Shown: positions 1-64,000 of the stretch, one piece after another
How positions within the stretch are numbered: position 1 is the stretch's first letter
Layout of the letters: each line of letters begins with the position of its first letter
Source of the DNA: Selenomonas sputigena
Lineage (GTDB): Bacteria; Bacillota; Negativicutes; Selenomonadales; Selenomonadaceae
Assembly: GCF_026015965.1 (NCBI RefSeq)
Contig: NZ_CP110383.1
Span: forward strand, 1,677,501-1,741,500
Length of the DNA stretch: 64,000 nucleotides
Direction of reading: 5' to 3'
Notes under the pieces: generated by a model
The model's input: the letters and a program-made list of their open reading frames with translations, nothing else
Told to the model about the DNA's origin: nothing
The model's database searches: none
Made by a program: the position numbers and the translations under genes

Positions 1-611
1 CGGCCGTCGGCGGCTTCGCCGGCTCGACCATCATGATGGCAATGCAGAACGGCATCGCGCGCGGCGTCTTCTCGAACGAATCGGGACTCGGCTCCGCGCC
101 CATTGCGTCGGCCGCCTCGAAGACGAAGCGTCCAGCTGAGCAGGGCCTGATCTCCATGACGGGCACCTTCATCGACACGATCATCATCTGCACGATGACA
201 GGGCTAGCTCTCGTCCTGACGGGCGTCTGGTCGGGGGATACGGCGGGCGCCGCCATGACGAGCGCCGCCTTCTCGGTAAACTACGGCGCAATCGGCAGCC
301 ACCTTCTGACGATCGCCCTCGTGCTCTTCGCATTCACGACGATCCTCGGCTGGAACTACTACGGCGAACGCGCAATTATCTACCTCTTCGAGCGCAAGGG
401 CGTGCTGCCGTATCGCCTGATTTTCATCGCACTCGTCGCCTCGGGCGCATTCTTGAAGCTCGAAGCGATCTGGATCCTCGCCGACATCGTGAACGGTCTC
501 ATGGCGATTCCGAACCTCATCGCGCTCCTCCTGCTCTCAGGCGTCATCGTGCGCGAAACGAAGCTCTACATGGAATACGTCAAGCGCCATTCGAGAATCA
601 AGCACTCGTAA
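1..611 (+). CDS. Sodium:alanine (AGCS family) symporter, C-terminal part, cut by the window edge
   Basis: About 202 residues are visible in an open frame that runs in from the left edge and stops at 609-611. The first visible stretch has the AGCS family signature (GFAGSTIMMAMQ, then ARGVFSNESGLGSAPIA), which lines the substrate and sodium path in alanine/glycine:cation symporters. After it come several hydrophobic helices and a short basic cytoplasmic tail ending in RHSRIKHS. The family imports alanine or glycine together with sodium through the inner membrane. The substrate cannot be fixed from the C-terminal half alone. The gene faces the dcuB-type gene convergently, and both end at the same hairpin terminator. 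Family assignment is firm; specificity is inferred. Confidence 0.9.
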   Translation, partial: AVGGFAGSTIMMAMQNGIARGVFSNESGLGSAPIASAASKTKRPAEQGLISMTGTFIDTIIICTMTGLALVLTGVWSGDTAGAAMTSAAFSVNYGAIGSHLLTIALVLFAFTTILGWNYYGERAIIYLFERKGVLPYRLIFIALVASGAFLKLEAIWILADIVNGLMAIPNLIALLLLSGVIVRETKLYMEYVKRHSRIKHS

Positions 612-622
612 AGATCGAACCG

Positions 623-684
623 AACCAAGAAGCGCCCTCGTGATACCAAAAAGAATGGTATCATGAGGGCGCTTCTTGGTTTTT
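623..684. terminator. Bidirectional terminator between convergent symporter and dcuB-type genes
   Basis: A near-perfect inverted repeat of about 25 bp per arm (left arm 623-647, right arm 657-681, loop 648-656) is flanked by A residues on one side and a T run on the other. It can therefore terminate both the plus-strand symporter and the minus-strand transporter transcripts. Confidence 0.85.
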
Positions 685-690
685 GCAAAA

Positions 691-2031
691 TCAGAAGATC
701 AGATGCGCGACGACGTAGCCTACGCAGCAGCCGGAGATGACGCCGATGAGACCGGGGATCATGAAGCTGTGGTTCAGCAGATACTTTCCGATGCGCGTCG
801 TACCCGAGCGGTCGAAGCCGATGCACGCAAGATCCGACGGATACGTGGGCAGGAAGAAGTAACCATAGCACGCAGAGATGAACGACATGATGAGCACGGG
901 ATCGACGCCGACGTTGAGCGCCATCGGCACGACGATAGCAATGGCCGCCGCCTGCGAGTTGACAAGCTTCGACGTGAAGAAGGCTATGATGGCATAGGCC
1001 CACGGATACGCCTGCACGGTCGTGCCGAGGAACTCCTTGAGGAGCGCCATGTGTGCGCTGAAGTACGTGTTCGCCATCCAGGCGACGCCGTAGACGGAGA
1101 GCAGCGCGACCATGCCCGAGCGGAAGACCTGGCTGTTGCCGACTTCTTTCGCCTTCACCTTGCAGAAAACGAGGATGGCGGCGGCGATCAGGAGCATGAT
1201 CATCTGGATGACCTCGGTCATGTCGATCGCCTTCATCTCGCCGAGCTTATCGGGAAAGTGCGGCAGAAGATCGGGATCGTTGCCAAGGATCGCGATGACG
1301 AGGATGCCGAAGAAGAAGATGAACATCGCATGGTAATACGAGCGCGGCAGTTCCTGCCCCTGCAGACTCTCCGAGTCGCCGTAGACATACTCCTTGTTCT
1401 TCGGATTCTTGATGAACTCTTGAAACGCCTCGTCCTTTTCCAGATCCTTGCCGCGGTGATAGCTCCAGAGCGCCGCGCAGATGACGCCCGTCAACGTCGC
1501 CGGGATCGTCACGCCGAGCACCTGCAGCACCGAGACGTGGTGCCCCGCCTGCGCCATGAAGGCGATGATGGAAACGACCGCGACGGAAACGGGCGAGCCG
1601 CATATTCCCATCTGCGCCGCGACGGAAGAAACCGCCATGGGGCGCTCGGGGCGGATGCCCTGCTTGATCGCCACGTCGTAGATGATGGGGAACATCGTGT
1701 AGACGACATGCCCCGTGCCGCAGAGCACCGTCAGAAGCCACGTCGTGACGGGTGCGAAGATCGTGACCTGCTTCGGGTTGTTGCGCAGGAGCTTCTCCGC
1801 GTACTTGAGCATGACCGTGAGGCCGCCCGAAGTCTGCAAAAAGCCCGCGCATGTGACAACTGCGAGAATCGTCAGCATGACGGAGATCGGCGGCACGCCC
1901 GGCTGGTAGCCGAAGACGAAGGTGTAGACGGCAAGTCCGATGCCGCTGATGACGGCAAGCCCGATGCCGCCGTGATGCACGCCAAAGAGCAGACAGCCGA
2001 GCATCACGAGAAAACCGAGAACCATTTCCAT
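691..2031 (-). CDS. dcuB: Anaerobic C4-dicarboxylate transporter, DcuA/DcuB family
   Basis: The 446-residue polytopic membrane protein has the same length as Escherichia coli DcuB and the family's features: an N-terminal FLVMLGCLLFGVHHGGIGLA segment, a GTGHVVYTMFP motif and a C-terminal SDLACIGFDRSGTTRIGKY motif. DcuA/DcuB carriers exchange fumarate, malate or aspartate for succinate during fumarate respiration. The ATG at 2031 was chosen over one 25 codons upstream because a strong AGGAGGAA site lies five bases before it and because the resulting length fits the family. DcuA and DcuB cannot be separated by eye, so the symbol is provisional. The gene is monocistronic between its own promoter (2158-2186) and the convergent terminator. 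Confidence 0.88.
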   Translation of the reverse strand: MEMVLGFLVMLGCLLFGVHHGGIGLAVISGIGLAVYTFVFGYQPGVPPISVMLTILAVVTCAGFLQTSGGLTVMLKYAEKLLRNNPKQVTIFAPVTTWLLTVLCGTGHVVYTMFPIIYDVAIKQGIRPERPMAVSSVAAQMGICGSPVSVAVVSIIAFMAQAGHHVSVLQVLGVTIPATLTGVICAALWSYHRGKDLEKDEAFQEFIKNPKNKEYVYGDSESLQGQELPRSYYHAMFIFFFGILVIAILGNDPDLLPHFPDKLGEMKAIDMTEVIQMIMLLIAAAILVFCKVKAKEVGNSQVFRSGMVALLSVYGVAWMANTYFSAHMALLKEFLGTTVQAYPWAYAIIAFFTSKLVNSQAAAIAIVVPMALNVGVDPVLIMSFISACYGYFFLPTYPSDLACIGFDRSGTTRIGKYLLNHSFMIPGLIGVISGCCVGYVVAHLIF

Positions 2032-2157
2032 AAAGATTCCTCCTAAAATCCCACGGGAGCGGTGCAAGAAGACGCCTTCCCAAACAGCCTTGATCGGAGA
2101 AACCAAAATCCTTCCCTCCGTATGGAATTTCAGAAGCCTTGCCGATCATATAACACG

Positions 2158-2186
2158 ATTATAATACAATAATCGTATACAGGCAA
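2158..2186 (-). promoter_or_regulatory. Sigma-70-type promoter for the dcuB-type gene with overlapping inverted repeat
   Basis: On the minus strand TTGCCT (2181-2186), a 17-base spacer and TATAAT (2158-2163) form a good promoter. An inverted repeat with arms CGATTAT (2156-2162) and ATAATCG (2169-2175) covers the -10 and spacer and is a plausible operator. The leader to the start codon is about 120 bases. Confidence 0.65.
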
Positions 2187-2187
2187 C

Positions 2188-2210
2188 AAAAAAGGGCGCG
2201 AAAGCGCCCT
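2188..2210 (-). terminator. Rho-independent terminator of the 104-aa gene
   Basis: On the minus strand the stem AGGGCGC / GCGCCCT with a TTTC loop (2194-2210) is followed by TTTTTTG. It lies just after the stop of the hypothetical gene at 2229. Confidence 0.8.
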
Positions 2211-2228
2211 GAAGAGGAAGATTTTTCC

Positions 2229-2543
2229 TCAATACTTGCGATGTTCCTTCACATAGTCGACGGGACGGCTCCAATCGACGTGGACGTCCGTAGCTTCCCA
2301 AAGACGCGTCAGAGCTGTCTTGAAGCTCTCGACATCGGCCGTCGGGTCGATCATTTCCTTGCTGAAATCGCGCAGATTCTCGTGCGGCACGCCAATCTCA
2401 TGCTTCTCGGCCAGATATTTTTCCACAGCGCAACGGCCGTCCTCATCATCCAAGACGACGGTCGCCGCCTTCTTTTCCGCATCATATTCGATGTAGCCGA
2501 GATCCTTCTTGTACTGAATCGCTACGCTGTAAGTCGTTGACAC
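2229..2543 (-). CDS. Small acidic hypothetical protein (104 aa)
   Basis: I do not recognise this family. The 104-residue product is soluble, with no signal peptide or membrane helix, and is rich in acidic and aromatic residues. It resembles a small alpha/beta protein: an N-terminal strand (TYSVAIQYKKDLGYIEYD), a DDEDGRCAVEKYL helix and a C-terminal EATDVHVDWSRPVDYV. The start is GTG at 2541-2543, preceded by GAAAGGTGAT at normal spacing. It is transcribed alone, divergently from the DUF441 gene, and has its own terminator. Codon use and GC content match the neighbours, so it is probably a real lineage-specific housekeeping protein. No function is proposed. Confidence 0.75.
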   Translation of the reverse strand: MSTTYSVAIQYKKDLGYIEYDAEKKAATVVLDDEDGRCAVEKYLAEKHEIGVPHENLRDFSKEMIDPTADVESFKTALTRLWEATDVHVDWSRPVDYVKEHRKY

Positions 2544-2653
2544 GCTTTATCACCTTTCCTTATCTTCGTTTTTCCGCTATACTATATATACGATAGAAAA
2601 TCCGCCGGCTCAGCGGCAATGTTCTCTCCATCAACACAAAGAAGGTGCTCTTC

Positions 2654-3109
2654 ATGTATTCCGAATACCTCATGCTGCTCCTGATCCTCGCCCTCGGCAT
2701 CATCGGTCACAATACGACGGTCGCCTATGCCGTCATCATCGTGCTCGTTCTGAAGCTTCTCGGACTGACGGCAATGCTCGACATCCTTTCCGTCAATGGG
2801 CTGAACTGGGGCATCGTACTCCTTTTGGCTGCCATCCTCGTGCCGATTGCGACAGGCGACGTGACCATCGCCAACATGATCGATGCCTTCAAGAGTCCCC
2901 TGGGCATAGCCGCCATCGTCTGTGGTGTTCTCGCTGCCATGGCGGGCGGCGGCGGCGTCGAGCTGCTGAAAAATGATCCGCACATCGTCGCCGCACTCAT
3001 CATCGGCACGATCATCGGCGTGTGCTTCTTCAAGGGTGTCGCCGTCGGGCCTCTGATCGCGGGCGGCATGACCTACGCACTAATGAAGCTTTTCGCCTCT
3101 ATCAAATAG
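2654..3109 (+). CDS. DUF441 family membrane protein
   Basis: The 151-residue, almost wholly hydrophobic protein has about four to five membrane helices. Its GHNTTVAYAV start, GLNWGIVLLLAAILVPIATG middle and KGVAVGPLIAGGMTYAL end match the DUF441 (YeaL-like) family, whose usual length is about 150 residues. The molecular role of the family is unknown. The ATG at 2654 has AGAAGG eight bases upstream; a GTG at 2645 is a less likely alternative. The gene is divergent from the small acidic gene, with AT-rich promoter DNA (TATACT at 2578-2583) between them. It converges on the DAK2-like gene with only 60 bases between stops and no obvious terminator. Confidence 0.85.
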   Translation: MYSEYLMLLLILALGIIGHNTTVAYAVIIVLVLKLLGLTAMLDILSVNGLNWGIVLLLAAILVPIATGDVTIANMIDAFKSPLGIAAIVCGVLAAMAGGGGVELLKNDPHIVAALIIGTIIGVCFFKGVAVGPLIAGGMTYALMKLFASIK

Positions 3110-3169
3110 CTCGCTCACCTCAGCCAAGCTGCATCCCGGCACATTCTCACTACCTAAATCATACGGCTT

Positions 3170-4435
3170 TCATTCCAGCAATTTGCGCATCGCCTTGGCA
3201 TTTTCCTTGGCGGTGCGCTTCTTGTCGTAGAGGGCGACCGCCTTGTCCTGTTCTGCCTCATCCTTTGCGAGCACAAGCTCGACGCGCTCGCCGAGGATGC
3301 GTTTCGCCTGGCGTAGCACAAGCTCCATTGAGGAATCACTCGCAACGATCACATACGTTCGCGCGAGGTCGCTGTGCGCCGCGTGCAGGAGTTCCGCTAC
3401 CGACGGGCATTCCTCGCGCCTGCCCGGCACGATGACGTTCGCGCCGAGTTCCGTCAAGCGCAGGCCGCGCGCTGCATCCGACGCGACGGCGAGGAGCGCG
3501 ACGGGCAGCAGCGACTCATAGTCCGCCGTCAAGGCATGCGCCTCCGCCATGTCTGTCACACGGAACGACTGCAGCTTGCCCCAGCCGATCGCCTGCTCGA
3601 CGACGGCGCCCGGATGATCGGTGTGCACATGGACGAGCAGGGAGCGCTCATCGTGCACAACGGCGACGAAGCGGCAATCCTCCTGCAGGCGATGCTCGAC
3701 GTCACGCGCACGCGCCTTGCTTCCGACGATACGAAACGTCACGCAGTACGGGCGCACGAGGTCGCGGCGCGGGTCGGGAATCGAAAGCCGATCTTCTCCC
3801 ATACCGAGCGACAGGCTCACAGCCGGCGAGACGAAGTGCCCATCGAGTCCCTTCATACAACCCTGCAAAAACGTCTGCATGACGAGCGCACCCGGCTCTT
3901 CGCGCTTTTCCTCCGCCAGAGCCTTCCGTCCCTCGTCAATCGCCGTCTGCAGGATCTCTGCGATCGGAAGGTTTGCGCGCACCGCATGGTACGCGCCCTT
4001 CGCCACTGCCTTGGCGGCGGCGACAAGCACCGTTTCCACTGTCGGAGGCAGTACGCGCTGCGCGTAGAGAATGCCGTACTGGAACGCCTTGCCGAATTCT
4101 GACGAAGTCGCGTCATTCTTTCCCGACAGCCCCTTCGCGATGCCGCGCAGGAGCTGTGCGAGCACGACGCCCGACGTACCTCGCGCGCCGAGCACCGCCG
4201 CACTCGCTACACGCCTCGCAAGGCCACCGATGCTCTCATCTTTCACGTCGACGAGCGGCATGACCGCCGCGCCCATCGTGCGCAGCACATGCGTACCCGG
4301 AAGCGCTGAGCGCTCCCCCTGCCTCTTTCTTGAAAGCGCGTCAATGCCCTCATATTCCAGAAGAAACTCCCCGTAAGCGCCGCTCAACATGCGTTTGAAA
4401 TCGCTTCCCGTAATGACTTCTCGATTGCCCGTCAT
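3170..4435 (-). CDS. DAK2-domain (FakA/YloV-like) protein lacking the DGDTG metal-binding motif
   Basis: The 421-residue protein follows the FakA/YloV layout. It has an N-terminal DAK2 helical domain with the hallmark GARGTSGVVLAQLLRGIAKG (about residues 83-102), a middle domain, and HVHTDHPGAVVEQAI, typical of the FakA C-terminal region. FakA is the ATP-binding subunit of fatty-acid kinase, which works with FakB acyl carriers. Where FakA has PVPDGDTGTNM, whose aspartates bind magnesium-ATP, this protein reads ERSALPGTHVLRTM (about 41-54). It may therefore be an inactive or repurposed paralogue. ATG 4435 is preferred over ATG 4453 because GAAGGGA precedes it by five bases. It is divergent from the FtsA-like gene, with a hairpin repeat between them. 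Confidence 0.78.
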   Translation of the reverse strand: MTGNREVITGSDFKRMLSGAYGEFLLEYEGIDALSRKRQGERSALPGTHVLRTMGAAVMPLVDVKDESIGGLARRVASAAVLGARGTSGVVLAQLLRGIAKGLSGKNDATSSEFGKAFQYGILYAQRVLPPTVETVLVAAAKAVAKGAYHAVRANLPIAEILQTAIDEGRKALAEEKREEPGALVMQTFLQGCMKGLDGHFVSPAVSLSLGMGEDRLSIPDPRRDLVRPYCVTFRIVGSKARARDVEHRLQEDCRFVAVVHDERSLLVHVHTDHPGAVVEQAIGWGKLQSFRVTDMAEAHALTADYESLLPVALLAVASDAARGLRLTELGANVIVPGRREECPSVAELLHAAHSDLARTYVIVASDSSMELVLRQAKRILGERVELVLAKDEAEQDKAVALYDKKRTAKENAKAMRKLLE

Positions 4436-4570
4436 AGGATCCCTTCTCTCCATTTAAATAATTTGTAGAAAATTTCCTGCAAGAAACAGGATTCTTTTAT
4501 AGTATTCGCGAAATAAGAGAATTAACCTTCTATAAAACTTCAATAAATCCATTTCCGCAATTAATTTACC

Positions 4571-4663
4571 ATGAAAGTCCAAGAAGTCAAGCCCAGAGGG
4601 CGCAGACTGATTGGCTCTTTCATGTAAGGGCGGCGCACAACGTCCACGAAGCGGACGTTGTGC
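4571..4663 (+). repeat. Dispersed two-hairpin intergenic repeat, copy A
   Basis: Hairpin 1 (4573-4621) pairs GAAAG with CTTTC, CCAA with TTGG, AGTC with GACT and an inner GCCC with GGGC. Hairpin 2 is a perfect 11-bp stem, GCACAACGTCC (4635-4645) with GGACGTTGTGC (4653-4663). Related copies lie near 22.89, 26.98, 41.88 and 54.66 kb. This copy sits between the divergent DAK2-like and FtsA-like genes. Confidence 0.85.
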
Positions 4664-4747
4664 GTGCAGTTTAGCGCGAAAGGCGCAGGAGAAGCACTGG
4701 CAAATGCCTGCGCCGTGCGGAAGCGAGAAGAGCAAAGGAGTCATTCG

Positions 4748-7345
4748 ATGCCTAGAACAAGAAAGACCTCGGCGAAAACAAAAGAACTGAAAGGCCTCGC
4801 CACGGAAGCCATTGTTTCCGAAGCCGCCTCAGGCGAGAGCATCCCTCCAAGCGAAACGGAAACTGCGGGGACGCAGACCTCTGCACTCTCCGCACCGGAT
4901 GCGGCAAAGACACGAGAAGAAACCGCTGCCAATGCAAACGATACGGCAGCGATCGTCGCAAAGGACGAAGCGAACAACGCTGCAAATGAAGCGCCTATCG
5001 ATACGGTAAAACCCGCCGCCAAGAAGCGCGGCAGGAAGCCCGCCGCCAAGACGACGAGGAGCACGCGCGCCAAGAGCACGAAAGCCGCCGCCAAGAAGAC
5101 GACGAAGCGCACCGCCAAAAAGAATACTGCCGAAACCACGACTGCAGGAACGAAGAAGAAGCCGCACGGCGAGCCGATCTTCGCGCTCGACATCGGCACG
5201 CGCAGCATCATCGGCATCGTCGCTGAAAAACTCGACAACGAGCAGATGCGCATCCTCGCGACTGTGCGCCGCGAGCACAAGACGCGCGCCATGCTCGACG
5301 GCCAGATTCACGACGTGCCGCAAGTCGCCGACCTCATCCGCGAGGTCAAGCGCGAGCTGGAAAAGACGACAGGGCCTTTGAAGTCCGCCTCCGTCGCCGC
5401 TGCTGGCCGCGCCCTCTACACCATGACCGCTGAAGCCTCCGTCGAGATCAACGGCGTCATCACCGACGAGCAGCAGCGCGCCCTCGACTTCTCAGGCGTG
5501 CAGGCAGCGCAGGCGAAACTCGCCAGTTCCAAGGACATCGAAGACCCTGGCCGCTACTACTGTGTCGGCTACAGCACGATCCAGTACACGCTCGACGACA
5601 TCCCCTTGAAGAGCCTCGTCGGTCAGCGCGGCAAGATCGCCAAAGCGACCGTCATCGCCACCTTCCTGCCACGCCAGGTCATCGACTCCATGCAGTCGGC
5701 TCTGCGGGACGTCGGTCTTGAGATGCACGCGCTTACCTTGGAGCCGATCGCCGCCATCAATGTCCTCATTCCGCCGACGATGCGCCACCTGAACCTCGTG
5801 CTCGTCGACATCGGCGCAGGCACGTCCGACGTCGCCATCACGAAGAACGGCTCCATCATCGCCTATGGCATGGTGCCTCTGGCAGGCGACGAGATCACCG
5901 AGGCCATCAGCCAGCGCTACCTTCTCGACTTCAACGTGGCAGAAGAAGTCAAACGCAACGCCTCTGCTGGGCGAGAATCAAAATTCACCGATATCCTCGG
6001 CACGGAATACGACCTCGGTCCCTCCGATGTCATCGGACCGATCATGCCGAACATCCAGAACCTCGCCGACTCCATCGCACGTCAGGTGCTCGAACTCAAC
6101 GGCGACTCGCCGCAGGCCGTCATGCTCGTCGGCGGCGGCTCGCAGACACCAGGCCTTGCCGCGCTCGTCGCCAAGGCACTCTCCGTGCCCGAGAATCGCG
6201 TCGCCGTGCGCCATCCTGAAAGTGTCATCGGCGTCGAGGCCATCCCGGAAGAACTGCAGACGCCCGATGCCGTCACACCCCTCGGCATCCTGAAGATCGC
6301 CTCGATCAACCTGCTGCACTTCCTCTCCGTCTACGTCAACGAGCAGGAGATCAACCTCTTCAACTTCCGTGACCTCACCGTCTCCGACGCACTTTTGAAT
6401 GCGGGCATCCAACTCAAGAAATACAACGGCCGTCCCGGCCTCGGCCTCATGGTCACGGTCAACGGCGAGAAGAAATTCTTCCCCGGCTCACTTCCTTCCA
6501 TGGCGATCCTGAAACTCGACGGTGAGGACACGACGCTCGACACACTCGTTAAGGCGGGCTGCCGCATCACCGTCGCGCACGGCAAGGACGGCGAGACGCC
6601 CGAAGTGCGCCTCACCGACGTCCTACAAATCGAGCCGGACTTCCCGCTGGAAATCAACGGCAAGGAGACGCACATCCACCAGGCCGCCTACGTCAACGGC
6701 GAAGCCGCCAAGCCCGATCGACTGCTCGCCGACAACGACATCGTCGAGAGCAAGGAACCGCGTACCTTGGGCGAGGCTCTGAAAGCCGCCGGCTACCCAC
6801 CGACGGGCCGCAAGATCCGCTACACGCTCAACGACAACAACGCGCAGTACGTCGTATCGCCCGAAATCCTGCTGAACGACGCACCCGCGACGATCTCCGA
6901 GCCGATTCACGAAGGCGATCGCATCGAATATCAAATGACAGCAGAGCCGAAACTCAGCGACGTGCTCGACATCTCGCGCCTGCAGTCCGCCGTCACCATC
7001 ACCTACAACGATCAGGAATACGAGATCCCCTCCGCCTCCCTGGAACTTGAGGTCAACGGTCACAAGGCGTCGCCCGGCACCTACCTCGAAGACGGCAGCG
7101 TCGTCTACTACAGAATTTCCGAAAAAAAGGCAACGACCGTCAACGAAGCTCTGCTCGCTGTCGGCTTTGAGCCGCCGCCAGCCACGAGCCGCGTCAGCGT
7201 CTCCATCTTCGTCAACCGCCGTCCCGTCGTCTTCACCGACCCCATCAAGAACGGCGACCGCCTCGACATCGTCATCAAGCCCCTGCCTGCACCTACAACT
7301 CCCGCGAGCTTCAGCAACACCCCAAGCACAGCCGCGCAGTCGTAA
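4748..7345 (+). CDS. FtsA-like actin-fold ATPase with basic AT-hook/H1-like N-terminal tail and C-terminal repeats
   Basis: The 865-residue protein has three parts. Residues 1-140 are low-complexity: first acidic and alanine-rich, then strongly basic, with an AT-hook-like KKRGRKPAAK (92-101) and AAKK/TAKK units like histone H1. Residues 143 to about 560 are an actin/FtsA-type ATPase with phosphate-1 FALDIGTRS (145-153), phosphate-2 DIGAGTSD (about 354-361) and an adenosine motif LVGGGSQTPGL (about 460). The remainder holds about three related segments of the type T-x-x-EAL-x-A-G followed by P-I-x-x-GDR. COG0849-like proteins of this size occur in Firmicutes beside the true FtsA; a role in division or envelope organisation is inferred. 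The ATG at 4748 has AAAGGAG seven bases upstream. Confidence 0.8.
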   Translation: MPRTRKTSAKTKELKGLATEAIVSEAASGESIPPSETETAGTQTSALSAPDAAKTREETAANANDTAAIVAKDEANNAANEAPIDTVKPAAKKRGRKPAAKTTRSTRAKSTKAAAKKTTKRTAKKNTAETTTAGTKKKPHGEPIFALDIGTRSIIGIVAEKLDNEQMRILATVRREHKTRAMLDGQIHDVPQVADLIREVKRELEKTTGPLKSASVAAAGRALYTMTAEASVEINGVITDEQQRALDFSGVQAAQAKLASSKDIEDPGRYYCVGYSTIQYTLDDIPLKSLVGQRGKIAKATVIATFLPRQVIDSMQSALRDVGLEMHALTLEPIAAINVLIPPTMRHLNLVLVDIGAGTSDVAITKNGSIIAYGMVPLAGDEITEAISQRYLLDFNVAEEVKRNASAGRESKFTDILGTEYDLGPSDVIGPIMPNIQNLADSIARQVLELNGDSPQAVMLVGGGSQTPGLAALVAKALSVPENRVAVRHPESVIGVEAIPEELQTPDAVTPLGILKIASINLLHFLSVYVNEQEINLFNFRDLTVSDALLNAGIQLKKYNGRPGLGLMVTVNGEKKFFPGSLPSMAILKLDGEDTTLDTLVKAGCRITVAHGKDGETPEVRLTDVLQIEPDFPLEINGKETHIHQAAYVNGEAAKPDRLLADNDIVESKEPRTLGEALKAAGYPPTGRKIRYTLNDNNAQYVVSPEILLNDAPATISEPIHEGDRIEYQMTAEPKLSDVLDISRLQSAVTITYNDQEYEIPSASLELEVNGHKASPGTYLEDGSVVYYRISEKKATTVNEALLAVGFEPPPATSRVSVSIFVNRRPVVFTDPIKNGDRLDIVIKPLPAPTTPASFSNTPSTAAQS

Positions 7346-7390
7346 AGCGGCGCGCAGTCCGCACGCGGCGAACCCCTCTGAAACTCCCCC

Positions 7391-7419
7391 TTGCCACGCC
7401 TATCAATCTGTGATACAAT
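7391..7419 (+). promoter_or_regulatory. Promoter of tRNA-Gly
   Basis: TTGCCA (7391-7396), a 17-base spacer and TACAAT (7414-7419) lie 17 bases before the mature tRNA 5' end. Confidence 0.75.
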
Positions 7420-7435
7420 ACTTTGCGTAGCGTTC

Positions 7436-7509
7436 GCGGGCATAGTTCATCGGTAGAATACGAGCTTCCCAAGCTCGGGAGGTGGGTTCGATTCCCATTG
7501 CCCGCTCCA
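7436..7509 (+). tRNA. tRNA-Gly (anticodon CCC)
   Basis: The acceptor GCGGGCA pairs with TGCCCGC. The anticodon stem CGAGC/GCTCG encloses the loop TTCCCAA, giving anticodon CCC at 7468-7470. The T-arm GTGGG-TTCGATT-CCCAT is canonical and the CCA end (7507-7509) is encoded. Confidence 0.95.
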
Positions 7510-7520
7510 TGCGAGTACCT

Positions 7521-7548
7521 AGAGCTGTCGGAAACGGCAGCTCTTTTT
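7521..7548 (+). terminator. Terminator of tRNA-Gly
   Basis: The stem AGAGCTGTCG (7521-7530) and CGGCAGCTCT (7535-7544), closed by a GAAA tetraloop, is followed by a T run. Confidence 0.85.
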
Positions 7549-7639
7549 GTATAGAACTCGCACACTAAAATGCAGGCTTTGTGATCATTCCGCACCGCAT
7601 TTGCCAGAACCCAACCAAGCCTCAAAAAGGAGCAACCCA

Positions 7640-8224
7640 ATGAAGCAGACAGAAGTTCCGGCATCGTCTCGTGATGCCAAGCATTTTTACTGGAAGCTCT
7701 TTTCTTCCACCTTCGTCATCAGCGCCGTCACCATCGGCGGCGGCTTCGTCATCATCCCGCTGTTGAAGGCAAAGTACGTCGACGAATACGGTTGGATTGA
7801 CGACAAAGAGGCTCTCGACATGGTCGCCATCGCGCAGTCCATGCCGGGCATCGTCGCCGTCAATGCCTGCATCATCCTCGGCTACCGCATGGCGGGACTC
7901 GCAGGCTCCTTGACGGCGCTCCTCGCGACGGTGCTGCCGCCCCTCATCACGCTTTCTGTCATCGCTCGCTGCTACGACGCTTTTGCCAGCAATCCGACAG
8001 TGCAGCTCGCATTGAAAGGTATGCAGTGCGGCGCGACAGCTCTCATCCTAAAGGTCGCCATCGACCTCTTCATCAAGCAGGCGAAGACGCGCCTCCTGCT
8101 GCCCATGGCGATCATCCTCGCTACCTTCGTCGCCAACGTGTTCTTCGATGTCAACATCATGCTGCTCGTCATCATCGACGGCATCATCGGCCTCGTCCTC
8201 ATGCAGGACAGGAAATTCGGCTGA
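7640..8224 (+). CDS. Chromate transporter, CHR domain subunit 1 (short-chain type)
   Basis: This 194-residue membrane protein is one half of a two-gene, short-chain chromate ion transporter (CHR family). It shows the CHR hallmarks GGGFVIIPLLKAKYVDEYGW (about 35-54) and AIAQSMPGIVAVNACIILGY (about 63-82), with about five to six helices. CHR proteins move chromate, and probably related oxyanions, out of the cell; small CHR pairs work as heterodimers. The ATG at 7640 follows AAAGGAG at eight bases. The next gene begins 13 bases after the stop and is homologous, so the pair forms an operon from one duplication. True substrate is unproven; chromate resistance is known only for some family members. 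Confidence 0.88.
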   Translation: MKQTEVPASSRDAKHFYWKLFSSTFVISAVTIGGGFVIIPLLKAKYVDEYGWIDDKEALDMVAIAQSMPGIVAVNACIILGYRMAGLAGSLTALLATVLPPLITLSVIARCYDAFASNPTVQLALKGMQCGATALILKVAIDLFIKQAKTRLLLPMAIILATFVANVFFDVNIMLLVIIDGIIGLVLMQDRKFG

Positions 8225-8236
8225 GGGGGCGCAATC

Positions 8237-8809
8237 ATGATCTATCTTCAGCTCTTCTTCGAGTTTGCCAAGGTCAGCATCTTCTGCGTCGGCGGCGGCT
8301 ACGCTTCCATGCCGCTCATTCAAGCCGCCGTCGTCGATGAGCGCGGCTGGCTGACACTCGCACAGTTCATCGACATCTTCACGATCTCACAGATGACGCC
8401 CGGCCCCATCGGCATCAACGCTGCAACCTTCGCAGGCATGACGGTCGCGGGCACTGGGGGCGCCGTGGCAGCGACGGCAGGCTTCGCCTTTCCGTCGCTG
8501 ATCCTCGGCATCGCGCTCGCCAAGCTCTTCTTCAAGTATGGCGACATCGGCTCGATCCGCGGCATCTTGAACGGCCTGCGCCCCGCCGTCATCGCTCTCA
8601 TTTGCGGCGCGGCGATCGACTTCATCCTGCTCGCCGTCTGGAACACAGAGAGCCTTCCCACAAGCTTTGATGCAACCGAATGGAGCAGCATCGTCATCAT
8701 CGCTTTCGCCCTGATCGCCATGCACTATAAATATGGCGTCATCACGATCCTCGCCGCCTCCGGCGTACTCGGCGTGCTCTTTGGCATATTGAAGAACGGC
8801 GGCATGTAG
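8237..8809 (+). CDS. Chromate transporter, CHR domain subunit 2 (short-chain type)
   Basis: The 190-residue partner of the preceding CHR gene carries the matching signature GGGYASMPLIQAAVVDERGW (about 16-35) followed by ISQMTPGPIGINAATFAGM. The QMTPGPIGINAATF form is typical of the second member of the pair, against QSMPGIVAVNACII in the first. The two halves are expected to insert in opposite topology and form one transporter. The start ATG at 8237 is preceded by GAGGGGGC. The operon ends at the bidirectional terminator 8814-8861, shared with the convergent metal ATPase gene. That neighbourhood fits a small ion-detoxification cluster, though the two transcription units are separate. Confidence 0.88.
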   Translation: MIYLQLFFEFAKVSIFCVGGGYASMPLIQAAVVDERGWLTLAQFIDIFTISQMTPGPIGINAATFAGMTVAGTGGAVAATAGFAFPSLILGIALAKLFFKYGDIGSIRGILNGLRPAVIALICGAAIDFILLAVWNTESLPTSFDATEWSSIVIIAFALIAMHYKYGVITILAASGVLGVLFGILKNGGM

Positions 8810-8813
8810 TCAA

Positions 8814-8861
8814 CCATAAGAAAAGGCACTCGCCGTACCGAGCGAGTGCTTTTTCTTATGG
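8814..8861. terminator. Bidirectional terminator, chromate transporter / metal ATPase
   Basis: Arms CCATAAGAAAAGGCACTCGC (8814-8833) and its near-exact complement (8842-8861) contain A and T runs at opposite ends, so the hairpin can stop transcription from both sides. Confidence 0.88.
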
Positions 8862-8872
8862 ACTCTTCCAGT

Positions 8873-10852
8873 CTAGTCAAATTTCCTATCGTAGAGCAAC
8901 GCCGCGATCAGGACGACGAAGCACGAACCGGCATTGTGCACGAGCGCGCCCGTCGTAGGATTGAGCTCCTGCATGAGCGACAGGACGATGGCGGCGAAAT
9001 TGATGCACATCGATAGCGTGATGCTGAGCTTGATCGTCGTCGCCGTGGCATTAGCGAGGCGCTTGAGGTAGGTCACCTCGCCAACATCGTCGCGCATCAG
9101 CGCTATGTCGGCGGCTTCGACGGCGATGTCGCTTCCCATCGCGCCCATAGCCGCGCTGACGTCAGCACACTTCAAAGCGGGTGCGTCGTTCACGCCATCG
9201 CCAATCATCAGAACTTTGCGCCCCTTTTCCTGCAGTTTCCTGACATGTGCGACCTTATCTTCGGGCAGAAGCCCCGCATGAACCTCGTCGATTCCGACTT
9301 GGCTCGCAAAGTAGGCGGCGGCTTCCTTGTTGTCGCCCGTCAGGAGCACGGTGCGCACATCCATAGCGTGCAGGCGCTCGACCATCGCCTTCGCCTCGGG
9401 GCGCAGCGTATCGGAGAGGGCGAGCGCACCGATGCACCGCTCCCCTTCCGCCGCGAGCACGAGCGCCTTGCCTTCGGCGCGCAGACGCTCCAAAGCTTCA
9501 CGCATCGGCGCTTCCAACATGACACCGTTTTCCGCGAGGTAGCTCTCGCTGCCGCATAAGAGTTTTCGCCCTGTGACCTTTGCAGAGACGCCCCTGCCCG
9601 CCGTCATGCGAAAATCTTCCGACGGCGCAAGCACGATGTCCTGCGCCTTCGCATGGGCGACGATCGCCTTGCCCAGCGGATGCTCGCTCCTCGCCTCAGC
9701 GGAGGCGACGATTTGGAGCAATTCCTCTTCTTTGACAGTTTCAGCAAAGGGCAGGACATCGCTGACGGAAAGTTTGCCACAGGTCAATGTGCCCGTCTTG
9801 TCGAAGGCGATCGTATCGACCTTGCCCATCTTTTCCAAGGTCTCGCCCGATTTGATGATGACGCCGCGCTTCGTCGCCTGACCGATCGCCGCCATGATCG
9901 CCGTGGGCGTCGCTAAGACGAGAGCGCACGGACAGAAGACGACCATCAGCGTGACGGCAATGATGATGTTCGCCGTCACAGCATAGGCGCCGACGGCGAG
10001 CACGAGCACGATGGGCACGAGCCAACTCGCCCAGCGGTCGGCGATGCGCTGCATCGGCGCCTGCTTCTCCTCGGCTTCCTGCACCATGCGGATGAGCCTT
10101 TGCAGAGAACTCGATTCGCCGACCTCCTTCACTTCGACATCGACCGAGCCGAAGCAGTTGAGCGTGCCGCAGAAGACCTCTTCGCCCATGCCCTTGTCGA
10201 CAGGCAAGGATTCGCCCGTCATGACGGACTGATCGACGGAAGTCTCGCCTGCGAGAATCGTGCCGTCCACGGGAATCCGTTCGCCGGGCAGGATGCGCAG
10301 CACATCGCCGCGCACGATCTCTTCGAGCGCGATCATTTCCTCCATGCCGTCTCGGATTCTCCGGCCCTGCGTCGGCGAAAGCGCGAGGAGATTCTTCAGA
10401 CCTTTCTTCGCACGCTCCGTAATCGCCTCTTCAAGAAGTGCGCCGAGCGCCATGATGAAGGCGACCTCGCCCGCCGCGAAGAGATCACCGATGGCGATTG
10501 CCGCAAACATCGCCATCGAGATCAGAAGCGCCGATGAGATCTTGCTGATGCCGCGATTGTAAATGATGCGCCAAACGGACAGATAGAGCAGCGGAATGCC
10601 GCAGATGACGACCGTAACCCATGCGGGGTCGAACGGCAAAATCTGCATGGGCGCCGCTTCCGCGCCGAACTCCTCCATCACATGCGGCACGAGATCGAGC
10701 AGCAGGAACGCTGCCGCCACGAGCGTCATGGAAAGGCTCGCGAGAAAATCGTTGAGCTTCTTGAGAAGCGCCGCCGCACTTTGCAGTCTGGAGCAGCCAT
10801 AGCCGCTTGGCTGCAAAGGTTTCTTTCCCTGCACCGCATTCGCCTCTGCCAT
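8873..10852 (-). CDS. Heavy-metal translocating P1B-type ATPase without an N-terminal metal-binding domain
   Basis: The 659-residue protein has the full P1B core: the actuator motif TGES, the transmembrane metal-site CPC (about residues 305-307) within CPCALVLATPTAI, the phosphorylated aspartate in DKTGTLT (D about 351), a GDGVNDAPAL hinge and a final HNAGSCFVVLIAALLY helix typical of zinc/cadmium-type pumps. It would export a soft divalent or monovalent metal across the inner membrane. The usual N-terminal GMTCxxC domain is absent; only Cys20 lies in the short N-terminus. ATG 10852 follows GGGGGATC at good spacing. The gene is divergent from a TetR regulator, with an operator between them, unlike the common ArsR or MerR control. 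The exact metal is unresolved. Confidence 0.85.
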   Translation of the reverse strand: MAEANAVQGKKPLQPSGYGCSRLQSAAALLKKLNDFLASLSMTLVAAAFLLLDLVPHVMEEFGAEAAPMQILPFDPAWVTVVICGIPLLYLSVWRIIYNRGISKISSALLISMAMFAAIAIGDLFAAGEVAFIMALGALLEEAITERAKKGLKNLLALSPTQGRRIRDGMEEMIALEEIVRGDVLRILPGERIPVDGTILAGETSVDQSVMTGESLPVDKGMGEEVFCGTLNCFGSVDVEVKEVGESSSLQRLIRMVQEAEEKQAPMQRIADRWASWLVPIVLVLAVGAYAVTANIIIAVTLMVVFCPCALVLATPTAIMAAIGQATKRGVIIKSGETLEKMGKVDTIAFDKTGTLTCGKLSVSDVLPFAETVKEEELLQIVASAEARSEHPLGKAIVAHAKAQDIVLAPSEDFRMTAGRGVSAKVTGRKLLCGSESYLAENGVMLEAPMREALERLRAEGKALVLAAEGERCIGALALSDTLRPEAKAMVERLHAMDVRTVLLTGDNKEAAAYFASQVGIDEVHAGLLPEDKVAHVRKLQEKGRKVLMIGDGVNDAPALKCADVSAAMGAMGSDIAVEAADIALMRDDVGEVTYLKRLANATATTIKLSITLSMCINFAAIVLSLMQELNPTTGALVHNAGSCFVVLIAALLYDRKFD

Positions 10853-10876
10853 AAAGATCCCCCATTTCCTTATTCC

Positions 10877-10937
10877 TTGACAAGGTGACATCCTCTTTCG
10901 TACAATAAATGCAATAAAGAACATAGTGTTCTTTATT
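10877..10937 (+). promoter_or_regulatory. tetR promoter and 25-bp palindromic operator
   Basis: TTGACA (10877-10882), an 18-base spacer and TACAAT (10901-10906) drive the TetR gene. Directly downstream is a perfect palindrome with arms AATAAAGAACA (10913-10923) and TGTTCTTTATT (10927-10937) around TAG. It covers the expected start of tetR transcription and the upstream region of the divergent ATPase gene. This is the position expected of a TetR-family operator controlling both units. Confidence 0.72.
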
Positions 10938-11031
10938 ATTCTAAGCAAACGTCCGCAAGAAAACAACGGATGATTGAAGCACCGCGTTTCTTACGGAACA
11001 TCTCGATAGATTTGTACGGCGAGGGGGATTT

Positions 11032-11592
11032 ATGGACAGACGACAGAAAAAGACGAGGGCGGCGATCTTTGCCGCTTTCAGCGAGCTTGCAGCGAAGAAG
11101 CGCTACAACAAGATCACGGTGCAGGAGATCATCGACAGCGCCGACATCGGACGCACGACTTTCTACGCGCACTTTGAGACGAAGGACGATCTCCTCAAGG
11201 CTCTGTGCGAGGAGCTTTTTGGTCACATCGTCGGCAGCGCGATGGACCGCACGCACACGCACGGGCTGTACTCGGACAGCGATGCGCCCCACTCCGTTTT
11301 CCTGCACCTCCTGCAGCATCTCGAAGAGAACGACAGCAATATCCTCGGACTGCTGTCGTCCGCGAGCAGCGACATCTTCCTGCGCTACTTCAAGGACAGC
11401 TTGAAGGAGCTCGTGCGCCTGCACATCGTCGCGCATGGAAGGGAAAATCCTGCCGTGCCGCAGGATTTCCTCGTCAACCACATCACGGGCAGCTTCGTCG
11501 AAATGGTACTGTGGTGGATCAAGGGCGGCCGGAAGATGAAGCCCGAAGATCTTGACCGCTGCTTTCGCGCCGTGATCGAGCCGATTCTCTAG
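11032..11592 (+). CDS. TetR/AcrR family transcriptional regulator
   Basis: The 186-residue protein has an N-terminal TetR helix-turn-helix (about 8-52): ITVQEIIDSADIGRTTFYAH, followed by FETKDDLLKAL. The C-terminal ligand-binding domain is divergent and ends in an aromatic helix (FVEMVLWWIKGGRKM) as in the TetR_C_8-like group. GAGGGGGATTT precedes the ATG. It is divergent from the metal ATPase, and a perfect 25-bp palindrome lies between the two genes, so autoregulation and control of the ATPase are likely. The ligand is unknown. TetR control of a P1B pump is unusual, so the true signal might be an organic compound or a metal complex rather than a free ion. Confidence 0.88.
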   Translation: MDRRQKKTRAAIFAAFSELAAKKRYNKITVQEIIDSADIGRTTFYAHFETKDDLLKALCEELFGHIVGSAMDRTHTHGLYSDSDAPHSVFLHLLQHLEENDSNILGLLSSASSDIFLRYFKDSLKELVRLHIVAHGRENPAVPQDFLVNHITGSFVEMVLWWIKGGRKMKPEDLDRCFRAVIEPIL

Positions 11593-11633
11593 CATGAAGG
11601 ACGCAAGTATCACTGGCTAGAAGAGATTTTTAA

Positions 11634-11642
11634 TGCTATAAT
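11634..11642 (+). promoter_or_regulatory. Extended -10 promoter of the Rpn-family gene
   Basis: TGC-TATAAT (11634-11642) is a consensus extended -10. No convincing -35 is seen, as expected for this class. It lies about 20 bases before the GTG start. Confidence 0.5.
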
Positions 11643-11662
11643 GACAGAAAGAAGGTGAGTTC

Positions 11663-12667
11663 GTGCAAAAAGAGGAACAGACTTCAGAAAAAGATCATAC
11701 ACTTCCTTACCAAAATCCAATCTACGACCAACACGCCAAACGTCTACTTTCACAAAGAGCCATCATGGCGCGCCTTCTCAAACGAACCGTACCAGAATTT
11801 GAAAAAGTCTCCATTTCCGACATCGCCGAAAAATACATCGAAGGCACGCCGCAAATCAGTGAGATTCCTATCGACCGAGATAAGACGAATACGGTGAGAA
11901 AAACTCCTAAAGAAATCTTTGGCGATGCCACGGAAAACGTCGCCATCACCGAAGGTTGGATTCGCTTCGACATCTTATTTCGCGCACGCGTCCCAAAATC
12001 AGGAGAATTGATCACATTGATCGTCAACGTCGAGGCGCAGAGAACACAGCGTAGGTCGAAACTCGGCTACGCACTTTTACGTCGTGCCATTTACTATGCC
12101 AGTCGCTTGATTTCCTCACAAAAGGAAACCGAATTTACTGGGTCTTCCTACGATGATATCAAGAAAGTTTACAGCATCTGGCTCTGCATGGATTCCCCCA
12201 ACGGCAAAAGCGCCATCAATCGCTACGAACTGAATGAACATCACATTCTTCACTGCCATAAGGAAAATCGCGTCGACTATGACTTGATAAGCATCATCAC
12301 GATCCATCTTGGAGACGAGCAGCAGCTAAACGAGGATTGGCTCATCCGTTTTCTAAAAATCCTATTCAAGGATACAAAGACGTCTCCATCAGAAAAGAAG
12401 AACCTACTAAAAAATGAATTCGATCTTGATACGACTACAGATATAGAAGAGGAGTTGAAGACGATGTGCAACCTGAGTACAGGCATCTATGAGCGGGGCA
12501 TGGAACGCGGTATGGAGCGCGGTATGGAGCGCGGCATAGAAAAAAATCGCTTGGAGACAGCACTTTCTATGCTCAAAGAAAATCTTCCCCTCGATATGAT
12601 TGCCCGAATTACAAACCTATCACTGGACAAGATCAAATCCTTGCAAAAAGAACATTCGATACATTGA
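11663..12667 (+). CDS. Rpn family PD-(D/E)XK nuclease / transposase-like protein
   Basis: The 334-residue protein matches the Rpn (recombination-promoting nuclease, PDDEXK_2) family. It has an N-terminal FKRLLSQ-type region, a WIRFDILFRARV core strand whose aspartate is followed by LIVNVEAQR (the D...ExQ active-site pattern), and a C-terminal tail. The tail holds a near-perfect tandem repeat, GMER-GMER-GMER-GIEK (about 274-290), encoded by four 12-base units near 12496-12543. Such tails are common in Rpn proteins and prone to copy-number change. The start is GTG at 11663 after GAAGGTGA. The gene is more AT-rich than its neighbours, suggesting horizontal transfer. The tRNA-Ser promoter overlaps its stop codon. 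A DNA endonuclease or anti-phage role is inferred. Confidence 0.82.
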   Translation: MQKEEQTSEKDHTLPYQNPIYDQHAKRLLSQRAIMARLLKRTVPEFEKVSISDIAEKYIEGTPQISEIPIDRDKTNTVRKTPKEIFGDATENVAITEGWIRFDILFRARVPKSGELITLIVNVEAQRTQRRSKLGYALLRRAIYYASRLISSQKETEFTGSSYDDIKKVYSIWLCMDSPNGKSAINRYELNEHHILHCHKENRVDYDLISIITIHLGDEQQLNEDWLIRFLKILFKDTKTSPSEKKNLLKNEFDLDTTTDIEEELKTMCNLSTGIYERGMERGMERGMERGIEKNRLETALSMLKENLPLDMIARITNLSLDKIKSLQKEHSIH

Positions 12668-12692
12668 CAGCCTGCGCCCCTTTTGCTAAAAT
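12664..12692 (+). promoter_or_regulatory. Promoter of tRNA-Ser
   Basis: TTGACA (12664-12669), a 17-base spacer and TAAAAT (12687-12692) make a near-consensus promoter. Its -35 overlaps the TGA stop of the Rpn-family gene. Confidence 0.8.
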
Positions 12693-12707
12693 GGTACAGC
12701 AAGTCAC

Positions 12708-12796
<89 letters not shown>

Positions 12797-12820
12797 TGAT
12801 GAAATAAACGACGCATAGAT

Positions 12821-12866
12821 AAAAAGACGGGGCATGAATCTTCGGATTCATGCCCCGTCTTTTTTG
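12821..12866. terminator. Bidirectional terminator, tRNA-Ser / atp operon
   Basis: A perfect 20-bp inverted repeat (12821-12840 and 12845-12864) around a TTCG tetraloop has A and T runs at the two ends. It ends both the tRNA-Ser transcript and the minus-strand atp operon. Confidence 0.92.
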
Positions 12867-12873
12867 AGGTTGC

Positions 12874-13299
12874 TTACTTGTCGTAGGATGTCTTTGTCGC
12901 ATCGAGACGCGCGATGGCGCGGCGCAGAGCTGCTTCGGCACGCTGGAGGTCGATCTCCTTCGATGCCGAGGCGCTGCGGAACGCCTCGATGCGTTCCTTG
13001 GCGCGCCGGTAAGCGCGCTGGGCGCGGTTGATATCGATATCGATCGGCTCTTCGGCGGCCGAGGCGAGCACCGTGATCTTTTCGGGCTGCACTTCCATGA
13101 AGCCCCCGGAGACAGCGATGAGTTCTTCGCGGTCGGGGAACTTCACATGCATGGCATGGGGCAGCAGTCCCGTGACAAGCGGCGCGTGATGTGGCAGGAT
13201 GCCGAGTTCGCCGCCCGTCGAGCGCACGATGAGCATGGCGATGTCGTCGCTGTAGACAACTCGGTCGGGGGAGACAATTTCGAGCTTGATGGAAGCCAC
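12874..13299 (-). CDS. atpC: F-type ATP synthase epsilon subunit
   Basis: The 141-residue protein is the last gene of the complete atp operon. It has the epsilon N-terminal beta-sandwich (EIVSPDRVVYSDDIAMLIV, then GELGILPHHAPLVTGL, and AVSGGFMEV) and a C-terminal helical hairpin rich in Arg and Ala (RAKERIEAFRSAS ... AEAALRRAIARL). Epsilon sits on the central stalk with gamma, couples rotation to catalysis and inhibits ATP hydrolysis. The start is GTG at 13299 after AAAGGAGGG, three bases after the atpD stop. Its length of about 140 residues is normal. Transcription ends at the hairpin 12821-12866. Confidence 0.97.
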   Translation of the reverse strand: MASIKLEIVSPDRVVYSDDIAMLIVRSTGGELGILPHHAPLVTGLLPHAMHVKFPDREELIAVSGGFMEVQPEKITVLASAAEEPIDIDINRAQRAYRRAKERIEAFRSASASKEIDLQRAEAALRRAIARLDATKTSYDK

Positions 13300-13302
13300 G
13301 AA

Positions 13303-14727
<1,425 letters not shown>

Positions 14728-15579
14728 TTACTTCAAGGCTTCCGCACCGCCCACGATCTCGGTGATCTCGCGGGTTATGCCAGCCTGACGCACTTTGTTG
14801 TAGTGCAGGTCGAGCTTACGGATGAGTTCCTCGGCGTTGTCCGTCGCGTTGCTCATCGCGTTCATGCGGGAGCTGAGTTCGCTCGCGGCGGACTGCAAGA
14901 GCGCCGCGTACACCGTCGTCACGAGGTACTGCGGCAACAGGAAGCCCAGGACTTCCTCCGCCGACGGCTCGTAGAAGTACTCCGCATGAGGGCCTTCCTT
15001 CGCCTCGCCGAGCCCTCTAAAGGGCAGGAGCTGCATCGTTTCCGGCACACAGCTGATCGACGAGATGAAGCGCGTGTAGACCATGTGGATCTCCTTGATG
15101 CCGCCTTCGGTGAAGCGATTCGTAAGATCTTGGGCGATCGTGCGCGCTTCTTCGTAAGTCGGACGCTCGCTGATGCCGATGTAGGATTCCGCGACATCGA
15201 AGCCTCTGTGCTTGAAATGATCGCGCGCCTTGCGGCCCACGGTCACAAGCGTCGTCTTCGACTTGTCTTCAACGAGACTCGCGACGAGCTTGAATACGTT
15301 GCTCGAATAAGCACCCGCAAGCCCTTTGTCAGCGGCACAGACGAGATAGAGCGTCTTGCCGTCCGGATGCGTCTCCAACAGCGGATGGCTGAAATCGCCG
15401 GCATTCGCCGCGATGTCCTTGACCACCTGGACCATCTTCTCTGCGTAGGGGCGGTTGTTCGTCGCCGCATCCTTGGCACGGCGCAGCCTTGAGGTCGCGA
15501 TCATATTCATAGCGTTCGTGATCTGCTGGATGCTTTTTACGCTCTTGATCCTTCGGCGTATATCCTGCAAGCTAGCCAA
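14728..15579 (-). CDS. atpG: F-type ATP synthase gamma subunit
   Basis: The 283-residue central-stalk subunit starts with the family signature ASLQDIRRRIKSVKSIQQIT NAM and ends with LHYNKVRQAGITREITEIVGGAEAL. These two conserved terminal helices form the rotating coiled coil inside the alpha3beta3 head. The Rossmann-like middle (YLVCAADKGLAGAYSSNVFK) is also typical. Translation probably starts from TTG at 15579 preceded by GAGGTGATTC. It lies 17 bases after atpA and 12 before atpD, in the standard bacterial order. Confidence 0.97.
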   Translation of the reverse strand: MASLQDIRRRIKSVKSIQQITNAMNMIATSRLRRAKDAATNNRPYAEKMVQVVKDIAANAGDFSHPLLETHPDGKTLYLVCAADKGLAGAYSSNVFKLVASLVEDKSKTTLVTVGRKARDHFKHRGFDVAESYIGISERPTYEEARTIAQDLTNRFTEGGIKEIHMVYTRFISSISCVPETMQLLPFRGLGEAKEGPHAEYFYEPSAEEVLGFLLPQYLVTTVYAALLQSAASELSSRMNAMSNATDNAEELIRKLDLHYNKVRQAGITREITEIVGGAEALK

Positions 15580-15596
15580 AATGAATCACCTCGCTA

Positions 15597-17117
15597 TTAT
15601 TCTTTGACCCTGTAAGAAATCGTCTCCTTGAACTCCTCGATGCACTTCTTGATCTCGGCTTCCAAAGCATCGTCGAGCTTCTTCTGCTCAGCGACTTTCT
15701 TGCCGACATCGGCATGGCTTGCGTGCATGAACTTGATGAAGTCCTCCTGGAACTTGACGACTTTCTCGACGGGGATGTCCGCGAGGAAGCCGCGCACCGC
15801 CGTGAAGAGCACGAGCACCTGATCCTCGACGGCGAGCGGCGTGTACTGCGGCTGCTTCAAAGTCTCGACCATGCGTGCGCCGCGATCGAGCTGCTCCTTC
15901 GTCGCCTTGTCGAGGTCGGAACCGAACTGCGCGAAAGCAGCGAGCTCACGGTACTGTGCAAGGTCGAGGCGCAAGGTGCCCGCGACCTGCTTCATCGCCT
16001 TGATCTGCGCCGAGCCGCCGACGCGCGAGACGGAGAGGCCGACGTTGATAGCCGGGCGGATGCCCGAGTAGAACGCGTCGGTTTCGAGCATGATCTGACC
16101 GTCTGTGATCGAGATGACGTTCGTCGGAATGTATGCCGAGAGGTCGCCTGCCAGCGTCTCAATGACAGGCAGAGCCGTGATGGAGCCTGCGCCAAGCTCA
16201 TCGGAGAGCTTCGCCGCGCGCTCTAGAAGGCGCGAGTGCAGGTAGAACACGTCGCCCGGATAGGCTTCACGCCCCGGCGGACGGCGCAGCAGAAGCGACA
16301 TCGCGCGGTAAGCGGCGGCATGCTTCGTCAGATCGTCGTAAACGCAGAGTGCATGGCCGCCCTTGTACATGAAGTACTCCGCCATGGCGACGCCCGCGTA
16401 CGGCGCAAGGTACTGCAAGGGAGCGCTGTCCGCCGCCGTCGCAGCGACGACGATGGAATATTCCATCGCGCCGGCATCTTCGAGCGTCTTGACGACGCGT
16501 GCGACCGTCGACGCTTTCTGGCCGATGGCAACATAGACGCAGATGCAGTTCTGTCCCTTCTGGTTGAGGATCGTATCGACGGCGATCGCCGTCTTGCCCG
16601 TGCCGCGGTCGCCGATGATGAGCTCGCGCTGGCCGCGGCCGATCGGCACGAGGCCGTCGATCGCCTTGAGGCCTGTCTGCAGCGGCTCATGGACGGACTT
16701 TCTGTCCGCGATGCCCGGCGCGGAGAACTCGACGGCGCGATGCTCTGCCGCCTGAATGGGTCCCTTGCCGTCGATCGGACGCCCGAGAGCGTCGACGACG
16801 CGGCCGACCATGTTCTCGCCGACCGGCACCTGCATGATCTTCTTCGTGCGCTTGACCGTCGCACCTTCCTTGATTTCCGTGTCGCCGCCCAAGATAACGG
16901 CGCCGACGTCGTCCTGATCGAGGTTCAGGGCAAGACCGTATACATCATTGCCGAAATCGAGCAGCTCGCCTGCCATGGCTTTCGTGAGGCCGTGGATATG
17001 GGCGATGCCGTCACCGATCTCGATAACAGTGCCGACATCATCGACGTTCAGATCGACGTTGTAGTTCTTGATCTGGTCTTTGATGATGGCCGTTATTTCT
17101 TCCGGATTCATTTTCAT
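15597..17117 (-). CDS. atpA: F-type ATP synthase alpha subunit
   Basis: The 506-residue non-catalytic nucleotide-binding subunit has the P-loop [11 protein letters not shown] (about 169-179), the [14 protein letters not shown] segment, the [12 protein letters not shown] strand with the [19 protein letters not shown] signature, and the [16 protein letters not shown] region. The N-terminus ([17 protein letters not shown]) contains the stator-binding helix. ATG 17117 has GGGGTG about ten bases upstream; ATG 17111 is an alternative two codons in. It is flanked by atpH and atpG with short gaps. Confidence 0.98.
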
Positions 17118-17139
17118 CTTATGCTGTCACCCCAATTTC

Positions 17140-17682
17140 TCACTTGTTCGCCAGTATCTCGGCGCGCAGTGCTGCAAGTCTGCCCTGTACGCTGCCGTCG
17201 ATGCGCTTGTCGCCGATCTGGGCGATCGCACCGCCGATGATGGCGGCGTCGATGTGCTTCCTGAGCTTCACGCTGCGCCCCGTCGCCTTTTCGAGCTTTT
17301 CGGCAAGAAGCTTTTCCAGCGCTCCCGTCAACGGATGCGCCGTCGTGATGTCCGCGACGACGATGCCCTGCGCCTCGTTGGAAAAATCTTGATACTGAGC
17401 ATCTATGACCTCCAGAAGGTCCATGCGATGCTTGTCGATCAAGAGCATGATGAAGTTCTCAATATCCGAGGAGAGTTCGCCCGAGAAAATCTTCTTGAAC
17501 AGCGATTTCTTTGCTTCAGGCGGCACCTGCGGATTCGTTGCGAAGCCTCGGAGCATCGGCTCATCGAATACGGCGCGCGTCACGCCCGTGAGTTCTTCGC
17601 CGTACTCCTTGAGTTTCTTCTCATCCGCGGCAATCTCGAAAATGGCGCGCGAATACTTTTTCGCCAGTTGCAGATTCAGCAT
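17140..17682 (-). CDS. atpH: F-type ATP synthase delta subunit
   Basis: The 180-residue delta (OSCP) subunit links the peripheral b-stalk to the top of the alpha3beta3 head. The N-terminal six-helix domain (LQLAKKYSRAIFEIAADEKKL) and the C-terminal ADITTAHPLTGALEKLLAEKLE region with a GGAIAQIGDKRIDGSVQGRL ending are canonical. The ATG at 17682 overlaps the atpF stop by seven bases, implying translational coupling between the two stator subunits. The length is normal for the family. Confidence 0.96.
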   Translation of the reverse strand: MLNLQLAKKYSRAIFEIAADEKKLKEYGEELTGVTRAVFDEPMLRGFATNPQVPPEAKKSLFKKIFSGELSSDIENFIMLLIDKHRMDLLEVIDAQYQDFSNEAQGIVVADITTAHPLTGALEKLLAEKLEKATGRSVKLRKHIDAAIIGGAIAQIGDKRIDGSVQGRLAALRAEILANK

Positions 17683-18179
17683 GAGAGATCACCAAGCTTT
17701 TCGTTGCCGAGTCGATCGGCGAACTCGGCGATGAGGCTCTCGTTCGCCTTCTCGTCGAGGTTCTTCGCGATGACCTTGCTCGCCGCCGCCATCGAAAGGG
17801 CAACGACCTCGGCGCGAAGCGTCTCCGCTGCCGCGCGGCGCTCGCGCTCGATCTCCTCCGCCGCAGACTTCTTCATCTGCTCAATATCGCGCTTCGTCTT
17901 CACGACGCTCTCATCGCGCTCTTCCGCCGCCTGACGCGAAGCGGAGTCGATGATGCTTTGCGCCTTGACGCGGGCGCTCGCGAGCTGATCCTCGTATTCC
18001 TTCTTGAGGGCTTCGGCCTTTTCCACGTCCTCGTCCGCTTTGGCGAGGCTCATTTCGATCTTCTTCTGACGCTCCTGGAGCATGTTGACGATCGGCTTAT
18101 AGGCAAAGGCGCGAAGCAGCACGACAAGAATCAGGAAGTTCAGGATCTGAGCCGCAAGGGTCCAATTTATATCGATCAA
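17676..18179 (-). CDS. atpF: F-type ATP synthase b subunit
   Basis: The 167-residue b subunit has one N-terminal membrane helix (INWTLAAQILNFLILVVLLR, about 4-23) followed by a long, charged, uninterrupted helix rich in Lys, Glu and Ala that forms the dimeric peripheral stalk. The start appears to be TTG at 18179, preceded by GGGGGTACAG. The 3' end overlaps atpH by seven bases. Only one b-type gene is present, so the stalk is a homodimer rather than a b/b' heterodimer. Confidence 0.95.
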   Translation of the reverse strand: MIDINWTLAAQILNFLILVVLLRAFAYKPIVNMLQERQKKIEMSLAKADEDVEKAEALKKEYEDQLASARVKAQSIIDSASRQAAEERDESVVKTKRDIEQMKKSAAEEIERERRAAAETLRAEVVALSMAAASKVIAKNLDEKANESLIAEFADRLGNEKLGDLSC

Positions 18180-18224
18180 TTTGCTGTACCCCCTTTTCTG
18201 TGATAGAGAGAATTTATGCTCTCC

Positions 18225-18479
18225 TTATTTCGTCAGAAGCGGGTTCGCATAGAGCATGATCAGGGCAACAACCGTCGCGATGATCGCCATAGCCTCGATC
18301 AGACCGACGGAAATCAGCGTGTTCGTGAAGAGGGTATTCTTCGCCTCTGGCTGACGCGTGATGCCTTCGATGAAACGAGCCGTGACAAGACCGTCGCCGA
18401 TGCCGGCGCCGATCGCGGCAAGACCCATCGTAATACCTGCGCCAATCAAAGCGGCTGCTACCATAATCGCGTTTTCCAT
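18225..18479 (-). CDS. atpE: F-type ATP synthase c subunit (rotor ring)
   Basis: The 84-residue two-helix proteolipid has the polar loop RQPE (42-45) and the ion-carrying glutamate Glu62 in helix 2 (GLIEAMAI). The residue after Glu62 is Ala, not the Ser or Thr of sodium-binding rings. The helix 1 position that is Gln in sodium types is Asp29 (GAGIGDGL). These features favour proton coupling with an extra acidic residue in helix 1, a point worth testing. ATG 18479 was chosen because AAGGAGGAAA precedes it; upstream in-frame codons lack a ribosome site. It lies between atpB and atpF in the usual order. Confidence 0.95.
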   Translation of the reverse strand: MENAIMVAAALIGAGITMGLAAIGAGIGDGLVTARFIEGITRQPEAKNTLFTNTLISVGLIEAMAIIATVVALIMLYANPLLTK

Positions 18480-18537
18480 GAAAAATTTCCTCCTTAAAAT
18501 ACAATACAAAAACAGAAAGGAACCATCCCTGTCACTT

Positions 18538-19296
18538 TCAATGCTCCCCGCCTGCGCGGATGGCTTCCGCCGCATCAAGCAGAGCACCGCCCTCGCTCAT
18601 GGCGTTGACGCCGTGTCCATGATCTTCTCCCTCACTTGCATGGAAAGAATTTGACAGGTACGCTATCGAAAGCATTGTAAAAATGACGGCCTGCACCATA
18701 CCGATGAAGATACTGAAAGCAAGCCAGAGGACGGACGGCACAGGCATCCAAATCGGCAAGAGCTTCAGCAGGATGATGATGAGTATCTCGCCTGCAAGGA
18801 TGTTGCCGAATAGACGAAAGGCCAGAGTAATGGGCTTCGCTAATTCCTCAATGATATTAAGGATGACGAAGACGGGTGTTGGCTGAAAGAAGTGCTTGAT
18901 GTACTTCATGCCTCCCATATAGAGGCCCAGGCCATGCACCAAGGCGACGACAAAGAGCGCAAGCCCCAACGTGGTGTTCAAGTCATTCGTCGGCGACGCC
19001 ATCTTCGGCACGAGGCCGATCCAGTTGGAAACCAAGAGAAACATGAACAAGGTGATGATCATTGGCGCGAGCCAGCGACCTTTCGGTCCGAGCGTCGCAT
19101 CCATCTGCTCATGCAGCCACACGACGACCATCTCCAGCACATTCTGCCAGCCCGAGGGAATGAGCTGCAAATTGCGCGTCGCGAGAATCGCGATGAGAAG
19201 GACGACCGCCATGGTGATCCATGTCATGATCAAGGTTTCCTCATTGAAGGTCATGCCGGCGAACTGAATAACTTCGCGAACACCGATTTCATGCAT
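18538..19296 (-). CDS. atpB: F-type ATP synthase a subunit
   Basis: The 252-residue membrane stator carries the essential helix LAFRLFGNILAGEILIIILL, with the conserved arginine facing the c-ring glutamate. It also carries the final SIFIGMVQAVIFTMLSIAYL helix. The N-terminus (MHEIGVREVIQFAGMTF) is short. An unusual acidic, histidine-bearing tail (SEGEDHGHGVNAMSEG and beyond) extends about 30 residues past the last helix. ATG 19296 has GGGAGGT eight bases upstream. It follows atpI by 84 bases. Confidence 0.96.
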   Translation of the reverse strand: MHEIGVREVIQFAGMTFNEETLIMTWITMAVVLLIAILATRNLQLIPSGWQNVLEMVVVWLHEQMDATLGPKGRWLAPMIITLFMFLLVSNWIGLVPKMASPTNDLNTTLGLALFVVALVHGLGLYMGGMKYIKHFFQPTPVFVILNIIEELAKPITLAFRLFGNILAGEILIIILLKLLPIWMPVPSVLWLAFSIFIGMVQAVIFTMLSIAYLSNSFHASEGEDHGHGVNAMSEGGALLDAAEAIRAGGEH

Positions 19297-19380
19297 GTTT
19301 AACTACCTCCCTTTCGGATAAATCTCGGAGAGGGCCGAAAAGCATCTCCCCGGAAAGCGCGGATTCAGTCCGCCTTTCCC

Positions 19381-19758
19381 TTATCGGTCTTTTTCGAGTG
19401 CGAGCAGCATGATGTGGAGCATCGTCACGACGTAGCATAGGGCAAAGCCCGAAACCACAGTGAAGAACACCTCGGTCGAGATCTGCACAGCAGCCCAGAA
19501 CACGATAAAAATCGTGACGAGCCGCAGAACGAATCCCTGCTGCATCTCGCGCTTGGCGCGTTCGGCGGTCAGCGTCGTGCTCCGCCATGTGCGCCATACG
19601 AGATTCCACAGACAGACTGCCGCCGCCAGATAGCCGATGAGCCATGCGCCAATGAGACCCGCGCGTCCGCTGGCGGCGAACGAAACGAGCGCCATGAGCG
19701 CAAAGCCAAGAAGCCATGCAGCGAGCCGCTTCGCATATACCGATAAGACTTCCCTCAC
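19381..19758 (-). CDS. atpI: ATP synthase subunit I (AtpI)
   Basis: The 125-residue protein has four hydrophobic helices, as expected for AtpI, a non-essential assembly factor that helps form the c-ring and may aid magnesium supply. Helix 1 is LAAWLLGFALMALVSFAASG and the last ends GFALCYVVTMLHIMLLALEK. The GTG at 19758 was chosen because GGAGG lies five bases upstream; a TTG six codons earlier would place that ribosome site inside the gene. It is the first gene of the atpIBEFHAGDC block, after a 520-base AT-rich gap from atpZ. Confidence 0.85.
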   Translation of the reverse strand: MREVLSVYAKRLAAWLLGFALMALVSFAASGRAGLIGAWLIGYLAAAVCLWNLVWRTWRSTTLTAERAKREMQQGFVLRLVTIFIVFWAAVQISTEVFFTVVSGFALCYVVTMLHIMLLALEKDR

Positions 19759-20281
19759 ATATTCCTCCTTCGGCAAAAAAGCGCCGTGGTGCGAATATCA
19801 TTGTAAGAAATCGCTGAACATCTCAGCATTCCCAAACCGCCGCATCATTTTCTTTAAGGAACCACTGATAAATTCAGTGTTTCCTTAAAAAAACCTTTGC
19901 AGCTATTTTACTGTTTCGACAAAAGAAGCCATTCCCCTGCCGAAAACAAGCGGAAATCGCCATAAAATTAAAGAATGATAAAATAGTTAAAAATAGACAG
20001 CAATTATATAAACAATATCTATCTTTTTATAAATAAATAATCAATATAAATTATAGCAAAGTTCATAAATTCATCTTGTCAATATTCGCAGCAGAGACTC
20101 ACCTTGGCTTCTCTCTTTGCAGCGACGAAATGGCAAGCATTTTCCGCTATACGAAAGCACGACGTTATACCTATGTATCGCAGAAAAGAGAGATACACTT
20201 AAGCATCTTTTAAGTTTTCTTGAAAAATTTTCTTATTTCTATATTCCTTCATGCACCGCGCGAAAACTGCCCGCGACATCG
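19759..20281. other. AT-rich intergenic region upstream of atpI with a palindromic mini-element
   Basis: About 520 bases without a convincing gene on either strand. The middle (19960-20080) is very AT-rich, unlike the surrounding coding DNA, and probably holds the atp operon promoter, although I could not fix one -35/-10 pair. The only clear structure is the palindrome at 19853-19889. No riboswitch or tRNA was recognised. Confidence 0.6.
19853..19889. repeat. Short palindromic element (16-bp arms)
   Basis: TTTAAGGAACCACTGA (19853-19868) and TCAGTGTTTCCTTAAA (19874-19889) are complementary with one mismatch around TAAAT. The same terminal sequences, further apart, recur at 35557-35625, suggesting a small mobile or repeated element. 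Confidence 0.6.
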
Positions 20282-20518
20282 TCAGCGCATACGGCGCACG
20301 CGCCGATAGACGGAAAAGAGGGCGAGCGGAAACCCCACGAGGATTCCCGCAAAGATTCCCTTGTGTCCCAAAGAGAAGGCCTCATCCACCAGGCTCCCCG
20401 CGTACATGCAAACGCCGAGAACGGCGCAGAAGAAGATACCGATGCCACTCAAAAAGATGTAGGCATCGAGCGCTTGACGGAACGCACCTTTTTCCTTCGG
20501 CGATGTTTGCCGTTCCAT
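20282..20518 (-). CDS. atpZ: AtpZ/AtpI family membrane protein (ATPase gene 1)
   Basis: The 78-residue protein has two membrane helices separated by a short loop (AYIFLSGIGIFFCAVLGVCM, then GHKGIFAGILVGFPLALFSV) and a basic C-terminus (YRRVRRMR). This is the pattern of the AtpZ/AtpI (ATPase_gene1) family that precedes atpI in many Firmicutes and is linked to magnesium or calcium transport. The ATG at 20518 shares one base with the wecB stop (TGATG), so it is translationally coupled to wecB. A TTG two codons upstream is an alternative start. Separation from atpI by about 520 bases means it may be co-transcribed with wecA-wecB rather than with the atp genes. Confidence 0.78.
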   Translation of the reverse strand: MERQTSPKEKGAFRQALDAYIFLSGIGIFFCAVLGVCMYAGSLVDEAFSLGHKGIFAGILVGFPLALFSVYRRVRRMR

Positions 20519-21675
20519 CAGCAAGCAGAGAAGATGTCGGGCTTTTCATGGGAAAGACCCGCATGGTAGAGAATCGCCTGAATGATACGGCGCGCGGCCT
20601 CACCGTCTCCGTAAGGATTGCAGGCGCCGCTCATGCGCTGGTAAGCAGCGTCGTCGGTCAGAAGTTCTTTCGCTTCTCGATAGACGTGCTCCTTATCCGT
20701 ACCGACGAGACGCACCGTCCCCGCTTCCACGGCTTCGGGCCGCTCCGTCGTATTGCGCAGCACGAGCACTGGCTTGCCTAGCGCCGGCGCCTCCTCCTGC
20801 ACCCCCCCTGAATCCGTAAGAATGAGGTGCGACCGCGCCATAAGGTTTGCGAACGGCTCGTAGTCCAATGGATCGATGAGGTGGACGCGATCAAGGCCGC
20901 CGAGTTCTTCGCGGGCGACTTCGCGCACCTTAGGATTCTTGTGCATAGGGAATACCGCTTCAATGTCGGAAAATTCCTCGACAAGCTCCTTGAGCGCCTT
21001 ATAGACGTGGCGCATCGGCTCGCCGAGATTCTCACGCCGATGCGTCGTCACGAGCACGATGCGCCGCCCTCCGCCGCCGAGGCCGTCGAGCAGCGCATCG
21101 TCGAAGGAAAAATCCTCACGCACCGTCTGCTGCAGGGCGTCGATGACCGTATTGCCCGTGACGAAGATGCGGTTTTCATTCACGCCCTCGCGCAGAAGAT
21201 TCGCCTTTGCCGTCATCGTCGGCGCAAAATGGAGGTCGGCGATCGCTCCCGTGAGCTTGCGGTTCATCTCCTCGGGAAACGGTGAATACTTATCCTGCGT
21301 GCGAAGCCCCGCCTCCACATGGCCGACTGCCGTCTGATGATAGTAAGACGCCAAAGCACCTGCAAACGTCGTCGTCGTGTCGCCATGCACGAGTACGATG
21401 TCGGGCTTCTCCTTCGTGAGAACGCCATCGAGTCCAAGGAGAGCCTTCGACGTGATGTCGAAGAGCGTCTGTCCCTGCGCCATGATGTCGAGATCGTAGT
21501 CGGGCGTGATGGAAAAGAGCGAAAGCACCTGGTCGAGCATCTCGCGATGCTGCGCCGTCACGGCGACGAGCGGCGTTATCTCTGCCTCATGTTTCTTGAG
21601 TTCGAGCACGATCGGCGCCATCTTGATCGCCTCGGGGCGCGTGCCGAAAACCGTCATGACCTTGATCTTCTTCAT
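20518..21675 (-). CDS. wecB: UDP-N-acetylglucosamine 2-epimerase (non-hydrolysing)
   Basis: The 385-residue protein has the WecB/MnaA signatures: VFGTRPEAIKMAPIV at the N-terminus, AVTAQHREMLDQVL, LVHGDTTTTFAGAL, VGHVEAGLRT, FVTGNTVIDAL, and LTDSGGVQEEAPALGKPVLV with the RNTTERPEAVEAGT loop. It interconverts UDP-GlcNAc and UDP-ManNAc for surface polysaccharide synthesis. ATG 21675 follows AAGGAG at nine bases; a GTG eight codons upstream would swallow that site. It lies 67 bases after wecA and overlaps atpZ by one base. Together with WecA it points to an envelope glycan made on undecaprenyl phosphate. Confidence 0.95.
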   Translation of the reverse strand: MKKIKVMTVFGTRPEAIKMAPIVLELKKHEAEITPLVAVTAQHREMLDQVLSLFSITPDYDLDIMAQGQTLFDITSKALLGLDGVLTKEKPDIVLVHGDTTTTFAGALASYYHQTAVGHVEAGLRTQDKYSPFPEEMNRKLTGAIADLHFAPTMTAKANLLREGVNENRIFVTGNTVIDALQQTVREDFSFDDALLDGLGGGGRRIVLVTTHRRENLGEPMRHVYKALKELVEEFSDIEAVFPMHKNPKVREVAREELGGLDRVHLIDPLDYEPFANLMARSHLILTDSGGVQEEAPALGKPVLVLRNTTERPEAVEAGTVRLVGTDKEHVYREAKELLTDDAAYQRMSGACNPYGDGEAARRIIQAILYHAGLSHEKPDIFSAC

Positions 21676-21742
21676 AGGTTTGTTCTCCTTTTCCCTCACT
21701 GGAACGAACGCGTGGAAAGTGTGGCAAAAACTCCGCCCCGCA

Positions 21743-22792
21743 TCAATGCGTCTGGGCGGAATCGTTCATGCGGAAGATGCCGAGCTTCTTCGCGCCGAAG
21801 AGCACGGAGACGACGACTCCGGCGAAGATGAGGAGCGCGATGCCGCCCGAAACCTCCGTCAAAGCGACGGCGCTGAGACCCAAGAGGGCACTTATAATGT
21901 ACATTAAGAGCACCGCCTGACGCTGCGTAAAGCCGAGGTCGAGCAGGCGATGATGCAGATGTCCCTTGTCCGGCTTGAAGATCGGCACGCCGCCGCGATA
22001 GCGGCGCACGATGGCAAATGTCGTGTCCATGATGGGGAGCCCGAGCGCGAGAATCGGCACGATGAGAGCGATCGTCGCCGCGCTCTTGACAGCGCCGATG
22101 ACGGAGATGCCCGCGAGCATGAAACCGAGGAACATGCTACCCGTGTCACCCATAAAGATCTTCGCCGGATTGAAGTTGTAGAAAAGGAAGCCAATGGCAG
22201 CTCCCGCAAGCGCCGCCGTCAGCACGGCAACGAGCGCATAGCCCTGCTGCAGGGCAACGAGACAGATGGTCACAGACGCGATGGTGGCGACGCCCGCCGC
22301 CAAGCCGTCGAGGCCGTCGATGAGATTCACGGTATTCGTCAGACCGACGATCCAAAAGATCGTCGCGGGTATAGCAAGATACTCTAGGTAAAGATAATCG
22401 CCGAACGGATCGGTGATGAAGTCAATGCGCACATCGAAAGCGACGAGCACGCAGGCACAGACGATCTGCCCAAGGAGCTTGACCTTCGCGGGCAGATTCT
22501 TGTAGTCATCGATGAGTCCCAGAAGCACGATGAGAGAGCCGCCCGTCATGAGTCCTGCCAGTTCAGTCAAAACCTCATCCGAAAGCTCCCCGTAGACCAT
22601 AAAGCTGAGCATCGCGGCCATAAAGGCGATGTAGATGCCGACTCCGCCAATGCGCGGTACCGGCTTCTTATGAACCTTACGCGCGTCCGGCGCATCGAGC
22701 GCCCCCGTTTTTTTCGCAAAAAAAATGACCGCCGGCGTCACGGCAACCGCGACAACCATGGCGACGAGGAACGCCAAAACGTGATTCGGCAT
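21743..22792 (-). CDS. wecA: Undecaprenyl-phosphate N-acetylglucosaminyl-1-phosphate transferase (WecA/TagO/MraY superfamily)
   Basis: The 349-residue protein has about 11 membrane helices and the superfamily motifs: DAPDARKVHKKPVPRIGGVG (cytoplasmic loop), LGLIDDYKNLPAKVKLLGQ with the DD pair, TNTVNLIDGLDGLAAGV with the NxxNxxDGxxGL site, and the HLHHRLLDLGFTQRQAVL histidine motif. It transfers GlcNAc-1-P from UDP-GlcNAc to undecaprenyl phosphate, the first step for O-antigen-like or related glycans. ATG 22792 is preceded by AAGGGGTG. It heads the wecA-wecB-atpZ unit. The hairpin repeat copy B lies upstream. Confidence 0.93.
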   Translation of the reverse strand: MPNHVLAFLVAMVVAVAVTPAVIFFAKKTGALDAPDARKVHKKPVPRIGGVGIYIAFMAAMLSFMVYGELSDEVLTELAGLMTGGSLIVLLGLIDDYKNLPAKVKLLGQIVCACVLVAFDVRIDFITDPFGDYLYLEYLAIPATIFWIVGLTNTVNLIDGLDGLAAGVATIASVTICLVALQQGYALVAVLTAALAGAAIGFLFYNFNPAKIFMGDTGSMFLGFMLAGISVIGAVKSAATIALIVPILALGLPIMDTTFAIVRRYRGGVPIFKPDKGHLHHRLLDLGFTQRQAVLLMYIISALLGLSAVALTEVSGGIALLIFAGVVVSVLFGAKKLGIFRMNDSAQTH

Positions 22793-22889
22793 GGAAAACA
22801 GCACCCCTTTTATATACCCGCAGGACGCCTCCAAAAGCGTCACCGTTTCTTTTCAACAGCCACTCCACTTTTTCATGAACCATTGTATC

Positions 22890-22932
22890 ATGAAAGCCCA
22901 AGAAGTCAAGCCCGCAGGGCGCAGGCTGATTG
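22890..22932 (+). repeat. Dispersed hairpin repeat, copy B (partial)
   Basis: The left and central parts match copies A and C closely: ATGAAAG, CCAAGAAGTCAAGCCC, then GGGCGCAG and CTGATTG. The distal arm is replaced by the hpf terminator hairpin. It lies just past the 3' end of hpf and upstream of wecA. Confidence 0.75.
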
Positions 22933-22963
22933 AAAAGCCCGCCGGCGCGAAGCACCGGCGGGC
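22933..22963 (-). terminator. Terminator of hpf
   Basis: On the minus strand GCCCGCCGGTGC, a TTCG loop and CGCCGGCGGGC form a strong GC-rich stem followed by TTTTCAA, about 22 bases after the hpf stop. Confidence 0.8.
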
Positions 22964-22985
22964 AGTCAAACACAGAACAAAAAAC

Positions 22986-23531
22986 TTAATTTCCCGGCTC
23001 GATCAAGGCGTACTTGCCGTCCGTGCGGCGATAAACGACGTTGATCTCCTCCGACTCAGCGTTACGGAACACGAAGAAGTTGTGGTTCAAGAGGTTCATC
23101 TGCATGATTGCCTCCTGTACATCCATAGGCTTCACGACGAAGCGCTTCGTCTTCACGAGCGGGAACTCGCCTTCCTCCTCCTGTACGGGAATCGCACCCA
23201 TCTGCTGGACGGCCTCTTCTTTGAAACCGCCGCCGCGGAAACGCTTGGCAAGGCGCGTCTTCTGCTTGCGGATCTGACGCTCAAGCTTCTCGACGACGAG
23301 ATCGATGGAGGTGTACATATCCATCGTGGCCTCCTCGCCCCGGAGCAGAACACCACCCGGGATGGGCACAGTGACTTCGACAATATGGCGTCCTTTGGAA
23401 ACCGTGAGGAGCACCGAGATTTCGCCCACCTCGTCAAAATACTTCGTGATTTTGCCGACACGCTTCTCGACATAGTCCTTGAGCGATGGGGTGATCTCAA
23501 TGTTTTTCCCTCGTACCGTGAATGTGGCCAT
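22986..23531 (-). CDS. hpf: Ribosome hibernation promoting factor, long form
   Basis: The 181-residue protein is a long-type HPF. Residues 1 to about 100 form the S30AE (YfiA) domain that enters the 30S decoding site (RGKNIEITPSLKDYVEKRVG, VLLTVSKGRHIVEVTVPIPG). Residues from about 120 on form the dimerisation domain (LVKTKRFVVKPMDVQEAIMQ, then LLNHNFFVFRNAESEEINVV) that joins two ribosomes into 100S dimers. ATG 23531 was chosen over in-frame codons upstream because the family begins MxFTVRGKN. AAAGGGGAC lies upstream. The gene is single, with a terminator at 22933-22963. The long form is typical of Firmicutes. Confidence 0.95.
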   Translation of the reverse strand: MATFTVRGKNIEITPSLKDYVEKRVGKITKYFDEVGEISVLLTVSKGRHIVEVTVPIPGGVLLRGEEATMDMYTSIDLVVEKLERQIRKQKTRLAKRFRGGGFKEEAVQQMGAIPVQEEEGEFPLVKTKRFVVKPMDVQEAIMQMNLLNHNFFVFRNAESEEINVVYRRTDGKYALIEPGN

Positions 23532-23725
23532 AGTGACATGTCCCCTTTCCTGTATCTTCTGCTGTATATATTCTCTCTCCGCTCGCAAAACCCTTCTTTT
23601 GGAAAAGAATGTTTCTGAAAATTTTCACGAGGGTCATCCAATGCGTTTTCACTGGCTGCCCCTCCGCTCCACGTGCCGGCCTTCGATTTGTCTTTCAGCG
23701 ACTCGTTCCCCTCGCTTGAAAACAA

Positions 23726-23751
23726 AAGAACCGGCTCCAAACGGAGCCGGT
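23726..23751 (-). terminator. Terminator of cspA
   Basis: On the minus strand ACCGGCTCC, a GTTT loop and GGAGCCGGT are followed by TCTTTTGTTTTC. It lies about 70 bases beyond the cspA stop. Confidence 0.75.
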
Positions 23752-23823
23752 CTTTGCCAAACTTCAGAAAACGCGTGGTTCAATCAACGTTCTCTGAGGG
23801 AACACGATATGCTTTCGCGCAGC

Positions 23824-24024
23824 TTACGCCGTCTTCACGACATTGGAAGCCTGCGGGCCGCGTGCGCCTTCGACGATCTCGAATTCTACGCCCTGACCCT
23901 CAGCCAACGTCTTGAACCCATCGCCCTGGATTGCAGAGAAATGGACAAAAACATCATCGCCGTCTTCCCTCTCGATGAAACCATAGCCCTTTTCTGCGCT
24001 GAACCATTTGACCTTACCAACCAT
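23824..24024 (-). CDS. cspA: Cold-shock domain protein
   Basis: The 66-residue single cold-shock domain has the RNA-binding motifs KGYGFIE (RNP1) and VFVHFSAI (RNP2), starts [13 protein letters not shown] and ends [11 protein letters not shown]. It binds single-stranded RNA as a chaperone. The ATG at 24024 follows AGGAGGAATTACT; upstream in-frame codons do not fit the family. It is transcribed alone from a consensus promoter (24084-24112) with a leader of about 50 bases, and ends at its own hairpin. Several csp paralogues usually exist, so the letter in the symbol is nominal. Confidence 0.95.
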
Positions 24025-24083
24025 AGTAATTCCTCCTGTTTCTTGGTGTGTTGCAGAACCGCGCCTGATACTCACGCAATTTC

Positions 24084-24112
24084 ATTATAGACCCTACCAT
24101 CTAATCTGTCAA
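24084..24112 (-). promoter_or_regulatory. Consensus sigma-70 promoter of cspA
   Basis: On the minus strand TTGACA (24107-24112), a 17-base spacer and TATAAT (24084-24089) match the consensus at all 12 positions. Confidence 0.9.
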
Positions 24113-24152
24113 TCAAATAGGAGGAAATGATTACGAGGACGCCATATTTTTT

Positions 24153-25250
24153 CTAAAATCTCAAGCAACGCGCCATCGCCGCGCGCACGATGCTCTCTGG
24201 CACATCGTCTCGCACGCAGACCTTGCCGATGCCTTCCATGAGCACCCAGTTGACCTTGCCGTCGACCGTCTTCTTGTCGTGGAAGATCGCCGCATAGAGG
24301 CCTTCGACCGTGCAGCCTTCGGCGAACAGTGGCAGTCCCAGACGCTCTGTCAGACGGCGCACGCGCAGGACGTCGGCATCATCGATCATGCCGAGTGCCT
24401 CACTGATGTACGCCGCACCCAAAGAACCGATGGCGACAGCCTCGCCGTGATTGTAGCGCGCATAGCCCGTTTCCTTCTCGATGGCATGAGCGATGGTGTG
24501 CCCGTAGTTCAAAATGCGGCGCAGGCCCCCTTCCTTCTCGTCCTTAGCGACAACCTCCGCCTTGATTTCGCACGAGCGCTCGACCATGAAGAGCGCCGCA
24601 TCATGCGAAAGGCGCAGTGCGTCTGCCGCATGATCTTCGAGAGCGGCAAAGAAATCTGCGTCAAAGATGATGCCATACTTAATGATCTCGCCGAGTCCCG
24701 TGCGGATCTCGCGCTCGGGCAGAGTGGCGAATGTCGCGAGATCGGCGAAAACGGCGGCGGGCTGGTAAAAAGCGCCGATGAGATTCTTGCCGAGGCGATG
24801 GTTGACGGCGACCTTGCCGCCGACGCTTGAATCGACCTGCGCGAGAAGGCTCGTCGGCAGCTGCACGAAGGGAACGCCGCGCATGTACGCCGCAGCGATG
24901 AATCCTGCGAGGTCGCCGACGACGCCGCCGCCCAAGGCGAATACGGGCGAGCGGCGATCAAGTCCCAGCTCGATGGCGTGCGTAAAAATCTCATCTGCAA
25001 CGGCAAGCGACTTCGAGGCTTCGCCTGCGGGCACGAGATGGAGCGCAGGTTCCAATCCCGCCTCGCGCAAGGCTGCCAATGTCCTCTCGCCATAAATCTT
25101 CCCGACATTCTCATCGGAGATGACGAGCGTCTTGTGCGAGAAATTCTGCGCCCTTACGAAATCGGAAATTTCCGGCAGAAGATTCTCGCCGATAAAGATG
25201 TCGTAACTCGCTGCGCCAAGTTCCACGCGCACCTTGTGCATCTCACGCAC
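24153..25250 (-). CDS. aroB: 3-dehydroquinate synthase
   Basis: The roughly 365-residue enzyme of the shikimate pathway converts DAHP to 3-dehydroquinate using NAD and a divalent metal. Diagnostic motifs are ALGGGVVGDLAGF, RGVPFVQLPTSLLAQVDSSV, GGKVAVNHRLGKNLIGAFYQ and the metal-ligand NYGHTIAHAIE, with a later NHGEAVAIG. The start is ambiguous. GTG 25250 has GAAGG eight bases upstream; ATG 25241, three codons in, has only a weak GTGAG. Either overlaps or abuts the end of aroK, so translation is coupled. It is the last gene of aroC-aroK-aroB. No terminator is visible before the cspA promoter. Confidence 0.94.
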   Translation of the reverse strand: MREMHKVRVELGAASYDIFIGENLLPEISDFVRAQNFSHKTLVISDENVGKIYGERTLAALREAGLEPALHLVPAGEASKSLAVADEIFTHAIELGLDRRSPVFALGGGVVGDLAGFIAAAYMRGVPFVQLPTSLLAQVDSSVGGKVAVNHRLGKNLIGAFYQPAAVFADLATFATLPEREIRTGLGEIIKYGIIFDADFFAALEDHAADALRLSHDAALFMVERSCEIKAEVVAKDEKEGGLRRILNYGHTIAHAIEKETGYARYNHGEAVAIGSLGAAYISEALGMIDDADVLRVRRLTERLGLPLFAEGCTVEGLYAAIFHDKKTVDGKVNWVLMEGIGKVCVRDDVPESIVRAAMARCLRF

Positions 25251-25773
25251 GAAAAACACCTTCTCTCTTCAAATAGCCGGCGATGTCGTCGACGACCTGC
25301 AGCGGTGAAAGATCGCTCGTGTCAACGCTGTAATCCGCGACATCATAAAGTTCCCTGCGCTCTGCCATGAGGTCTGCCACCGCCTGCCGGCGATCTCCTG
25401 CATCCTTTGCGTCGAGCACGGGACGATCGCCCACATGAGCCGTGCGTGCGAGCACGGCGTCGACAGAGGCCGTCAAGCAGATGATCGCACCGTTCTCCTT
25501 GAGCAGCGCCACATTCGCCGCGTCTTTGACCGTGCCGCCGCCCGTCGAAATCACGAGAGCGCGGCGCTTGGCCGTGCGCCTGACTGCCTCCCTTTCCAAA
25601 GCGCGGAAAGCCGCCTCACCCTCAGAGGCGAAGATCTCGGGAATCGAGCGCCCCGCCTCTTCCTCGATCATGCGGTCGAGATCGACGAAGGCGCGGCCGA
25701 GACGCTGTGCAAGCGCACGTCCCGTGCTCGTCTTGCCCGTGCCCATGAAGCCGATCAATACGACGTTCTTCAT
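25243..25773 (-). CDS. aroK: Shikimate kinase
   Basis: The 176-residue kinase phosphorylates shikimate at the 3-hydroxyl. It has the P-loop GFMGTGKTSTG (about 8-18), the shikimate-binding DLDRMIEEEAGRSIPEIF, the conserved GGGTV loop (STGGGTVKD) and the lid GDRPVLD. ATG 25773 follows GGAGGCGTGAG and lies one base after the aroC stop, so translation is tightly coupled; its end overlaps aroB. An in-frame upstream extension exists but lies inside aroC and has no ribosome site. Confidence 0.95.
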   Translation of the reverse strand: MKNVVLIGFMGTGKTSTGRALAQRLGRAFVDLDRMIEEEAGRSIPEIFASEGEAAFRALEREAVRRTAKRRALVISTGGGTVKDAANVALLKENGAIICLTASVDAVLARTAHVGDRPVLDAKDAGDRRQAVADLMAERRELYDVADYSVDTSDLSPLQVVDDIAGYLKREGVFRA

Positions 25774-25774
25774 C

Positions 25775-26929
25775 TCACGCCTCCTCCGTGCGCTTCTTGT
25801 ACGCTTCGACATCCGCTTTCATGTCGCCCATATTGTCGCTGTCAAACTTCTCAATAAAGGCTTCGGCGAGCACGAAGGCCGCCATCGCCTCGCCGACGAC
25901 AGAGGCGGCGGGCACAGCGCAGACGTCGCTGCGCTCCTTCGAAGCGAGCACGGGCTCTTTTTTTTCGATGTCAACGGAATGAAGCGGCTTCATCAGCGTC
26001 GGAATCGGCTTCATGACGGCACGAATGACGATATCCTCGCCGTTCGTCATGCCGCCCTCAAGTCCGCCCGCTCGGTTCGTCCTGCGCACGACGGAGTCGT
26101 TCTCGCCCAAGAACATCTCGTCGTGCGCCTCGCTGCCGGGGAGCGCTGCATAGCCAAAGCCTGCGCCGATCTCAACGCCCTTGATGGCCTGGATCGACAT
26201 CATGGCGGCGGCAAACCGCGCGTCGAGACGCCTGTCCCACTGGATGTGGCTGCCGAGTCCGAGCGGCGCACCCGCGATGCGCACCTCGAAGATGCCGCCG
26301 AGCGTATCGCCCGCCTCTTTCGCCGCGCGAATCTTCTCTTTCATGCGCTCTTCAGCCTCAGCATCAAAGCAGTTGAGTTCCGATGCCGCCTTATGCGCCG
26401 CGCCCGTCTCGCGCTTGGCTGCATCGGCGGCGACGCCGCCGATGTCGAGCACGGCGGATTCGACCGTGACGCCGAGTGCGAAGAGAAGCTCCTTCGCCAC
26501 GGCGCCGACGGCGACGCGCATCGCCGTCTCTCTCGCGCTCGCCCGCTCCAAGATGTCGCGGATGTCCTCACGCGCGTACTTCCGAACGCCCGTGAGGTCT
26601 GCGTGTCCGGGGCGCGCCGCCGTCACCTTCTCGCCGTGCGCATCGCCGAACGCCGCCATGCGCTCCTGCCAGTTCTGCCAATCGCGGTTTTCGACCGAGA
26701 GCGTAATAGGAGAGCCGAGCGTTTCGCCGAAGCGCACGCCCGAGAGAATTCGCACTGTATCCGTTTCGATCTTCATGCGCCCACCGCGCCCGTAGCCCTG
26801 CTGGCGACGCGCCAGGTCACGGTTGATGTTTTCCAATCTCAGCGAAAGCCCCGCTGGAATGCCCTCCAAGATGGCTGTCAAAGACGGACCGTGCGATTCG
26901 CCCGCCGTCAAAAAACGCAATGTGCTCAA
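25775..26929 (-). CDS. aroC: Chorismate synthase
   Basis: The 384-residue FMN-dependent enzyme makes chorismate from EPSP. Signatures are FLTAGESHGPSLTAILEGIP at the N-terminus, RRQQGYGRGGRMKIE, RPGHADLTGVRKY, ERASARETAMRVAVGAVAK, and NRAGGLEGGMTNGEDI near the C-terminus. The start is TTG at 26929, which gives MSTLRFLTAGESHG, the usual family start; no strong ribosome site is visible. The gene leads the aroC-aroK-aroB block. AroA and the upstream DAHP synthase are not in the window. Repeat copy C lies immediately upstream, beyond the end of pilO. Confidence 0.95.
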   Translation of the reverse strand: MSTLRFLTAGESHGPSLTAILEGIPAGLSLRLENINRDLARRQQGYGRGGRMKIETDTVRILSGVRFGETLGSPITLSVENRDWQNWQERMAAFGDAHGEKVTAARPGHADLTGVRKYAREDIRDILERASARETAMRVAVGAVAKELLFALGVTVESAVLDIGGVAADAAKRETGAAHKAASELNCFDAEAEERMKEKIRAAKEAGDTLGGIFEVRIAGAPLGLGSHIQWDRRLDARFAAAMMSIQAIKGVEIGAGFGYAALPGSEAHDEMFLGENDSVVRRTNRAGGLEGGMTNGEDIVIRAVMKPIPTLMKPLHSVDIEKKEPVLASKERSDVCAVPAASVVGEAMAAFVLAEAFIEKFDSDNMGDMKADVEAYKKRTEEA

Positions 26930-26980
26930 TATGATTTCCCACTTTCAAAAATATAACCTTCCAACTTTATTTAGTCTACT

Positions 26981-27071
26981 ATGAAAGTCCAAGAAGTCAA
27001 GCCCAAAGGGCGCAGACTGATTGGATAACTTTCGTTAAGGGCGGCGCACAATTAGGAAGCGTCCCCTGTGC
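26981..27071 (+). repeat. Dispersed two-hairpin intergenic repeat, copy C
   Basis: Hairpin 1 (26983-27033) pairs GAAAGT with ACTTTC, CCAA with TTGG, AGTC with GACT and GCCC with GGGC. The following GGGCGGCGCACA block and a weaker second hairpin (27046-27071) match copies A and D. It sits between the pilO stop and the aroC start. Confidence 0.82.
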
Positions 27072-27099
27072 ACCCCTAAAACATCTGCTGAGGAGACGT

Positions 27100-27621
27100 T
27101 CATTCCTTCTCGGCAAAAATCGAAAGCCGCATCTTCACATGAAGCCTGCCGTCCTCGCTCTTGATCTCCGTGCTCTCCATGCGAACGAAGCGCTCGCTCT
27201 TTTCCAAATCCTTCAGGAAGGCGAGCAGATGAAAATAATCGCCGTCCAACTCCACATCGAGCGGCAGGCGCGAAACGCCGCCCTCCTCTTCGATCTGCCC
27301 GGGTGCGACGGCGGCGAGCATCAATTTCTCATGCTGCGCTTCGCGCTCCAAAAGCGCGAGGAAATCGCCCTGTCCCATGCGAGCGGGCAGGCGCTTTTCC
27401 AACGCGGCACTGCGTTCGGCACGCGCTTTTGCGCGTTCCGCCCCGTCGCCGTGCGCGTTCATGAAGTTCTGCACGGCGACAAGCGCTTCTTGTTCCTTCG
27501 CCGTTTCCCCCTCCAGCCTTGCGATTTCCGCACGCTGCGGCAAAAAGCACAGTTGGGAGAATGCCGCGCAGAGAAGCAGCGCCAGCGCAAAGATTGCCGA
27601 GAGAAGCATCTTTGACCGCAT
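27100..27621 (-). CDS. pilO: PilO-like (GspM-like) inner-membrane assembly protein
   Basis: The 173-residue protein has one N-terminal membrane helix (KMLLSAIFALALLLCAAFSQL), a coiled-coil stretch (LEGETAKEQEALVAVQNF) and a periplasmic ferredoxin-like domain whose GDYFHLLAFLKDLEKSERFV and MESTEIKSEDGRLHVKMRLS are typical of PilO. PilO pairs with PilN to connect the cytoplasmic motor to the pilus channel. ATG 27621 follows AAAGGATGAAG. It is the last gene of the pilus cluster, 26 bases after the PilM-PilN fusion. No PilP or secretin gene follows, so the outer-membrane part must lie elsewhere or be absent. Confidence 0.82.
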   Translation of the reverse strand: MRSKMLLSAIFALALLLCAAFSQLCFLPQRAEIARLEGETAKEQEALVAVQNFMNAHGDGAERAKARAERSAALEKRLPARMGQGDFLALLEREAQHEKLMLAAVAPGQIEEEGGVSRLPLDVELDGDYFHLLAFLKDLEKSERFVRMESTEIKSEDGRLHVKMRLSIFAEKE

Positions 27622-27647
27622 TTCTTCATCCTTTCTGGAAAATTCCC

Positions 27648-28820
27648 TCATATCTTCAATTCCAACGAAAAATAAATGAGCGAGCCTCCCGCCGCTTCCT
27701 GCTTGCGCTCCGACTTCTTCAGCACGGGAGCCGCCCGGAAGAAGCCCTTGTCCTCCTCCAATACGCGCACGAAATCCGCCAGAGCGTCGTAACTCGTCGC
27801 CGCGCCCTCAAGCTCGACCGCATGACCGTCGACAACGCGCAGTCCGCGAATCCAAGCGCCTTCGACCGTGCGCGTGCCGAAGTGTACCAAGAGGCTGCGG
27901 CATGGCAGAGCGCCTTTCGACAAGGAAATGAGCTGGCGTTCCTTTTGCGCGGCACGTCCATCCTCCTGCGCCTCTTGCTCCATGCGTGCCCTCTCAGCGG
28001 AAAGGAGCGTCATCTCGTGCGCATTCTTCTGCACCTCTCCCTGCAGCTCATGGATGCGCCAAGCGTTCCAGCCATAAATCGACGCCATGCAGAAGAAGAA
28101 AATGCCCGCAAGCAGGGCGGCCAGCCTGCCGAATGCCCAATCTGCCGGACGCATCGACTCGGGCAGCAGTTCCAAGTGATTTTTCTCTCGCGAAAGAAGT
28201 TCCTGCACCGCCAGAAAAGCAGCCCCATCCTCTTCCTGCGGCAAATCGTCCGCCGCCAAATTCATTCCATCTGCGGCAAAAGTACCCGGCACTTGCCGTC
28301 CTGCTCCTGTCGGCAAGAAGAACAGGGACGCAAGGCAGAGTCCCGCATGCGAGAAAGCGCGATGAATTTCCCGCACCTTTTCGCGCGGCAAGGCCGCCAG
28401 AACGACCTCCCTCTCGCCCACGCGCCGAAAATCCAGCGAGTACGCCGCCTCCTCATGAGCATCCGGCAGACTCGCGAGCAAATCCCAACGCGCAGCCTCG
28501 CGCATCTCCCGCTCGGACAAAGGAGGAAACTCCCTGCTGTAGGAAAAGACCTCGTCTTCCGTCAAACAGACGGCGATGCGGCTCTTCTCCCAGCCGCGCT
28601 TGGCAAGGGCGACTTGGATGACGCCCGCCGCCTCCTGCCAAAGCGATTCCTTCGCCTCCGTCGGCGGCAAGGGAAGATGCAGCGTCTCCTCCCTGCCTTG
28701 AAATTCTTCCGTCCCTGCAAGACAGGCGAGACAGATTCCGCCATCCGTCAAAGAGACGCCCACTGCCCCGCGCTGCGGCTCACGCAACAGCGCACGCATC
28801 TTTCTCAGCACGTTTCGCAA
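27648..28820 (-). CDS. PilM-PilN (GspL-like) fusion protein
   Basis: The 390-residue protein fuses two pilus functions. Residues 15 to about 180 resemble the start of PilM, an actin-like cytoplasmic protein (GVSLTDGGI, REFPPLSEREMREAARWDLL), but the second nucleotide-binding half is missing. A membrane helix lies at about 229-253 (FGRLAALLAGIFFFCMASIY). A coiled coil and a PilN-like periplasmic domain (WIRGLRVVDGHAVELEGAA, YDALADFVRVLEED) follow. This layout is that of GspL in type II secretion. The TTG at 28820 has AGGAGG seven bases upstream. It is followed by pilO, the usual partner. Confidence 0.78.
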   Translation of the reverse strand: MRNVLRKMRALLREPQRGAVGVSLTDGGICLACLAGTEEFQGREETLHLPLPPTEAKESLWQEAAGVIQVALAKRGWEKSRIAVCLTEDEVFSYSREFPPLSEREMREAARWDLLASLPDAHEEAAYSLDFRRVGEREVVLAALPREKVREIHRAFSHAGLCLASLFFLPTGAGRQVPGTFAADGMNLAADDLPQEEDGAAFLAVQELLSREKNHLELLPESMRPADWAFGRLAALLAGIFFFCMASIYGWNAWRIHELQGEVQKNAHEMTLLSAERARMEQEAQEDGRAAQKERQLISLSKGALPCRSLLVHFGTRTVEGAWIRGLRVVDGHAVELEGAATSYDALADFVRVLEEDKGFFRAAPVLKKSERKQEAAGGSLIYFSLELKI

Positions 28821-28832
28821 AGCATCGCCTCC

Positions 28833-29306
28833 TCACCTCTCCCAGCGCACGAATGAGAGCCGCGTCCCCTCAAGGCGGTAGAGCGCCGCCGCATACGCAC
28901 GCTTGCCGGAAATCTCCGCTGCCGCCTGCCGCTCACTCCCCGCCCTCGGCCAGCTTGCCGCCGTCAGCAAATATGCCGCGCCGTCTGGCGTATCTTCTGT
29001 CGGCAAACGCTTGGCCGTCACACGATAGAACGCGTCATTTTTTTCAAAATATCCAGATGCCGCTTCAACCTCTGCTGCCCCAGTTTCCAACGGACGACGC
29101 AAATCCGCCTCAGCTTCGAGGCGCGCCGCGCCCAGCCGCACACCGCTCCGCGCGGATTCCAAAAGGCGCGTCGTCTGCACGGCCTCCCGCGCGGCGAGAC
29201 GGTTGTGCCCGGAGAGCACGAGCAGAGCCGCCGTGCCCGCGAGCAGCAGCAGGACGGCGGCGAGGGCGAAGGCGGACGCCATGCCGCATTCATCAAGTCT
29301 TGCCAC
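28833..29306 (-). CDS. PilX-like minor pilin or pilus-associated protein
   Basis: The 157-residue protein starts MARLDECGMASAFALAAVLL: a short charged leader, Gly, then a hydrophobic helix, as in PilX-type minor pilins. The residue at position 5 after the presumed cleavage is not the usual Glu. The rest is Ala/Arg-rich with a helix (REAVQTTRLLESARSGVRLG) and a beta-rich end. The GTG at 29306 has AGGAGG six bases upstream, and the gene overlaps the end of the preceding pilin-like gene by 14 bases. Its place, last of the minor-pilin genes and just before pilMN, supports a minor pilin role. Sequence similarity alone is weak. Confidence 0.62.
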   Translation of the reverse strand: MARLDECGMASAFALAAVLLLLAGTAALLVLSGHNRLAAREAVQTTRLLESARSGVRLGAARLEAEADLRRPLETGAAEVEAASGYFEKNDAFYRVTAKRLPTEDTPDGAAYLLTAASWPRAGSERQAAAEISGKRAYAAALYRLEGTRLSFVRWER

Positions 29307-29913
29307 CTTGCACCTCCTTCTTATCTTTCTCTTTCGGCGGCAGGCAGATGTCGGTCGAAAATGTCACGCGCTTCTTCGTGCGCCGATTCTCCCCCGTGAG
29401 ACTCAGGTGCAAAAGCCCCTTCTCCGGCACACATTGAAAATCGACGACGGCCAGATTGCCGAAGATGTTGCTGCCGCCCGTCATGGGCTGCGGCGCGTAG
29501 TAGCCATGGTCTTCGCCCGATACCTTCTTGCTGATGTACGGCGGCTGTCCCTTCCTGCCCTCGCGCAGCACATAATCCGTCGTCGATTTCTTCCCGTTGA
29601 CATGCCGTTCGATATGAAGTTCATACGGCACACTGCACTCGATGTGCGTCGCCATCGACGCATCCTGCGCGATGCGCTCAAGCGTCAAGCGCATCTCCTG
29701 CTGCAGTTCCCAATCGCCCATGAGCACGACATAGCTCTTGAGAAAGAACAGCCATACCGCGAAAAGGCTGACGAGCAGCACGATGTAAACGGGAAAGCTC
29801 GTCAAAAACTCCAGCAGCACGTAGCCGCCCTCCTCCTTCAAGAAGGAAGCGCGGCTCTCCCGGCACGTCTCGCACGATTTTTCCCGCACGGTTCGCCCCT
29901 TATCGTCCGCCAC
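29293..29913 (-). CDS. PilW/ComGF-like minor pilin
   Basis: The roughly 206-residue protein has an N-terminal basic stretch, then KEEGGYVLLEFLTSFPVYIV: a prepilin-type site (Gly-Gly before Tyr) with Glu at position 5 and a long hydrophobic helix, followed by a beta-rich domain. This fits the PilW/ComGF class of minor pilins. The leader is long, about 28 residues. The start is uncertain: GTG 29913 has AAAGGACGG nine bases upstream; a TTG at 29934 is possible. It overlaps the preceding gene by 14 bases and the next by 14 bases, so the minor pilin genes are translated as a coupled set. Confidence 0.62.
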   Translation of the reverse strand: MADDKGRTVREKSCETCRESRASFLKEEGGYVLLEFLTSFPVYIVLLVSLFAVWLFFLKSYVVLMGDWELQQEMRLTLERIAQDASMATHIECSVPYELHIERHVNGKKSTTDYVLREGRKGQPPYISKKVSGEDHGYYAPQPMTGGSNIFGNLAVVDFQCVPEKGLLHLSLTGENRRTKKRVTFSTDICLPPKEKDKKEVQGGKT

Positions 29914-30295
29914 CGAGATGCACCGTCCTTTCAAGGGAAAGTTCCTGCACTTCTCCTTTTTCGAGCCATGTCACGCGCACGCTCGCCTGACAAACAAAAG
30001 GACTCGCCCCCGGCGCAGAAAACTTCGGCGTCAAAGTGAAATTCCTGCCATTCGCCTCGACTTCATGCGGCTGCCGTTCGCCCAACGACGCGCCGCTTCC
30101 CTGCGTCCTTGCCTGCTGCTCCATCCTTGCCAGCTCGCCTTCTGCCAAGAACATCGCGCTCGTTTCCGCCTCGCTGTGCGCCAAGAGGGCGGCGGAGCGC
30201 TCCAAAGCTGCGAGCGACGCCACGGCAAAAAGCAGCAGAAAGGCGAGCACGGCGACCTCTGCGGCGAGGAAGCCGCCCTCGTCCAGCCGCTTCAT
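29900..30295 (-). CDS. PilV-like minor pilin
   Basis: The 131-residue protein begins MKRLDEGGFLAAEVAVLAFL, a short basic leader with a prepilin cleavage site (Gly before Phe) and Glu at mature position 5, then a hydrophobic helix and a small beta domain. PilV/GspI-type minor pilins help start pilus assembly and sit at the tip complex. The start overlaps the stop of the GspH-like gene by four bases (ATGA). No conserved cysteine pair is obvious. Confidence 0.7.
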   Translation of the reverse strand: MKRLDEGGFLAAEVAVLAFLLLFAVASLAALERSAALLAHSEAETSAMFLAEGELARMEQQARTQGSGASLGERQPHEVEANGRNFTLTPKFSAPGASPFVCQASVRVTWLEKGEVQELSLERTVHLGGGR

Positions 30296-30777
30296 GGCAA
30301 TCGCCTGCTTTCCGTGCGCACGCGCCCCGCCTCATCAATGATGACGTCGAGCGAATAATGCGGCGACTGCAGCTCGATCGTGTGACCCAAGGCGCTCGTC
30401 CCGCTCGGATCGCCCGATGAGTCAAACGAATACGTCGCCGCAGACTGCGCACTCGAACCGCTCGGCACGGCGTAGACATCTTCGGGAAAGGAATGCGTCA
30501 GAACCTCGCCCGCCGCCCACGGCAGCAGGAAATAGTAGCGATGCGCCTCCACGATGAGTTTCGGGCGCAGCCTCCATTCGCCCTTGCCGTCCGCCGTGCG
30601 CTCCGTGCGCGAAACCTCCTGCAGATAGCGAAAATCGCTCGCCAGAAGCGCCGCCTCGCGCTCCAAGCGCATGCGCTCCGTCACGCGCACGACGGGCACG
30701 GAGAGCGCCGCAACGAGCGCGAGAACGAGGCAGACGACGAGCAATTCCAAAAGGGTGAAGCCTTCCTCCTTCATCAC
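30292..30777 (-). CDS. GspH/FimT-like prepilin
   Basis: The 161-residue protein starts MMKEEGFTLLELLVVCLVLA, a textbook prepilin leader (Gly before Phe, Glu at position 5). It continues with a hydrophobic helix and a beta-rich domain with LIVEAHRYYFLLPW and LDVIIDEAGRVRTE, as in GspH/FimT pseudopilins. It would be cleaved by the adjacent prepilin peptidase and join the minor pilin complex. Its stop overlaps the next pilin start by four bases, and its own start overlaps the end of the peptidase gene by four bases. Confidence 0.8.
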   Translation of the reverse strand: MMKEEGFTLLELLVVCLVLALVAALSVPVVRVTERMRLEREAALLASDFRYLQEVSRTERTADGKGEWRLRPKLIVEAHRYYFLLPWAAGEVLTHSFPEDVYAVPSGSSAQSAATYSFDSSGDPSGTSALGHTIELQSPHYSLDVIIDEAGRVRTESRRLP

Positions 30778-31343
30778 AGAAGCCCTCCATAAAAGGCAAG
30801 AAGATCGTCGGCGAAAAGCAGGGAAAGAACCGCGCCCAAGGCAAGAAACGGCGCGAAGGCGATGCGTCGCCCGCGCTTTTCACGCCCGAAGAGCAGCAGG
30901 CAGAAGGCTGCGAGTCCGCCGCTGAAAAAGGCGAGGAAGAGCGCGAGCGCGACGCCCTCTAAGCCAAGCCACAGTCCGAGCGCGAAGCCGAGCTTCACAT
31001 CGCCGCCGCCCATGCCACCGCGTGAAACAAGGCGCAGGAGGCAAAGGAAGCCGCCAGCGAGAAAAGCGGCGAACACGAAGTTTTCCGGCGGCAGAGCGCC
31101 TGAAAACAGCGAGAACGCAATGCCGATGACGCCAAACGGCAAAACGAGGCGGTCAAAAACGAGGCCGTGCCGCCAGTCGAGCAGGGAGATGCGCCAGAGA
31201 AATGCGAAGAAAAGCCAGCGCTGGAAGAACACCATGCCGAAACCGTCGATGCGCCAGAGAAACAACGCCGCACAGAGCGTCCCGCCGACGAATGCCGCCT
31301 CGCCGCAAAAGGGCAGCGGCTTCACGCGCTGAAAACCGTGCAT
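30774..31343 (-). CDS. pilD: Prepilin peptidase (A24), lacking the N-methyltransferase domain
   Basis: The 189-residue membrane aspartyl protease has both catalytic aspartates: Asp56 in SLLDWRHG and Asp115 in GGMGGGDVKLGF. It cleaves the leaders of the pilin-like proteins encoded around it. Two-domain PilD/GspO enzymes are about 230-290 residues and carry an N-terminal domain with a CxxC pair for methylating the new N-terminus. That domain is absent here; only about 50 residues precede Asp56. ATG 31343 lies two bases after the pilin stop, so translation is coupled. Confidence 0.85.
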   Translation of the reverse strand: MHGFQRVKPLPFCGEAAFVGGTLCAALFLWRIDGFGMVFFQRWLFFAFLWRISLLDWRHGLVFDRLVLPFGVIGIAFSLFSGALPPENFVFAAFLAGGFLCLLRLVSRGGMGGGDVKLGFALGLWLGLEGVALALFLAFFSGGLAAFCLLLFGREKRGRRIAFAPFLALGAVLSLLFADDLLAFYGGLL

Positions 31344-31345
31344 CG

Positions 31346-31876
31346 TCAAGTTCCCGACGCTTCTTTCTTTTCCGCCCTGCCAAACGCTTGAAGGGGGTGT
31401 GCGTCAAGCGTCGCCTGCAGTTCTCCATTCACTTCCTTCAGCGCGTAACTCGCACCCGCCTGCTGTGCCTCCGTTTTATCGCGCAGGAAATATTTTCCCG
31501 ACGGCGGCTTCAATGCATCGAGATTGACAACATACTCCTTCAGCTGATCCAAAGTCTTCGGATCGACGCCCTTTTCCGCACGGTAAAGACCCACCGCCGT
31601 GTTGAGTGTGCTGAGGTCGGCCTGAATCTTCGACGTGTTCGCGAGCGTCATCGACTGCGAGAACTTCGGCACGGCGACGGCGGCGAGCACGCCGATGATG
31701 CAAATGACGAGGAGCATTTCAAGGAGCGTGAAGCCCTCCTCGCCTAAGGGGCGGCGCCTCTTTCGGCCGCTCCTGCATCGACTCTCGTCCCGCGCCTCGA
31801 ATGCGCCGGCCATCGCCCCCTGCCGCCCGCTCTCCTTCTGCCGCATTTTCTTTTTGAGCAGCATACATCCGTACAT
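31346..31876 (-). CDS. Major pilin / GspG-like pseudopilin with a long leader
   Basis: The mature part starts at a classic site, GEEG before FTLLEMLLVICIIGVLAA, followed by AVPKFSQSMTLANTSKIQAD and a short globular region (LNTAVGLYRAEKGVDPKTLD) that resembles GspG and Firmicute major pilins. The ATG at 31876 is preceded by GGGAGGG at seven bases. It gives a leader of 48 residues, unusually long and very basic (CRSGRKRRRPLG). A shorter form from ATG 31846 or 31813 is possible but has poorer ribosome sites. It lies between pilC and pilD and is the likely main subunit of the fibre. Confidence 0.82.
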   Translation of the reverse strand: MYGCMLLKKKMRQKESGRQGAMAGAFEARDESRCRSGRKRRRPLGEEGFTLLEMLLVICIIGVLAAVAVPKFSQSMTLANTSKIQADLSTLNTAVGLYRAEKGVDPKTLDQLKEYVVNLDALKPPSGKYFLRDKTEAQQAGASYALKEVNGELQATLDAHPLQAFGRAEKKEASGT

Positions 31877-31928
31877 ACGACATCCCTCCCATCCCAAAAT
31901 CTTCAACTGTCCTACGATGCAATCCTTT

Positions 31929-33122
31929 TCAATAGCCGTAAGAGCCAATCATCTCCAACAATGGCAGAGCGACCGCAAGGACGACTGTTCCGACGATCGC
32001 TCCCAGAAAGAGCACGAGCAGAGGCTCCAACATCGCCTCCATGCGCTCGGCGCGCATCTCGCCCGCAAAGCGACAGAAATCCGCCGCCTTTTCGAGCATC
32101 GCCGCAAGCTCGCCCGTATGCTCGCCCGCACGCACAAGCTCCCAGACGAGCGGCGGCACGACGCTGCCCGCCAAGGCGGCGGCCAGCGTGCCGCCGCGCT
32201 CGACCTCTCGCCTCGTCCTCGAAAAGAGCGCGGCGAGGAAACGGTTCTGCACGACGCCTTCGGAAGCGGCCAGCGCCTCGTGCAGCGCACTGCCGCTTTC
32301 CATGAGGACGGCGAGCGTGTCGAAGAGCGTCATAAGCTCCAAGTCGAGGCGCAGCCTGCCGAAAAGCGGCAGGCGCAAAAGAAGGCGGTCAGCGAAAAAA
32401 TGCAGCCGCCTCTCGCGATAGAGAAGCCGAAGCGCCAAGGGCAGAAGGAACAGAGCCGCAAGGACTGCGACGCCGTGCCGCTCGAAGAGACTGCCGATTC
32501 CGATCACGAGCCGCGTCGGCAGGGGCAGCTCCACGGCAAGACCGTCGAGCATGTGGACGAAGTTCGGCAGCACGAAGAGGAAGATGAACGTCACGGCGAA
32601 CACCGCCGCCAATGCGAGCAGCGCAGGATAAACGAGCGCCGTCTGCAATTTCTCCCGCACGCGCCAGCTCTTTTCCTCCTTGTCGGCGAGACGCTTCAAC
32701 AGAGGCTCCAAACTGCCGCCCGCCTCCCCCGCGCGGACGAGGGAGGAAATCGTCGGCGGGAACACCTCGCCGTGGTGCGCCATCGCCTCGGCGAGCGTCG
32801 AGCCATGCGCCATGCGCCGTGCCATATCCGAAAGCATCGCCCGCCTCTTTTGCGGTGCATCCGCCGCAAGGAGCTGCAGGCTCTCGTTCGCGGCAAGTCC
32901 CGCCGCAAGCATCAGCGCCAACTCGCGGCAGAACACCATGGCGTACTTGCGATCTGCCGCGCGGCGGCGGGCGAGATGCAGCGCAGACTTTCGCCGCAAA
33001 GCCACGGCGAAAAGTCCGTGCGCCTGGATGAGCCGCGCCGCCTCCGTGCGCGTGGCGGCTTCCACCTCGCCTCGTCGCAAGTCTCCCGCTTCCGTGCGTG
33101 CCGTATAAGAAAAGGACGCCAA
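31929..33122 (-). CDS. pilC: Type IV pilus / type II secretion inner-membrane platform protein
   Basis: The 397-residue protein has the GspF/PilC layout: two related cytoplasmic four-helix domains, each with FCRELALMLAAGL or LFDTLAVLMESGSALHEAL type sequence, and three membrane helices (FAVTFIFLFVLPNFVHMLDG, GVAVLAALFLLPLALRLLY and the C-terminal LLVLFLGAIVGTVVLAVALP). It anchors the PilB/PilT motors and receives pilin subunits. The start is TTG at 33122 with GGGAGG seven bases upstream. It ends about 50 bases before the pilin gene. Confidence 0.9.
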   Translation of the reverse strand: MASFSYTARTEAGDLRRGEVEAATRTEAARLIQAHGLFAVALRRKSALHLARRRAADRKYAMVFCRELALMLAAGLAANESLQLLAADAPQKRRAMLSDMARRMAHGSTLAEAMAHHGEVFPPTISSLVRAGEAGGSLEPLLKRLADKEEKSWRVREKLQTALVYPALLALAAVFAVTFIFLFVLPNFVHMLDGLAVELPLPTRLVIGIGSLFERHGVAVLAALFLLPLALRLLYRERRLHFFADRLLLRLPLFGRLRLDLELMTLFDTLAVLMESGSALHEALAASEGVVQNRFLAALFSRTRREVERGGTLAAALAGSVVPPLVWELVRAGEHTGELAAMLEKAADFCRFAGEMRAERMEAMLEPLLVLFLGAIVGTVVLAVALPLLEMIGSYGY

Positions 33123-33154
33123 ATCGCCACCTCCCTTCGCGCAAGTCCCCTGTA

Positions 33155-34204
33155 CTAGCGCCCCTCGCCAAAGGCGTCGCCGTCGACAAGCGCCGCCTCT
33201 GCCGCTTCGCGCGTAATCTTGCCCGCGCGAAGCAGTCCCTCGACGGACTGCGCCATCGTCTGCATGCCCTGCGCCCCGCCCGAGAGGATTGCGCCTCGGA
33301 GCTGCGCGACCCTGCCCGTGCGGATGAGGTTTCGCACGGCGGGCGCGGCGACGAGCGCTTCGGCCGCCAGCACGCGCCCGCCGCCCGACTGCGGCAGAAG
33401 CCGCTGTGAGAAAATGGCGCGAAGCACGAGCGCGAACTGATGGCGCATCTGCTGCTCCTCGCCCGCGAACATCCCCTCGATGCGAAGAACCGCCTCCGCC
33501 GCATCCCTCGTGTGAAGCGTCGCCAGAACGAGACAGCCCGACTCCGCCGCCTGCAGCGCGATGCGCACCGTTTCGCGTTCGCGCATCTCTCCGATAAGGA
33601 TCACGTCGGGATCTTCTCGCAAAGCATCCCGAAGCCCCGCCGGAAACGACGGAAAATCCCTGCCGAGCGTGCGCTGGCTGATGAAGCAGCGCTTCGGCAC
33701 GAAAGCGTACTCAACGGGATCTTCCAGCGTGATGATGTGCGCGGCGCGGCTTTTATTCATCTCCTCGATAAATGCCGCAAGCGTCGTCGACTTGCCTGCT
33801 CCCGTGCGCCCGCCAACGAGGATCAGCCCGTCCTGCGCCCGAAGAAGCGAAAAAAGCGCAGGTGGCACGCCGAGGCTCGAAAGCGCCGGAACCTCTCGCG
33901 GCAGGAGGCGCACGGCAATCGCCCAAGAACCGCCCATGCCGTACACATGCGCACGACAGTGCCTCCCTTCGAGCGCGAGAGGAATATCCAGACTCTTCTC
34001 CTGCCGCAGACGCTCATGCTCCGCCTCGGTCAGAATATGCGCGAAGAAATCCGTCAGTTCCGCCTGCGTCAAAGAATCCTCCAATAGCGGCGTCATCTCG
34101 CCGTCAAGCCGCAGAAACGGGCGCTGCCCCGCCGCGAGATGCACGTCCGACGCCCCTCGCGCAAAGCCTTCGGCGAAGATGTCCGCCATCCTAGACGCCG
34201 CCAT
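33155..34204 (-). CDS. pilT: Pilus retraction ATPase PilT
   Basis: The 349-residue AAA-type secretion ATPase has Walker A GGRTGAGKST (131-140), the Asp box ITLEDPVEY (158-166), Walker B PDVILIGEMRE (199-209), the His box ATLHTRDA (228-235) and the PilT-type AVRNLIRTGR segment near the C-terminus. PilT disassembles pili to pull the cell or to take up DNA. Its presence argues that the cluster makes a retractable type IV pilus rather than a secretion pseudopilus. ATG 34204 follows GGAGGGG and overlaps pilB by 14 bases. Confidence 0.93.
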   Translation of the reverse strand: MAASRMADIFAEGFARGASDVHLAAGQRPFLRLDGEMTPLLEDSLTQAELTDFFAHILTEAEHERLRQEKSLDIPLALEGRHCRAHVYGMGGSWAIAVRLLPREVPALSSLGVPPALFSLLRAQDGLILVGGRTGAGKSTTLAAFIEEMNKSRAAHIITLEDPVEYAFVPKRCFISQRTLGRDFPSFPAGLRDALREDPDVILIGEMRERETVRIALQAAESGCLVLATLHTRDAAEAVLRIEGMFAGEEQQMRHQFALVLRAIFSQRLLPQSGGGRVLAAEALVAAPAVRNLIRTGRVAQLRGAILSGGAQGMQTMAQSVEGLLRAGKITREAAEAALVDGDAFGEGR

Positions 34205-35534
34205 CGTCAGCCCCTCCGCAATCCCCTCTCGCCACTCCCGAAAAAGTTCCGGAAAAATCTGCTGCGTCCGCCTCGCCGTAGAGCACGCGCACCACCTCCG
34301 AAAGGGTCGTCTGGCCTTGCAGCGCCTTTTCTATGCCGTCCTCCGCCAGCGTCCTCATGCCCTGCCGCCCGGCAAGCTCGCGCATCTCCTCAAGCCCCGC
34401 TCTATGCACGATCGCCTGCTGCAGAGCCGCATCGACGACGAGCAGTTCCTGCAGCGCGAGCCGCCCCGAAAAGCCCGTGCCGCCGCAAGCCGCGCAGCCT
34501 GCCGCTCGCCACAGCCGTCCGGTCGGCGACGCCCCCTCGGCCCATGCGGGAAGCGCCTCCTCGGACGGCTCGCGGCAGTGCGGGCACAAGCGGCGCACGA
34601 GACGCTGCGCGACGACGCCCGTCAGAGCCGCCGCGAGCAGATACGCGGGCACGCCCATGTCGAGCAGACGGAAGACCGCGCCGAGCGCGTCCTTCGTATG
34701 CAGCGTCGAAAAGAGCAGATGACCCGTCAGCGCAGCACGCACCGCCATCTCCGCCGTCTCCGCATCACGGATTTCGCCGAGCACGATCTCGTCGATGTCC
34801 GAGCGCAGCATGGCGCGAAGACCTGCGGCATACGTCATGCCCGTCTTCTTGTTCACCTGGATCTGATTGACGCCCTCGATGCGGTACTCGGGCGGATCCT
34901 CGATCGTCATGATGTTGCGCTCGGGCGTATTGATCTCAGAGAGAGCCGCATAGAGCGTCGTCGTCTTGCCCGAATTGACCGGCCCTGTGATCAGAACCAT
35001 GCCGCCGGGCTGATGGCACAAGCGGCGGAAAATCATCTCATTCTGCACGGAAAATCCGAGATTCCCGACGGAAAGAAGCGCGTGCGAGCGGTTCAAGATG
35101 CGAAGAACCGCCTTCTCCCCCGCGAGGAGCGGCAAGGTCGCCAGACGAAGATCGACGGCTTCACCGCCCTCAGGCGGCACGTACGATATGCGCCCGTCCT
35201 GCGCCATGCGGCGCTCCACGCTTTCAAGATGTGCCATGACCTTCAATCGCGCAAGCAAAAACGCATGCACCTCCCGGGGGATCGGTGCATGCGTTTCCAA
35301 TAAACTTCCATCAACACGGTAACGGATGCGGACGGCGCCCTCGAAAGGCTCTATGTGGATATCGCTCGCCCGCAGGCGCAGAGCCTCCGCGATCATGCGA
35401 TCGACAAACTCCACGACGGGCACGCGTCCCGGCTCTCCCTGCCTCGGCAGAGCACGGCTTGCATTTCCTGTGCGCACGCTCTGTACGAGGCGATGGATCA
35501 GCCTCTGATACGAATCCTCTTCTGTCCTCTGCAT
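34191..35534 (-). CDS. pilB: Pilus assembly ATPase PilB / GspE family
   Basis: The 447-residue ATPase powers pilus extension. It has a short N-terminal region, a linker domain ASDIHIEPFEGAVRIRYRVD (57-76), Walker A GPVNSGKT (184-191), an Asp box IEDPPEY (211-217; Pro replaces the usual Val), Walker B DEIVLGEIRD (248-257), the His box STLHTKDA and a zinc-binding pair CPHC (317-320) and CAAC (347-350). It lacks the large N-terminal MshEN domain of longer PilB forms. ATG 35534 has GGAGG seven bases upstream. It is the first gene of the pilus cluster. Confidence 0.93.
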   Translation of the reverse strand: MQRTEEDSYQRLIHRLVQSVRTGNASRALPRQGEPGRVPVVEFVDRMIAEALRLRASDIHIEPFEGAVRIRYRVDGSLLETHAPIPREVHAFLLARLKVMAHLESVERRMAQDGRISYVPPEGGEAVDLRLATLPLLAGEKAVLRILNRSHALLSVGNLGFSVQNEMIFRRLCHQPGGMVLITGPVNSGKTTTLYAALSEINTPERNIMTIEDPPEYRIEGVNQIQVNKKTGMTYAAGLRAMLRSDIDEIVLGEIRDAETAEMAVRAALTGHLLFSTLHTKDALGAVFRLLDMGVPAYLLAAALTGVVAQRLVRRLCPHCREPSEEALPAWAEGASPTGRLWRAAGCAACGGTGFSGRLALQELLVVDAALQQAIVHRAGLEEMRELAGRQGMRTLAEDGIEKALQGQTTLSEVVRVLYGEADAADFSGTFSGVARGDCGGADDGGV

Positions 35535-35556
35535 CTTCGAGCCTCCAAAAGACTGC

Positions 35557-35704
35557 GGAATCACGGATAAATTCGGTCACCCGTCTTCACACATTCGGGC
35601 GACTTCATTGATCAGCGTTTCCTTACCTATGAACATCTTGCTTCGGCTTTCGTGCTGACTTTCTTTTCGTTATGCCTTTGTTAATTCTATGCCTTTGTTA
35701 ATTC
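35557..35704. repeat. Palindromic mini-element (spaced arms) and tandem 17-bp repeat upstream of pilB
   Basis: The stretch 35557-35577 matches the left half of the palindrome at 19858-19878 at 18 of 21 positions. The right arm TCAGCGTTTCCTTA lies at 35612-35625, separated by about 35 unrelated bases. A perfect tandem repeat of 17 bases follows (35671-35687 and 35688-35704, unit TATGCCTTTGTTAATTC). Both lie in the gap between pilB and aroE, where the pil promoter should be. Confidence 0.55.
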
Positions 35705-35761
35705 ATTACAGCTTGTTTCTTCTTGCTTTATTGATTTCCTGCCTTTTATTCCGCTGCTTTG

Positions 35762-36655
35762 TCATTTCGTCTCTGCTTCATTCTTCGCCGCTTGCTTCTC
35801 TTTTCCTTCCAGTGCCTCGCGCAGGGCGTGCGTCATCACGGCAAAATCTGCCTCTCGTCCCGTCCACAGGCGAAACGCCGCCGCCCCCTGCCCCACGAGC
35901 ATCGCCTCGCCGTTCAGCGTCGGGCAGCCCAGCGACTCCGCACGCTGCAGAAACTGCGTCCTTGCGGGCGTATAGATGATGTCGTAGAAAAACATCCGTT
36001 CATGCACCGCCGGCCAAGGAACGGGCGGCATCGCCTGCGTCTGCGGCGCCATGCCGAGCGGCGTCGTATTGACGACGAGAGCCGCCTTTCTGACGGCTTC
36101 CTCGAACGCCGCCTCGTTCCAGTCGAGAGCACAGACCTCGCCGTACTGCGCGAACTCCTCAGCCAAGGGACGCGCCTTCGGAGCATTTCGCACGCCGAGC
36201 GTGACCTCCGCCGCACCCGAGCGCAGCAAACCGTAGAGCGCCGCGCGTGCCGCGCCGCCCGCGCCCAAGAGCACAACGCGCTTTCCCTCGACGGAAAAGT
36301 CGCGTGCCGTAAGCGCACCGAGGAATCCCTCCACATCGGTGTTGAAGCCCTTGAGGCGACCTGCCTCGCACACGACCGTATTGACCGCCCCGATGGCACG
36401 CGCCGCTTCATCCACCTCATCCAGCAGAGGCAAGATCGCCGACTTGTGCGGAATCGTCACATTGAAGCCGCGAAACCCCAGCGCACGAAGGCCGCGCACG
36501 CCGTCTTCCAGTCTCTCGGGCAGGACGAGCAAGGCGACATAGGCATAATCCAGTCCCGCCGCCCGAATCGCCGCATTCTGCATCGCCGGCGAAAGCGAAT
36601 GCTCGATCGGCGAGCCGATGACGGCAAGATTTTTTGTCTTCCCTGTAAACATCAT
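35762..36655 (-). CDS. aroE: Shikimate dehydrogenase
   Basis: The 297-residue NADPH-dependent enzyme reduces 3-dehydroshikimate. It has the substrate site VIGSPIEHSLSPAMQNAAI (12-30), NVTIPHKSAILP with the catalytic lysine, GAVNTVV, the dinucleotide loop LLGAGGAARAALYGL and the C-terminal GEAMLVGQGAAAFRLWTGRE. ATG 36655 follows AAAGGAG at six bases; the upstream TTG extension has no ribosome site. It is on the same strand as pilB, 227 bases upstream of it, and divergent from trpD. It may share a long transcript with the pil and aroCKB genes. Confidence 0.95.
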   Translation of the reverse strand: MMFTGKTKNLAVIGSPIEHSLSPAMQNAAIRAAGLDYAYVALLVLPERLEDGVRGLRALGFRGFNVTIPHKSAILPLLDEVDEAARAIGAVNTVVCEAGRLKGFNTDVEGFLGALTARDFSVEGKRVVLLGAGGAARAALYGLLRSGAAEVTLGVRNAPKARPLAEEFAQYGEVCALDWNEAAFEEAVRKAALVVNTTPLGMAPQTQAMPPVPWPAVHERMFFYDIIYTPARTQFLQRAESLGCPTLNGEAMLVGQGAAAFRLWTGREADFAVMTHALREALEGKEKQAAKNEAETK

Positions 36656-36824
36656 TGTACTCTCCTTTATTGTAACAAGCAGCACTTTCTTCCACAATAG
36701 GGGATTTATCCTAGAATTTTTAAAATTTTCCTACTATCCGCTTGTCTGCCACTTTTTTGTTCATCGTAATCGTAGCAAGGAAACATCTTTTTGTAAAGAG
36801 CGCCTTCCTCCGCATCGCCCTTTG

Positions 36825-36853
36825 TTGCAAAAAGCCTACCGCCATAGTATACT
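36825..36853 (+). promoter_or_regulatory. Promoter of trpD
   Basis: TTGCAA (36825-36830), a 17-base spacer and TATACT (36848-36853), the latter within the palindrome TAGTATACTA. It lies about 65 bases before the start codon. Confidence 0.7.
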
Positions 36854-36919
36854 AAATGACATTCAACCCTGCCGTGCCAAAATGCAGGGGCATGTCCAAC
36901 AGAAAAGGAGCGCTATGCC

Positions 36920-37939
36920 ATGATAAAAGAAGCCATCCAAAAGATCGTCAGCAAGCACGATCTGACCTACGAAGAAGCTTATTGCGTAATGAACGAAATC
37001 ATGAGCGGCAAGACGAGTCCGACTGAGAACGCCGCCTACCTCGCCGCACTCTCGACGAAGAGCGCCAAGGCTGAGACGACAGCAGAAATCGCCGGCTCTG
37101 CCGCCGCCATGCGCGAGCATGCGCTCGCCGTCGAGCATCCCGGCGTCGAAGTGCTTGAAATCGTCGGTACGGGCGGCGATCATGCGGGCAGCATCAACAT
37201 ATCGACGACGGCCTCCTTCATCATCGCCGCCGCCGGCATCGCCGTCGCCAAGCACGGCAACCGCGCAGCGTCATCGAAAAGCGGCGCCGCCGACTGCCTC
37301 GAAGCCCTCGGCGTCAACATCGACCTCGCGCCCGAAACATGTACAAAGCTTCTCAAAAGCATCGGCCTGTGCTTCATGTTCGCGCAGAAGTATCACACTT
37401 CGATGAAATACGTCGGCGCCATCCGCAAGGAACTGGGCATCCGCACCGTATTCAACATTCTCGGCCCCTTGACGAATCCCGCGCGTCCCGAGCGCATGAT
37501 CCTCGGCGTCTACGATGAATATCTGCTGGAGCCGCTGACCCGCGTGCTCATCGACCTCGGCGTTCAGCGCGGCATGGTCATCTACGGCACGGACTGCCTC
37601 GACGAGATCTCCATCAGCGCCCCGACGAGGGTCTCCGAGTTCAAGGACGGCTGGTACAAGACGTATACGATCGCTCCAGAGGACTTCGACCTTGAGCGTG
37701 CCGAGAAGACGGCGATTGTCGGCGGCATGGCGAAAGAAAACGCCGCTGTGACGCGTGCTATCCTCACGGGAGCGCAAGGCACGAAGACCGACATCGTGCT
37801 TTTGAATGCCGGCGCCGCCATCTACATCGGCGGCAAGGCCGACTCCATCAAGGAAGGCGTCGAAAAAGCCCGCGCGCTCATTGAGAACGGTACGGCAGAG
37901 AAGAAACTGCAGGAATTCATCGAACAGTCGAACGCCTGA
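36920..37939 (+). CDS. trpD: Anthranilate phosphoribosyltransferase
   Basis: The 339-residue enzyme joins anthranilate to PRPP in tryptophan synthesis. It has the PRPP loop [14 protein letters not shown] (83-96), [21 protein letters not shown] (111-131), the [17 protein letters not shown] helix, [20 protein letters not shown] and a DEISISAPT loop. The ATG at 36920 follows AAGGAGCGC. It stands alone, with its own promoter and terminator; no other trp gene is in the window. The GTGGD loop has an HAGSIN variant rather than the usual xxxTFN, so a related nucleoside-phosphorylase-like role is a weak alternative. Confidence 0.9.
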
Positions 37940-37943
37940 GGAC

Positions 37944-37976
37944 AGCCCCCAAGCCGCAATCTTGGGGGCTTCTTCA
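37944..37976 (+). terminator. Terminator of trpD
   Basis: The stem AGCCCCCAAG (37944-37953) and CTTGGGGGCT (37961-37970) is followed by TCTTCATT, five bases after the stop codon. Confidence 0.8.
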
Positions 37977-37992
37977 TTCCTTTTCCGTCGCC

Positions 37993-38048
37993 ATTTATAT
38001 TAATATAAATTATTGATATGTTACATTTCCATAAAAATGTTGTATAAT
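37993..38048 (+). promoter_or_regulatory. Promoter of ndh with upstream 18-bp palindrome
   Basis: A perfect 18-bp AT palindrome, ATTTATATTAATATAAAT (37993-38010), lies ten bases upstream of a promoter made of TTACAT (38021-38026), a 16-base spacer and TATAAT (38043-38048). The palindrome is a candidate operator for redox-responsive control. Confidence 0.55.
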
Positions 38049-38108
38049 GAAAAACACATAAGATTCACAATGTTCCCCACAAACTTTTCTGGAAAGGCGG
38101 TATGAATC

Positions 38109-39386
38109 ATGACGGAAAAGGCAGCGAAACCACGCATCGTCATCTTGGGCGGCGGCATTGCAGGCATACGTGCGGCGCGAAAGCTCGCGAACGAGGCGGT
38201 CGATGTCCTCATCATCGACCACAACAACTATCAGGTCTTTCAGCCGCTGCTCTATCAGGTGGCGACCTCGATGCTCTCGGCGGACGAGGTCATCTACCCG
38301 ATCCGAGGCTTTTTCCGCAGCGCTTCAAACGTCAACTTCCTGCTCGCCGAAATCGAGGGAATCGACGCAGCGGCGCAGACCGTGCGCACCGACCAGGGCG
38401 AGATCGACTACGATCATCTCATCATCGCGCTCGGCTCGACGCCAAACTTCTTCGGCTCGAAAAGCATCGAGGAAAACTCCCTGCCCTTGAAGACGCTCGT
38501 CGACTCCATCGAGATCCGCAGCCACGTCCTCAAGGTCTTCGAAGAAGCCTCGCGTGAAAAGGATGCGGCAAAGCGCAAGGCTCTTCTGACCTTCGTCTTC
38601 GTCGGCGCGGGCCCCATCGGCGTCGAAGGCTCGGGCGGCCTCTCAGAGCTCATCTACGACGTCTTTCAAAAGGAGTACCATACGATCGACTTCAGCGAGG
38701 TCGAAATCCATCTCATCGGCGCAGACCCCGGCGTCCTCATGATGATGCCTGAGAAGCTGCGCGACGAGACCGTGCGCGTGCTTGAAAAGAAAAAGGTCGC
38801 CGTGCAGTGCTCGATGATGGTCACGGACTACGACGGCGAAACGCTTCGCTACAAGCCCTTCAGCGCTCCCAAGGATGCGCCGCTGCAGGAAATCAAGACG
38901 CGCACCGTCGTCTGGGCGGCGGGCGTGCGCCCCGTCGACTGCCTCGACGGACTTGACGTGCAAAAAGACCGCGGTCGCCGCATCATCGTCGATGACACGA
39001 TGCACGCCATAGGCTTCGAGAACGTCTACGCCGCCGGCGACTGCTCAAGTTTCACGCCGCCCGAAGACGAGCGCCCACTGCCGACGCTCGCGCCCGTCGC
39101 ACTCGCTGAAGGCGACGTCGCCGCCGCCAACATCCTGCACAAGCTCAAGGGCGAGCCGCTTGAGCATCTCGACTACAAGAGCAAGGGCGTCATGGCGATC
39201 ATCGGCAACAGCGAGGCCGTCATGTCTGCAGGCCCTCTCGTCGGCAGAGGCTTCCTCGCGTGGTCGGCATGGCTTTGGATTCACCTTCTGACGAAGGCGG
39301 GCTTCCATGCCAACGTCTCCGTCACATTCAAATGGTTCTTCAACTACCTCTTCGGCACGCGTCTCGGACGCATGATCACACGCTAA
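38109..39386 (+). CDS. ndh: Type II NADH dehydrogenase (NDH-2), FAD-dependent
   Basis: The 425-residue flavoprotein has the FAD-binding motif VILGGGIAGIRAARKL (11-26), the NYQVFQPLLYQVATSML segment typical of NDH-2, the NADH-binding FVFVGAGPIGVEGSGGLSEL, the VYAAGDCSSF FAD motif and a C-terminal amphipathic/membrane region (FLAWSAWLWIHLLTKAG). NDH-2 oxidises NADH and reduces quinone without pumping protons. In an anaerobe it may feed fumarate reductase or remove oxygen. The ATG at 38109 was chosen from the family start and frame. The gene is single, with its own promoter and terminator. Confidence 0.92.
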   Translation: MTEKAAKPRIVILGGGIAGIRAARKLANEAVDVLIIDHNNYQVFQPLLYQVATSMLSADEVIYPIRGFFRSASNVNFLLAEIEGIDAAAQTVRTDQGEIDYDHLIIALGSTPNFFGSKSIEENSLPLKTLVDSIEIRSHVLKVFEEASREKDAAKRKALLTFVFVGAGPIGVEGSGGLSELIYDVFQKEYHTIDFSEVEIHLIGADPGVLMMMPEKLRDETVRVLEKKKVAVQCSMMVTDYDGETLRYKPFSAPKDAPLQEIKTRTVVWAAGVRPVDCLDGLDVQKDRGRRIIVDDTMHAIGFENVYAAGDCSSFTPPEDERPLPTLAPVALAEGDVAAANILHKLKGEPLEHLDYKSKGVMAIIGNSEAVMSAGPLVGRGFLAWSAWLWIHLLTKAGFHANVSVTFKWFFNYLFGTRLGRMITR

Positions 39387-39400
39387 CCCTCATGACTCGC

Positions 39401-39441
39401 AAACAGCCCGCCAAGGCGCAAAGCCTTGGCGGGCTGTTTTG
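39401..39441 (+). terminator. Terminator of ndh
   Basis: A 17-bp perfect stem (39401-39417 and 39423-39439) with core CAGCCCGCCAAGGC ends in TTTTG. Confidence 0.88.
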
Positions 39442-39574
39442 TCAAAACAAGGATATCGGCACGATCGAATTCTTCTCTTCGACTAAAATAGGATAGGATT
39501 TTATTGGGGTCGAAAAACAGGATATTGGCAAGGACTTCATTTCAAGCCATGGATACATTAAGAACTCTGTCCGA

Positions 39575-39622
39575 TATACGATCGTTTTCTCGTATGCTAT
39601 AATAAGCGAAAATTATCGTATA
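39575..39622 (+). promoter_or_regulatory. Extended -10 promoter of the TPM operon flanked by inverted TATACGAT / ATCGTATA boxes
   Basis: TGC-TATAAT (39595-39603) is a consensus extended -10. TATACGAT (39575-39582) and its complement ATCGTATA (39615-39622) flank it symmetrically. The same box occurs in the dcuB promoter (2172-2179) and upstream of the DUF441 gene (2587-2594). Confidence 0.5.
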
Positions 39623-39691
39623 CTATTCATACCAGTTTTCTCTCTTCCTGCTCCCCACAGGAGACAGGCATTACAAAAGGATGTGAGGCGA

Positions 39692-41017
39692 ATGAACACA
39701 CCCCGCGCGCGCCAACAGTTGTGCACCCTCCTATTCATCATCGTCAGCCTCCTCGCATTTGCCGGCCCATCCGCCGACGCCGCCGTGCCGCCTAGACCTG
39801 CGCAGCGCGAATACGTCGTCGATGCAGCGGGCATGGTCCGTCCGGGAGATGCCGAACGAATCCGGCAAATCGGCGCGGAGCTGCGCGAGAAAACGAAAGC
39901 GGAGCTCGTCGTCGTGACCGTTGACACCTTGGACGGCACAGACATCGAATCGTACGCCAACGAGCTGTTTCGCAGCTGGGGCATCGGCGACGCGAAGCAA
40001 AGCAACGGCGTTCTCCTGCTCATCGCCAAGGAGGACCGCCAGTTCCGCATCGAGGTCGGCTACGGCCTTGAGGGAAAGATCACGGACGGCTATGCGGGCA
40101 GCGTGCTCGACGCGATGAAGGACGAGTTCCGAAAGGAAAACTACTCCCCCGCTATTCTCGGTGCGTATATAAATCTCGCACAAAAGGCCTGCGAGGAATA
40201 CGGCGTGGGTCTGCAGAGCCTCGGAGCCGCGCTCGGCATACCGGCAAAGCCCGCCAACCTAGGCTATGTGATCGACATGGCGGAACTCCTTACGCCCGAG
40301 GATGCAGCGCAGATTGAACGGATGGGCGGCGATCTCAGCGATGTGACGGGAGTGCAGGCCATCATCGTTACTGTACCGACACTCAAAAAGGTGCAGTCGA
40401 AGCAATATGCCGAGCAGCTTTTTACTGATTGGCAGCTCAAGGATGCCGCCGGCGGAAAAAGCATCCTTCTATTTATCGCCAAGGAGGAAAGAGATGTCCT
40501 CTTCGTCTTCGGTCCCGCCGTATCGGACGCGGAGAAAGGCGACGGAGGGCAATACGTCATCAATCGCATAACTTCCTCTTTCCCCTATGGCAAAGAGGAT
40601 CTTTCCGAGGCGATCGTCAAGGGCTATGCTCTGCTCGGAGAAGATCTGTGCAAAGCAAACGGCGCCACGGTTCCGCAATCAATCGAAGAGGGCGGCAGCG
40701 AGCCCTTCTACGTCTATATACTCGGAGGCCTCGTCGCGATTCTGCTCATCGGACTGCTCATCAGAGTCTTCTATTGCGGACTCGGCATCGTCTTGCTTCC
40801 CTGGTATGCGTTTGCGGCTCTCGTAAGTCTCCTTACCCGCGGCAAAATCAACCTGCCGGGACATGATTACTTGAAAAACATAGCGCCCGCCGGCGGACGC
40901 TATGACGACGACGATGACGATCGCTACAGAGGAGGTTCCGGCGGCGGTTCCGGTAGCGGAGGCGGCGGCTACGGCGGCGGCTCTTCCGGCGGCGGCGGCG
41001 CATCGGGCGGCTGGTAG
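39692..41017 (+). CDS. Secreted/membrane protein with two TPM (TLP18.3/Psb32/MOLO-1) domains
   Basis: The 441-residue protein has a signal peptide (about 1-32, ending SADAAV). Two TPM domains follow, about 38-160 (REYVVDAAGMVRPGDAERIR, LFRSWGIGDAKQSNGVLLLI, RFRIEVGYGLEG form) and about 190-310, the second more divergent. Then come one or two membrane helices (about 335-380), an acidic DDDDDD stretch and a glycine/serine-rich tail ending GGGGASGGW. TPM proteins are membrane-anchored with a roughly 150-residue alpha/beta domain; some bind metals or phosphates, but the role here is unknown. ATG 39692 follows AGGATGTGAGG. It is followed by a single-domain paralogue and lemA, a common trio. Confidence 0.85.
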   Translation: MNTPRARQQLCTLLFIIVSLLAFAGPSADAAVPPRPAQREYVVDAAGMVRPGDAERIRQIGAELREKTKAELVVVTVDTLDGTDIESYANELFRSWGIGDAKQSNGVLLLIAKEDRQFRIEVGYGLEGKITDGYAGSVLDAMKDEFRKENYSPAILGAYINLAQKACEEYGVGLQSLGAALGIPAKPANLGYVIDMAELLTPEDAAQIERMGGDLSDVTGVQAIIVTVPTLKKVQSKQYAEQLFTDWQLKDAAGGKSILLFIAKEERDVLFVFGPAVSDAEKGDGGQYVINRITSSFPYGKEDLSEAIVKGYALLGEDLCKANGATVPQSIEEGGSEPFYVYILGGLVAILLIGLLIRVFYCGLGIVLLPWYAFAALVSLLTRGKINLPGHDYLKNIAPAGGRYDDDDDDRYRGGSGGGSGSGGGGYGGGSSGGGGASGGW

Positions 41018-41038
41018 AATACAGAGAGGATGTAAAAA

Positions 41039-41869
41039 ATGAACTACGCCAAACAACTGCGTACGCTCTTTGCGCTTCTCCTCATGATCGCGGCAATCTT
41101 CGCTTGCGATAGTCCGGCTACAGATGCCGCAGGCGAGCTGCTGCCCAAGCCTGCGCAGAGAGAATACGTTGTCGACACGGCAGGCATCGTCTCGGCAGAA
41201 GATCGCGCACAGATCGAGAAGATCGGCGAAGAGCTGCGCGAAAAGACGAAGGCGGAAATCGTCGTCGTGACCGTCCACACCTTGGACGGTGCAGACATCG
41301 AATCGTATGCGAACAAACTCTTCCGCAGCTGGGGCATCGGCGACGCGAATCAAAGCAACGGCGTTCTCCTGCTCATCGCCAAGGACGACCGCAAGTTCCG
41401 CATCGAAGTCGGCTACGGACTTGAAGGCGAAATCACGGACGGCAGGTCAGGCGAAATCCTCGACAAGATGAAGCCGTACTTCCGCGATGAGAAGTACTCC
41501 GAAGGCGTGCTCAATGCCTATCAGAAGCTCGCCGCCTACGCCTACCGTGCTGCAGGAGTCGCACCGGGCGCTGATGTGAGCGAGACGCTTGAAGACGCGT
41601 CCACGCATGAAGAAGAACCGAGCATCCTGGTGAATGTCCTCATCTTCTTCCTCGCCATCGTCGGCATGATTGTGCTCGGCGTCATCCTGAACTGGCTCCT
41701 CGGCGTCATCAACAACGCACTCGGCCCTGATAGCGGCGGCTCCTCGCGCAGAGACAGAGATTTTTCCAACGACAGCAGAAGCAGCAGCAGAAGCAGCAGC
41801 AGCGGTCCCTCGCGCGGCGGCTACGGCGGCGGCTCTTCCGGCGGCGGCGGCGCATCGGGCGGCTGGTAA
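41039..41869 (+). CDS. TPM-domain membrane protein, single-domain paralogue
   Basis: The 276-residue paralogue has a signal peptide (about 1-30), one TPM domain (about 37-165) that is nearly identical in places to domain 1 of the preceding gene (EELREKTKAE, LFRSWGIGDA, QSNGVLLLIAK), a membrane helix (about 200-225: ILVNVLIFFLAIVGMIVLGV) and a Ser/Arg then Gly-rich tail ending GGGGASGGW. The last 50 or so bases of the two genes are identical, pointing to recent duplication or gene conversion. The ATG at 41039 follows AGAGAGGATG, 21 bases after the first paralogue's stop, so the two are one operon. Confidence 0.85.
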   Translation: MNYAKQLRTLFALLLMIAAIFACDSPATDAAGELLPKPAQREYVVDTAGIVSAEDRAQIEKIGEELREKTKAEIVVVTVHTLDGADIESYANKLFRSWGIGDANQSNGVLLLIAKDDRKFRIEVGYGLEGEITDGRSGEILDKMKPYFRDEKYSEGVLNAYQKLAAYAYRAAGVAPGADVSETLEDASTHEEEPSILVNVLIFFLAIVGMIVLGVILNWLLGVINNALGPDSGGSSRRDRDFSNDSRSSSRSSSSGPSRGGYGGGSSGGGGASGGW

Positions 41870-41876
41870 ACTACAC

Positions 41877-41967
41877 GCACAAACGTCCACTTTGTGGACA
41901 TTGTGCGCCGCCCTTACAGAAGCCTAGCCAATCGGTCTGCACCTTCGGTTTGACCTCTTGGGGCTTC
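41877..41967 (-). repeat. Dispersed two-hairpin intergenic repeat, copy D (reverse orientation)
   Basis: Hairpin 1 (41919-41967) pairs GAAGCC with GGCTTC and, on the element strand, CCAA with TTGG and GGTC with GACC. Hairpin 2 lies at 41877-41890 and 41894-41906 (GCACAAACGTCCAC with GTGGACATTGTGC). It follows the stop of the second TPM gene by eight bases and precedes lemA. Confidence 0.85.
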
Positions 41968-42030
41968 ATGGTAAACCATTCTATATTTGCTCAGTCATTC
42001 AATCGACAGAAACAGAAAGGAGTTTTCAAC

Positions 42031-42594
42031 ATGAACAAAGGACTGATCGCGCTCGGCGCTGTCGTCGTCGTCATCATCTTCATCCTCGGCGGAGCCATCT
42101 CCCTCTACAACGGACTAAAAGAGGCGGAAATCAGCGTCGATGCAGCGTACGGACAGGTCGAGAATCAAATGCAGCGGCGCAGCGACCTCATCCCAAACCT
42201 CGTCAACACGGTCAAAGGCTATGACGTGCATGAGAAGGCTGTCATTGAGGAAGTCGTCAATGCGCGTGCCAAACTAGCAGGTGCGCAGGGCGTCGAGCAG
42301 ATCGATGCGGCGAACGCCGAACTCACGGGCGCACTCGGCCGCCTCTTCGCCATCGCCGAGGCATATCCCGACCTCAAGGCAAACACGCAGTACCTCGAAC
42401 TCATGCGCGAGCTAGCCGGCTCGGAGAACCGCATCGCCGTCGCACGCCGCGACTACAACGAGGCAGTGCGCCAGTACAACATGAGCATCTCAACCTTCCC
42501 CGGCGTATTCTTCGCCGGCTTCATGGGGATGACGAAGAAGCCCCAGTTCCAAGCGAAGGAGGGCGCAGACGCCGTCCCTGAAGTGAAGTTCTAA
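42031..42594 (+). CDS. lemA: LemA family protein
   Basis: The 187-residue protein has an N-terminal membrane helix (LIALGAVVVVIIFILGGAIS, about 5-24) and the LemA core: YNGLKEAEISVDAAYGQVEN, QMQRRSDLIPNLVNTVKGYD, HEKAVIEEVVNARAKL and the C-terminal RRDYNEAVRQYNMSISTFPG with VFFAGFMGM. LemA proteins form a helical bundle exposed outside the inner membrane; their function is not established. ATG 42031 has AAAGGAG ten bases upstream; the in-frame extension upstream runs through the hairpin repeat and is not used. Clustering with TPM proteins is a widespread arrangement. Confidence 0.93.
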   Translation: MNKGLIALGAVVVVIIFILGGAISLYNGLKEAEISVDAAYGQVENQMQRRSDLIPNLVNTVKGYDVHEKAVIEEVVNARAKLAGAQGVEQIDAANAELTGALGRLFAIAEAYPDLKANTQYLELMRELAGSENRIAVARRDYNEAVRQYNMSISTFPGVFFAGFMGMTKKPQFQAKEGADAVPEVKF

Positions 42595-42603
42595 GAATCA
42601 CAC

Positions 42604-42637
42604 AAAAAAGCCCCGCACCTTTCGGCGCGGGGGCTTT
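42604..42637. terminator. Bidirectional terminator, lemA / tRNA pair
   Basis: AAAAAGCCCCGC (42605-42616) and GCGGGGGCTTT (42627-42637) form a stem with one bulged G. It ends lemA on the plus strand and the two tRNAs on the minus strand. Confidence 0.8.
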
Positions 42638-42645
42638 ACATTTCA

Positions 42646-42722
42646 TGGTGGCGGCACAGAGATTTGAACTCCGGACACTGCGGGTATGAACCGCATGCTC
42701 TAGCCAACTGAGCTATGCCGCC
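42646..42722 (-). tRNA. tRNA-Met (anticodon CAT)
   Basis: The acceptor GGCGGCA pairs with TGCCGCC. The anticodon stem GCGGG-type with loop TTCATAC gives anticodon CAT, and the T-loop is TTCAAAT. CCA is encoded (42646-42648). It could be elongator tRNA-Met or the CAT-anticodon isoleucine tRNA; the sequence favours elongator Met. Confidence 0.92.
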
Positions 42723-42724
42723 GC

Positions 42725-42810
42725 TGGTGGGCAGGGATGGATTCGAACCATCGTAATCCGAAGATGACAGATTTACAGTCTGTTCCCTTTAACCACTCGG
42801 GCACCTACCC
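42725..42810 (-). tRNA. tRNA-Tyr (anticodon GTA)
   Basis: The acceptor GGGTAGG pairs with CCTGCCC. The anticodon stem ACAGA/TCTGT encloses CTGTAAA, giving anticodon GTA. A long variable arm marks a class II tRNA. CCA is encoded (42725-42727). It is two bases upstream of tRNA-Met in the same transcript. Confidence 0.95.
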
Positions 42811-42841
42811 ATGGATGCCCCGTGCAAGACGAAGCATTGTC

Positions 42842-42870
42842 ATTATAGCGGCTTTTGAGCAGGCTGTCAA
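42842..42870 (-). promoter_or_regulatory. Consensus sigma-70 promoter of the tRNA-Tyr/tRNA-Met pair
   Basis: On the minus strand TTGACA (42865-42870), a 17-base spacer and TATAAT (42842-42847) match the consensus at all 12 positions, about 32 bases before the tRNA-Tyr 5' end. Confidence 0.92.
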
Positions 42871-42965
42871 GCGAAAAATCGGCGCAAACTCCCTCTCTCG
42901 ATGCACGGCAAATCATATTCCGGCAAATCGGAAGAAACTTTGGAAGACCTGCCGTATTTTTATGA

Positions 42966-42990
42966 CACAAAAAAGATTTTGTGCTAAAAT
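42966..42990 (+). promoter_or_regulatory. Inverted repeat and extended -10 upstream of the small DUF4405-like gene
   Basis: CACAAAA (42966-42972) and TTTTGTG (42977-42983) form a perfect inverted repeat immediately before TGC-TAAAAT (42982-42990). It is a candidate operator overlapping the promoter. Confidence 0.5.
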
Positions 42991-43043
42991 GAGTTTGATA
43001 TTCCTTCTCTTGAAGGAGCAGTCTGCATTGGGAGGCAATAACA

Positions 43044-43283
43044 ATGAAAAAAAATTATTATCTGATTCTTGGCTTGGCTGTCGGCATGCTCATCTGCCTT
43101 GTGACGGGCACTTTCATGTATCTCCATGTCTTTGCCAACGGCCCCGCTAAGATCGTCAACAAGAACATTCATATCTATGTCTCATATCTCCTGACCATCG
43201 GCGTCATTTTTCACCTCGCTTGGAACTGGAAGTGGCTTCGCGGCACGACAAAGGAAATATTCGGCGGGAAAGAACACAAATAA
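43044..43283 (+). CDS. Small two-helix membrane protein, possibly DUF4405-like
   Basis: The 79-residue protein has two membrane helices (YYLILGLAVGMLICLVTGTF, about 5-24, and IYVSYLLTIGVIFHLAWNW, about 44-62). Conserved-looking histidines lie at 28, 43 and 57, the last in GVIFHLAWNWKWLRG. That pattern resembles the short DUF4405 membrane proteins, some of which bind haem or sit with flavin-linked electron transfer. The assignment rests on this pattern alone. The ATG follows GGAGGC at eight bases. It is monocistronic, between an upstream promoter with an inverted repeat and a strong terminator. Confidence 0.68.
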   Translation: MKKNYYLILGLAVGMLICLVTGTFMYLHVFANGPAKIVNKNIHIYVSYLLTIGVIFHLAWNWKWLRGTTKEIFGGKEHK

Positions 43284-43296
43284 CCTCGGCAAATGC

Positions 43297-43346
43297 AAAG
43301 GAACCGGATACAAAGCCCTGTGGCTTCGCATCCGGTTCCTTTTTTC
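43297..43346. terminator. Terminator between the small membrane gene and the autotransporter gene
   Basis: AAAGGAACCGGAT (43297-43309) pairs with ATCCGGTTCCTTT (43330-43342), with an inner AAGCC/GGCTT stem. The T run favours termination of the plus-strand gene; it can also stop the minus-strand autotransporter transcript. Confidence 0.85.
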
Positions 43347-43373
43347 TTTCTTAATTCATCTTTACCCTGTAAA

Positions 43374-46300
43374 TCAGAATGCCCAGTTTACTCCTACACT
43401 GCCCGAGAAGCCTTCGCGCTTACCCTGCCAACCGCTGAAGTTGACGTCGTAGCTGACGCGGCTCTTTTTCGGTGTGAAGCGATAGCCAAGTTCGAGCATG
43501 GCGCTGCCTCCCTTGAGAGACGGGCTTGGCGTCGCCATGCCCTGATAGGTGGCTCGCGCCTCGCCGTTGAATTCGTATTCCCATGCAAGACCCGCGTAGA
43601 ATTTGCCTTCTTCGCCCATATCGTGCGTGTAGCGAGCGCCGAGTCGCAGGCGGTGCGAGTTGACGGCATCGAAGTCGTAATCCTCGCCTGTCGAGAGCTT
43701 GCCGCTCGTGCCGTTCTGATGCGAGAAGAAGTACTTGAGGTACGTTTCGAGCGCATCGCCCGCCTTGAGCTTCGTCTCCTTCCCCACGCCCAGATGAATC
43801 GCATAATAGGGGTTCGAGATGTCGTAGCTCGTGGACGTGCCGGAAATGTTGCCCTCGTAGTCGCTCTTGATGCGTCCGCCGCGCACGCTTCCTTCGAGGT
43901 AGAGGCCGCTCTTCAGATCCTGCCTTGCGAGGACACCTGCGCCGATGTAGCTGACCTTGCCGCTGCCGTGCGTGCCCGCCGCATCCTCAAGGTAAGAGTC
44001 GTAGCTCGCCCTGCCGTATTCGACGAATGGCCCAAAGGTCAGCGTGCTGTCCTTGCCATCCTGCTTTCTTGCGAAGCCGACATTCAGCGTGTAGCCGTGC
44101 GTGTCGACGTAGGAGCCCGAATGGATGCGCACGGAGGAGCCTCCCTGCGCCGCCCATGCCGTGTATGCGCCCGACTGCACATTTGCTGCAGATGCCGCCT
44201 TTGCACTCGGCGCCTTGTTTGTCGCCATGGGAGCGGCCTCGACCTGAGTGTTGGCATTGGCGGAGGCTGCCGCTTGGACAGCGGCGGAGACGCCCGCATC
44301 GGCGATCATCGTCATGCCGCCTCCCAAGACGTCCGTCGCCGTCGTCCTCGTCTCCGCGAGGGACTTCGTCGCGTCCTTCATCTTTACACTCTCGACAGCG
44401 GCGATCAATTCATCCGCGCCCTTCTTCTGCACGCGGAACTTGTAGTCGAGCGATACGCCCTGCGTACCCGTGACCTCGCCCTTGATCTTCTCGTCCGTCG
44501 TCAACGTGCCGCCTTCAGCAACCTTCATGAGACTGAAGACATCCTCGCGCTTGAGCGTCTTGGCCGCGCCCGAGAGGTTGAGGTCAACGTTCAGACCCTT
44601 GATGTCCTTGTCCTTGACGCCGAGCCTCAGCATCGTCGCCATGGAAGATTTCGCCCCTTCGGGCAGGTAGAACTTGAGGTTCTGAATGCCCTTGAAGTCA
44701 CCGATCTCCGTGCCGGCGGCGCGAATGGCGAGGACGTTCGCCTTGCCGTCCGCCGCCGTGCCGCACGTGACAGTACCCTTGATCTTCGTGCCGAAGAGGT
44801 TGATGACATTGCCGTCGGTCTTCTTACCCGAGCCGCCGTAGACGTTCGCGCCGATGTTGACGGCACCGAGGTTAAGGATGTTGCCCGAAGCTTCGCCCTG
44901 CGCGGCATAACCGCCATAGATTTGCGCCTGCGTGTCCTTCTGCACCTCGACGGTGTTCTTCGTGGCATCGCCCGCGCCCTCGACAAAGCCACCGTAAGCA
45001 TTTTTGAGCGTGCCGCCGGCGAGTACGAGGGTATTGTCCGTGACCGCGCCCTTGGCGCTCAGACCGCCGTAGGCCGCCTCCGTCAGCGTGCCGCCCTTGA
45101 CGGTCAGCTTGTTCCGCTGCACAGTGTTGCCGATGATGGAGCGTCCGCCCCAAGCCGCCTTGTTGTCGCCCGTCTCATAGACAGAGTCCGCATTGTTCTG
45201 GAAGCGGAAGCCGCGCACGACGACCTTTTCCGCCGCCGCGCCCTTCGCCGCATCGGCTTCCTTGGCAATCGCGTATTCATAATCGCCAACGGTCTTTTCC
45301 TTCGCCTTGTCGTAGGTCGTGCCGAAGTCAATCCCCTTGTCATTCGCCATCAGCGAGAACAATTCTTCACGCGCCACACCCGTGCGCGTCGCAAGGGAGG
45401 CTTCGTCAAGGCCTGTGGTTTCAACCTTCTGCCAATCAAGCCCCGTTGTCTTCTTGCCGCCGTTGAGCGTCAAGATCGTGTCGCCGGCCTTCGCCATACT
45501 CGTGTCGAAGTGGAGCTTCTCGAAGTTCTTGATGTCTCCCGCGCTCTGTATTCCCGTGACGTTCAGCGTATTTCCCGCCGCGCCGTTGTTGCCGCCATAG
45601 ATCGTCCCCGTGACCGTACCGCCCGTGAAGTTCACGGTGTTGCCCGTGGTCTTTCCCGACGTGCCGTCGGCCTTCTTACCCGTCGACCAGCCGCCGTAGG
45701 CGTCCTTGAGCGTACCGCCCGAGATCGTCAGAGTGTTGTCCGTCGCATCGTTGCCAAGTACGGAGCGCCCGCCCCATGCTGCATCGTGTGCGCTGTCGGC
45801 TTCGCCGTATGTCGCCGTGTTGCCATGGAAGCGATAGATTTCTGCGTTGACGGCCTTTGCCTGCGCCACATGCGTATCCGTGTCAAGGACAGCCTCATAG
45901 TCGCCCTTGGTCACGCCCTTGGCGCCGATGGGCGCATAAGTGTCAACACCGCCCTTGCGGAAGTCGATGCCCTTTTCATTCGCCATGAGCGTCAGGCGGT
46001 ACGCTTCGTAACTCTTGACCGCAGGCTTGAATTCATCAAGCGTGACATTCGTCCAGTCAAGACCCTCGGTCGCAGCCGCACCGTCGAGCGTCAGGAGCGT
46101 CGTGCCGCTCGCCATCGTGTCTCTGACATGGAACTTGACGCTCTCGAAGTTCTTGATGTTGCCTGCCGCGATCTTGCCGCTGACATTCAGGACATTACCC
46201 GTGGCGTCGCTGCCGCTGCCGCCGTAGATCGTGCCCGTGATTTTCGCGCCGTCAGCGACATCATGGAACACGCCCGCCTCGTCCGTATAGCCGATGTTGA

Positions 46301-49300
46301 CGGTGTTCTTCACCGTCTTTCCCGTGCCGCGCGTGTAGCCGCCGTAGACGTTCTTTGCCGTACCGCCCGCGATGTTAACGGTATTCTCCGTCACATCCGC
46401 CGCATTCGCTACGCTGCCGACGTAACCGCCGTAGACCTCTTCAAGCGTTCCCTTGCCCGTACTCAAAAGGTTCACGGTGTTCTTGACCGCACCGCCCGCA
46501 GTCCCCTCCGAGCGTCCGCCCGAAACGTACTGGAGCGTCTTACCCTCGGAGATTCCCTTGAGCGTGAACGCGTTTCCTTCCGCCGTATTGCCGCCGTAGG
46601 AAACGCCAGCGTAGGTCTTAGCATTGTTGTCGCCGTTATGATAGGTGACGTCGCCGTTTCGGAAGCGGTTCACATCGATAAGGACGGCGTTCGCCTCGCT
46701 CGTATTCGTGTCCGTGCGCTGGACGACCTCATAGTCGCCGCTCACGGCATGATTCTTCGCCGCGTAGTTCGAGAACTTCAGCTTGTTCGCCGCCGTGCTC
46801 TTCATCAGCGTGATCGCGCCGAGCGTCTTGTCTGCGGAGAGCTTCGACGTATCGACCGTGACCTTGCTCCAGTCCGCCGTCTGTCCGTCGAAACCTTCTG
46901 CAAGCGTCAGCATCGTGCCGCGACTCTTGGTGAAGGTGTCGTCGACGACCCCGCTCTTCGGCTTATCGGCGGCAATATGGTCAGTCAGATGGAACGTATA
47001 GTTCTCGAAGTTCTGCGCCTTCTTTGCCGCCGCATCCTTCGCCTTGACATTCAGTGTGTTGCCCGTGACGTCGCCTGCATTGCTGCCGCCGTAGAGCGTC
47101 GCAGCCGAAAGATCCGTACCCGTCGCGAGCGTCGCGGCCGTACCGTCGCCGAGGTTCACGGTGTTGCCCGTCGTCTTGCCCGCGCCCGTCGTGTAGCCCG
47201 CGTAGATATTGCCCGCAGCCTTGCCTCCCGTAATCGTAACGGTGTTGTCCGCAGCATTGCCGCCCGTGCTGTATCCCCCGTAGAGATCGCCTGTGACTTC
47301 CGCGCCTGCAAGCGTGACGGTATTGCCTGTCACCGCAGCAGCGCCGTAGCCGCCATAAGCCGCTGCGGTCTTGCCGCCCTGCAGAATGAGACGGTTCTTC
47401 GTCACAGCGCCGGAGGCGGCAGAATTCAGACCGCCGTAAGCCGCTGTCGTCAGTTCGCCGCCCGTCATGGTGAGGGTATTGTTCGTGACGGTGTTGCCGA
47501 TGGCCGAGCGCCCGCCCCATGCCGCCACATGCGTCGCATCTGCGGCCGTATACTCCGCCGTTTCATTGTTTTGGAACTGATAGCCTTCCAGGAGAATGCT
47601 CTTCGCCCTTGCCAGATGCGTATCCGTATCTATGGCAAGCTCAAAATTCCCGTTCGTCTCCCCCCGCACGCCGAGCGTATCCGCCGCGCCCACGCCGGGC
47701 TTCGTGAAGTCCAGCCCGGCTTCGTTATGGAGAAGCGTCAGGCGGTACGCCTCATAGCTCTTGCTCTCCGGGGTAATGACAGACCCCAGCTTGACCTTTG
47801 CCCAATCCAGCCGCGTCGTTGCACTGCCGTCATTGAGTGTAAGCAGCGTATCGCCCGACTGCATCGTATTGTTGAGGTGGAATACGACGTTCTCAAAATT
47901 TTTGATATTGCCCGCCGTCATCGTGCCCTTGACGTTCAGCGTGTTGTCCGTCGCCAGATCCTTGCTGCCGCCGTAAATCGTACCTGCGACGCGTGCACCC
48001 GCGGCGACGGCGTTCGTTCCGTCACCGAGGTTGACCGTATTGCCTGTCGTCAAGCCTCCGCCTGCTGTATAACCCGCATAGATATCTCCCGCAATCGTGC
48101 CGCCCGTGACCGTGACGGTATTCCCCGTCGCGCCCGCGCTCGCGGCATTGTTGATGTAACCGCCGTAGACATTCTTCAGTGCATGCGTACCCGTTCCTTC
48201 GACCGTCACGCTGTTGCCCGTGGAGTCGCCCGCCGCGCCCGCATTCTTGCCGCCGTAAACGGCGTCGATATCGGCGCTCAGATTGGTGATCGTCAGATGA
48301 TTGCTCTTCGTCGTATTCCCTACATAAGAGATACCGCCGTAGATTTCGCTCGTCGAAGTCCCGTCGTCATGCGGCATCGTGTACGCCGCAGTTGACCCGT
48401 CGTACGTTGCGTCCGTATTGTTTTGGAAGCGGTTGTAGTCGAGGAGGACTTCGCTCGCCGTACCCGTGTTCGTATCCGTGCGCAGCGCCGTCTCGTAGTC
48501 GCCGTTCGTCACGGCCGTCGTCTTGTCGCGACCCGTATAGGCCGAGAAGCGCAGCGCATTCGCCGCATCGCTCCTGAGGAGCGTCGCCTTGCCGATGACC
48601 GTGTCGCCCGAAAGCTTCGATGTGTCGATGTCGAGCCTGTTCCAATTAACTGTCTCGCCGAAGCCGTCCGTCCCCTTGAACGTGAGCATTGCGCCGCTGC
48701 CCGTTCCGTTCCGCGCGATATCGTCCGTCAGATGGAAGACATACTTGCTGAAGTTCTTTGCCGTCTTGACCTTGATATCCTTTGCCTTGACGTTCAGGGT
48801 ATTGCCTGTGATGACCGTACCGCTGCCGCCGTAGATCGTCGTATTCTCGAGGTTTGTCCCCTCTGCAAGACGCTCCGTCGTGCCGTCGCCGAGGTTGACA
48901 ATATTGCCCGTCGTCCTGCCCGAGGGGGCGCCGGAAAAACCGCCGTAGACATCCTTTGAAAAAGCGCCGCCCGTGATCGTGACCTCGTTGTTCTCCACTT
49001 TCCCATTGGAAAGGGAATATCCCCCGTAGACATTTTTCGCGAAAGTGCCGCCCTTGATTCTGAGCTTATTGTTCGATGCTTCCCCATTGCCCTGGATATA
49101 GCCGGCATAGACAGGGCCGCCCACCGAAGCGCTGCCCTCGATCGTGACCGTATTGCCGGACGCCTTGCCGGCATTGATGGAATGACCCCCAAAGACCGTA
49201 TCACCGATCGCCGCATCCTTGATCGTCACTTCGTTTTCCGTTACGGTCGCGCCCGACTTGCCGTAAGCCCCCCAGACGTCCTTGTTGACCTGCCCCCCGT

Positions 49301-52082
49301 CGATACGAACCTTGTTCCCCGTTGCCACGTCGCCGCTTTCAAGGTAGGCGGCGATTACACTGTCCCGAACCGTGCTGTTTTCAACGGTCACAACATTGTT
49401 GCTCGTGTCCTCCTTGCCATAGGCACCGCGAACGCCGACGGTAACCGTGGCATTTTTAACCAAAACAGTATTATCTGCCGCTTTTTTCGCTGCCCATCCG
49501 CCAAAAATTTGTCTGACCTTGCCGTTTTCCAGCACGACACGATTGCCTGTCGCATTTCCGGCAACCTTCGCCCAGCCGCCAGTCACAAAGCCCTTGGCCT
49601 CGCCGCCGGTGATCGTGACGATATTGTCTTTCGCCGTGCCCGTGCCTTCCGTGTAGCCGCCGTAAAGCGCGGCGCTGAAAGGGATGCCGACCTCGCCTTT
49701 CTTCAGGTTGACCTTGTTGCCGACGACATCGGCTGCATTTGCCTCATCCCCGATAAATCCGCCGTAGACGTTTTTGATCTTGCCGCTTTCCAGCTCGACG
49801 TTCACTGTATTGTTTTCCGAGCCGCCCGCCGCGCCCGCAGTCTTTCCGCCGTAGACGGCGTACAGCTCGCCGCCGCCCGGTGTTCCCGTCACAGTCAGCT
49901 CGTTGTTCTCCGTCTTGTTCCCGTGGTAGGAAACGCCGCCGTAGACCTCGCTCTCCCCATCCGCCATGACGGGTGCTTCTGCACCGTTATAGTTCTGCCT
50001 GCCATCCTTGAAGCGATTCATGCGCAGATAGACCGAGGTCGCTTCCACCGTGCCGCCGTTCTCCGTCGCCTCGTCGTCCACCGTCACGCTGCGCTCGAGG
50101 CCGTCCGCCGCGCCGATGTACGCATCGCGGTCAGACAGCTTGAGCGCGCCTGCCACACCGCTCTTGATGAGCTCCACGCGCGAAAAAATGCGGTTCTTGT
50201 TCGCCTCGCTCCATTCCGCAAGGCCGTCCAACGCGATGTCCTGATCGATGCGGGCGGTGCTGCCGCCGAAGCCGTCCTGCGCGATCGTCAGCATCGTGGC
50301 TTCCTGCGGCGTGTTCGCATGGAGGAAGAACTTGTACGTCTCGAAATTCTTCACCTTGTCGACTGCGACATTCCTCGCCTTGACATTCAGCGTGTTGCCC
50401 GTCACATCACCCGCATCGTTGCCGCCCGCAAGCGTCGCGGCTGAGAGATTCGTGCCCGCCGCGAGCGTCGCGGCCGTGCCGTCGCCGAGGTTCACGGTGT
50501 TGTTCGTCGTCTTGCCCGCGCCCGTCGTGTAGCCGCCGTAGACCTCGCCCGTCACCGTGCCGCCCGTGATCGTGACCGTATTCGCATTGACCTTGCCGCT
50601 CGCATTGGAGGACTGTCCGCCCTTGAGCGTGTTGACCGTACCGCCGTTGAACGTCACCGTGTTGCCGCTCACCGTGCCCGCGCCCGAGGCACTGCCGCCC
50701 GTCACGCTGATGAGCGCTCCGCCGTCGATGGTGACCGTATTGTCCGTGACATCGTTGCTGTTCGCCGCCCAGACATTTTCACCGCCAAAGACATTGTTGA
50801 CCGTCCCCTTCTTGACCGTGACCGTGTTGCCCGTCACCGCGCCGTCCGCCGCGCCCCGCGCACGCGTATAGCCGCCGTAAAGCATCGTGATCGTGCCCGT
50901 TCCCGTGTCCTCGACCGTCACGGAGTTATTCTTAGAGCCGCCCGTCGCGATGGTCGGATGCTGCTCTGTCTTGCCGCCGTAGGCCTTGATCGAATCGCCC
51001 GCAGCAACGCCCGTAATCTTGAGCTGATTGTTTTCCGTTGTATTGCCGTACTTCGAAAGCCCGCCGCAGACTTCCTTATCACTGCCGACAAGCGTCGGCG
51101 GCGTTGTCCCGTCGTATGTCGCTTGCGCTTCGGTCACATTCTTGAACTGATTCGCACCAAGGAGGAGCTTCTGTGCCGTATTCGTGCCGGTATTCGTCGT
51201 GATGCCGATCTCATAATTGCCCGCCGTGCTGTATACGCCGCTGCCGCCCGTGAAACTCAGCGAGTTCGCCGTCGCGCCCTCGACAAGCGTCAGCTCTATC
51301 GAACGCGCCGTCTGCGCCGCCATCCACGCACCGAGTCCCGTCTCGTCCGCCTTGACCTTCGACCAGTCAAGTGCGCCCGTACCAAGGCCACCCTGCACGA
51401 GATGCAGCATCGTCGAACCCGCCGCAATCTTATCGTTCAGGACAAAATTATAGGTATCAAAGGCATCCACTTCTTTCACGGTAATGCCCGACGCCTTGAT
51501 ATTGAGCGTATTATCCGCACGAGAACCGCCGCCCGATTTGGCGCCGTAGATACTCGCTGTGCTCAGGTCAGTACCCGTCTTGAGCGTCGCCGTCGTACCG
51601 TCGCCGAGGTTGACCGTATTGTTGCTCTGATTGCCGTTCGCCCAGCCTGCCGCGACGAAGCTCGTAACCTTGCCGCCCGCAATCGTGACGGTATTATTCG
51701 TTGCAGCGCCGCCACTCGCCATACCGCCTTGAACATAAGCGACTTCCCCGCCGCTGATGAGCACGGCATTATTCGTTGCATCACCGCTGCCCGCCGTGCC
51801 GCCGCCGCGAAGATTGGAAACTTTGCCCCCGTTCAGGATCGCGTGATTGCCCGATGCCTCTGCCGTACTCGTACTATTCTCGATATAGCCGCCATAAAGG
51901 GAGCCCACTGCCTGCCCGTTCCCGATGGTCGCCGTATTGCCCGTGACCGCACCCGTGCCGAGCGTATAGCCGCCATATATATCCTGCACCATGCCGTTGG
52001 TGAGCGTCGCCGTGCTGCCGGAAACCCGTGCCCGCATTGCTCGTATTGAGGATTGTGCTGCCATAGACATTTTGCACACCAA
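43374..52082 (-). CDS. Giant modular autotransporter, main part (passenger repeats and beta-barrel), downstream of a frameshift
   Basis: About 2,880 codons continue the protein begun at 53571 after an apparent one-base frameshift near 52025. The passenger is built of beta-helix-like units (GNTVTI-x-GG, YGGY) and about eight long modules, each with NTLNVKAK, a following F-x-x-Y-x-F and, later, NRFRN-x-ATYNG. A Pro/Ala linker leads to a C-terminal barrel of about 270 residues (from WAAQGGSSVRIHSGSY) ending GFSGSVGVNWAF, with the terminal Phe required for outer-membrane insertion. It is a type V secreted surface protein, probably an adhesin. The first in-frame ATG is 52082, but it lies before the frameshift point and has no ribosome site, so this half alone would not be exported. 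Confidence 0.85.
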   Translation of the reverse strand: MVCKMSMAAQSSIRAMRARVSGSTATLTNGMVQDIYGGYTLGTGAVTGNTATIGNGQAVGSLYGGYIENSTSTAEASGNHAILNGGKVSNLRGGGTAGSGDATNNAVLISGGEVAYVQGGMASGGAATNNTVTIAGGKVTSFVAAGWANGNQSNNTVNLGDGTTATLKTGTDLSTASIYGAKSGGGSRADNTLNIKASGITVKEVDAFDTYNFVLNDKIAAGSTMLHLVQGGLGTGALDWSKVKADETGLGAWMAAQTARSIELTLVEGATANSLSFTGGSGVYSTAGNYEIGITTNTGTNTAQKLLLGANQFKNVTEAQATYDGTTPPTLVGSDKEVCGGLSKYGNTTENNQLKITGVAAGDSIKAYGGKTEQHPTIATGGSKNNSVTVEDTGTGTITMLYGGYTRARGAADGAVTGNTVTVKKGTVNNVFGGENVWAANSNDVTDNTVTIDGGALISVTGGSASGAGTVSGNTVTFNGGTVNTLKGGQSSNASGKVNANTVTITGGTVTGEVYGGYTTGAGKTTNNTVNLGDGTAATLAAGTNLSAATLAGGNDAGDVTGNTLNVKARNVAVDKVKNFETYKFFLHANTPQEATMLTIAQDGFGGSTARIDQDIALDGLAEWSEANKNRIFSRVELIKSGVAGALKLSDRDAYIGAADGLERSVTVDDEATENGGTVEATSVYLRMNRFKDGRQNYNGAEAPVMADGESEVYGGVSYHGNKTENNELTVTGTPGGGELYAVYGGKTAGAAGGSENNTVNVELESGKIKNVYGGFIGDEANAADVVGNKVNLKKGEVGIPFSAALYGGYTEGTGTAKDNIVTITGGEAKGFVTGGWAKVAGNATGNRVVLENGKVRQIFGGWAAKKAADNTVLVKNATVTVGVRGAYGKEDTSNNVVTVENSTVRDSVIAAYLESGDVATGNKVRIDGGQVNKDVWGAYGKSGATVTENEVTIKDAAIGDTVFGGHSINAGKASGNTVTIEGSASVGGPVYAGYIQGNGEASNNKLRIKGGTFAKNVYGGYSLSNGKVENNEVTITGGAFSKDVYGGFSGAPSGRTTGNIVNLGDGTTERLAEGTNLENTTIYGGSGTVITGNTLNVKAKDIKVKTAKNFSKYVFHLTDDIARNGTGSGAMLTFKGTDGFGETVNWNRLDIDTSKLSGDTVIGKATLLRSDAANALRFSAYTGRDKTTAVTNGDYETALRTDTNTGTASEVLLDYNRFQNNTDATYDGSTAAYTMPHDDGTSTSEIYGGISYVGNTTKSNHLTITNLSADIDAVYGGKNAGAAGDSTGNSVTVEGTGTHALKNVYGGYINNAASAGATGNTVTVTGGTIAGDIYAGYTAGGGLTTGNTVNLGDGTNAVAAGARVAGTIYGGSKDLATDNTLNVKGTMTAGNIKNFENVVFHLNNTMQSGDTLLTLNDGSATTRLDWAKVKLGSVITPESKSYEAYRLTLLHNEAGLDFTKPGVGAADTLGVRGETNGNFELAIDTDTHLARAKSILLEGYQFQNNETAEYTAADATHVAAWGGRSAIGNTVTNNTLTMTGGELTTAAYGGLNSAASGAVTKNRLILQGGKTAAAYGGYGAAAVTGNTVTLAGAEVTGDLYGGYSTGGNAADNTVTITGGKAAGNIYAGYTTGAGKTTGNTVNLGDGTAATLATGTDLSAATLYGGSNAGDVTGNTLNVKAKDAAAKKAQNFENYTFHLTDHIAADKPKSGVVDDTFTKSRGTMLTLAEGFDGQTADWSKVTVDTSKLSADKTLGAITLMKSTAANKLKFSNYAAKNHAVSGDYEVVQRTDTNTSEANAVLIDVNRFRNGDVTYHNGDNNAKTYAGVSYGGNTAEGNAFTLKGISEGKTLQYVSGGRSEGTAGGAVKNTVNLLSTGKGTLEEVYGGYVGSVANAADVTENTVNIAGGTAKNVYGGYTRGTGKTVKNTVNIGYTDEAGVFHDVADGAKITGTIYGGSGSDATGNVLNVSGKIAAGNIKNFESVKFHVRDTMASGTTLLTLDGAAATEGLDWTNVTLDEFKPAVKSYEAYRLTLMANEKGIDFRKGGVDTYAPIGAKGVTKGDYEAVLDTDTHVAQAKAVNAEIYRFHGNTATYGEADSAHDAAWGGRSVLGNDATDNTLTISGGTLKDAYGGWSTGKKADGTSGKTTGNTVNFTGGTVTGTIYGGNNGAAGNTLNVTGIQSAGDIKNFEKLHFDTSMAKAGDTILTLNGGKKTTGLDWQKVETTGLDEASLATRTGVAREELFSLMANDKGIDFGTTYDKAKEKTVGDYEYAIAKEADAAKGAAAEKVVVRGFRFQNNADSVYETGDNKAAWGGRSIIGNTVQRNKLTVKGGTLTEAAYGGLSAKGAVTDNTLVLAGGTLKNAYGGFVEGAGDATKNTVEVQKDTQAQIYGGYAAQGEASGNILNLGAVNIGANVYGGSGKKTDGNVINLFGTKIKGTVTCGTAADGKANVLAIRAAGTEIGDFKGIQNLKFYLPEGAKSSMATMLRLGVKDKDIKGLNVDLNLSGAAKTLKREDVFSLMKVAEGGTLTTDEKIKGEVTGTQGVSLDYKFRVQKKGADELIAAVESVKMKDATKSLAETRTTATDVLGGGMTMIADAGVSAAVQAAASANANTQVEAAPMATNKAPSAKAASAANVQSGAYTAWAAQGGSSVRIHSGSYVDTHGYTLNVGFARKQDGKDSTLTFGPFVEYGRASYDSYLEDAAGTHGSGKVSYIGAGVLARQDLKSGLYLEGSVRGGRIKSDYEGNISGTSTSYDISNPYYAIHLGVGKETKLKAGDALETYLKYFFSHQNGTSGKLSTGEDYDFDAVNSHRLRLGARYTHDMGEEGKFYAGLAWEYEFNGEARATYQGMATPSPSLKGGSAMLELGYRFTPKKSRVSYDVNFSGWQGKREGFSGSVGVNWAF

Positions 52083-53571
52083 ATGAACCCGTGATGTCCA
52101 CCGTCACATGGTTATTGGTTGCATTGCCGCTTGTGCCCGCCGTATAGCCGCCTGCCGCAATCGCAAGGTGGCTGCCTGGGAGAGATTTTACAAGCAGTTT
52201 GTTGTTCGTGGTCGTATTGCCGAGATTCGAATAGCCGCCCACAATCCCCTGTACGGCAGCGCCACCTGCGGGATTGAACGTCATGGCAGTCGTGCCGTTA
52301 TACGTCGCGTCGGCGTTCCGGAAGCGATCGACGTTTGCCTGCACATAGTTCGCAAGCACACGGTTAAAGGACACCATTCCCGTGACATCTGTGGACATCC
52401 GATACTCGAAGTCACCGCTCGTTGCCGACCTCGTCGGAGCGGCACTTCCATCCACAGCAATATTCAGATCGCTGCCCGTCGAACCTTGCAGCAGTGTAAC
52501 GTTGCCGATGCGCCCGTATTTCGTATGGTCATCGTTCCATCCCGCCGCATTAAGCGTGATGTTATCCCATTTGACATCGGCATTCGTACCAAACCCTCCG
52601 TCATGTGTTGTGAGCATGGCGGATCCGGCCGCAACTCCCTTCGTGAGGTTGAAATTGTATTTCTCGAAATTGCGCACAAAACGGACGTGAATGTTCGACG
52701 CATTGACATTGAGCGTATTACCCTTGAGCTTATCGCTGCCGTTCGCCTGTGCCTGCCGGTTGTATCCTGTGCCCCAAACCTCTGCGCGGGTAATATTTCC
52801 CGTAAACGTGCCGTCTGCCGCACCGAGATTGACCGTATTGCCGTTCGACGTGCTGGACGTTGTACGCGAATCGCCGCCCATGATGTAATATCTCGTCGAA
52901 GTATTCGCCGAGTTCATCGTGCCGCCTGCGATCGTGACGATGTTGTTCGACATATTGCCCGTCACGGTATTGTTCATTCCGCCTCCGCCGACAATAACGC
53001 CACCTGCGGCAAATGTGCCGCCGTTGACCGTGACCGTATTGCCCGTGGCGCTGCCTGCGCCGGCAGTGCGCGCCAAGCCGCCCCATACATAGGAGATGTC
53101 GCCGCCCGAGACGGTGACGGTATTGCCCGTCGCATTGCCGGACGCACCCGTGGTCGCTCCACCGATCAGAGAAATCGCCTTGCCGCCTTTGAAATTGACC
53201 GTATTATTCGAGGCCGTACCCGTGGCCAGGCCGCCAAAGACTGTACCATTGCCCGCTGCCGTTGCACTGATGCTGTTGATGGTGACGGTATTGCCCGTCG
53301 CGTTCGCCGACGTACCGCCCACAACATTGCCGCCGATGACAGGATGAAGCCCGCCGCTCTCTGCACCGATTGTGACTGTATTGTTATCCGTCGTGCCGCC
53401 CGTAACATCGCCGGCTTGATCCTCCGACACGCCAACCGTCACATCCGCCGCATACGCCGTCGAGCCCTGCCACAGAAAGCCTCCTCCACTGGGTAGATAT
53501 GCCCCCCCAGCGGACAGAGCAAGCGCCACCATAAGCGCGAGCCGTCTTCTTGATTTCCCCTTACCGACCAT
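51874..53571 (-). CDS. Giant modular autotransporter, N-terminal part with signal peptide, upstream of a frameshift
   Basis: The start of the autotransporter gene. ATG 53571 follows AAGGAGG at a slightly long spacing; an ATG eight codons upstream includes that site and is less likely. The signal peptide is basic then hydrophobic (KSRRRLALMVALALSAGGAY), with cleavage probably after STAYAA. The passenger then has GNTVTI/GG repeats and a first long module (NTLNVNASNIHVRFVRNFEK, then VDRFRNADATYNG). Up to about codon 514 the sequence is repeat-like. From about 52026 it reads as an out-of-frame tail to a stop at 51874, while the repeat pattern continues in the next frame. As read, this is a truncated protein without a barrel. 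Confidence 0.8.
   Translation of the reverse strand: MVGKGKSRRRLALMVALALSAGGAYLPSGGGFLWQGSTAYAADVTVGVSEDQAGDVTGGTTDNNTVTIGAESGGLHPVIGGNVVGGTSANATGNTVTINSISATAAGNGTVFGGLATGTASNNTVNFKGGKAISLIGGATTGASGNATGNTVTVSGGDISYVWGGLARTAGAGSATGNTVTVNGGTFAAGGVIVGGGGMNNTVTGNMSNNIVTIAGGTMNSANTSTRYYIMGGDSRTTSSTSNGNTVNLGAADGTFTGNITRAEVWGTGYNRQAQANGSDKLKGNTLNVNASNIHVRFVRNFEKYNFNLTKGVAAGSAMLTTHDGGFGTNADVKWDNITLNAAGWNDDHTKYGRIGNVTLLQGSTGSDLNIAVDGSAAPTRSATSGDFEYRMSTDVTGMVSFNRVLANYVQANVDRFRNADATYNGTTAMTFNPAGGAAVQGIVGGYSNLGNTTTNNKLLVKSLPGSHLAIAAGGYTAGTSGNATNNHVTVDITGSFGVQNVYGSTILNTSNAGTGFRQHGDAHQRHGAGYIWRLYARHGCGHGQYGDHRERAGSGLPLWRLYRE
52022..52028 (-). other. Frameshift point in the autotransporter gene
   Basis: On the coding strand the bases ACGGGTTTCC lie where the repeat pattern changes frame (plus-strand AAACCC at 52022-52027). 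Removing one G restores NAGTVSGSTATLTNG, matching other repeats. It is either a true indel, a phase-variation site or a sequencing error. Confidence 0.75.
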
Positions 53572-53651
53572 TGAATACGATTCCTCCTTGTGCATTCAAA
53601 GGGACGATTGCCCCCAAGTGTCCTGGCAAATCCTTGCCGCCCCTGCTTTTT

Positions 53652-53684
53652 GTCATACCTGATGAACTTCTAACAGGTAATGAC
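53652..53684 (-). promoter_or_regulatory. Inverted repeat in the autotransporter 5' leader
   Basis: GTCATACCTG (53652-53661) and CAGGTAATGAC (53674-53684) form a ten-pair hairpin with one extra A. It lies between the proposed promoter and the start codon and could be an operator or an mRNA structure. Confidence 0.5.
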
Positions 53685-53704
53685 TTTTAGTTTCAATCTC
53701 ATAA

Positions 53705-53734
53705 ATCATACCATTCTCCTACCTTCTTTGTCTA
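53705..53734 (-). promoter_or_regulatory. Probable promoter of the autotransporter gene
   Basis: On the minus strand TAGACA (53729-53734), an 18-base spacer and TATGAT (53705-53710). The leader to the ATG is about 125 bases. Confidence 0.5.
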
Positions 53735-53813
53735 GTAATTTTTCATGAATTTCAAACAATTTGATTCACTTCACAAATACTGGGAAATATGCTCTGAATC
53801 TTTGTATTGTGAC

Positions 53814-53842
53814 TTGCCTGCCGTCTGAAAACACGTTAAGAT
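53814..53842 (+). promoter_or_regulatory. Promoter of the RpiR-type regulator gene
   Basis: TTGCCT (53814-53819), a 17-base spacer and TAAGAT (53837-53842), about 50 bases before the start codon. Confidence 0.6.
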
Positions 53843-53891
53843 TAACTAAAACAAAGCTTTTTACAAAAACCAACGAAAGGAGCGGAACAAT

Positions 53892-54674
53892 ATGCAGCTT
53901 CCTGAGCGCATCAATCTTCACTTGCACGAACTCAGCGATGCCGACAAAAGCATCTGGCGCTTCATCGAGAGCCACAAGGAGACGGCCTGCCGCGCCTCCA
54001 TTCATGACCTCGCGCGGCTCTGCGCCGTTTCGAGCGCGTCCGTCGTGCGCTTCGCGCAGAAGATCGGCTTCGAGGGCTTCGGCGAGATGAAGGCGGTGCT
54101 CAAGATGGAACTCGAAGAGCGCGGAAAGCCCGACCGCGACATCCTGACGTCGCTGAGCCAGTTCTACGATCAGTCATGGCGCGAACTCATGGCGCGCGAC
54201 TATCGCGGCGCGAGCCGCCTCGTCCACGAGGCGCACCGCGTCTTCGCCTACGCTTCGGGCTATGTGCAGACGAACGTCATGCAGGAACTCAAGCGTCTCT
54301 TCCTCTACGACAATGTCTTCATCTGCGAGATCGCAGGGCGCGAGGAGTTCTATTCCGTCTATCAGACGGCGGGGCCGGACGATCTCTTCGTCTTCATCTC
54401 GCTTTCAGGCGAATCCGAGCGCGTCAAGGAGTTCTCCGAGAAGCTGAACCTCAAGGGCGTGCCGCTTCTCGCCATCACGCAGATGCAGCACAACACGCTC
54501 GCGAGCCGCTCGACAGAGAACCTCTACGTCGTGCCCGCCGCCTTCAACCTGCCCAAAAGCGAGGAGCGGCTGCCGTTCAAGTCCATGCTCGCCTACTTCC
54601 TGCTGCTTGAGATCTTCTACGTCCACTACCGTCTCTACCGCAGCGAGCAGGAAAATGCCCTTACAGAAGCCTAG
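53892..54674 (+). CDS. MurR/RpiR family transcriptional regulator
   Basis: The 260-residue protein has an N-terminal RpiR helix-turn-helix (about 1-77), IHDLARLCAVSSASVVRFAQ, then KIGFEGFGEMKAVLKMELEE. A C-terminal SIS sugar-phosphate-binding domain follows, with YASGYVQTNVMQELKRLFLY and LFVFISLSGESERVKEFSEK. Such regulators sense phosphorylated sugars, so control of the downstream alpha-glucoside PTS genes is likely. The ATG at 53892 follows GAAAGGAG at nine bases. Its last codons and stop (ALTEA then TAG) lie inside hairpin repeat copy E, suggesting that the element's insertion set or trimmed the gene's 3' end. Confidence 0.92.
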   Translation: MQLPERINLHLHELSDADKSIWRFIESHKETACRASIHDLARLCAVSSASVVRFAQKIGFEGFGEMKAVLKMELEERGKPDRDILTSLSQFYDQSWRELMARDYRGASRLVHEAHRVFAYASGYVQTNVMQELKRLFLYDNVFICEIAGREEFYSVYQTAGPDDLFVFISLSGESERVKEFSEKLNLKGVPLLAITQMQHNTLASRSTENLYVVPAAFNLPKSEERLPFKSMLAYFLLLEIFYVHYRLYRSEQENALTEA

Positions 54675-54717
54675 CCAATCGGTCTGCGCCTTTGGCTTGA
54701 CCTCTTGGGGCTTCTGT
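54657..54717 (-). repeat. Dispersed hairpin repeat, copy E (reverse orientation)
   Basis: The outer stem is a perfect nine pairs, ACAGAAGCC (54663-54671) with GGCTTCTGT (54709-54717). Inner pairs CCAA/TTGG and GGTC/GACC match copy D. The second hairpin is missing. It contains the stop codon of the RpiR gene. Confidence 0.85.
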
Positions 54718-54851
54718 AACAAGTTTCACTGCATGTACCTCCTTGCAACCTCTGTACATGCCTCCCGAATGGCGCAAAATGCTTGCTTTTTCAACGATTT
54801 TCCTTTATCGTAATAGACAAAGGTTTTCAGTGTTTCAGAGGAGGTAAGCTC

Positions 54852-56966
54852 ATGTCACTCAGCAAGGACGTCTTCATGCAGAACATGCAGCGGTTTGGCG
54901 GCGCGATGTATACGCCCGTCATCCTGTTCGCGTTCTTCGGTCTGACGGTGGCGGTGTCCATCGTCTGCAAGAACACGGGGCTGCTCGGCGCGATCGCCGC
55001 CGAAGGCACGCTATGGTACGATTTCTGGTACATCGTCGAGCAGGGCGCGTGGACGGTGTTCGCACAGATGCCGATTCTCTTCGCCATCGCCGTGCCCATC
55101 GGCTTCGCGAAGAAGGAGCCGGCACGCTGCGCCATGGAATCCTTCGTCATCTACATGCTCTTCAACTACTTCATCTCGGCCATCCTCACGCTGCACGGCA
55201 GCGCATTCGGCGTCGACTACAGCCAGGCGGCAGGTCCCGGCACGGGACTTGCCATGATCGCGAACGTCAAGACGCTCGACATGGGCATGCTCGGCGCGAT
55301 CTTCATCGCGTGCTGCACGGCATACCTGCACAACCACTTCTACGATACGAACATCCCCGATTGGCTCGGCATTTTCAAAGGCCCTGCCTTCGTCGTCGCC
55401 GTCGGCTTCGCCGTCATGATCCCGATGGCCCTCATCTTCTGCTGCGTCTGGCCAATGGTACAGCACGCGATTGAGCAGTTTCAGTTCTTCCTCAAAACGA
55501 GCGGCATCGTCGGCGTCTGGGCATACACGTTCTCGGAGAAAATTCTGCTGCCCGCCGGCCTCCATCACTTCATCTACCTGCCGTTCATGTTCGGCCCTGC
55601 GGTCGTCGACGGCGGCATCCAAGCCTACTGGCTCGGCCATATCAACGACTTCATGACGAGCGCGCAGTCTTTGCGTGACCTCTTCCCCGAGGGCGGCTTC
55701 GCACTGCACGGCAGCGGCAAGGTCTTCGGCCTGCCGGGCGCAGCGCTCGCCATCTACGCGTGCGCCAAGCCTGAAAAGCGCAAGAAGACAGCGGCTCTCT
55801 TGATCCCTGCGACGATCACGGCGATGCTCTGCGGCATCACCGAGCCTCTGGAATTCACCTTCCTTTTCGTCGCGCCTCTCCTTTATCTGCTGCACGCGAT
55901 CCTCTCGGCGACGCTCTCGGCGACGCTCTACGCCATCGGGCTTTCGGGCAACTTCGGCGGCGGTCTCATCGACTGCTTCGTGCAGAACTGGATTCCTCTT
56001 TTCTCCTACCATTATGCGACATACCTCACGCAGATCGGCATCGGCCTGTGCTTCACCGCCATCTACTTCTTCGTCTTCCGCGCTGTCATCCGCTTCAAGG
56101 ATTACAAGACACCGGGCAGAACGGACGACGATGTCGAGGACAAGCTCTTCACGAAAGCCGACTACAAGGCGAAGCAGGCAGGCGCTGCGGATGCCGCTGC
56201 AGGCGCCGCACCCGATCTGAAGCTCGACGAGCGCGACGTGAAGGCGAAGGTCTTCCTCGAAGGACTCGGCGGCCCTGCGAACATCAAGGACGTCACGAAC
56301 TGCGCGACGCGCCTGCGCGTGACGGTAGAAGATCCCGATCTCGTACAGCCGGTCGCCGTCTTCACCCGCGCGGGCGCACACGGCCTCGTGCGGAACGGAC
56401 ATGCGTTCCAGGTCATCGTTGGCCTCTCCGTGCCACAGGTGCGCGAGCGCTTCGAGGCGCTTCTCGCAGCGCCTGCATCCGATGCGACGGAGCTCGCCGT
56501 CGGCACGGAAAAATCCCTTTCTTTCACGGCGGTCGCCGACGGCAAGGTCATCGACATGAGCGAGGTCAAGGATGAGATGTTCTCACAGAAGATGATAGGT
56601 GACGGCGTCGCCATCGAGCCGACGGGCAATCTCGTCGTCGCGCCCGCCGCCGCCGAAGTCACGATGGTCATGGAGGATTCGTTGCACGCCGTCGGGCTGC
56701 GTCTCGCGAACGGCGCGGAACTGCTCATCCACATCGGCGTCGACACGGTGAAGCTCGGCGGCAAGGGCTTCGAGCTTCTCGTCCGTGCAGGCGACAAGGT
56801 CGGCCAAGGTGCGCCGCTCGTGAAGTTCGACCGCGCGACGATCAAGGAAGCCGGCTACCAGGACACGGTCATCATGGCAGTGACAAACTCGGGCGAATAC
56901 CCGCTGATGAAAAAGCATACGGGCATGACGGCAGAAGCCGGCAAGACGGACGTCCTGACCTTCTGA
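54852..56966 (+). CDS. PTS alpha-glucoside-type transporter, EIICBA fusion
   Basis: The 704-residue permease has an EIIC domain (about 1-430) that starts like the MalX/AglA alpha-glucoside group (FMQNMQRFGGAMYTPVILFA), with LLPAGLHHFIYLPFMFGPAV and GITEPLEFTFLFVAPLL. An EIIB domain follows with its phosphorylated cysteine, Cys484 (DVTNCATRLRV). A Crr-type EIIA domain carries the active His627 (LLIHIGVDTVKLGGKGFE). It takes up a sugar, probably an alpha-glucoside such as maltose or a sucrose isomer, and phosphorylates it using phosphoenolpyruvate via HPr. ATG 54852 follows AGAGGAGGT; the upstream in-frame extension has no ribosome site. It is followed by a matching alpha-glucosidase gene. Confidence 0.9.
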   Translation: MSLSKDVFMQNMQRFGGAMYTPVILFAFFGLTVAVSIVCKNTGLLGAIAAEGTLWYDFWYIVEQGAWTVFAQMPILFAIAVPIGFAKKEPARCAMESFVIYMLFNYFISAILTLHGSAFGVDYSQAAGPGTGLAMIANVKTLDMGMLGAIFIACCTAYLHNHFYDTNIPDWLGIFKGPAFVVAVGFAVMIPMALIFCCVWPMVQHAIEQFQFFLKTSGIVGVWAYTFSEKILLPAGLHHFIYLPFMFGPAVVDGGIQAYWLGHINDFMTSAQSLRDLFPEGGFALHGSGKVFGLPGAALAIYACAKPEKRKKTAALLIPATITAMLCGITEPLEFTFLFVAPLLYLLHAILSATLSATLYAIGLSGNFGGGLIDCFVQNWIPLFSYHYATYLTQIGIGLCFTAIYFFVFRAVIRFKDYKTPGRTDDDVEDKLFTKADYKAKQAGAADAAAGAAPDLKLDERDVKAKVFLEGLGGPANIKDVTNCATRLRVTVEDPDLVQPVAVFTRAGAHGLVRNGHAFQVIVGLSVPQVRERFEALLAAPASDATELAVGTEKSLSFTAVADGKVIDMSEVKDEMFSQKMIGDGVAIEPTGNLVVAPAAAEVTMVMEDSLHAVGLRLANGAELLIHIGVDTVKLGGKGFELLVRAGDKVGQGAPLVKFDRATIKEAGYQDTVIMAVTNSGEYPLMKKHTGMTAEAGKTDVLTF

Positions 56967-56982
56967 CGCACGTCAAATCTCG

Positions 56983-57011
56983 CAGCCCCCTGCCCGCACG
57001 GCAGGGGGCTG
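56983..57011 (+). other. Intergenic GC-rich hairpin between PTS and glucosidase genes
   Basis: CAGCCCCCTGCC (56983-56994) and GGCAGGGGGCTG (57000-57011) form a perfect 12-bp stem with a five-base loop. No T run follows, so it is more likely an RNA-stability or attenuation element than a full terminator. Confidence 0.6.
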
Positions 57012-57029
57012 AATGGAAAGGAAAAACGC

Positions 57030-58694
57030 ATGAAAGCAACGCATTGGTGGCAGAACACCGCCGTCTACCAGATTTATCCGAAGAGCTTCAACGACACGCA
57101 CGGCAAGGGCACGGGCGATCTTCGCGGCATCACGGAAAAGCTCGACTATCTAAGGTCGCTCGGCGCGGGCGCGCTATGGCTCACGCCCGTCTACCCGTCG
57201 CCCATGGTCGACAACGGCTACGACATCAGCGACTATTGCGGCATCCATCCCGATTTCGGCACGCTCGCCGACATGGAGGAACTGATCGCCGAAGCGAAGA
57301 AGCGCGACATGCGCATCGTCATGGATCTCGTCTACAACCACACCTCTGACCAGCACCCGTGGTTCTTAGAGTCGAAGAAGAGCCGCACGAACGCGAAGAG
57401 CGACTGGTATATCTGGCGCGACGCGAAGGAGGACGGCAGCGCCCCAACGAACTGGCGCGGCATCTTCGGCGGCTCTGCGTGGACGTACTGCGAGGAGCGC
57501 GGCCAATACTACCTGCACACCTTCGCCGAGGCGCAGCCCGACCTCAACTGGGAGAACCCCGAGGTCAGGGAGGCGCTCTTCGCCGCCGCAAACTTCTGGC
57601 TCGCAAAGGGCGTCGGCGGCTTCCGCATCGACGCCATCACCTACATCAAGAAGCCCGCCGTCTTCACGGACGGCGAGCCGGACGCGACGGACGGCATGAC
57701 GAGTGTCCACGATATGACGGCGAACACGCCGGGCATCCTCGACTTCCTGCACGAGTTCCGCGCACGCGTCTTCGACGGACACGACATCTTCACCGTCGGC
57801 GAGGCGAACGGCGTCACACCCGAGGAACTGCCGCTGTGGGTCGGCGAAAACGGCGTCTTCTCCATGCTCTTCGAGTTCAGCCACGTCCTCGTGCCCTACG
57901 AAGGCGGCGAATGCTGGCACAAGGCGCAACCGTGGCCTCTCACGAAGCTCAAGCGTGCGCTCACGGCTAGCCAGCACGCCACCGCCAAGGAAGGCTGGTT
58001 TCCCATCTACTTCGAGAACCACGACCGTGCACGCTCCGTCAATTACTTCTTCCCCAAAGGCGCGGACAAGAAGCTCGCGGCAAAGGCTCTCGCCGCCGTC
58101 CTCTTCACGCTGCGCGGCACGCCCTTCATCTACGAGGGCGAAGAACTCGGCATGACGAACGTGGCTTGGGATTCCATCGACGCCTACGACGACATTTCGT
58201 CGCACGGCCAGTACGCGCTCGCTTTGGAAGATGGCTTCTCCAAGAAGGAAGCGCTGGGCTTCGTCCACTTCAACAGCCGAGACAACGCACGCACGCCGAT
58301 GCAGTGGACGGCCGAAAGACATGCGGGCTTCACGAGCGGCACGCCATGGCTGCCCGTCAACGAGAACTATCGCACGCTCAACGCTGCCGCCGAGGAAAAG
58401 GACGCTGACTCCGTACTGCACTTCTACCGTCATCTCGCCAAGCTGCGCGAGACGATTCCCGCGCTTTTAGACGGCGTATATGAAGAGCTTCTGGAAGAAA
58501 ACGAGCAGATCTATGCGTTCTCGCGCACACTGGGAAAGACGCGCATCAAGACGGCGGTCAACTTCAGCACAAAGGACGCGGCGCTTCCCGCAGACTTCCT
58601 CCGCGGCACGCGCCTTGCCGGAAGCTATGCGGACGCGCCGACGACTTCGCTTCGTCCATTGGAAGCCGTGATTTACGAGGAGGAGATACAATGA
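57030..58694 (+). CDS. GH13 alpha-glucosidase (probable phospho-alpha-glucosidase / oligo-1,6-glucosidase type)
   Basis: The 554-residue GH13 enzyme has all catalytic residues: nucleophile Asp201 in GFRIDAI, acid/base Glu258 in TVGEANG and Asp332 in ENHDRAR. It also has the N-terminal WWQNTAVYQIYPKSFNDTHG and MDLVYNHTSDQHPWF, as in oligo-1,6-glucosidase and trehalose-6-phosphate hydrolase. Given the PTS gene before it, the substrate is likely a phosphorylated alpha-glucoside cut to glucose 6-phosphate and glucose; this is inferred from context. No signal peptide is present, so it acts in the cytoplasm. ATG 57030 follows GGAAAGGAA, and the stop overlaps the next gene by four bases. Confidence 0.9.
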   Translation: MKATHWWQNTAVYQIYPKSFNDTHGKGTGDLRGITEKLDYLRSLGAGALWLTPVYPSPMVDNGYDISDYCGIHPDFGTLADMEELIAEAKKRDMRIVMDLVYNHTSDQHPWFLESKKSRTNAKSDWYIWRDAKEDGSAPTNWRGIFGGSAWTYCEERGQYYLHTFAEAQPDLNWENPEVREALFAAANFWLAKGVGGFRIDAITYIKKPAVFTDGEPDATDGMTSVHDMTANTPGILDFLHEFRARVFDGHDIFTVGEANGVTPEELPLWVGENGVFSMLFEFSHVLVPYEGGECWHKAQPWPLTKLKRALTASQHATAKEGWFPIYFENHDRARSVNYFFPKGADKKLAAKALAAVLFTLRGTPFIYEGEELGMTNVAWDSIDAYDDISSHGQYALALEDGFSKKEALGFVHFNSRDNARTPMQWTAERHAGFTSGTPWLPVNENYRTLNAAAEEKDADSVLHFYRHLAKLRETIPALLDGVYEELLEENEQIYAFSRTLGKTRIKTAVNFSTKDAALPADFLRGTRLAGSYADAPTTSLRPLEAVIYEEEIQ

Positions 58695-59464
58695 AGGTAG
58701 CTGCAAGCGATTACGACGGGACGCTCCTCAGGGGCGGCAAGATCGACGAGGAAACGCTGCAGGCCGTCAAGAAGTGGCGTGCGGCAGGCAACAAGTTCGG
58801 CGTCATCTCGGGGCGCGACTACGGCATGCTCGTGCCGCAGCTCTTCGCTTTCGGGCTGGAATTCGATTACACGGTCTGCAACAACGGCGGCATCATCCGC
58901 GACGCGAAAGAGACGGTGCGCTTCCAGGCCGAGATCGAACCGGCCGCCCTCGCCGCCATTGCCGAAGAGCCTCTGGCGGCAAAATCCTTCCACTTTGCCT
59001 TTTCAGCGGCCGACGTGACGTACCTTTGCCACCAATCGGAAGGCTCTTGGATCGAGCGTGAGGCAAAGGAATGGGACTATCCCATCATCTACATCGAGGA
59101 ATCCGAGATCGGCACGCTCAAGAAGATCCAACAGTTCTCCATGGGCTTCCCGCTTCCCGCCGAATCCGACGCCTGCGCCGCCGCGCTCAACTCGAGGCTC
59201 GGCGATAAGATCCACGCCTACCCGAACGCCTGCAGCCTCGACATCACGCCCGTCGGCGTCGGCAAGGATCAGGGCATACGCACGCTGCTCTCCGTCATGG
59301 GCTGGGACGGCGCGGAAGTTTTCGCCATCGGCGACGAAACGAACGACCTGCCGATGCTCAAGGCATTCGACGGCTATACGCTGACGACGGCGCGAGAAGC
59401 GATTCAAAAGCAGGCGAAGGAAGTTTTTCCGAGTGTCGGCGCGATGATGCTGACCTATCTGTAA
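58691..59464 (+). CDS. Cof-type HAD-IIB family phosphatase
   Basis: The 257-residue protein starts MKVAASDYDGTLLRGGKID with the nucleophile Asp7 and acid/base Asp9 (motif I). It then has GVISGRDYGML, a large cap domain, and the C-terminal KDQGIRTLLSVMGW and AIGDETNDLPMLKAF (motif IV, GDETND). Members dephosphorylate sugar phosphates and similar metabolites. The ATG overlaps the glucosidase stop (ATGA) and follows GAGGAGGAG, so translation is coupled and a role in the same sugar pathway is likely, for example relieving sugar-phosphate build-up. The exact substrate is unknown. Confidence 0.88.
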   Translation: MKVAASDYDGTLLRGGKIDEETLQAVKKWRAAGNKFGVISGRDYGMLVPQLFAFGLEFDYTVCNNGGIIRDAKETVRFQAEIEPAALAAIAEEPLAAKSFHFAFSAADVTYLCHQSEGSWIEREAKEWDYPIIYIEESEIGTLKKIQQFSMGFPLPAESDACAAALNSRLGDKIHAYPNACSLDITPVGVGKDQGIRTLLSVMGWDGAEVFAIGDETNDLPMLKAFDGYTLTTAREAIQKQAKEVFPSVGAMMLTYL

Positions 59465-59613
59465 GGCAAGCCCGAAGGGCGCAGCCGCACAGGCAATAGG
59501 TCGCATGTGAAAACGTCCCAAGAACGCGAGCCGAAGGCGAAGCGCAATTGGCTGACGTTGACCACCCGGGGTCCGCTCAGCGGAGAAACCCTCATTTTAA
59601 AGGAGGAGCAGCC

Positions 59614-60900
59614 ATGACCATGGACAAGAAGAAATACGACGAGGTGCTCGCCGAATTCAGCATCAGTGACGACGAGCTTCAGAAGATTTCCGCCGACTTC
59701 GAAGCAGAAATGCAGGCGGGACTTGAGGGCGAAGATTCCACGCTGCGCATGCTGCGCTCCTACGTCGCCCTGCCGACGGGCAAGGAAATCGGCGATTTCC
59801 TCGCGCTCGACTTCGGCGGCACAAACGTACGCGCCCTGCACATACTGTTGCACGGAGGCGGCAGGTACCAAGTCATCAAGAAGGCGGCGAAGCCCCTGAC
59901 CGAGCCGGGCGTCTACGACTATGTGGCAGAAAGCGCCACTGCCGAAGAGATGTTCGACTTCCTCGCCGAACTCATCGACGAGGCCATCGAGAGCAACCGC
60001 TCGACGACGTACCTGCTCGGTCACACCTTCTCCTTCCCGTCGGTGCAGACCGACCTCTACAACGCCAAGCTCATCACTTGGACGAAGGAGTTCGCGACAC
60101 AAGGCGTCGAGGGCAAGGTCGTCAACGACCTTCTGAAAGAAGCCCTCGCACGGCGCGGCGCACGAAACGTCATCCCCGTCGCCGTCATCAACGACACCGT
60201 CGCCACGCTCCTTGCCGCCGCCTACAAGAAACCGAACGCCTACATCGGCTCGATTTACGCCACGGGGCAGAACACCTGCTACTTCGAGGAGTTTTCGGAC
60301 GGTTCCGAGCCGCCCACCGTCATCAACATGGAGTCGGGCGGCTTCGGCAAGCTGCGCCCGACGAAGTATGACAGGCACATCGACGAAACCTCCGAAAAGC
60401 CCGGCGCACAGCACCTCGAAAAGATGGTCTCGGGACGCTACCTCGGCGAAATCTACGGCGAGGCGCTCGCCGACATCCTCGGCAAGGCCGCTCCTTTCTC
60501 CTTCACGAGCATCGACCTTTCCACGATCGTCGCCGATGCCTACCTCGACCGTCACGAAGCCGCTGCCATCCTCGAAGAAAAGACGGGCGAGAAATTCAAT
60601 GCACTTGAGCTGAACCTGCTGCAAAATCTCGCGGGCGTCATCATCGCGCGCTCCGCCCGCCTCGTCGCCGCGACCTTCGCAGGCATCGTGCGCCATCGCG
60701 CACATGGCGCGGAGATCAAGGAACAGCACATCGCCATCGACGGCTCCGTCTATGAAAAGATGCCCCTCGTCGCCGAAAACCTCAAGAAGGCGCTCACCGA
60801 TCTCCTCGGCGACGAAGCAGAAAAGATCCACATCGTCCTTGAAAACACCGGCTCCGCCCTCGGCGCCGCCCTCGCCGCCGCCATGACGGTGGAAGGGTGA
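59614..60900 (+). CDS. Hexokinase of the eukaryotic-type (hexokinase_1/2) family
   Basis: The 428-residue enzyme has the ATP-binding LALDFGGTNVRALHILLHGG, the sugar-binding LLGHTFSFPSVQ, the catalytic Asp194 in VAVINDTVATLLAAAY, an IYATGQNTCYF phosphate loop and INMESGGFGKLRPT. These are characters of the eukaryotic hexokinase family, which is uncommon in bacteria, where ROK or Glk kinases are usual. It would phosphorylate the free glucose released by the alpha-glucosidase upstream. ATG 59614 follows AAAGGAGGAGC; an in-frame upstream extension lacks a site. It is 149 bases after the HAD gene and ends at a strong terminator. Confidence 0.88.
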   Translation: MTMDKKKYDEVLAEFSISDDELQKISADFEAEMQAGLEGEDSTLRMLRSYVALPTGKEIGDFLALDFGGTNVRALHILLHGGGRYQVIKKAAKPLTEPGVYDYVAESATAEEMFDFLAELIDEAIESNRSTTYLLGHTFSFPSVQTDLYNAKLITWTKEFATQGVEGKVVNDLLKEALARRGARNVIPVAVINDTVATLLAAAYKKPNAYIGSIYATGQNTCYFEEFSDGSEPPTVINMESGGFGKLRPTKYDRHIDETSEKPGAQHLEKMVSGRYLGEIYGEALADILGKAAPFSFTSIDLSTIVADAYLDRHEAAAILEEKTGEKFNALELNLLQNLAGVIIARSARLVAATFAGIVRHRAHGAEIKEQHIAIDGSVYEKMPLVAENLKKALTDLLGDEAEKIHIVLENTGSALGAALAAAMTVEG

Positions 60901-60910
60901 GTTTCCTATA

Positions 60911-60967
60911 AAGAAAAAGCGCTGCTGCATGGAACAAACACATTCCATGCAGCAGCGCCTTTTTCTT
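60911..60967. terminator. Bidirectional terminator, hexokinase / hydG
   Basis: A near-perfect stem with arms of about 24 bases (60911-60934 and 60943-60967), A run on one side and T run on the other, core GCGCTGCTGCATGGAA. Confidence 0.92.
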
Positions 60968-60978
60968 CCCTTCACCCC

Positions 60979-62403
60979 TCAAAAGCGGAAGTCTCTCATG
61001 CCGTCGCCGAGTTCCTTAAGGTAGAGCGCCGCCTTCTTCTTGACAGCAGGGTTCGGAATATCCTGCCACTGCTCCTGTATGACGCGCTCGCCCTTTTCCT
61101 GCGTCGTCTTCTTCGCGTAGTCCTCCAAGTATTCCTTCAAGGTCATCAGAGCGTTCGGCAGACAGCAGTTCTTGATCTGCCCGCTCTTACACAGGCTCAT
61201 GAAGCGGTCGCCCGTGCGTCCCGCGCGGTAGCACGCGGTGCAGAAGCTCGGCACATAGCCGAGGTCTAAGAGCCATTCGATGACCTCGTCCAGCGTGCGC
61301 GTGTCGTTGACATCGAACTGCGCTGAATTTTCCTCTGGACTCTCCTGCTTCTCATAGCCGCCGACGCTCGTCGAGGATGCTCCCGAAATCTGCGAGATGC
61401 CGAGATCGAGGACGCGCCTGCGGCTCTCCTCGGATTCTCTCGTCGAGACGATCATGCCCGTATAGGGCACGGCGATGCGGATGACGGCGACGATCTTCGC
61501 GAAGGTATCGTCGTCGATGGCGTTGGAGAACGCGCCCGGGTCGATGTCATCCGCCGGCCGGATGCGCGGCACGCTGATCGTATGCGGGCCGACGCCAAAA
61601 CGCGCTTCCAAGTGCTCGGCGTGCATCAACAGGCCGACGAAGTCGTAGCGGTACATATTGAGACCGAAGAGCACGCCGCAGCCCACGTCGTCGATGCCGC
61701 CCTCCATCGCGCGGTCCATCGCCTCCGTGTGCCATGCGTAGTCGTGCTTTGGGCCTGCCGGATGGAGCTTTTCGTAATTTTCCTTGTGGTACGTCTCCTG
61801 AAAAAGGATATAAGTGCCGATACCCGCTTCCTTGAGCTTTCGGTAGTCTTCGACCGTCGTCGCCGCGATGTTGACATTCACGCGGCGGATCGCGCCGTTC
61901 TTATGCTTGATAGAATATATCGTCTTGATACTTTCCAAGACGTATTCCAAAGGATTGTGCACGGGGTCTTCTCCCGTCTCCAACGCGAGACGCTTGTGCC
62001 CCATGTCCTGCAGCGCAATAACCTCACGGCGAATCTCGTCCTGTGTGAGCTTCTTGCGATGGATGTGCTTGTTCTTCGCATGGTAGGGACAGTAAACACA
62101 GCCATTCACGCAATAGTTCGACAGATAGAGCGGTGCAAAGAGCACGATGCGCTTGCCGTAAAGCTCCTCCTTGATCTCCTTGGCGAGCGCGAGCATTCGC
62201 TCGACGAGATCGGGCGCGTCGACGGCGAGCAGCAGCGCCGCCTCGCGGTGCGTCAGACCCCTACAGTCGCGCGCACGCGTCAAAAGTGCTTCTACAAGCG
62301 CGCGATTGTCTTTATTATCCTCCGCCCACGCGAGCGAGGCGAGGATTTCCTCATGGTTGATGAACTCCTCAGCACGCGCGGACTTCGGATCGTACGTTGT
62401 CAT
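60979..62403 (-). CDS. hydG: [FeFe]-hydrogenase H-cluster maturase HydG (radical SAM)
   Basis: The 474-residue radical SAM tyrosine lyase makes CO and cyanide ligands for the hydrogenase H-cluster. It has the radical SAM cluster site CVNGCVYC with Cys98, Cys102 and Cys105 (CX3CX2C). Near the C-terminus is the second-cluster motif CTACYRAGRTGDRFMSLCK, with two cysteines separated by two residues and a third 22 residues later. ATG 62403 follows GAGGGGGC. HydE, HydF and the hydrogenase itself are not in the window, so maturation genes are split in this genome. Its presence implies hydrogen metabolism. Confidence 0.96.
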   Translation of the reverse strand: MTTYDPKSARAEEFINHEEILASLAWAEDNKDNRALVEALLTRARDCRGLTHREAALLLAVDAPDLVERMLALAKEIKEELYGKRIVLFAPLYLSNYCVNGCVYCPYHAKNKHIHRKKLTQDEIRREVIALQDMGHKRLALETGEDPVHNPLEYVLESIKTIYSIKHKNGAIRRVNVNIAATTVEDYRKLKEAGIGTYILFQETYHKENYEKLHPAGPKHDYAWHTEAMDRAMEGGIDDVGCGVLFGLNMYRYDFVGLLMHAEHLEARFGVGPHTISVPRIRPADDIDPGAFSNAIDDDTFAKIVAVIRIAVPYTGMIVSTRESEESRRRVLDLGISQISGASSTSVGGYEKQESPEENSAQFDVNDTRTLDEVIEWLLDLGYVPSFCTACYRAGRTGDRFMSLCKSGQIKNCCLPNALMTLKEYLEDYAKKTTQEKGERVIQEQWQDIPNPAVKKKAALYLKELGDGMRDFRF

Positions 62404-62451
62404 GCTTATGCCCCCTCAAACATCGGGCAGGCGAGATGCAAGATCGTCTGC

Positions 62452-63306
62452 CTACAAGCCCGCCTCTTCGACGAGTGCGGGCAAATCGCGACGGAAGAGC
62501 GTCATCTCCTCTTCGCTCCATTCCCCCGACTGCACGCCTAACAAGAAATATTTGCGAAAGATTTCGGGATGATTGCGCAAACGGTACGTTATGTCGGGCA
62601 AACACTTATGCATGAGGCGAACCTCCTGCTTATCCCTCTCCTTTTCTTTCGTCGCCGAAAGGCTTCCTTCATGAATACGATATCGATAAAGAACCTTTTT
62701 GATATGCCCGATCCTTCCATAGCGAAGGAGGATACGCAGCCAGTAGTCATAATCTTCCAGGAGAAACATCTCGGGATCATAACCACCAATTTCCTGCGGA
62801 ACGCTGCGACGGTAAAGGAAACATGCACCAATGCGATTCTGAACAAGCATCTTCCACGGATCAGCATCAAAGCGATCCGTATCCACAAGATGCTGTTTTC
62901 CAGACACATCTTCAAACAGAAGCTCCATCGCCGCATTGACCATCATATACTCGGGAAAACGCTGCAGATAAGAAACCATCTCGTGAAGTGCTTCGGGTGC
63001 GTACGCATTATCATCGCTCGTCCATGTGAAAAACATACCGTGCGCTTCGGCAAAGCCGATATTCAAAGAGCGCGGCAAACGTTGATTCTCCTTGTTGCGC
63101 ACGATGCGAATGCGGCTGTCGTGCGCAGCATATTCGGCAAGGATCTGTGGCGTCGTATCCTGCGAGCAGTCGTCGACAGCGATGAGTTCCCAATCCTGCA
63201 TCGTCTGCGCCAAGATGCTATCCAAAGATTCACGCAGATACTTCTCTCCGTTATAGACGGGCAAGACGATGGAAACCAGCGGCTGATGCGATTTTCCCTT
63301 TTCCAT
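62452..63306 (-). CDS. Family 2 glycosyltransferase
   Basis: The 284-residue GT-A enzyme has VSIVLPVYNGEKYLRESLDS (11-30), the nucleotide-sugar VDDCSQD (44-50), a TWTSDDNAY motif with the metal-binding SDD (97-99) and a later FLLEDYDYWLRILLRYG with the ED/DYD acceptor-site residues. It transfers a sugar to an envelope glycan or lipid; donor and acceptor are unknown. The start is uncertain: ATG 63306 fits the family, but in-frame TTG 63324 has AGAGG at four bases. It is 48 bases upstream of hydG, with no clear functional link. Confidence 0.82.
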   Translation of the reverse strand: MEKGKSHQPLVSIVLPVYNGEKYLRESLDSILAQTMQDWELIAVDDCSQDTTPQILAEYAAHDSRIRIVRNKENQRLPRSLNIGFAEAHGMFFTWTSDDNAYAPEALHEMVSYLQRFPEYMMVNAAMELLFEDVSGKQHLVDTDRFDADPWKMLVQNRIGACFLYRRSVPQEIGGYDPEMFLLEDYDYWLRILLRYGRIGHIKKVLYRYRIHEGSLSATKEKERDKQEVRLMHKCLPDITYRLRNHPEIFRKYFLLGVQSGEWSEEEMTLFRRDLPALVEEAGL

Positions 63307-63336
63307 CCATGATCTCACTCTCAATCTTCCTCTCCA

Positions 63337-64000
63337 TCATGAGCGCCCTTCTGCCAAGGCGCTGAAGCCGTAGTCAAGGAGCGCGGCGGCCTCCGATGCT
63401 CGCGTCTCCTCGTCGTTCGAGTGCATGACGACGGCGATCAGCTCCGTATCGCCGCGCATGGCGGATGCTGCGAGGCAGCCCCCTGCCGCACGCGTCCAGC
63501 CCGTCTTGAGTCCCGTGCAGCCCGGGTAGGAGTAGAGCAGCGCGTTCGTGTTCTCACAGTACGTTTTGTAGCCTGCTGGCTGCAAATAGTAGATCGTGCT
63601 CGCCTTCGTGCCAACGATCTTGCGGAACTCAGGATTTCGGAGGCCATAGGCGGCAATGAGGGCGATGTCATGCGCCGTCGAATAATGGTTCACATCGGGC
63701 ATGCCGTTCGGGTTGACGAAATGCGTATGGAAAGCGCCGATCTCCCGCGCCTTCCGATTCATCATCGCCGCGAACTGCGCCTCCGATCCGCCGAGCGTCT
63801 CGGCGATGGCGAGCGCCGCGCCGTTATCGGAAATCAGCATCATCTGACGCGTGAGATCTCGAAGCCGCGCCTGCTCGCCGGGGCGCACGCGCGTCGTCTC
63901 GACGTCGGCGGCAAACGGCGTGATCGTCACAGCGAGGTCGGATCTGCCGCTCTCGACCGAAAGGATGCATGTCATCATCTTCGTCATGCTCGCGGGGTAC
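63337..64000 (-). CDS. D-alanyl-D-alanine carboxypeptidase (S11, DacF-type), N-terminus cut by the window edge
   Basis: About 220 residues are visible; the frame runs off the right edge, so the N-terminus and signal peptide are missing. All three serine-protease motifs of penicillin-binding carboxypeptidases are present: SMTK (SxxK) directly at the edge, SDN in LISDNGAALAIAETLGG and KTG in GLKTGWTRAAGGC. The enzyme trims the terminal D-Ala from peptidoglycan stem peptides outside the inner membrane. The sequence stops shortly after the KTG domain without the C-terminal beta domain and amphipathic anchor seen in long DacF proteins, so this is a shorter form. Confidence 0.92.
   Translation of the reverse strand, partial: YPASMTKMMTCILSVESGRSDLAVTITPFAADVETTRVRPGEQARLRDLTRQMMLISDNGAALAIAETLGGSEAQFAAMMNRKAREIGAFHTHFVNPNGMPDVNHYSTAHDIALIAAYGLRNPEFRKIVGTKASTIYYLQPAGYKTYCENTNALLYSYPGCTGLKTGWTRAAGGCLAASAMRGDTELIAVVMHSNDEETRASEAAALLDYGFSALAEGRS

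Follow-up and report, generated by a model that had tools for sequence, protein, structure and literature searches.

A dispersed intergenic repeat of Selenomonas sputigena, built around a structurally conserved hairpin, is mobile. The sequence-only reading had proposed a family of dispersed intergenic hairpins with a conserved fold, and our analysis supports this interpretation. Three properties go beyond that proposal: a second hairpin, mobility, and the spread of the first hairpin (hairpin 1) outside Selenomonadaceae. The reading we favour, to which we give about an even chance of being correct, is that the repeat is a non-autonomous mobile DNA element resembling bcr1 and REPs, with hairpin 1 read by an enzyme encoded elsewhere.

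The window, a stretch of 64,000 nucleotides, covers positions 1677501-1741500 of the 2.61-Mb single-contig genome G000. Extraction and alignment recovered all five proposed copies in their proposed positions. Their shared core of about 50 bases held up as hairpin 1, but proved to be part of a larger unit whose hairpin-2 side is missing in copies B and E. Copy A (4568..4670, plus strand) is a full unit running from AC to GCAGT, with hairpin 1 at about 4571-4623 and hairpin 2 at about 4635-4663 according to alignment, model R1 and folding. Copy B (22888..22933, plus strand) retains only the left part of hairpin 1 and continues into a terminator-like palindrome; at this site the congener G001 carries an IS200-type element together with one full and one partial unit. 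Copy C (26978..27051, plus strand, model R1) consists of hairpin 1 and the linker with a broken hairpin 2, and its site in G001 holds two units. Copy D (41870..41974, minus strand) is a full unit lying one base past the stop codon of a TPM-domain gene (41039-41869). Copy E (54657..54717, minus strand, model R1) comprises hairpin 1 and the start of the linker and supplies the TAG stop codon (54672-54674) of an RpiR/SIS-domain gene (53892-54674); a full and a partial unit occupy its site in G001. A sixth, divergent hairpin 1 at 59508..59564 (plus strand; model R2, E 1.8e-9) is without the TTAC left end, and the surrounding stretch differs in G001. Model R1 matched the five copies at E 2.8e-32 to 2.4e-6 and the sixth near 59504-59600 at E 1e-5; the matches of both models arise partly by construction, since the model-building sequences include window copies.

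Other features were observed in and around these loci. The IS200-type element at the copy B place in G001 (locus L113) lies between the two repeat units at about C1:2040600-2041350, with its Y1 transposase at 2040773-2041129. The same locus contains a 280-bp MITE-like insertion (about C1:2043700-2043980; missing at window position 24153) with inverted ends GGGAGCGYTGATAAA and TAA repeated on both sides; it encloses two hairpins that resemble hairpin 1 but differ in stem sequence. Within the window, two 300-nt stretches at 39773-40072 and 41126-41425 (plus strand), 81% alike and 1,353 nt apart, are probably neighbouring paralogues, because the second lies in the TPM-domain gene. A 2,902-aa open frame at 43374-52082 (minus strand), made up of numerous divergent repeats, each about 40 nt or longer, perhaps encodes a large surface protein.

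Full units measure about 107 nt. After a TT they read AC-YATGAA, hairpin 1, a TAAGGGCG linker, hairpin 2 and GTAGY, followed by another TT; the borders are YTTAC on the left and YTTRY (GTAGYTTRY) on the right. From the outside inwards, hairpin 1 has an outer stem with two to three bulged bases on its 3' side, followed by CCAA/TTGG. A GA/GA internal loop separates these from a four-pair stem, and an AA/GCA internal loop lies between that stem and a three-pair stem closed by a short loop. Copies occur on both strands of G000, often in tandem, and head-to-tail pairs and triplets repeat at intervals of about 107 nt, with TTTAC common to adjoining units. Most fragments are shortened at the end opposite the left, T-run-joined end. 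The right half may be replaceable, since it is of three kinds in the own genome (hairpin 2, a longer module ending in CCTGAAAG, or nearly missing) and since unrelated hairpins take its place in other genera, where hairpin 2 was judged by reading to be quite different in sequence with a hairpin still there.

Related unit types were also seen. Five G000 loci (L433, L434, L435, L432 and L436) hold a second type that shares the left end and hairpin 1 and has a longer right module, bounded by GTGAGGACATATGTACAGC and GAACATATGTCCTGAAAG. Tandem 121-nt units in a Clostridia MAG (bin.48; L237, 6962-7142, plus strand) have the left end TTTACCATGAAAGT, hairpin 1 as in the window, and a different second hairpin with arms GCTTAGC..GAGCTTAGC. 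The left half of copy A can be read as the short peptide MKVQEVKPRGRRLIG; we dropped peptide coding because loop length differs by 1-2 nt from unit to unit and the substitutions track the stems.

Folding of four copies gave z scores of -3.75 to -5.46 with DNA parameters and -4.24 to -5.85 with RNA parameters, and the covarying hairpin 1 lay within the minimum-energy fold of 4/4 and 3/4 sequences, respectively. The compensatory base changes from which a conserved fold had been argued exceed shuffled and slid controls both in the own genome and in a set of 116 distinct sequences. The own-genome alignment comprised the 42 full units found among 58 BLAST places, with the 16 partial places excluded. 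In these units, 63 cells were changed on both sides of a pair, compared to 21.7 ± 5.8 after shuffling (0/500), and the covariation score was 0.143 compared to 0.083 (0/500); slid controls reached at most 11 cells. Double changes affected 7 pairs, a number reached by 32/500 shuffles, and there were 25 pair types, which 331/500 shuffles reached. Hairpin 2 gives no covariation evidence within the own genome, because no double changes occur there.

Wider alignments extended this result for hairpin 1. A likeness filter reduced 248 pattern matches to 49, from which 48 diverse hairpins were aligned (A4); they showed 84 double-sided changed cells compared to 26.2 after shuffling (0/500) and a score of 0.397 compared to 0.118, with slid controls at 19 cells or fewer; neither the count of doubly changed pairs nor that of pair types rose above the shuffles. 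The constancy of CCAAGA, CAAG, CGCAG and GATTGG in this set is due to the way it was selected, as the search pattern fixes them. From 100 loci, a further alignment (A5) drew 130 model matches, 116 distinct and 86 after likeness filtering. The 116 distinct sequences, from many groups, contained 480 double-sided changed cells compared to 165 after shuffling (slid controls at most 148), with double changes in 14 of 17 pairs (0/500 shuffles), in an alignment that was fitted to the model and hence leans towards the structure. In the 86 non-redundant model-found sequences, the unpaired columns are nearly fixed as GA, AA, G-(C or A)-A and GA. Across phyla, therefore, the stems of hairpin 1 are rewritten pair by pair and the GA/GA and AA/GCA internal loops are kept. 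Rare G-T pairs in the first set had hinted at a DNA form; this hint weakened in the larger set, which held 15 G-T pairs among 904 core cells versus 5 A-C pairs.

BLAST with copies A and D located 58 places in the G000 stretches searched, including the 42 full units on which model R1 was built. At E <= 0.01, R1 found 124 matches in G000 and 128 in G001 (150 candidates scored in each), bearing out the expectation of tens of genomic copies and of further copies in relatives. Within the family, 72/189 genomes and 16/30 genera had matches, no more than 19 candidates being scored in each genome. A crude ORF reading placed 37/42 G000 clusters outside ORFs, and the clusters had no preferred orientation to neighbouring genes (10, 9, 8 and 6 in the four arrangements). 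The claim that no named repeat family matches also stood for Rfam, where no match at gathering score overlapped the repeat: in an Rfam 15 search of the window four tRNAs were the sole families at that score, and permissive searches of 17 loci (9 + 8) yielded no overlapping match near it. Our literature search, which left most subscription papers outside its reach, found no paper describing this repeat by title or abstract.

Comparisons of close relatives revealed sites that are filled in one genome and empty in another. G000 and G001 share 92-98% identity in long matches of one 20-kb region, and the joined flanks of 17 G000 sites were sought in G001. Four sites were filled in G000 and empty in G001 (610317, 927681, 1374950 and 1404752, the last with a diverged left flank). 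Site 235320 was also empty in G001, the filled G000 site having 14 extra bases at its left. Four sites were filled in both genomes (903519, 1371089, 1930264 and 1942621), the G001 counterpart of 90687 was too diverged, and the remaining seven matched on one side, partly, or not at all. Synteny identified two more: 270290, which is empty in G001 and in G000 carries 10 additional bases at the left, and 1822361, empty in G000 where G001 has an array of one full and one shortened unit. When 10 sites of G003 were sought in G002 and G004, L138 and L133 were empty in G004, the L133 pair being only 81% identical. Array copy number likewise differs between G000 and G001 at 1859289, 2010320, copy C and copy E. 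Eighteen G003 units are nearly identical in different flanks, albeit among top-scoring matches, a choice that favours likeness.

In the seven filled/empty pairs without extra bases, a T-run adjoins AC on the left and GTAGY adjoins TT on the right (TATAGT before TT at 610317); the other 2/9 insertions, 235320 and 270290, are those with 14 and 10 extra left bases. TT stands at both ends in the seven pairs, and as the target is itself a T-run, duplication and element end look alike. At L138, the empty site reads TTTTCC and the filled left junction TTTTAC. TT precedes AC at 17/17 G003/G004 sites and 31/38 G000 sites. Perfect stems of at least six pairs occurred near the junction at 5/17 G003/G004 sites (50 shuffles: mean 0.24, highest 3) and at 4/38 G000 sites (mean 0.52, highest 4), so that the link to terminators is clear in G003/G004 only; this test set aside 6 G000 places that had no anchor and 13/68 flanks that neighbour another unit.

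Units thus sit in T-rich sites, sometimes in the T tract of a terminator, and have TT at both ends; from this we propose the following route. An enzyme encoded elsewhere would recognise hairpin 1 as extruded or single-stranded DNA, possibly through the fixed GA/GA and AA/GCA internal loops, and the stems may therefore drift while still pairing. Arrays could arise when a new unit inserts into the TTTAC that a previous unit has left behind. The element behaves as a passenger moved by an enzyme encoded elsewhere, and we infer that hairpin 1 is the likely recognition signal.

We searched for such an enzyme among two protein families. PF01797 (Y1 transposases of the IS200/RAYT type), for which a control search was positive in 5/14 known genomes including E. 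coli, was found in 72 of the 189 family genomes searched, including the carriers G001, G144, G177, G184 and, weakly, G171. These genes, together with the hairpins, their intergenic dispersal, the arrays, the GTAG at one end and the inverted hairpin-1 pairs of Patescibacteria, speak for a REP/REPIN-type element moved in trans by a RAYT or IS200-like HUH Y1 transposase since lost from some genomes. We nevertheless regard this explanation as quite unlikely. PF01797 had no match in G000, G002, G003, G004 or G170, although the G003 copies look fresh. No transposase was found beside copies among those neighbours that were identified, a non-systematic sample. IS608 has the target tetranucleotide TTAC; an IS608-like TTAC target was dropped here, because the empty L138 site shows that a fixed TTAC is not needed. 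Unlike IS200/IS605 elements, the repeat has no lagging-strand-template bias: co-oriented to opposed copies numbered 33:35 in G001 and 29:29 in G000 among the R1 matches listed (31:27 in G000 with shifted limits), with sampled GC skew and a DnaA-like ORF at the beginning of G001 used to place origin and terminus. An earlier bias of 28:14 among 42 clusters, obtained by hand count with a guessed origin, vanished with the GC-skew origin and terminus and the R1 matches.

The position of GTAG also separates the repeat from REPs. REPs are dispersed intergenic hairpins with paired stem changes that form clusters and whose termini can supply stop codons, as outlined in the available text (PMC3733652), and in being an intergenic hairpin dispersed in many copies, with stem-pair changes and clusters, our repeat is alike. 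However, the accessible description of REPs puts GT[AG]G on the 5' side at the foot of the hairpin and assigns them to a TnpAREP gene (PMC6006769), whereas GTAG here lies 3' of hairpin 2, preceding hairpin 1 only inside arrays, and the RAYT/TnpAREP gene was not found in G000 or G002-G004. The published GTAG list, in the portion available, names no Firmicutes (PMC3733652).

The second family searched was the reverse transcriptases. RNA-mediated retroposition, in which a host or mobile reverse transcriptase would prime a reverse transcript on T-runs, would suit a left end joined to a T-run and fragments mostly shortened at the other end. We consider it very improbable, given that RVT_1 (PF00078), present in 11/30 genomes searched, is missing from G000, G003, G004, G170, G171 and G177. 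The carriers G000, G003, G004 and G170 lack both the Y1 transposase and the reverse transcriptase.

Among known systems, the repeat that we read as a bcr1/REP-like passenger would appear to work most like bcr1, and like REPs. The accessible text on bcr1 describes a small, MITE-like repeat that is intergenic and present in tens of copies, and suggests a mechanism resembling site-specific recombination tied to one or more TTTAT motifs (PMC6542083); bcr1 is often found in UTRs, according to the part available of a second source (PMC3446304). Compared by description only, the units here are bounded by TTTAC/TTTAT-like sequence, which may correspond to that motif, but bcr1 is said to be confined to the B. 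cereus group. With MITEs, the repeat shares small size, non-autonomy, strain polymorphism and a short repeat at the ends, but its ends TTTACTATGAA and GTGCGTGTAG are, by reading, not inverted repeats of each other. TIGR arrays, as far as the available text describes them, are tandem hairpin units with spacers reported also in Patescibacteria (PMC12045711). The tandem units and the Patescibacteria occurrence are alike, but a TIGR-Tas array reading was set aside because the variable bases of both hairpin-1 arms pair with each other. Integron attC sites carry RYYYAAC and GTTRRRY boxes at their ends; in contrast, the ends here are YTTAC and GTAGYTTRY, with no attC boxes.

Hairpin 1 extends far beyond the family. 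Its consensus is CCAAGA-NNNC-AAG..loop..CGCAG-NNN-GATTGG inside a freely varying outer stem, and the exact pattern (21 fixed bases) occurs in at least 119 stretches of a 257-Gb genome collection, compared to a chance expectation of about 1 if base composition is even. The records include Peptococcaceae, Lachnospiraceae, Oscillospiraceae, Alkalibaculum and Pseudoramibacter (Clostridia), and also a betaproteobacterium, a Chloroflexi and several Patescibacteria. Most of these records are MAGs, so that an individual one could be misbinned. Viral contigs had no match to the exact pattern. Model R2, built on the 48 diverse hairpins, matched 35/35 genomes, all picked for having a match or as known carriers. 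G000 had 111 matches, an Oscillospiraceae MAG 85 and a Patescibacteria MAG of 0.8 Mb 39; the betaproteobacterium had 3 and the Chloroflexi MAG 1. In an even draw across the phylum with stricter filters, 14/398 genomes matched, including G000. The distribution of hairpin 1 is patchy.

Patescibacterial hairpins often sit exactly at gene borders. Among 40 stretches from five MAGs, interpreted with a simple ORF reading, 20 hairpins directly adjoin the start of an ORF that runs the opposite way. Another 9 begin at the preceding ORF's stop codon, and 11 show neither arrangement. Ten adjoining genes, hand-picked from 17, encode L15, L20, L27, L33, DnaA, DnaJ, a Clp-N protein, a signal peptidase, phosphoglycerate mutase and ATP synthase b. 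In several stretches, a long palindrome and a second, inverted hairpin follow. The patescibacterial hairpins could represent this kind of element, tolerated at gene borders alone, or could be in regulatory use; their start- and stop-codon positions also fit a regulatory role and in this respect count against the mobile-element reading. Hairpin 1 could then be mainly an RNA element, acting in mRNA stability, processing or as a leader and kept for its function at gene borders, with mobility secondary. These positions, the housekeeping nature of the ten hand-picked neighbours and the excess of G-T over A-C pairs in the core favour such a role. Nonetheless, we think it rather unlikely: the G000 clusters have no preferred neighbour orientation, G-T pairs make up only 15 of the 904 core cells, and sites are polymorphic between close relatives.

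Returning to the mobile-element reading, we propose a broader hypothesis, tentatively and with less than even confidence. Hairpin 1 could be one ancient recognition hairpin of a mobile intergenic superfamily in Bacillota, Chloroflexi, a betaproteobacterium and Patescibacteria, served by a single widespread recombination machinery that is neither a HUH Y1 transposase nor a reverse transcriptase. In the compact genomes of Patescibacteria, it would have been domesticated as an intergene spacer whose ends provide stop and start codons.

Small dispersed repeats are usually regarded as limited to one genus or order and as associated with a known transposase. Here, instead, the unpaired bases of one hairpin are kept and its stems rewritten across very distant bacteria, and several carriers rich in copies lack both of the mobilising enzyme families that we tested. 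With carriers that hold dozens of copies, some nearly identical, the question is directly testable. Identifying the reader of hairpin 1 would uncover a new route of mobilisation or, alternatively, a new regulatory hairpin.
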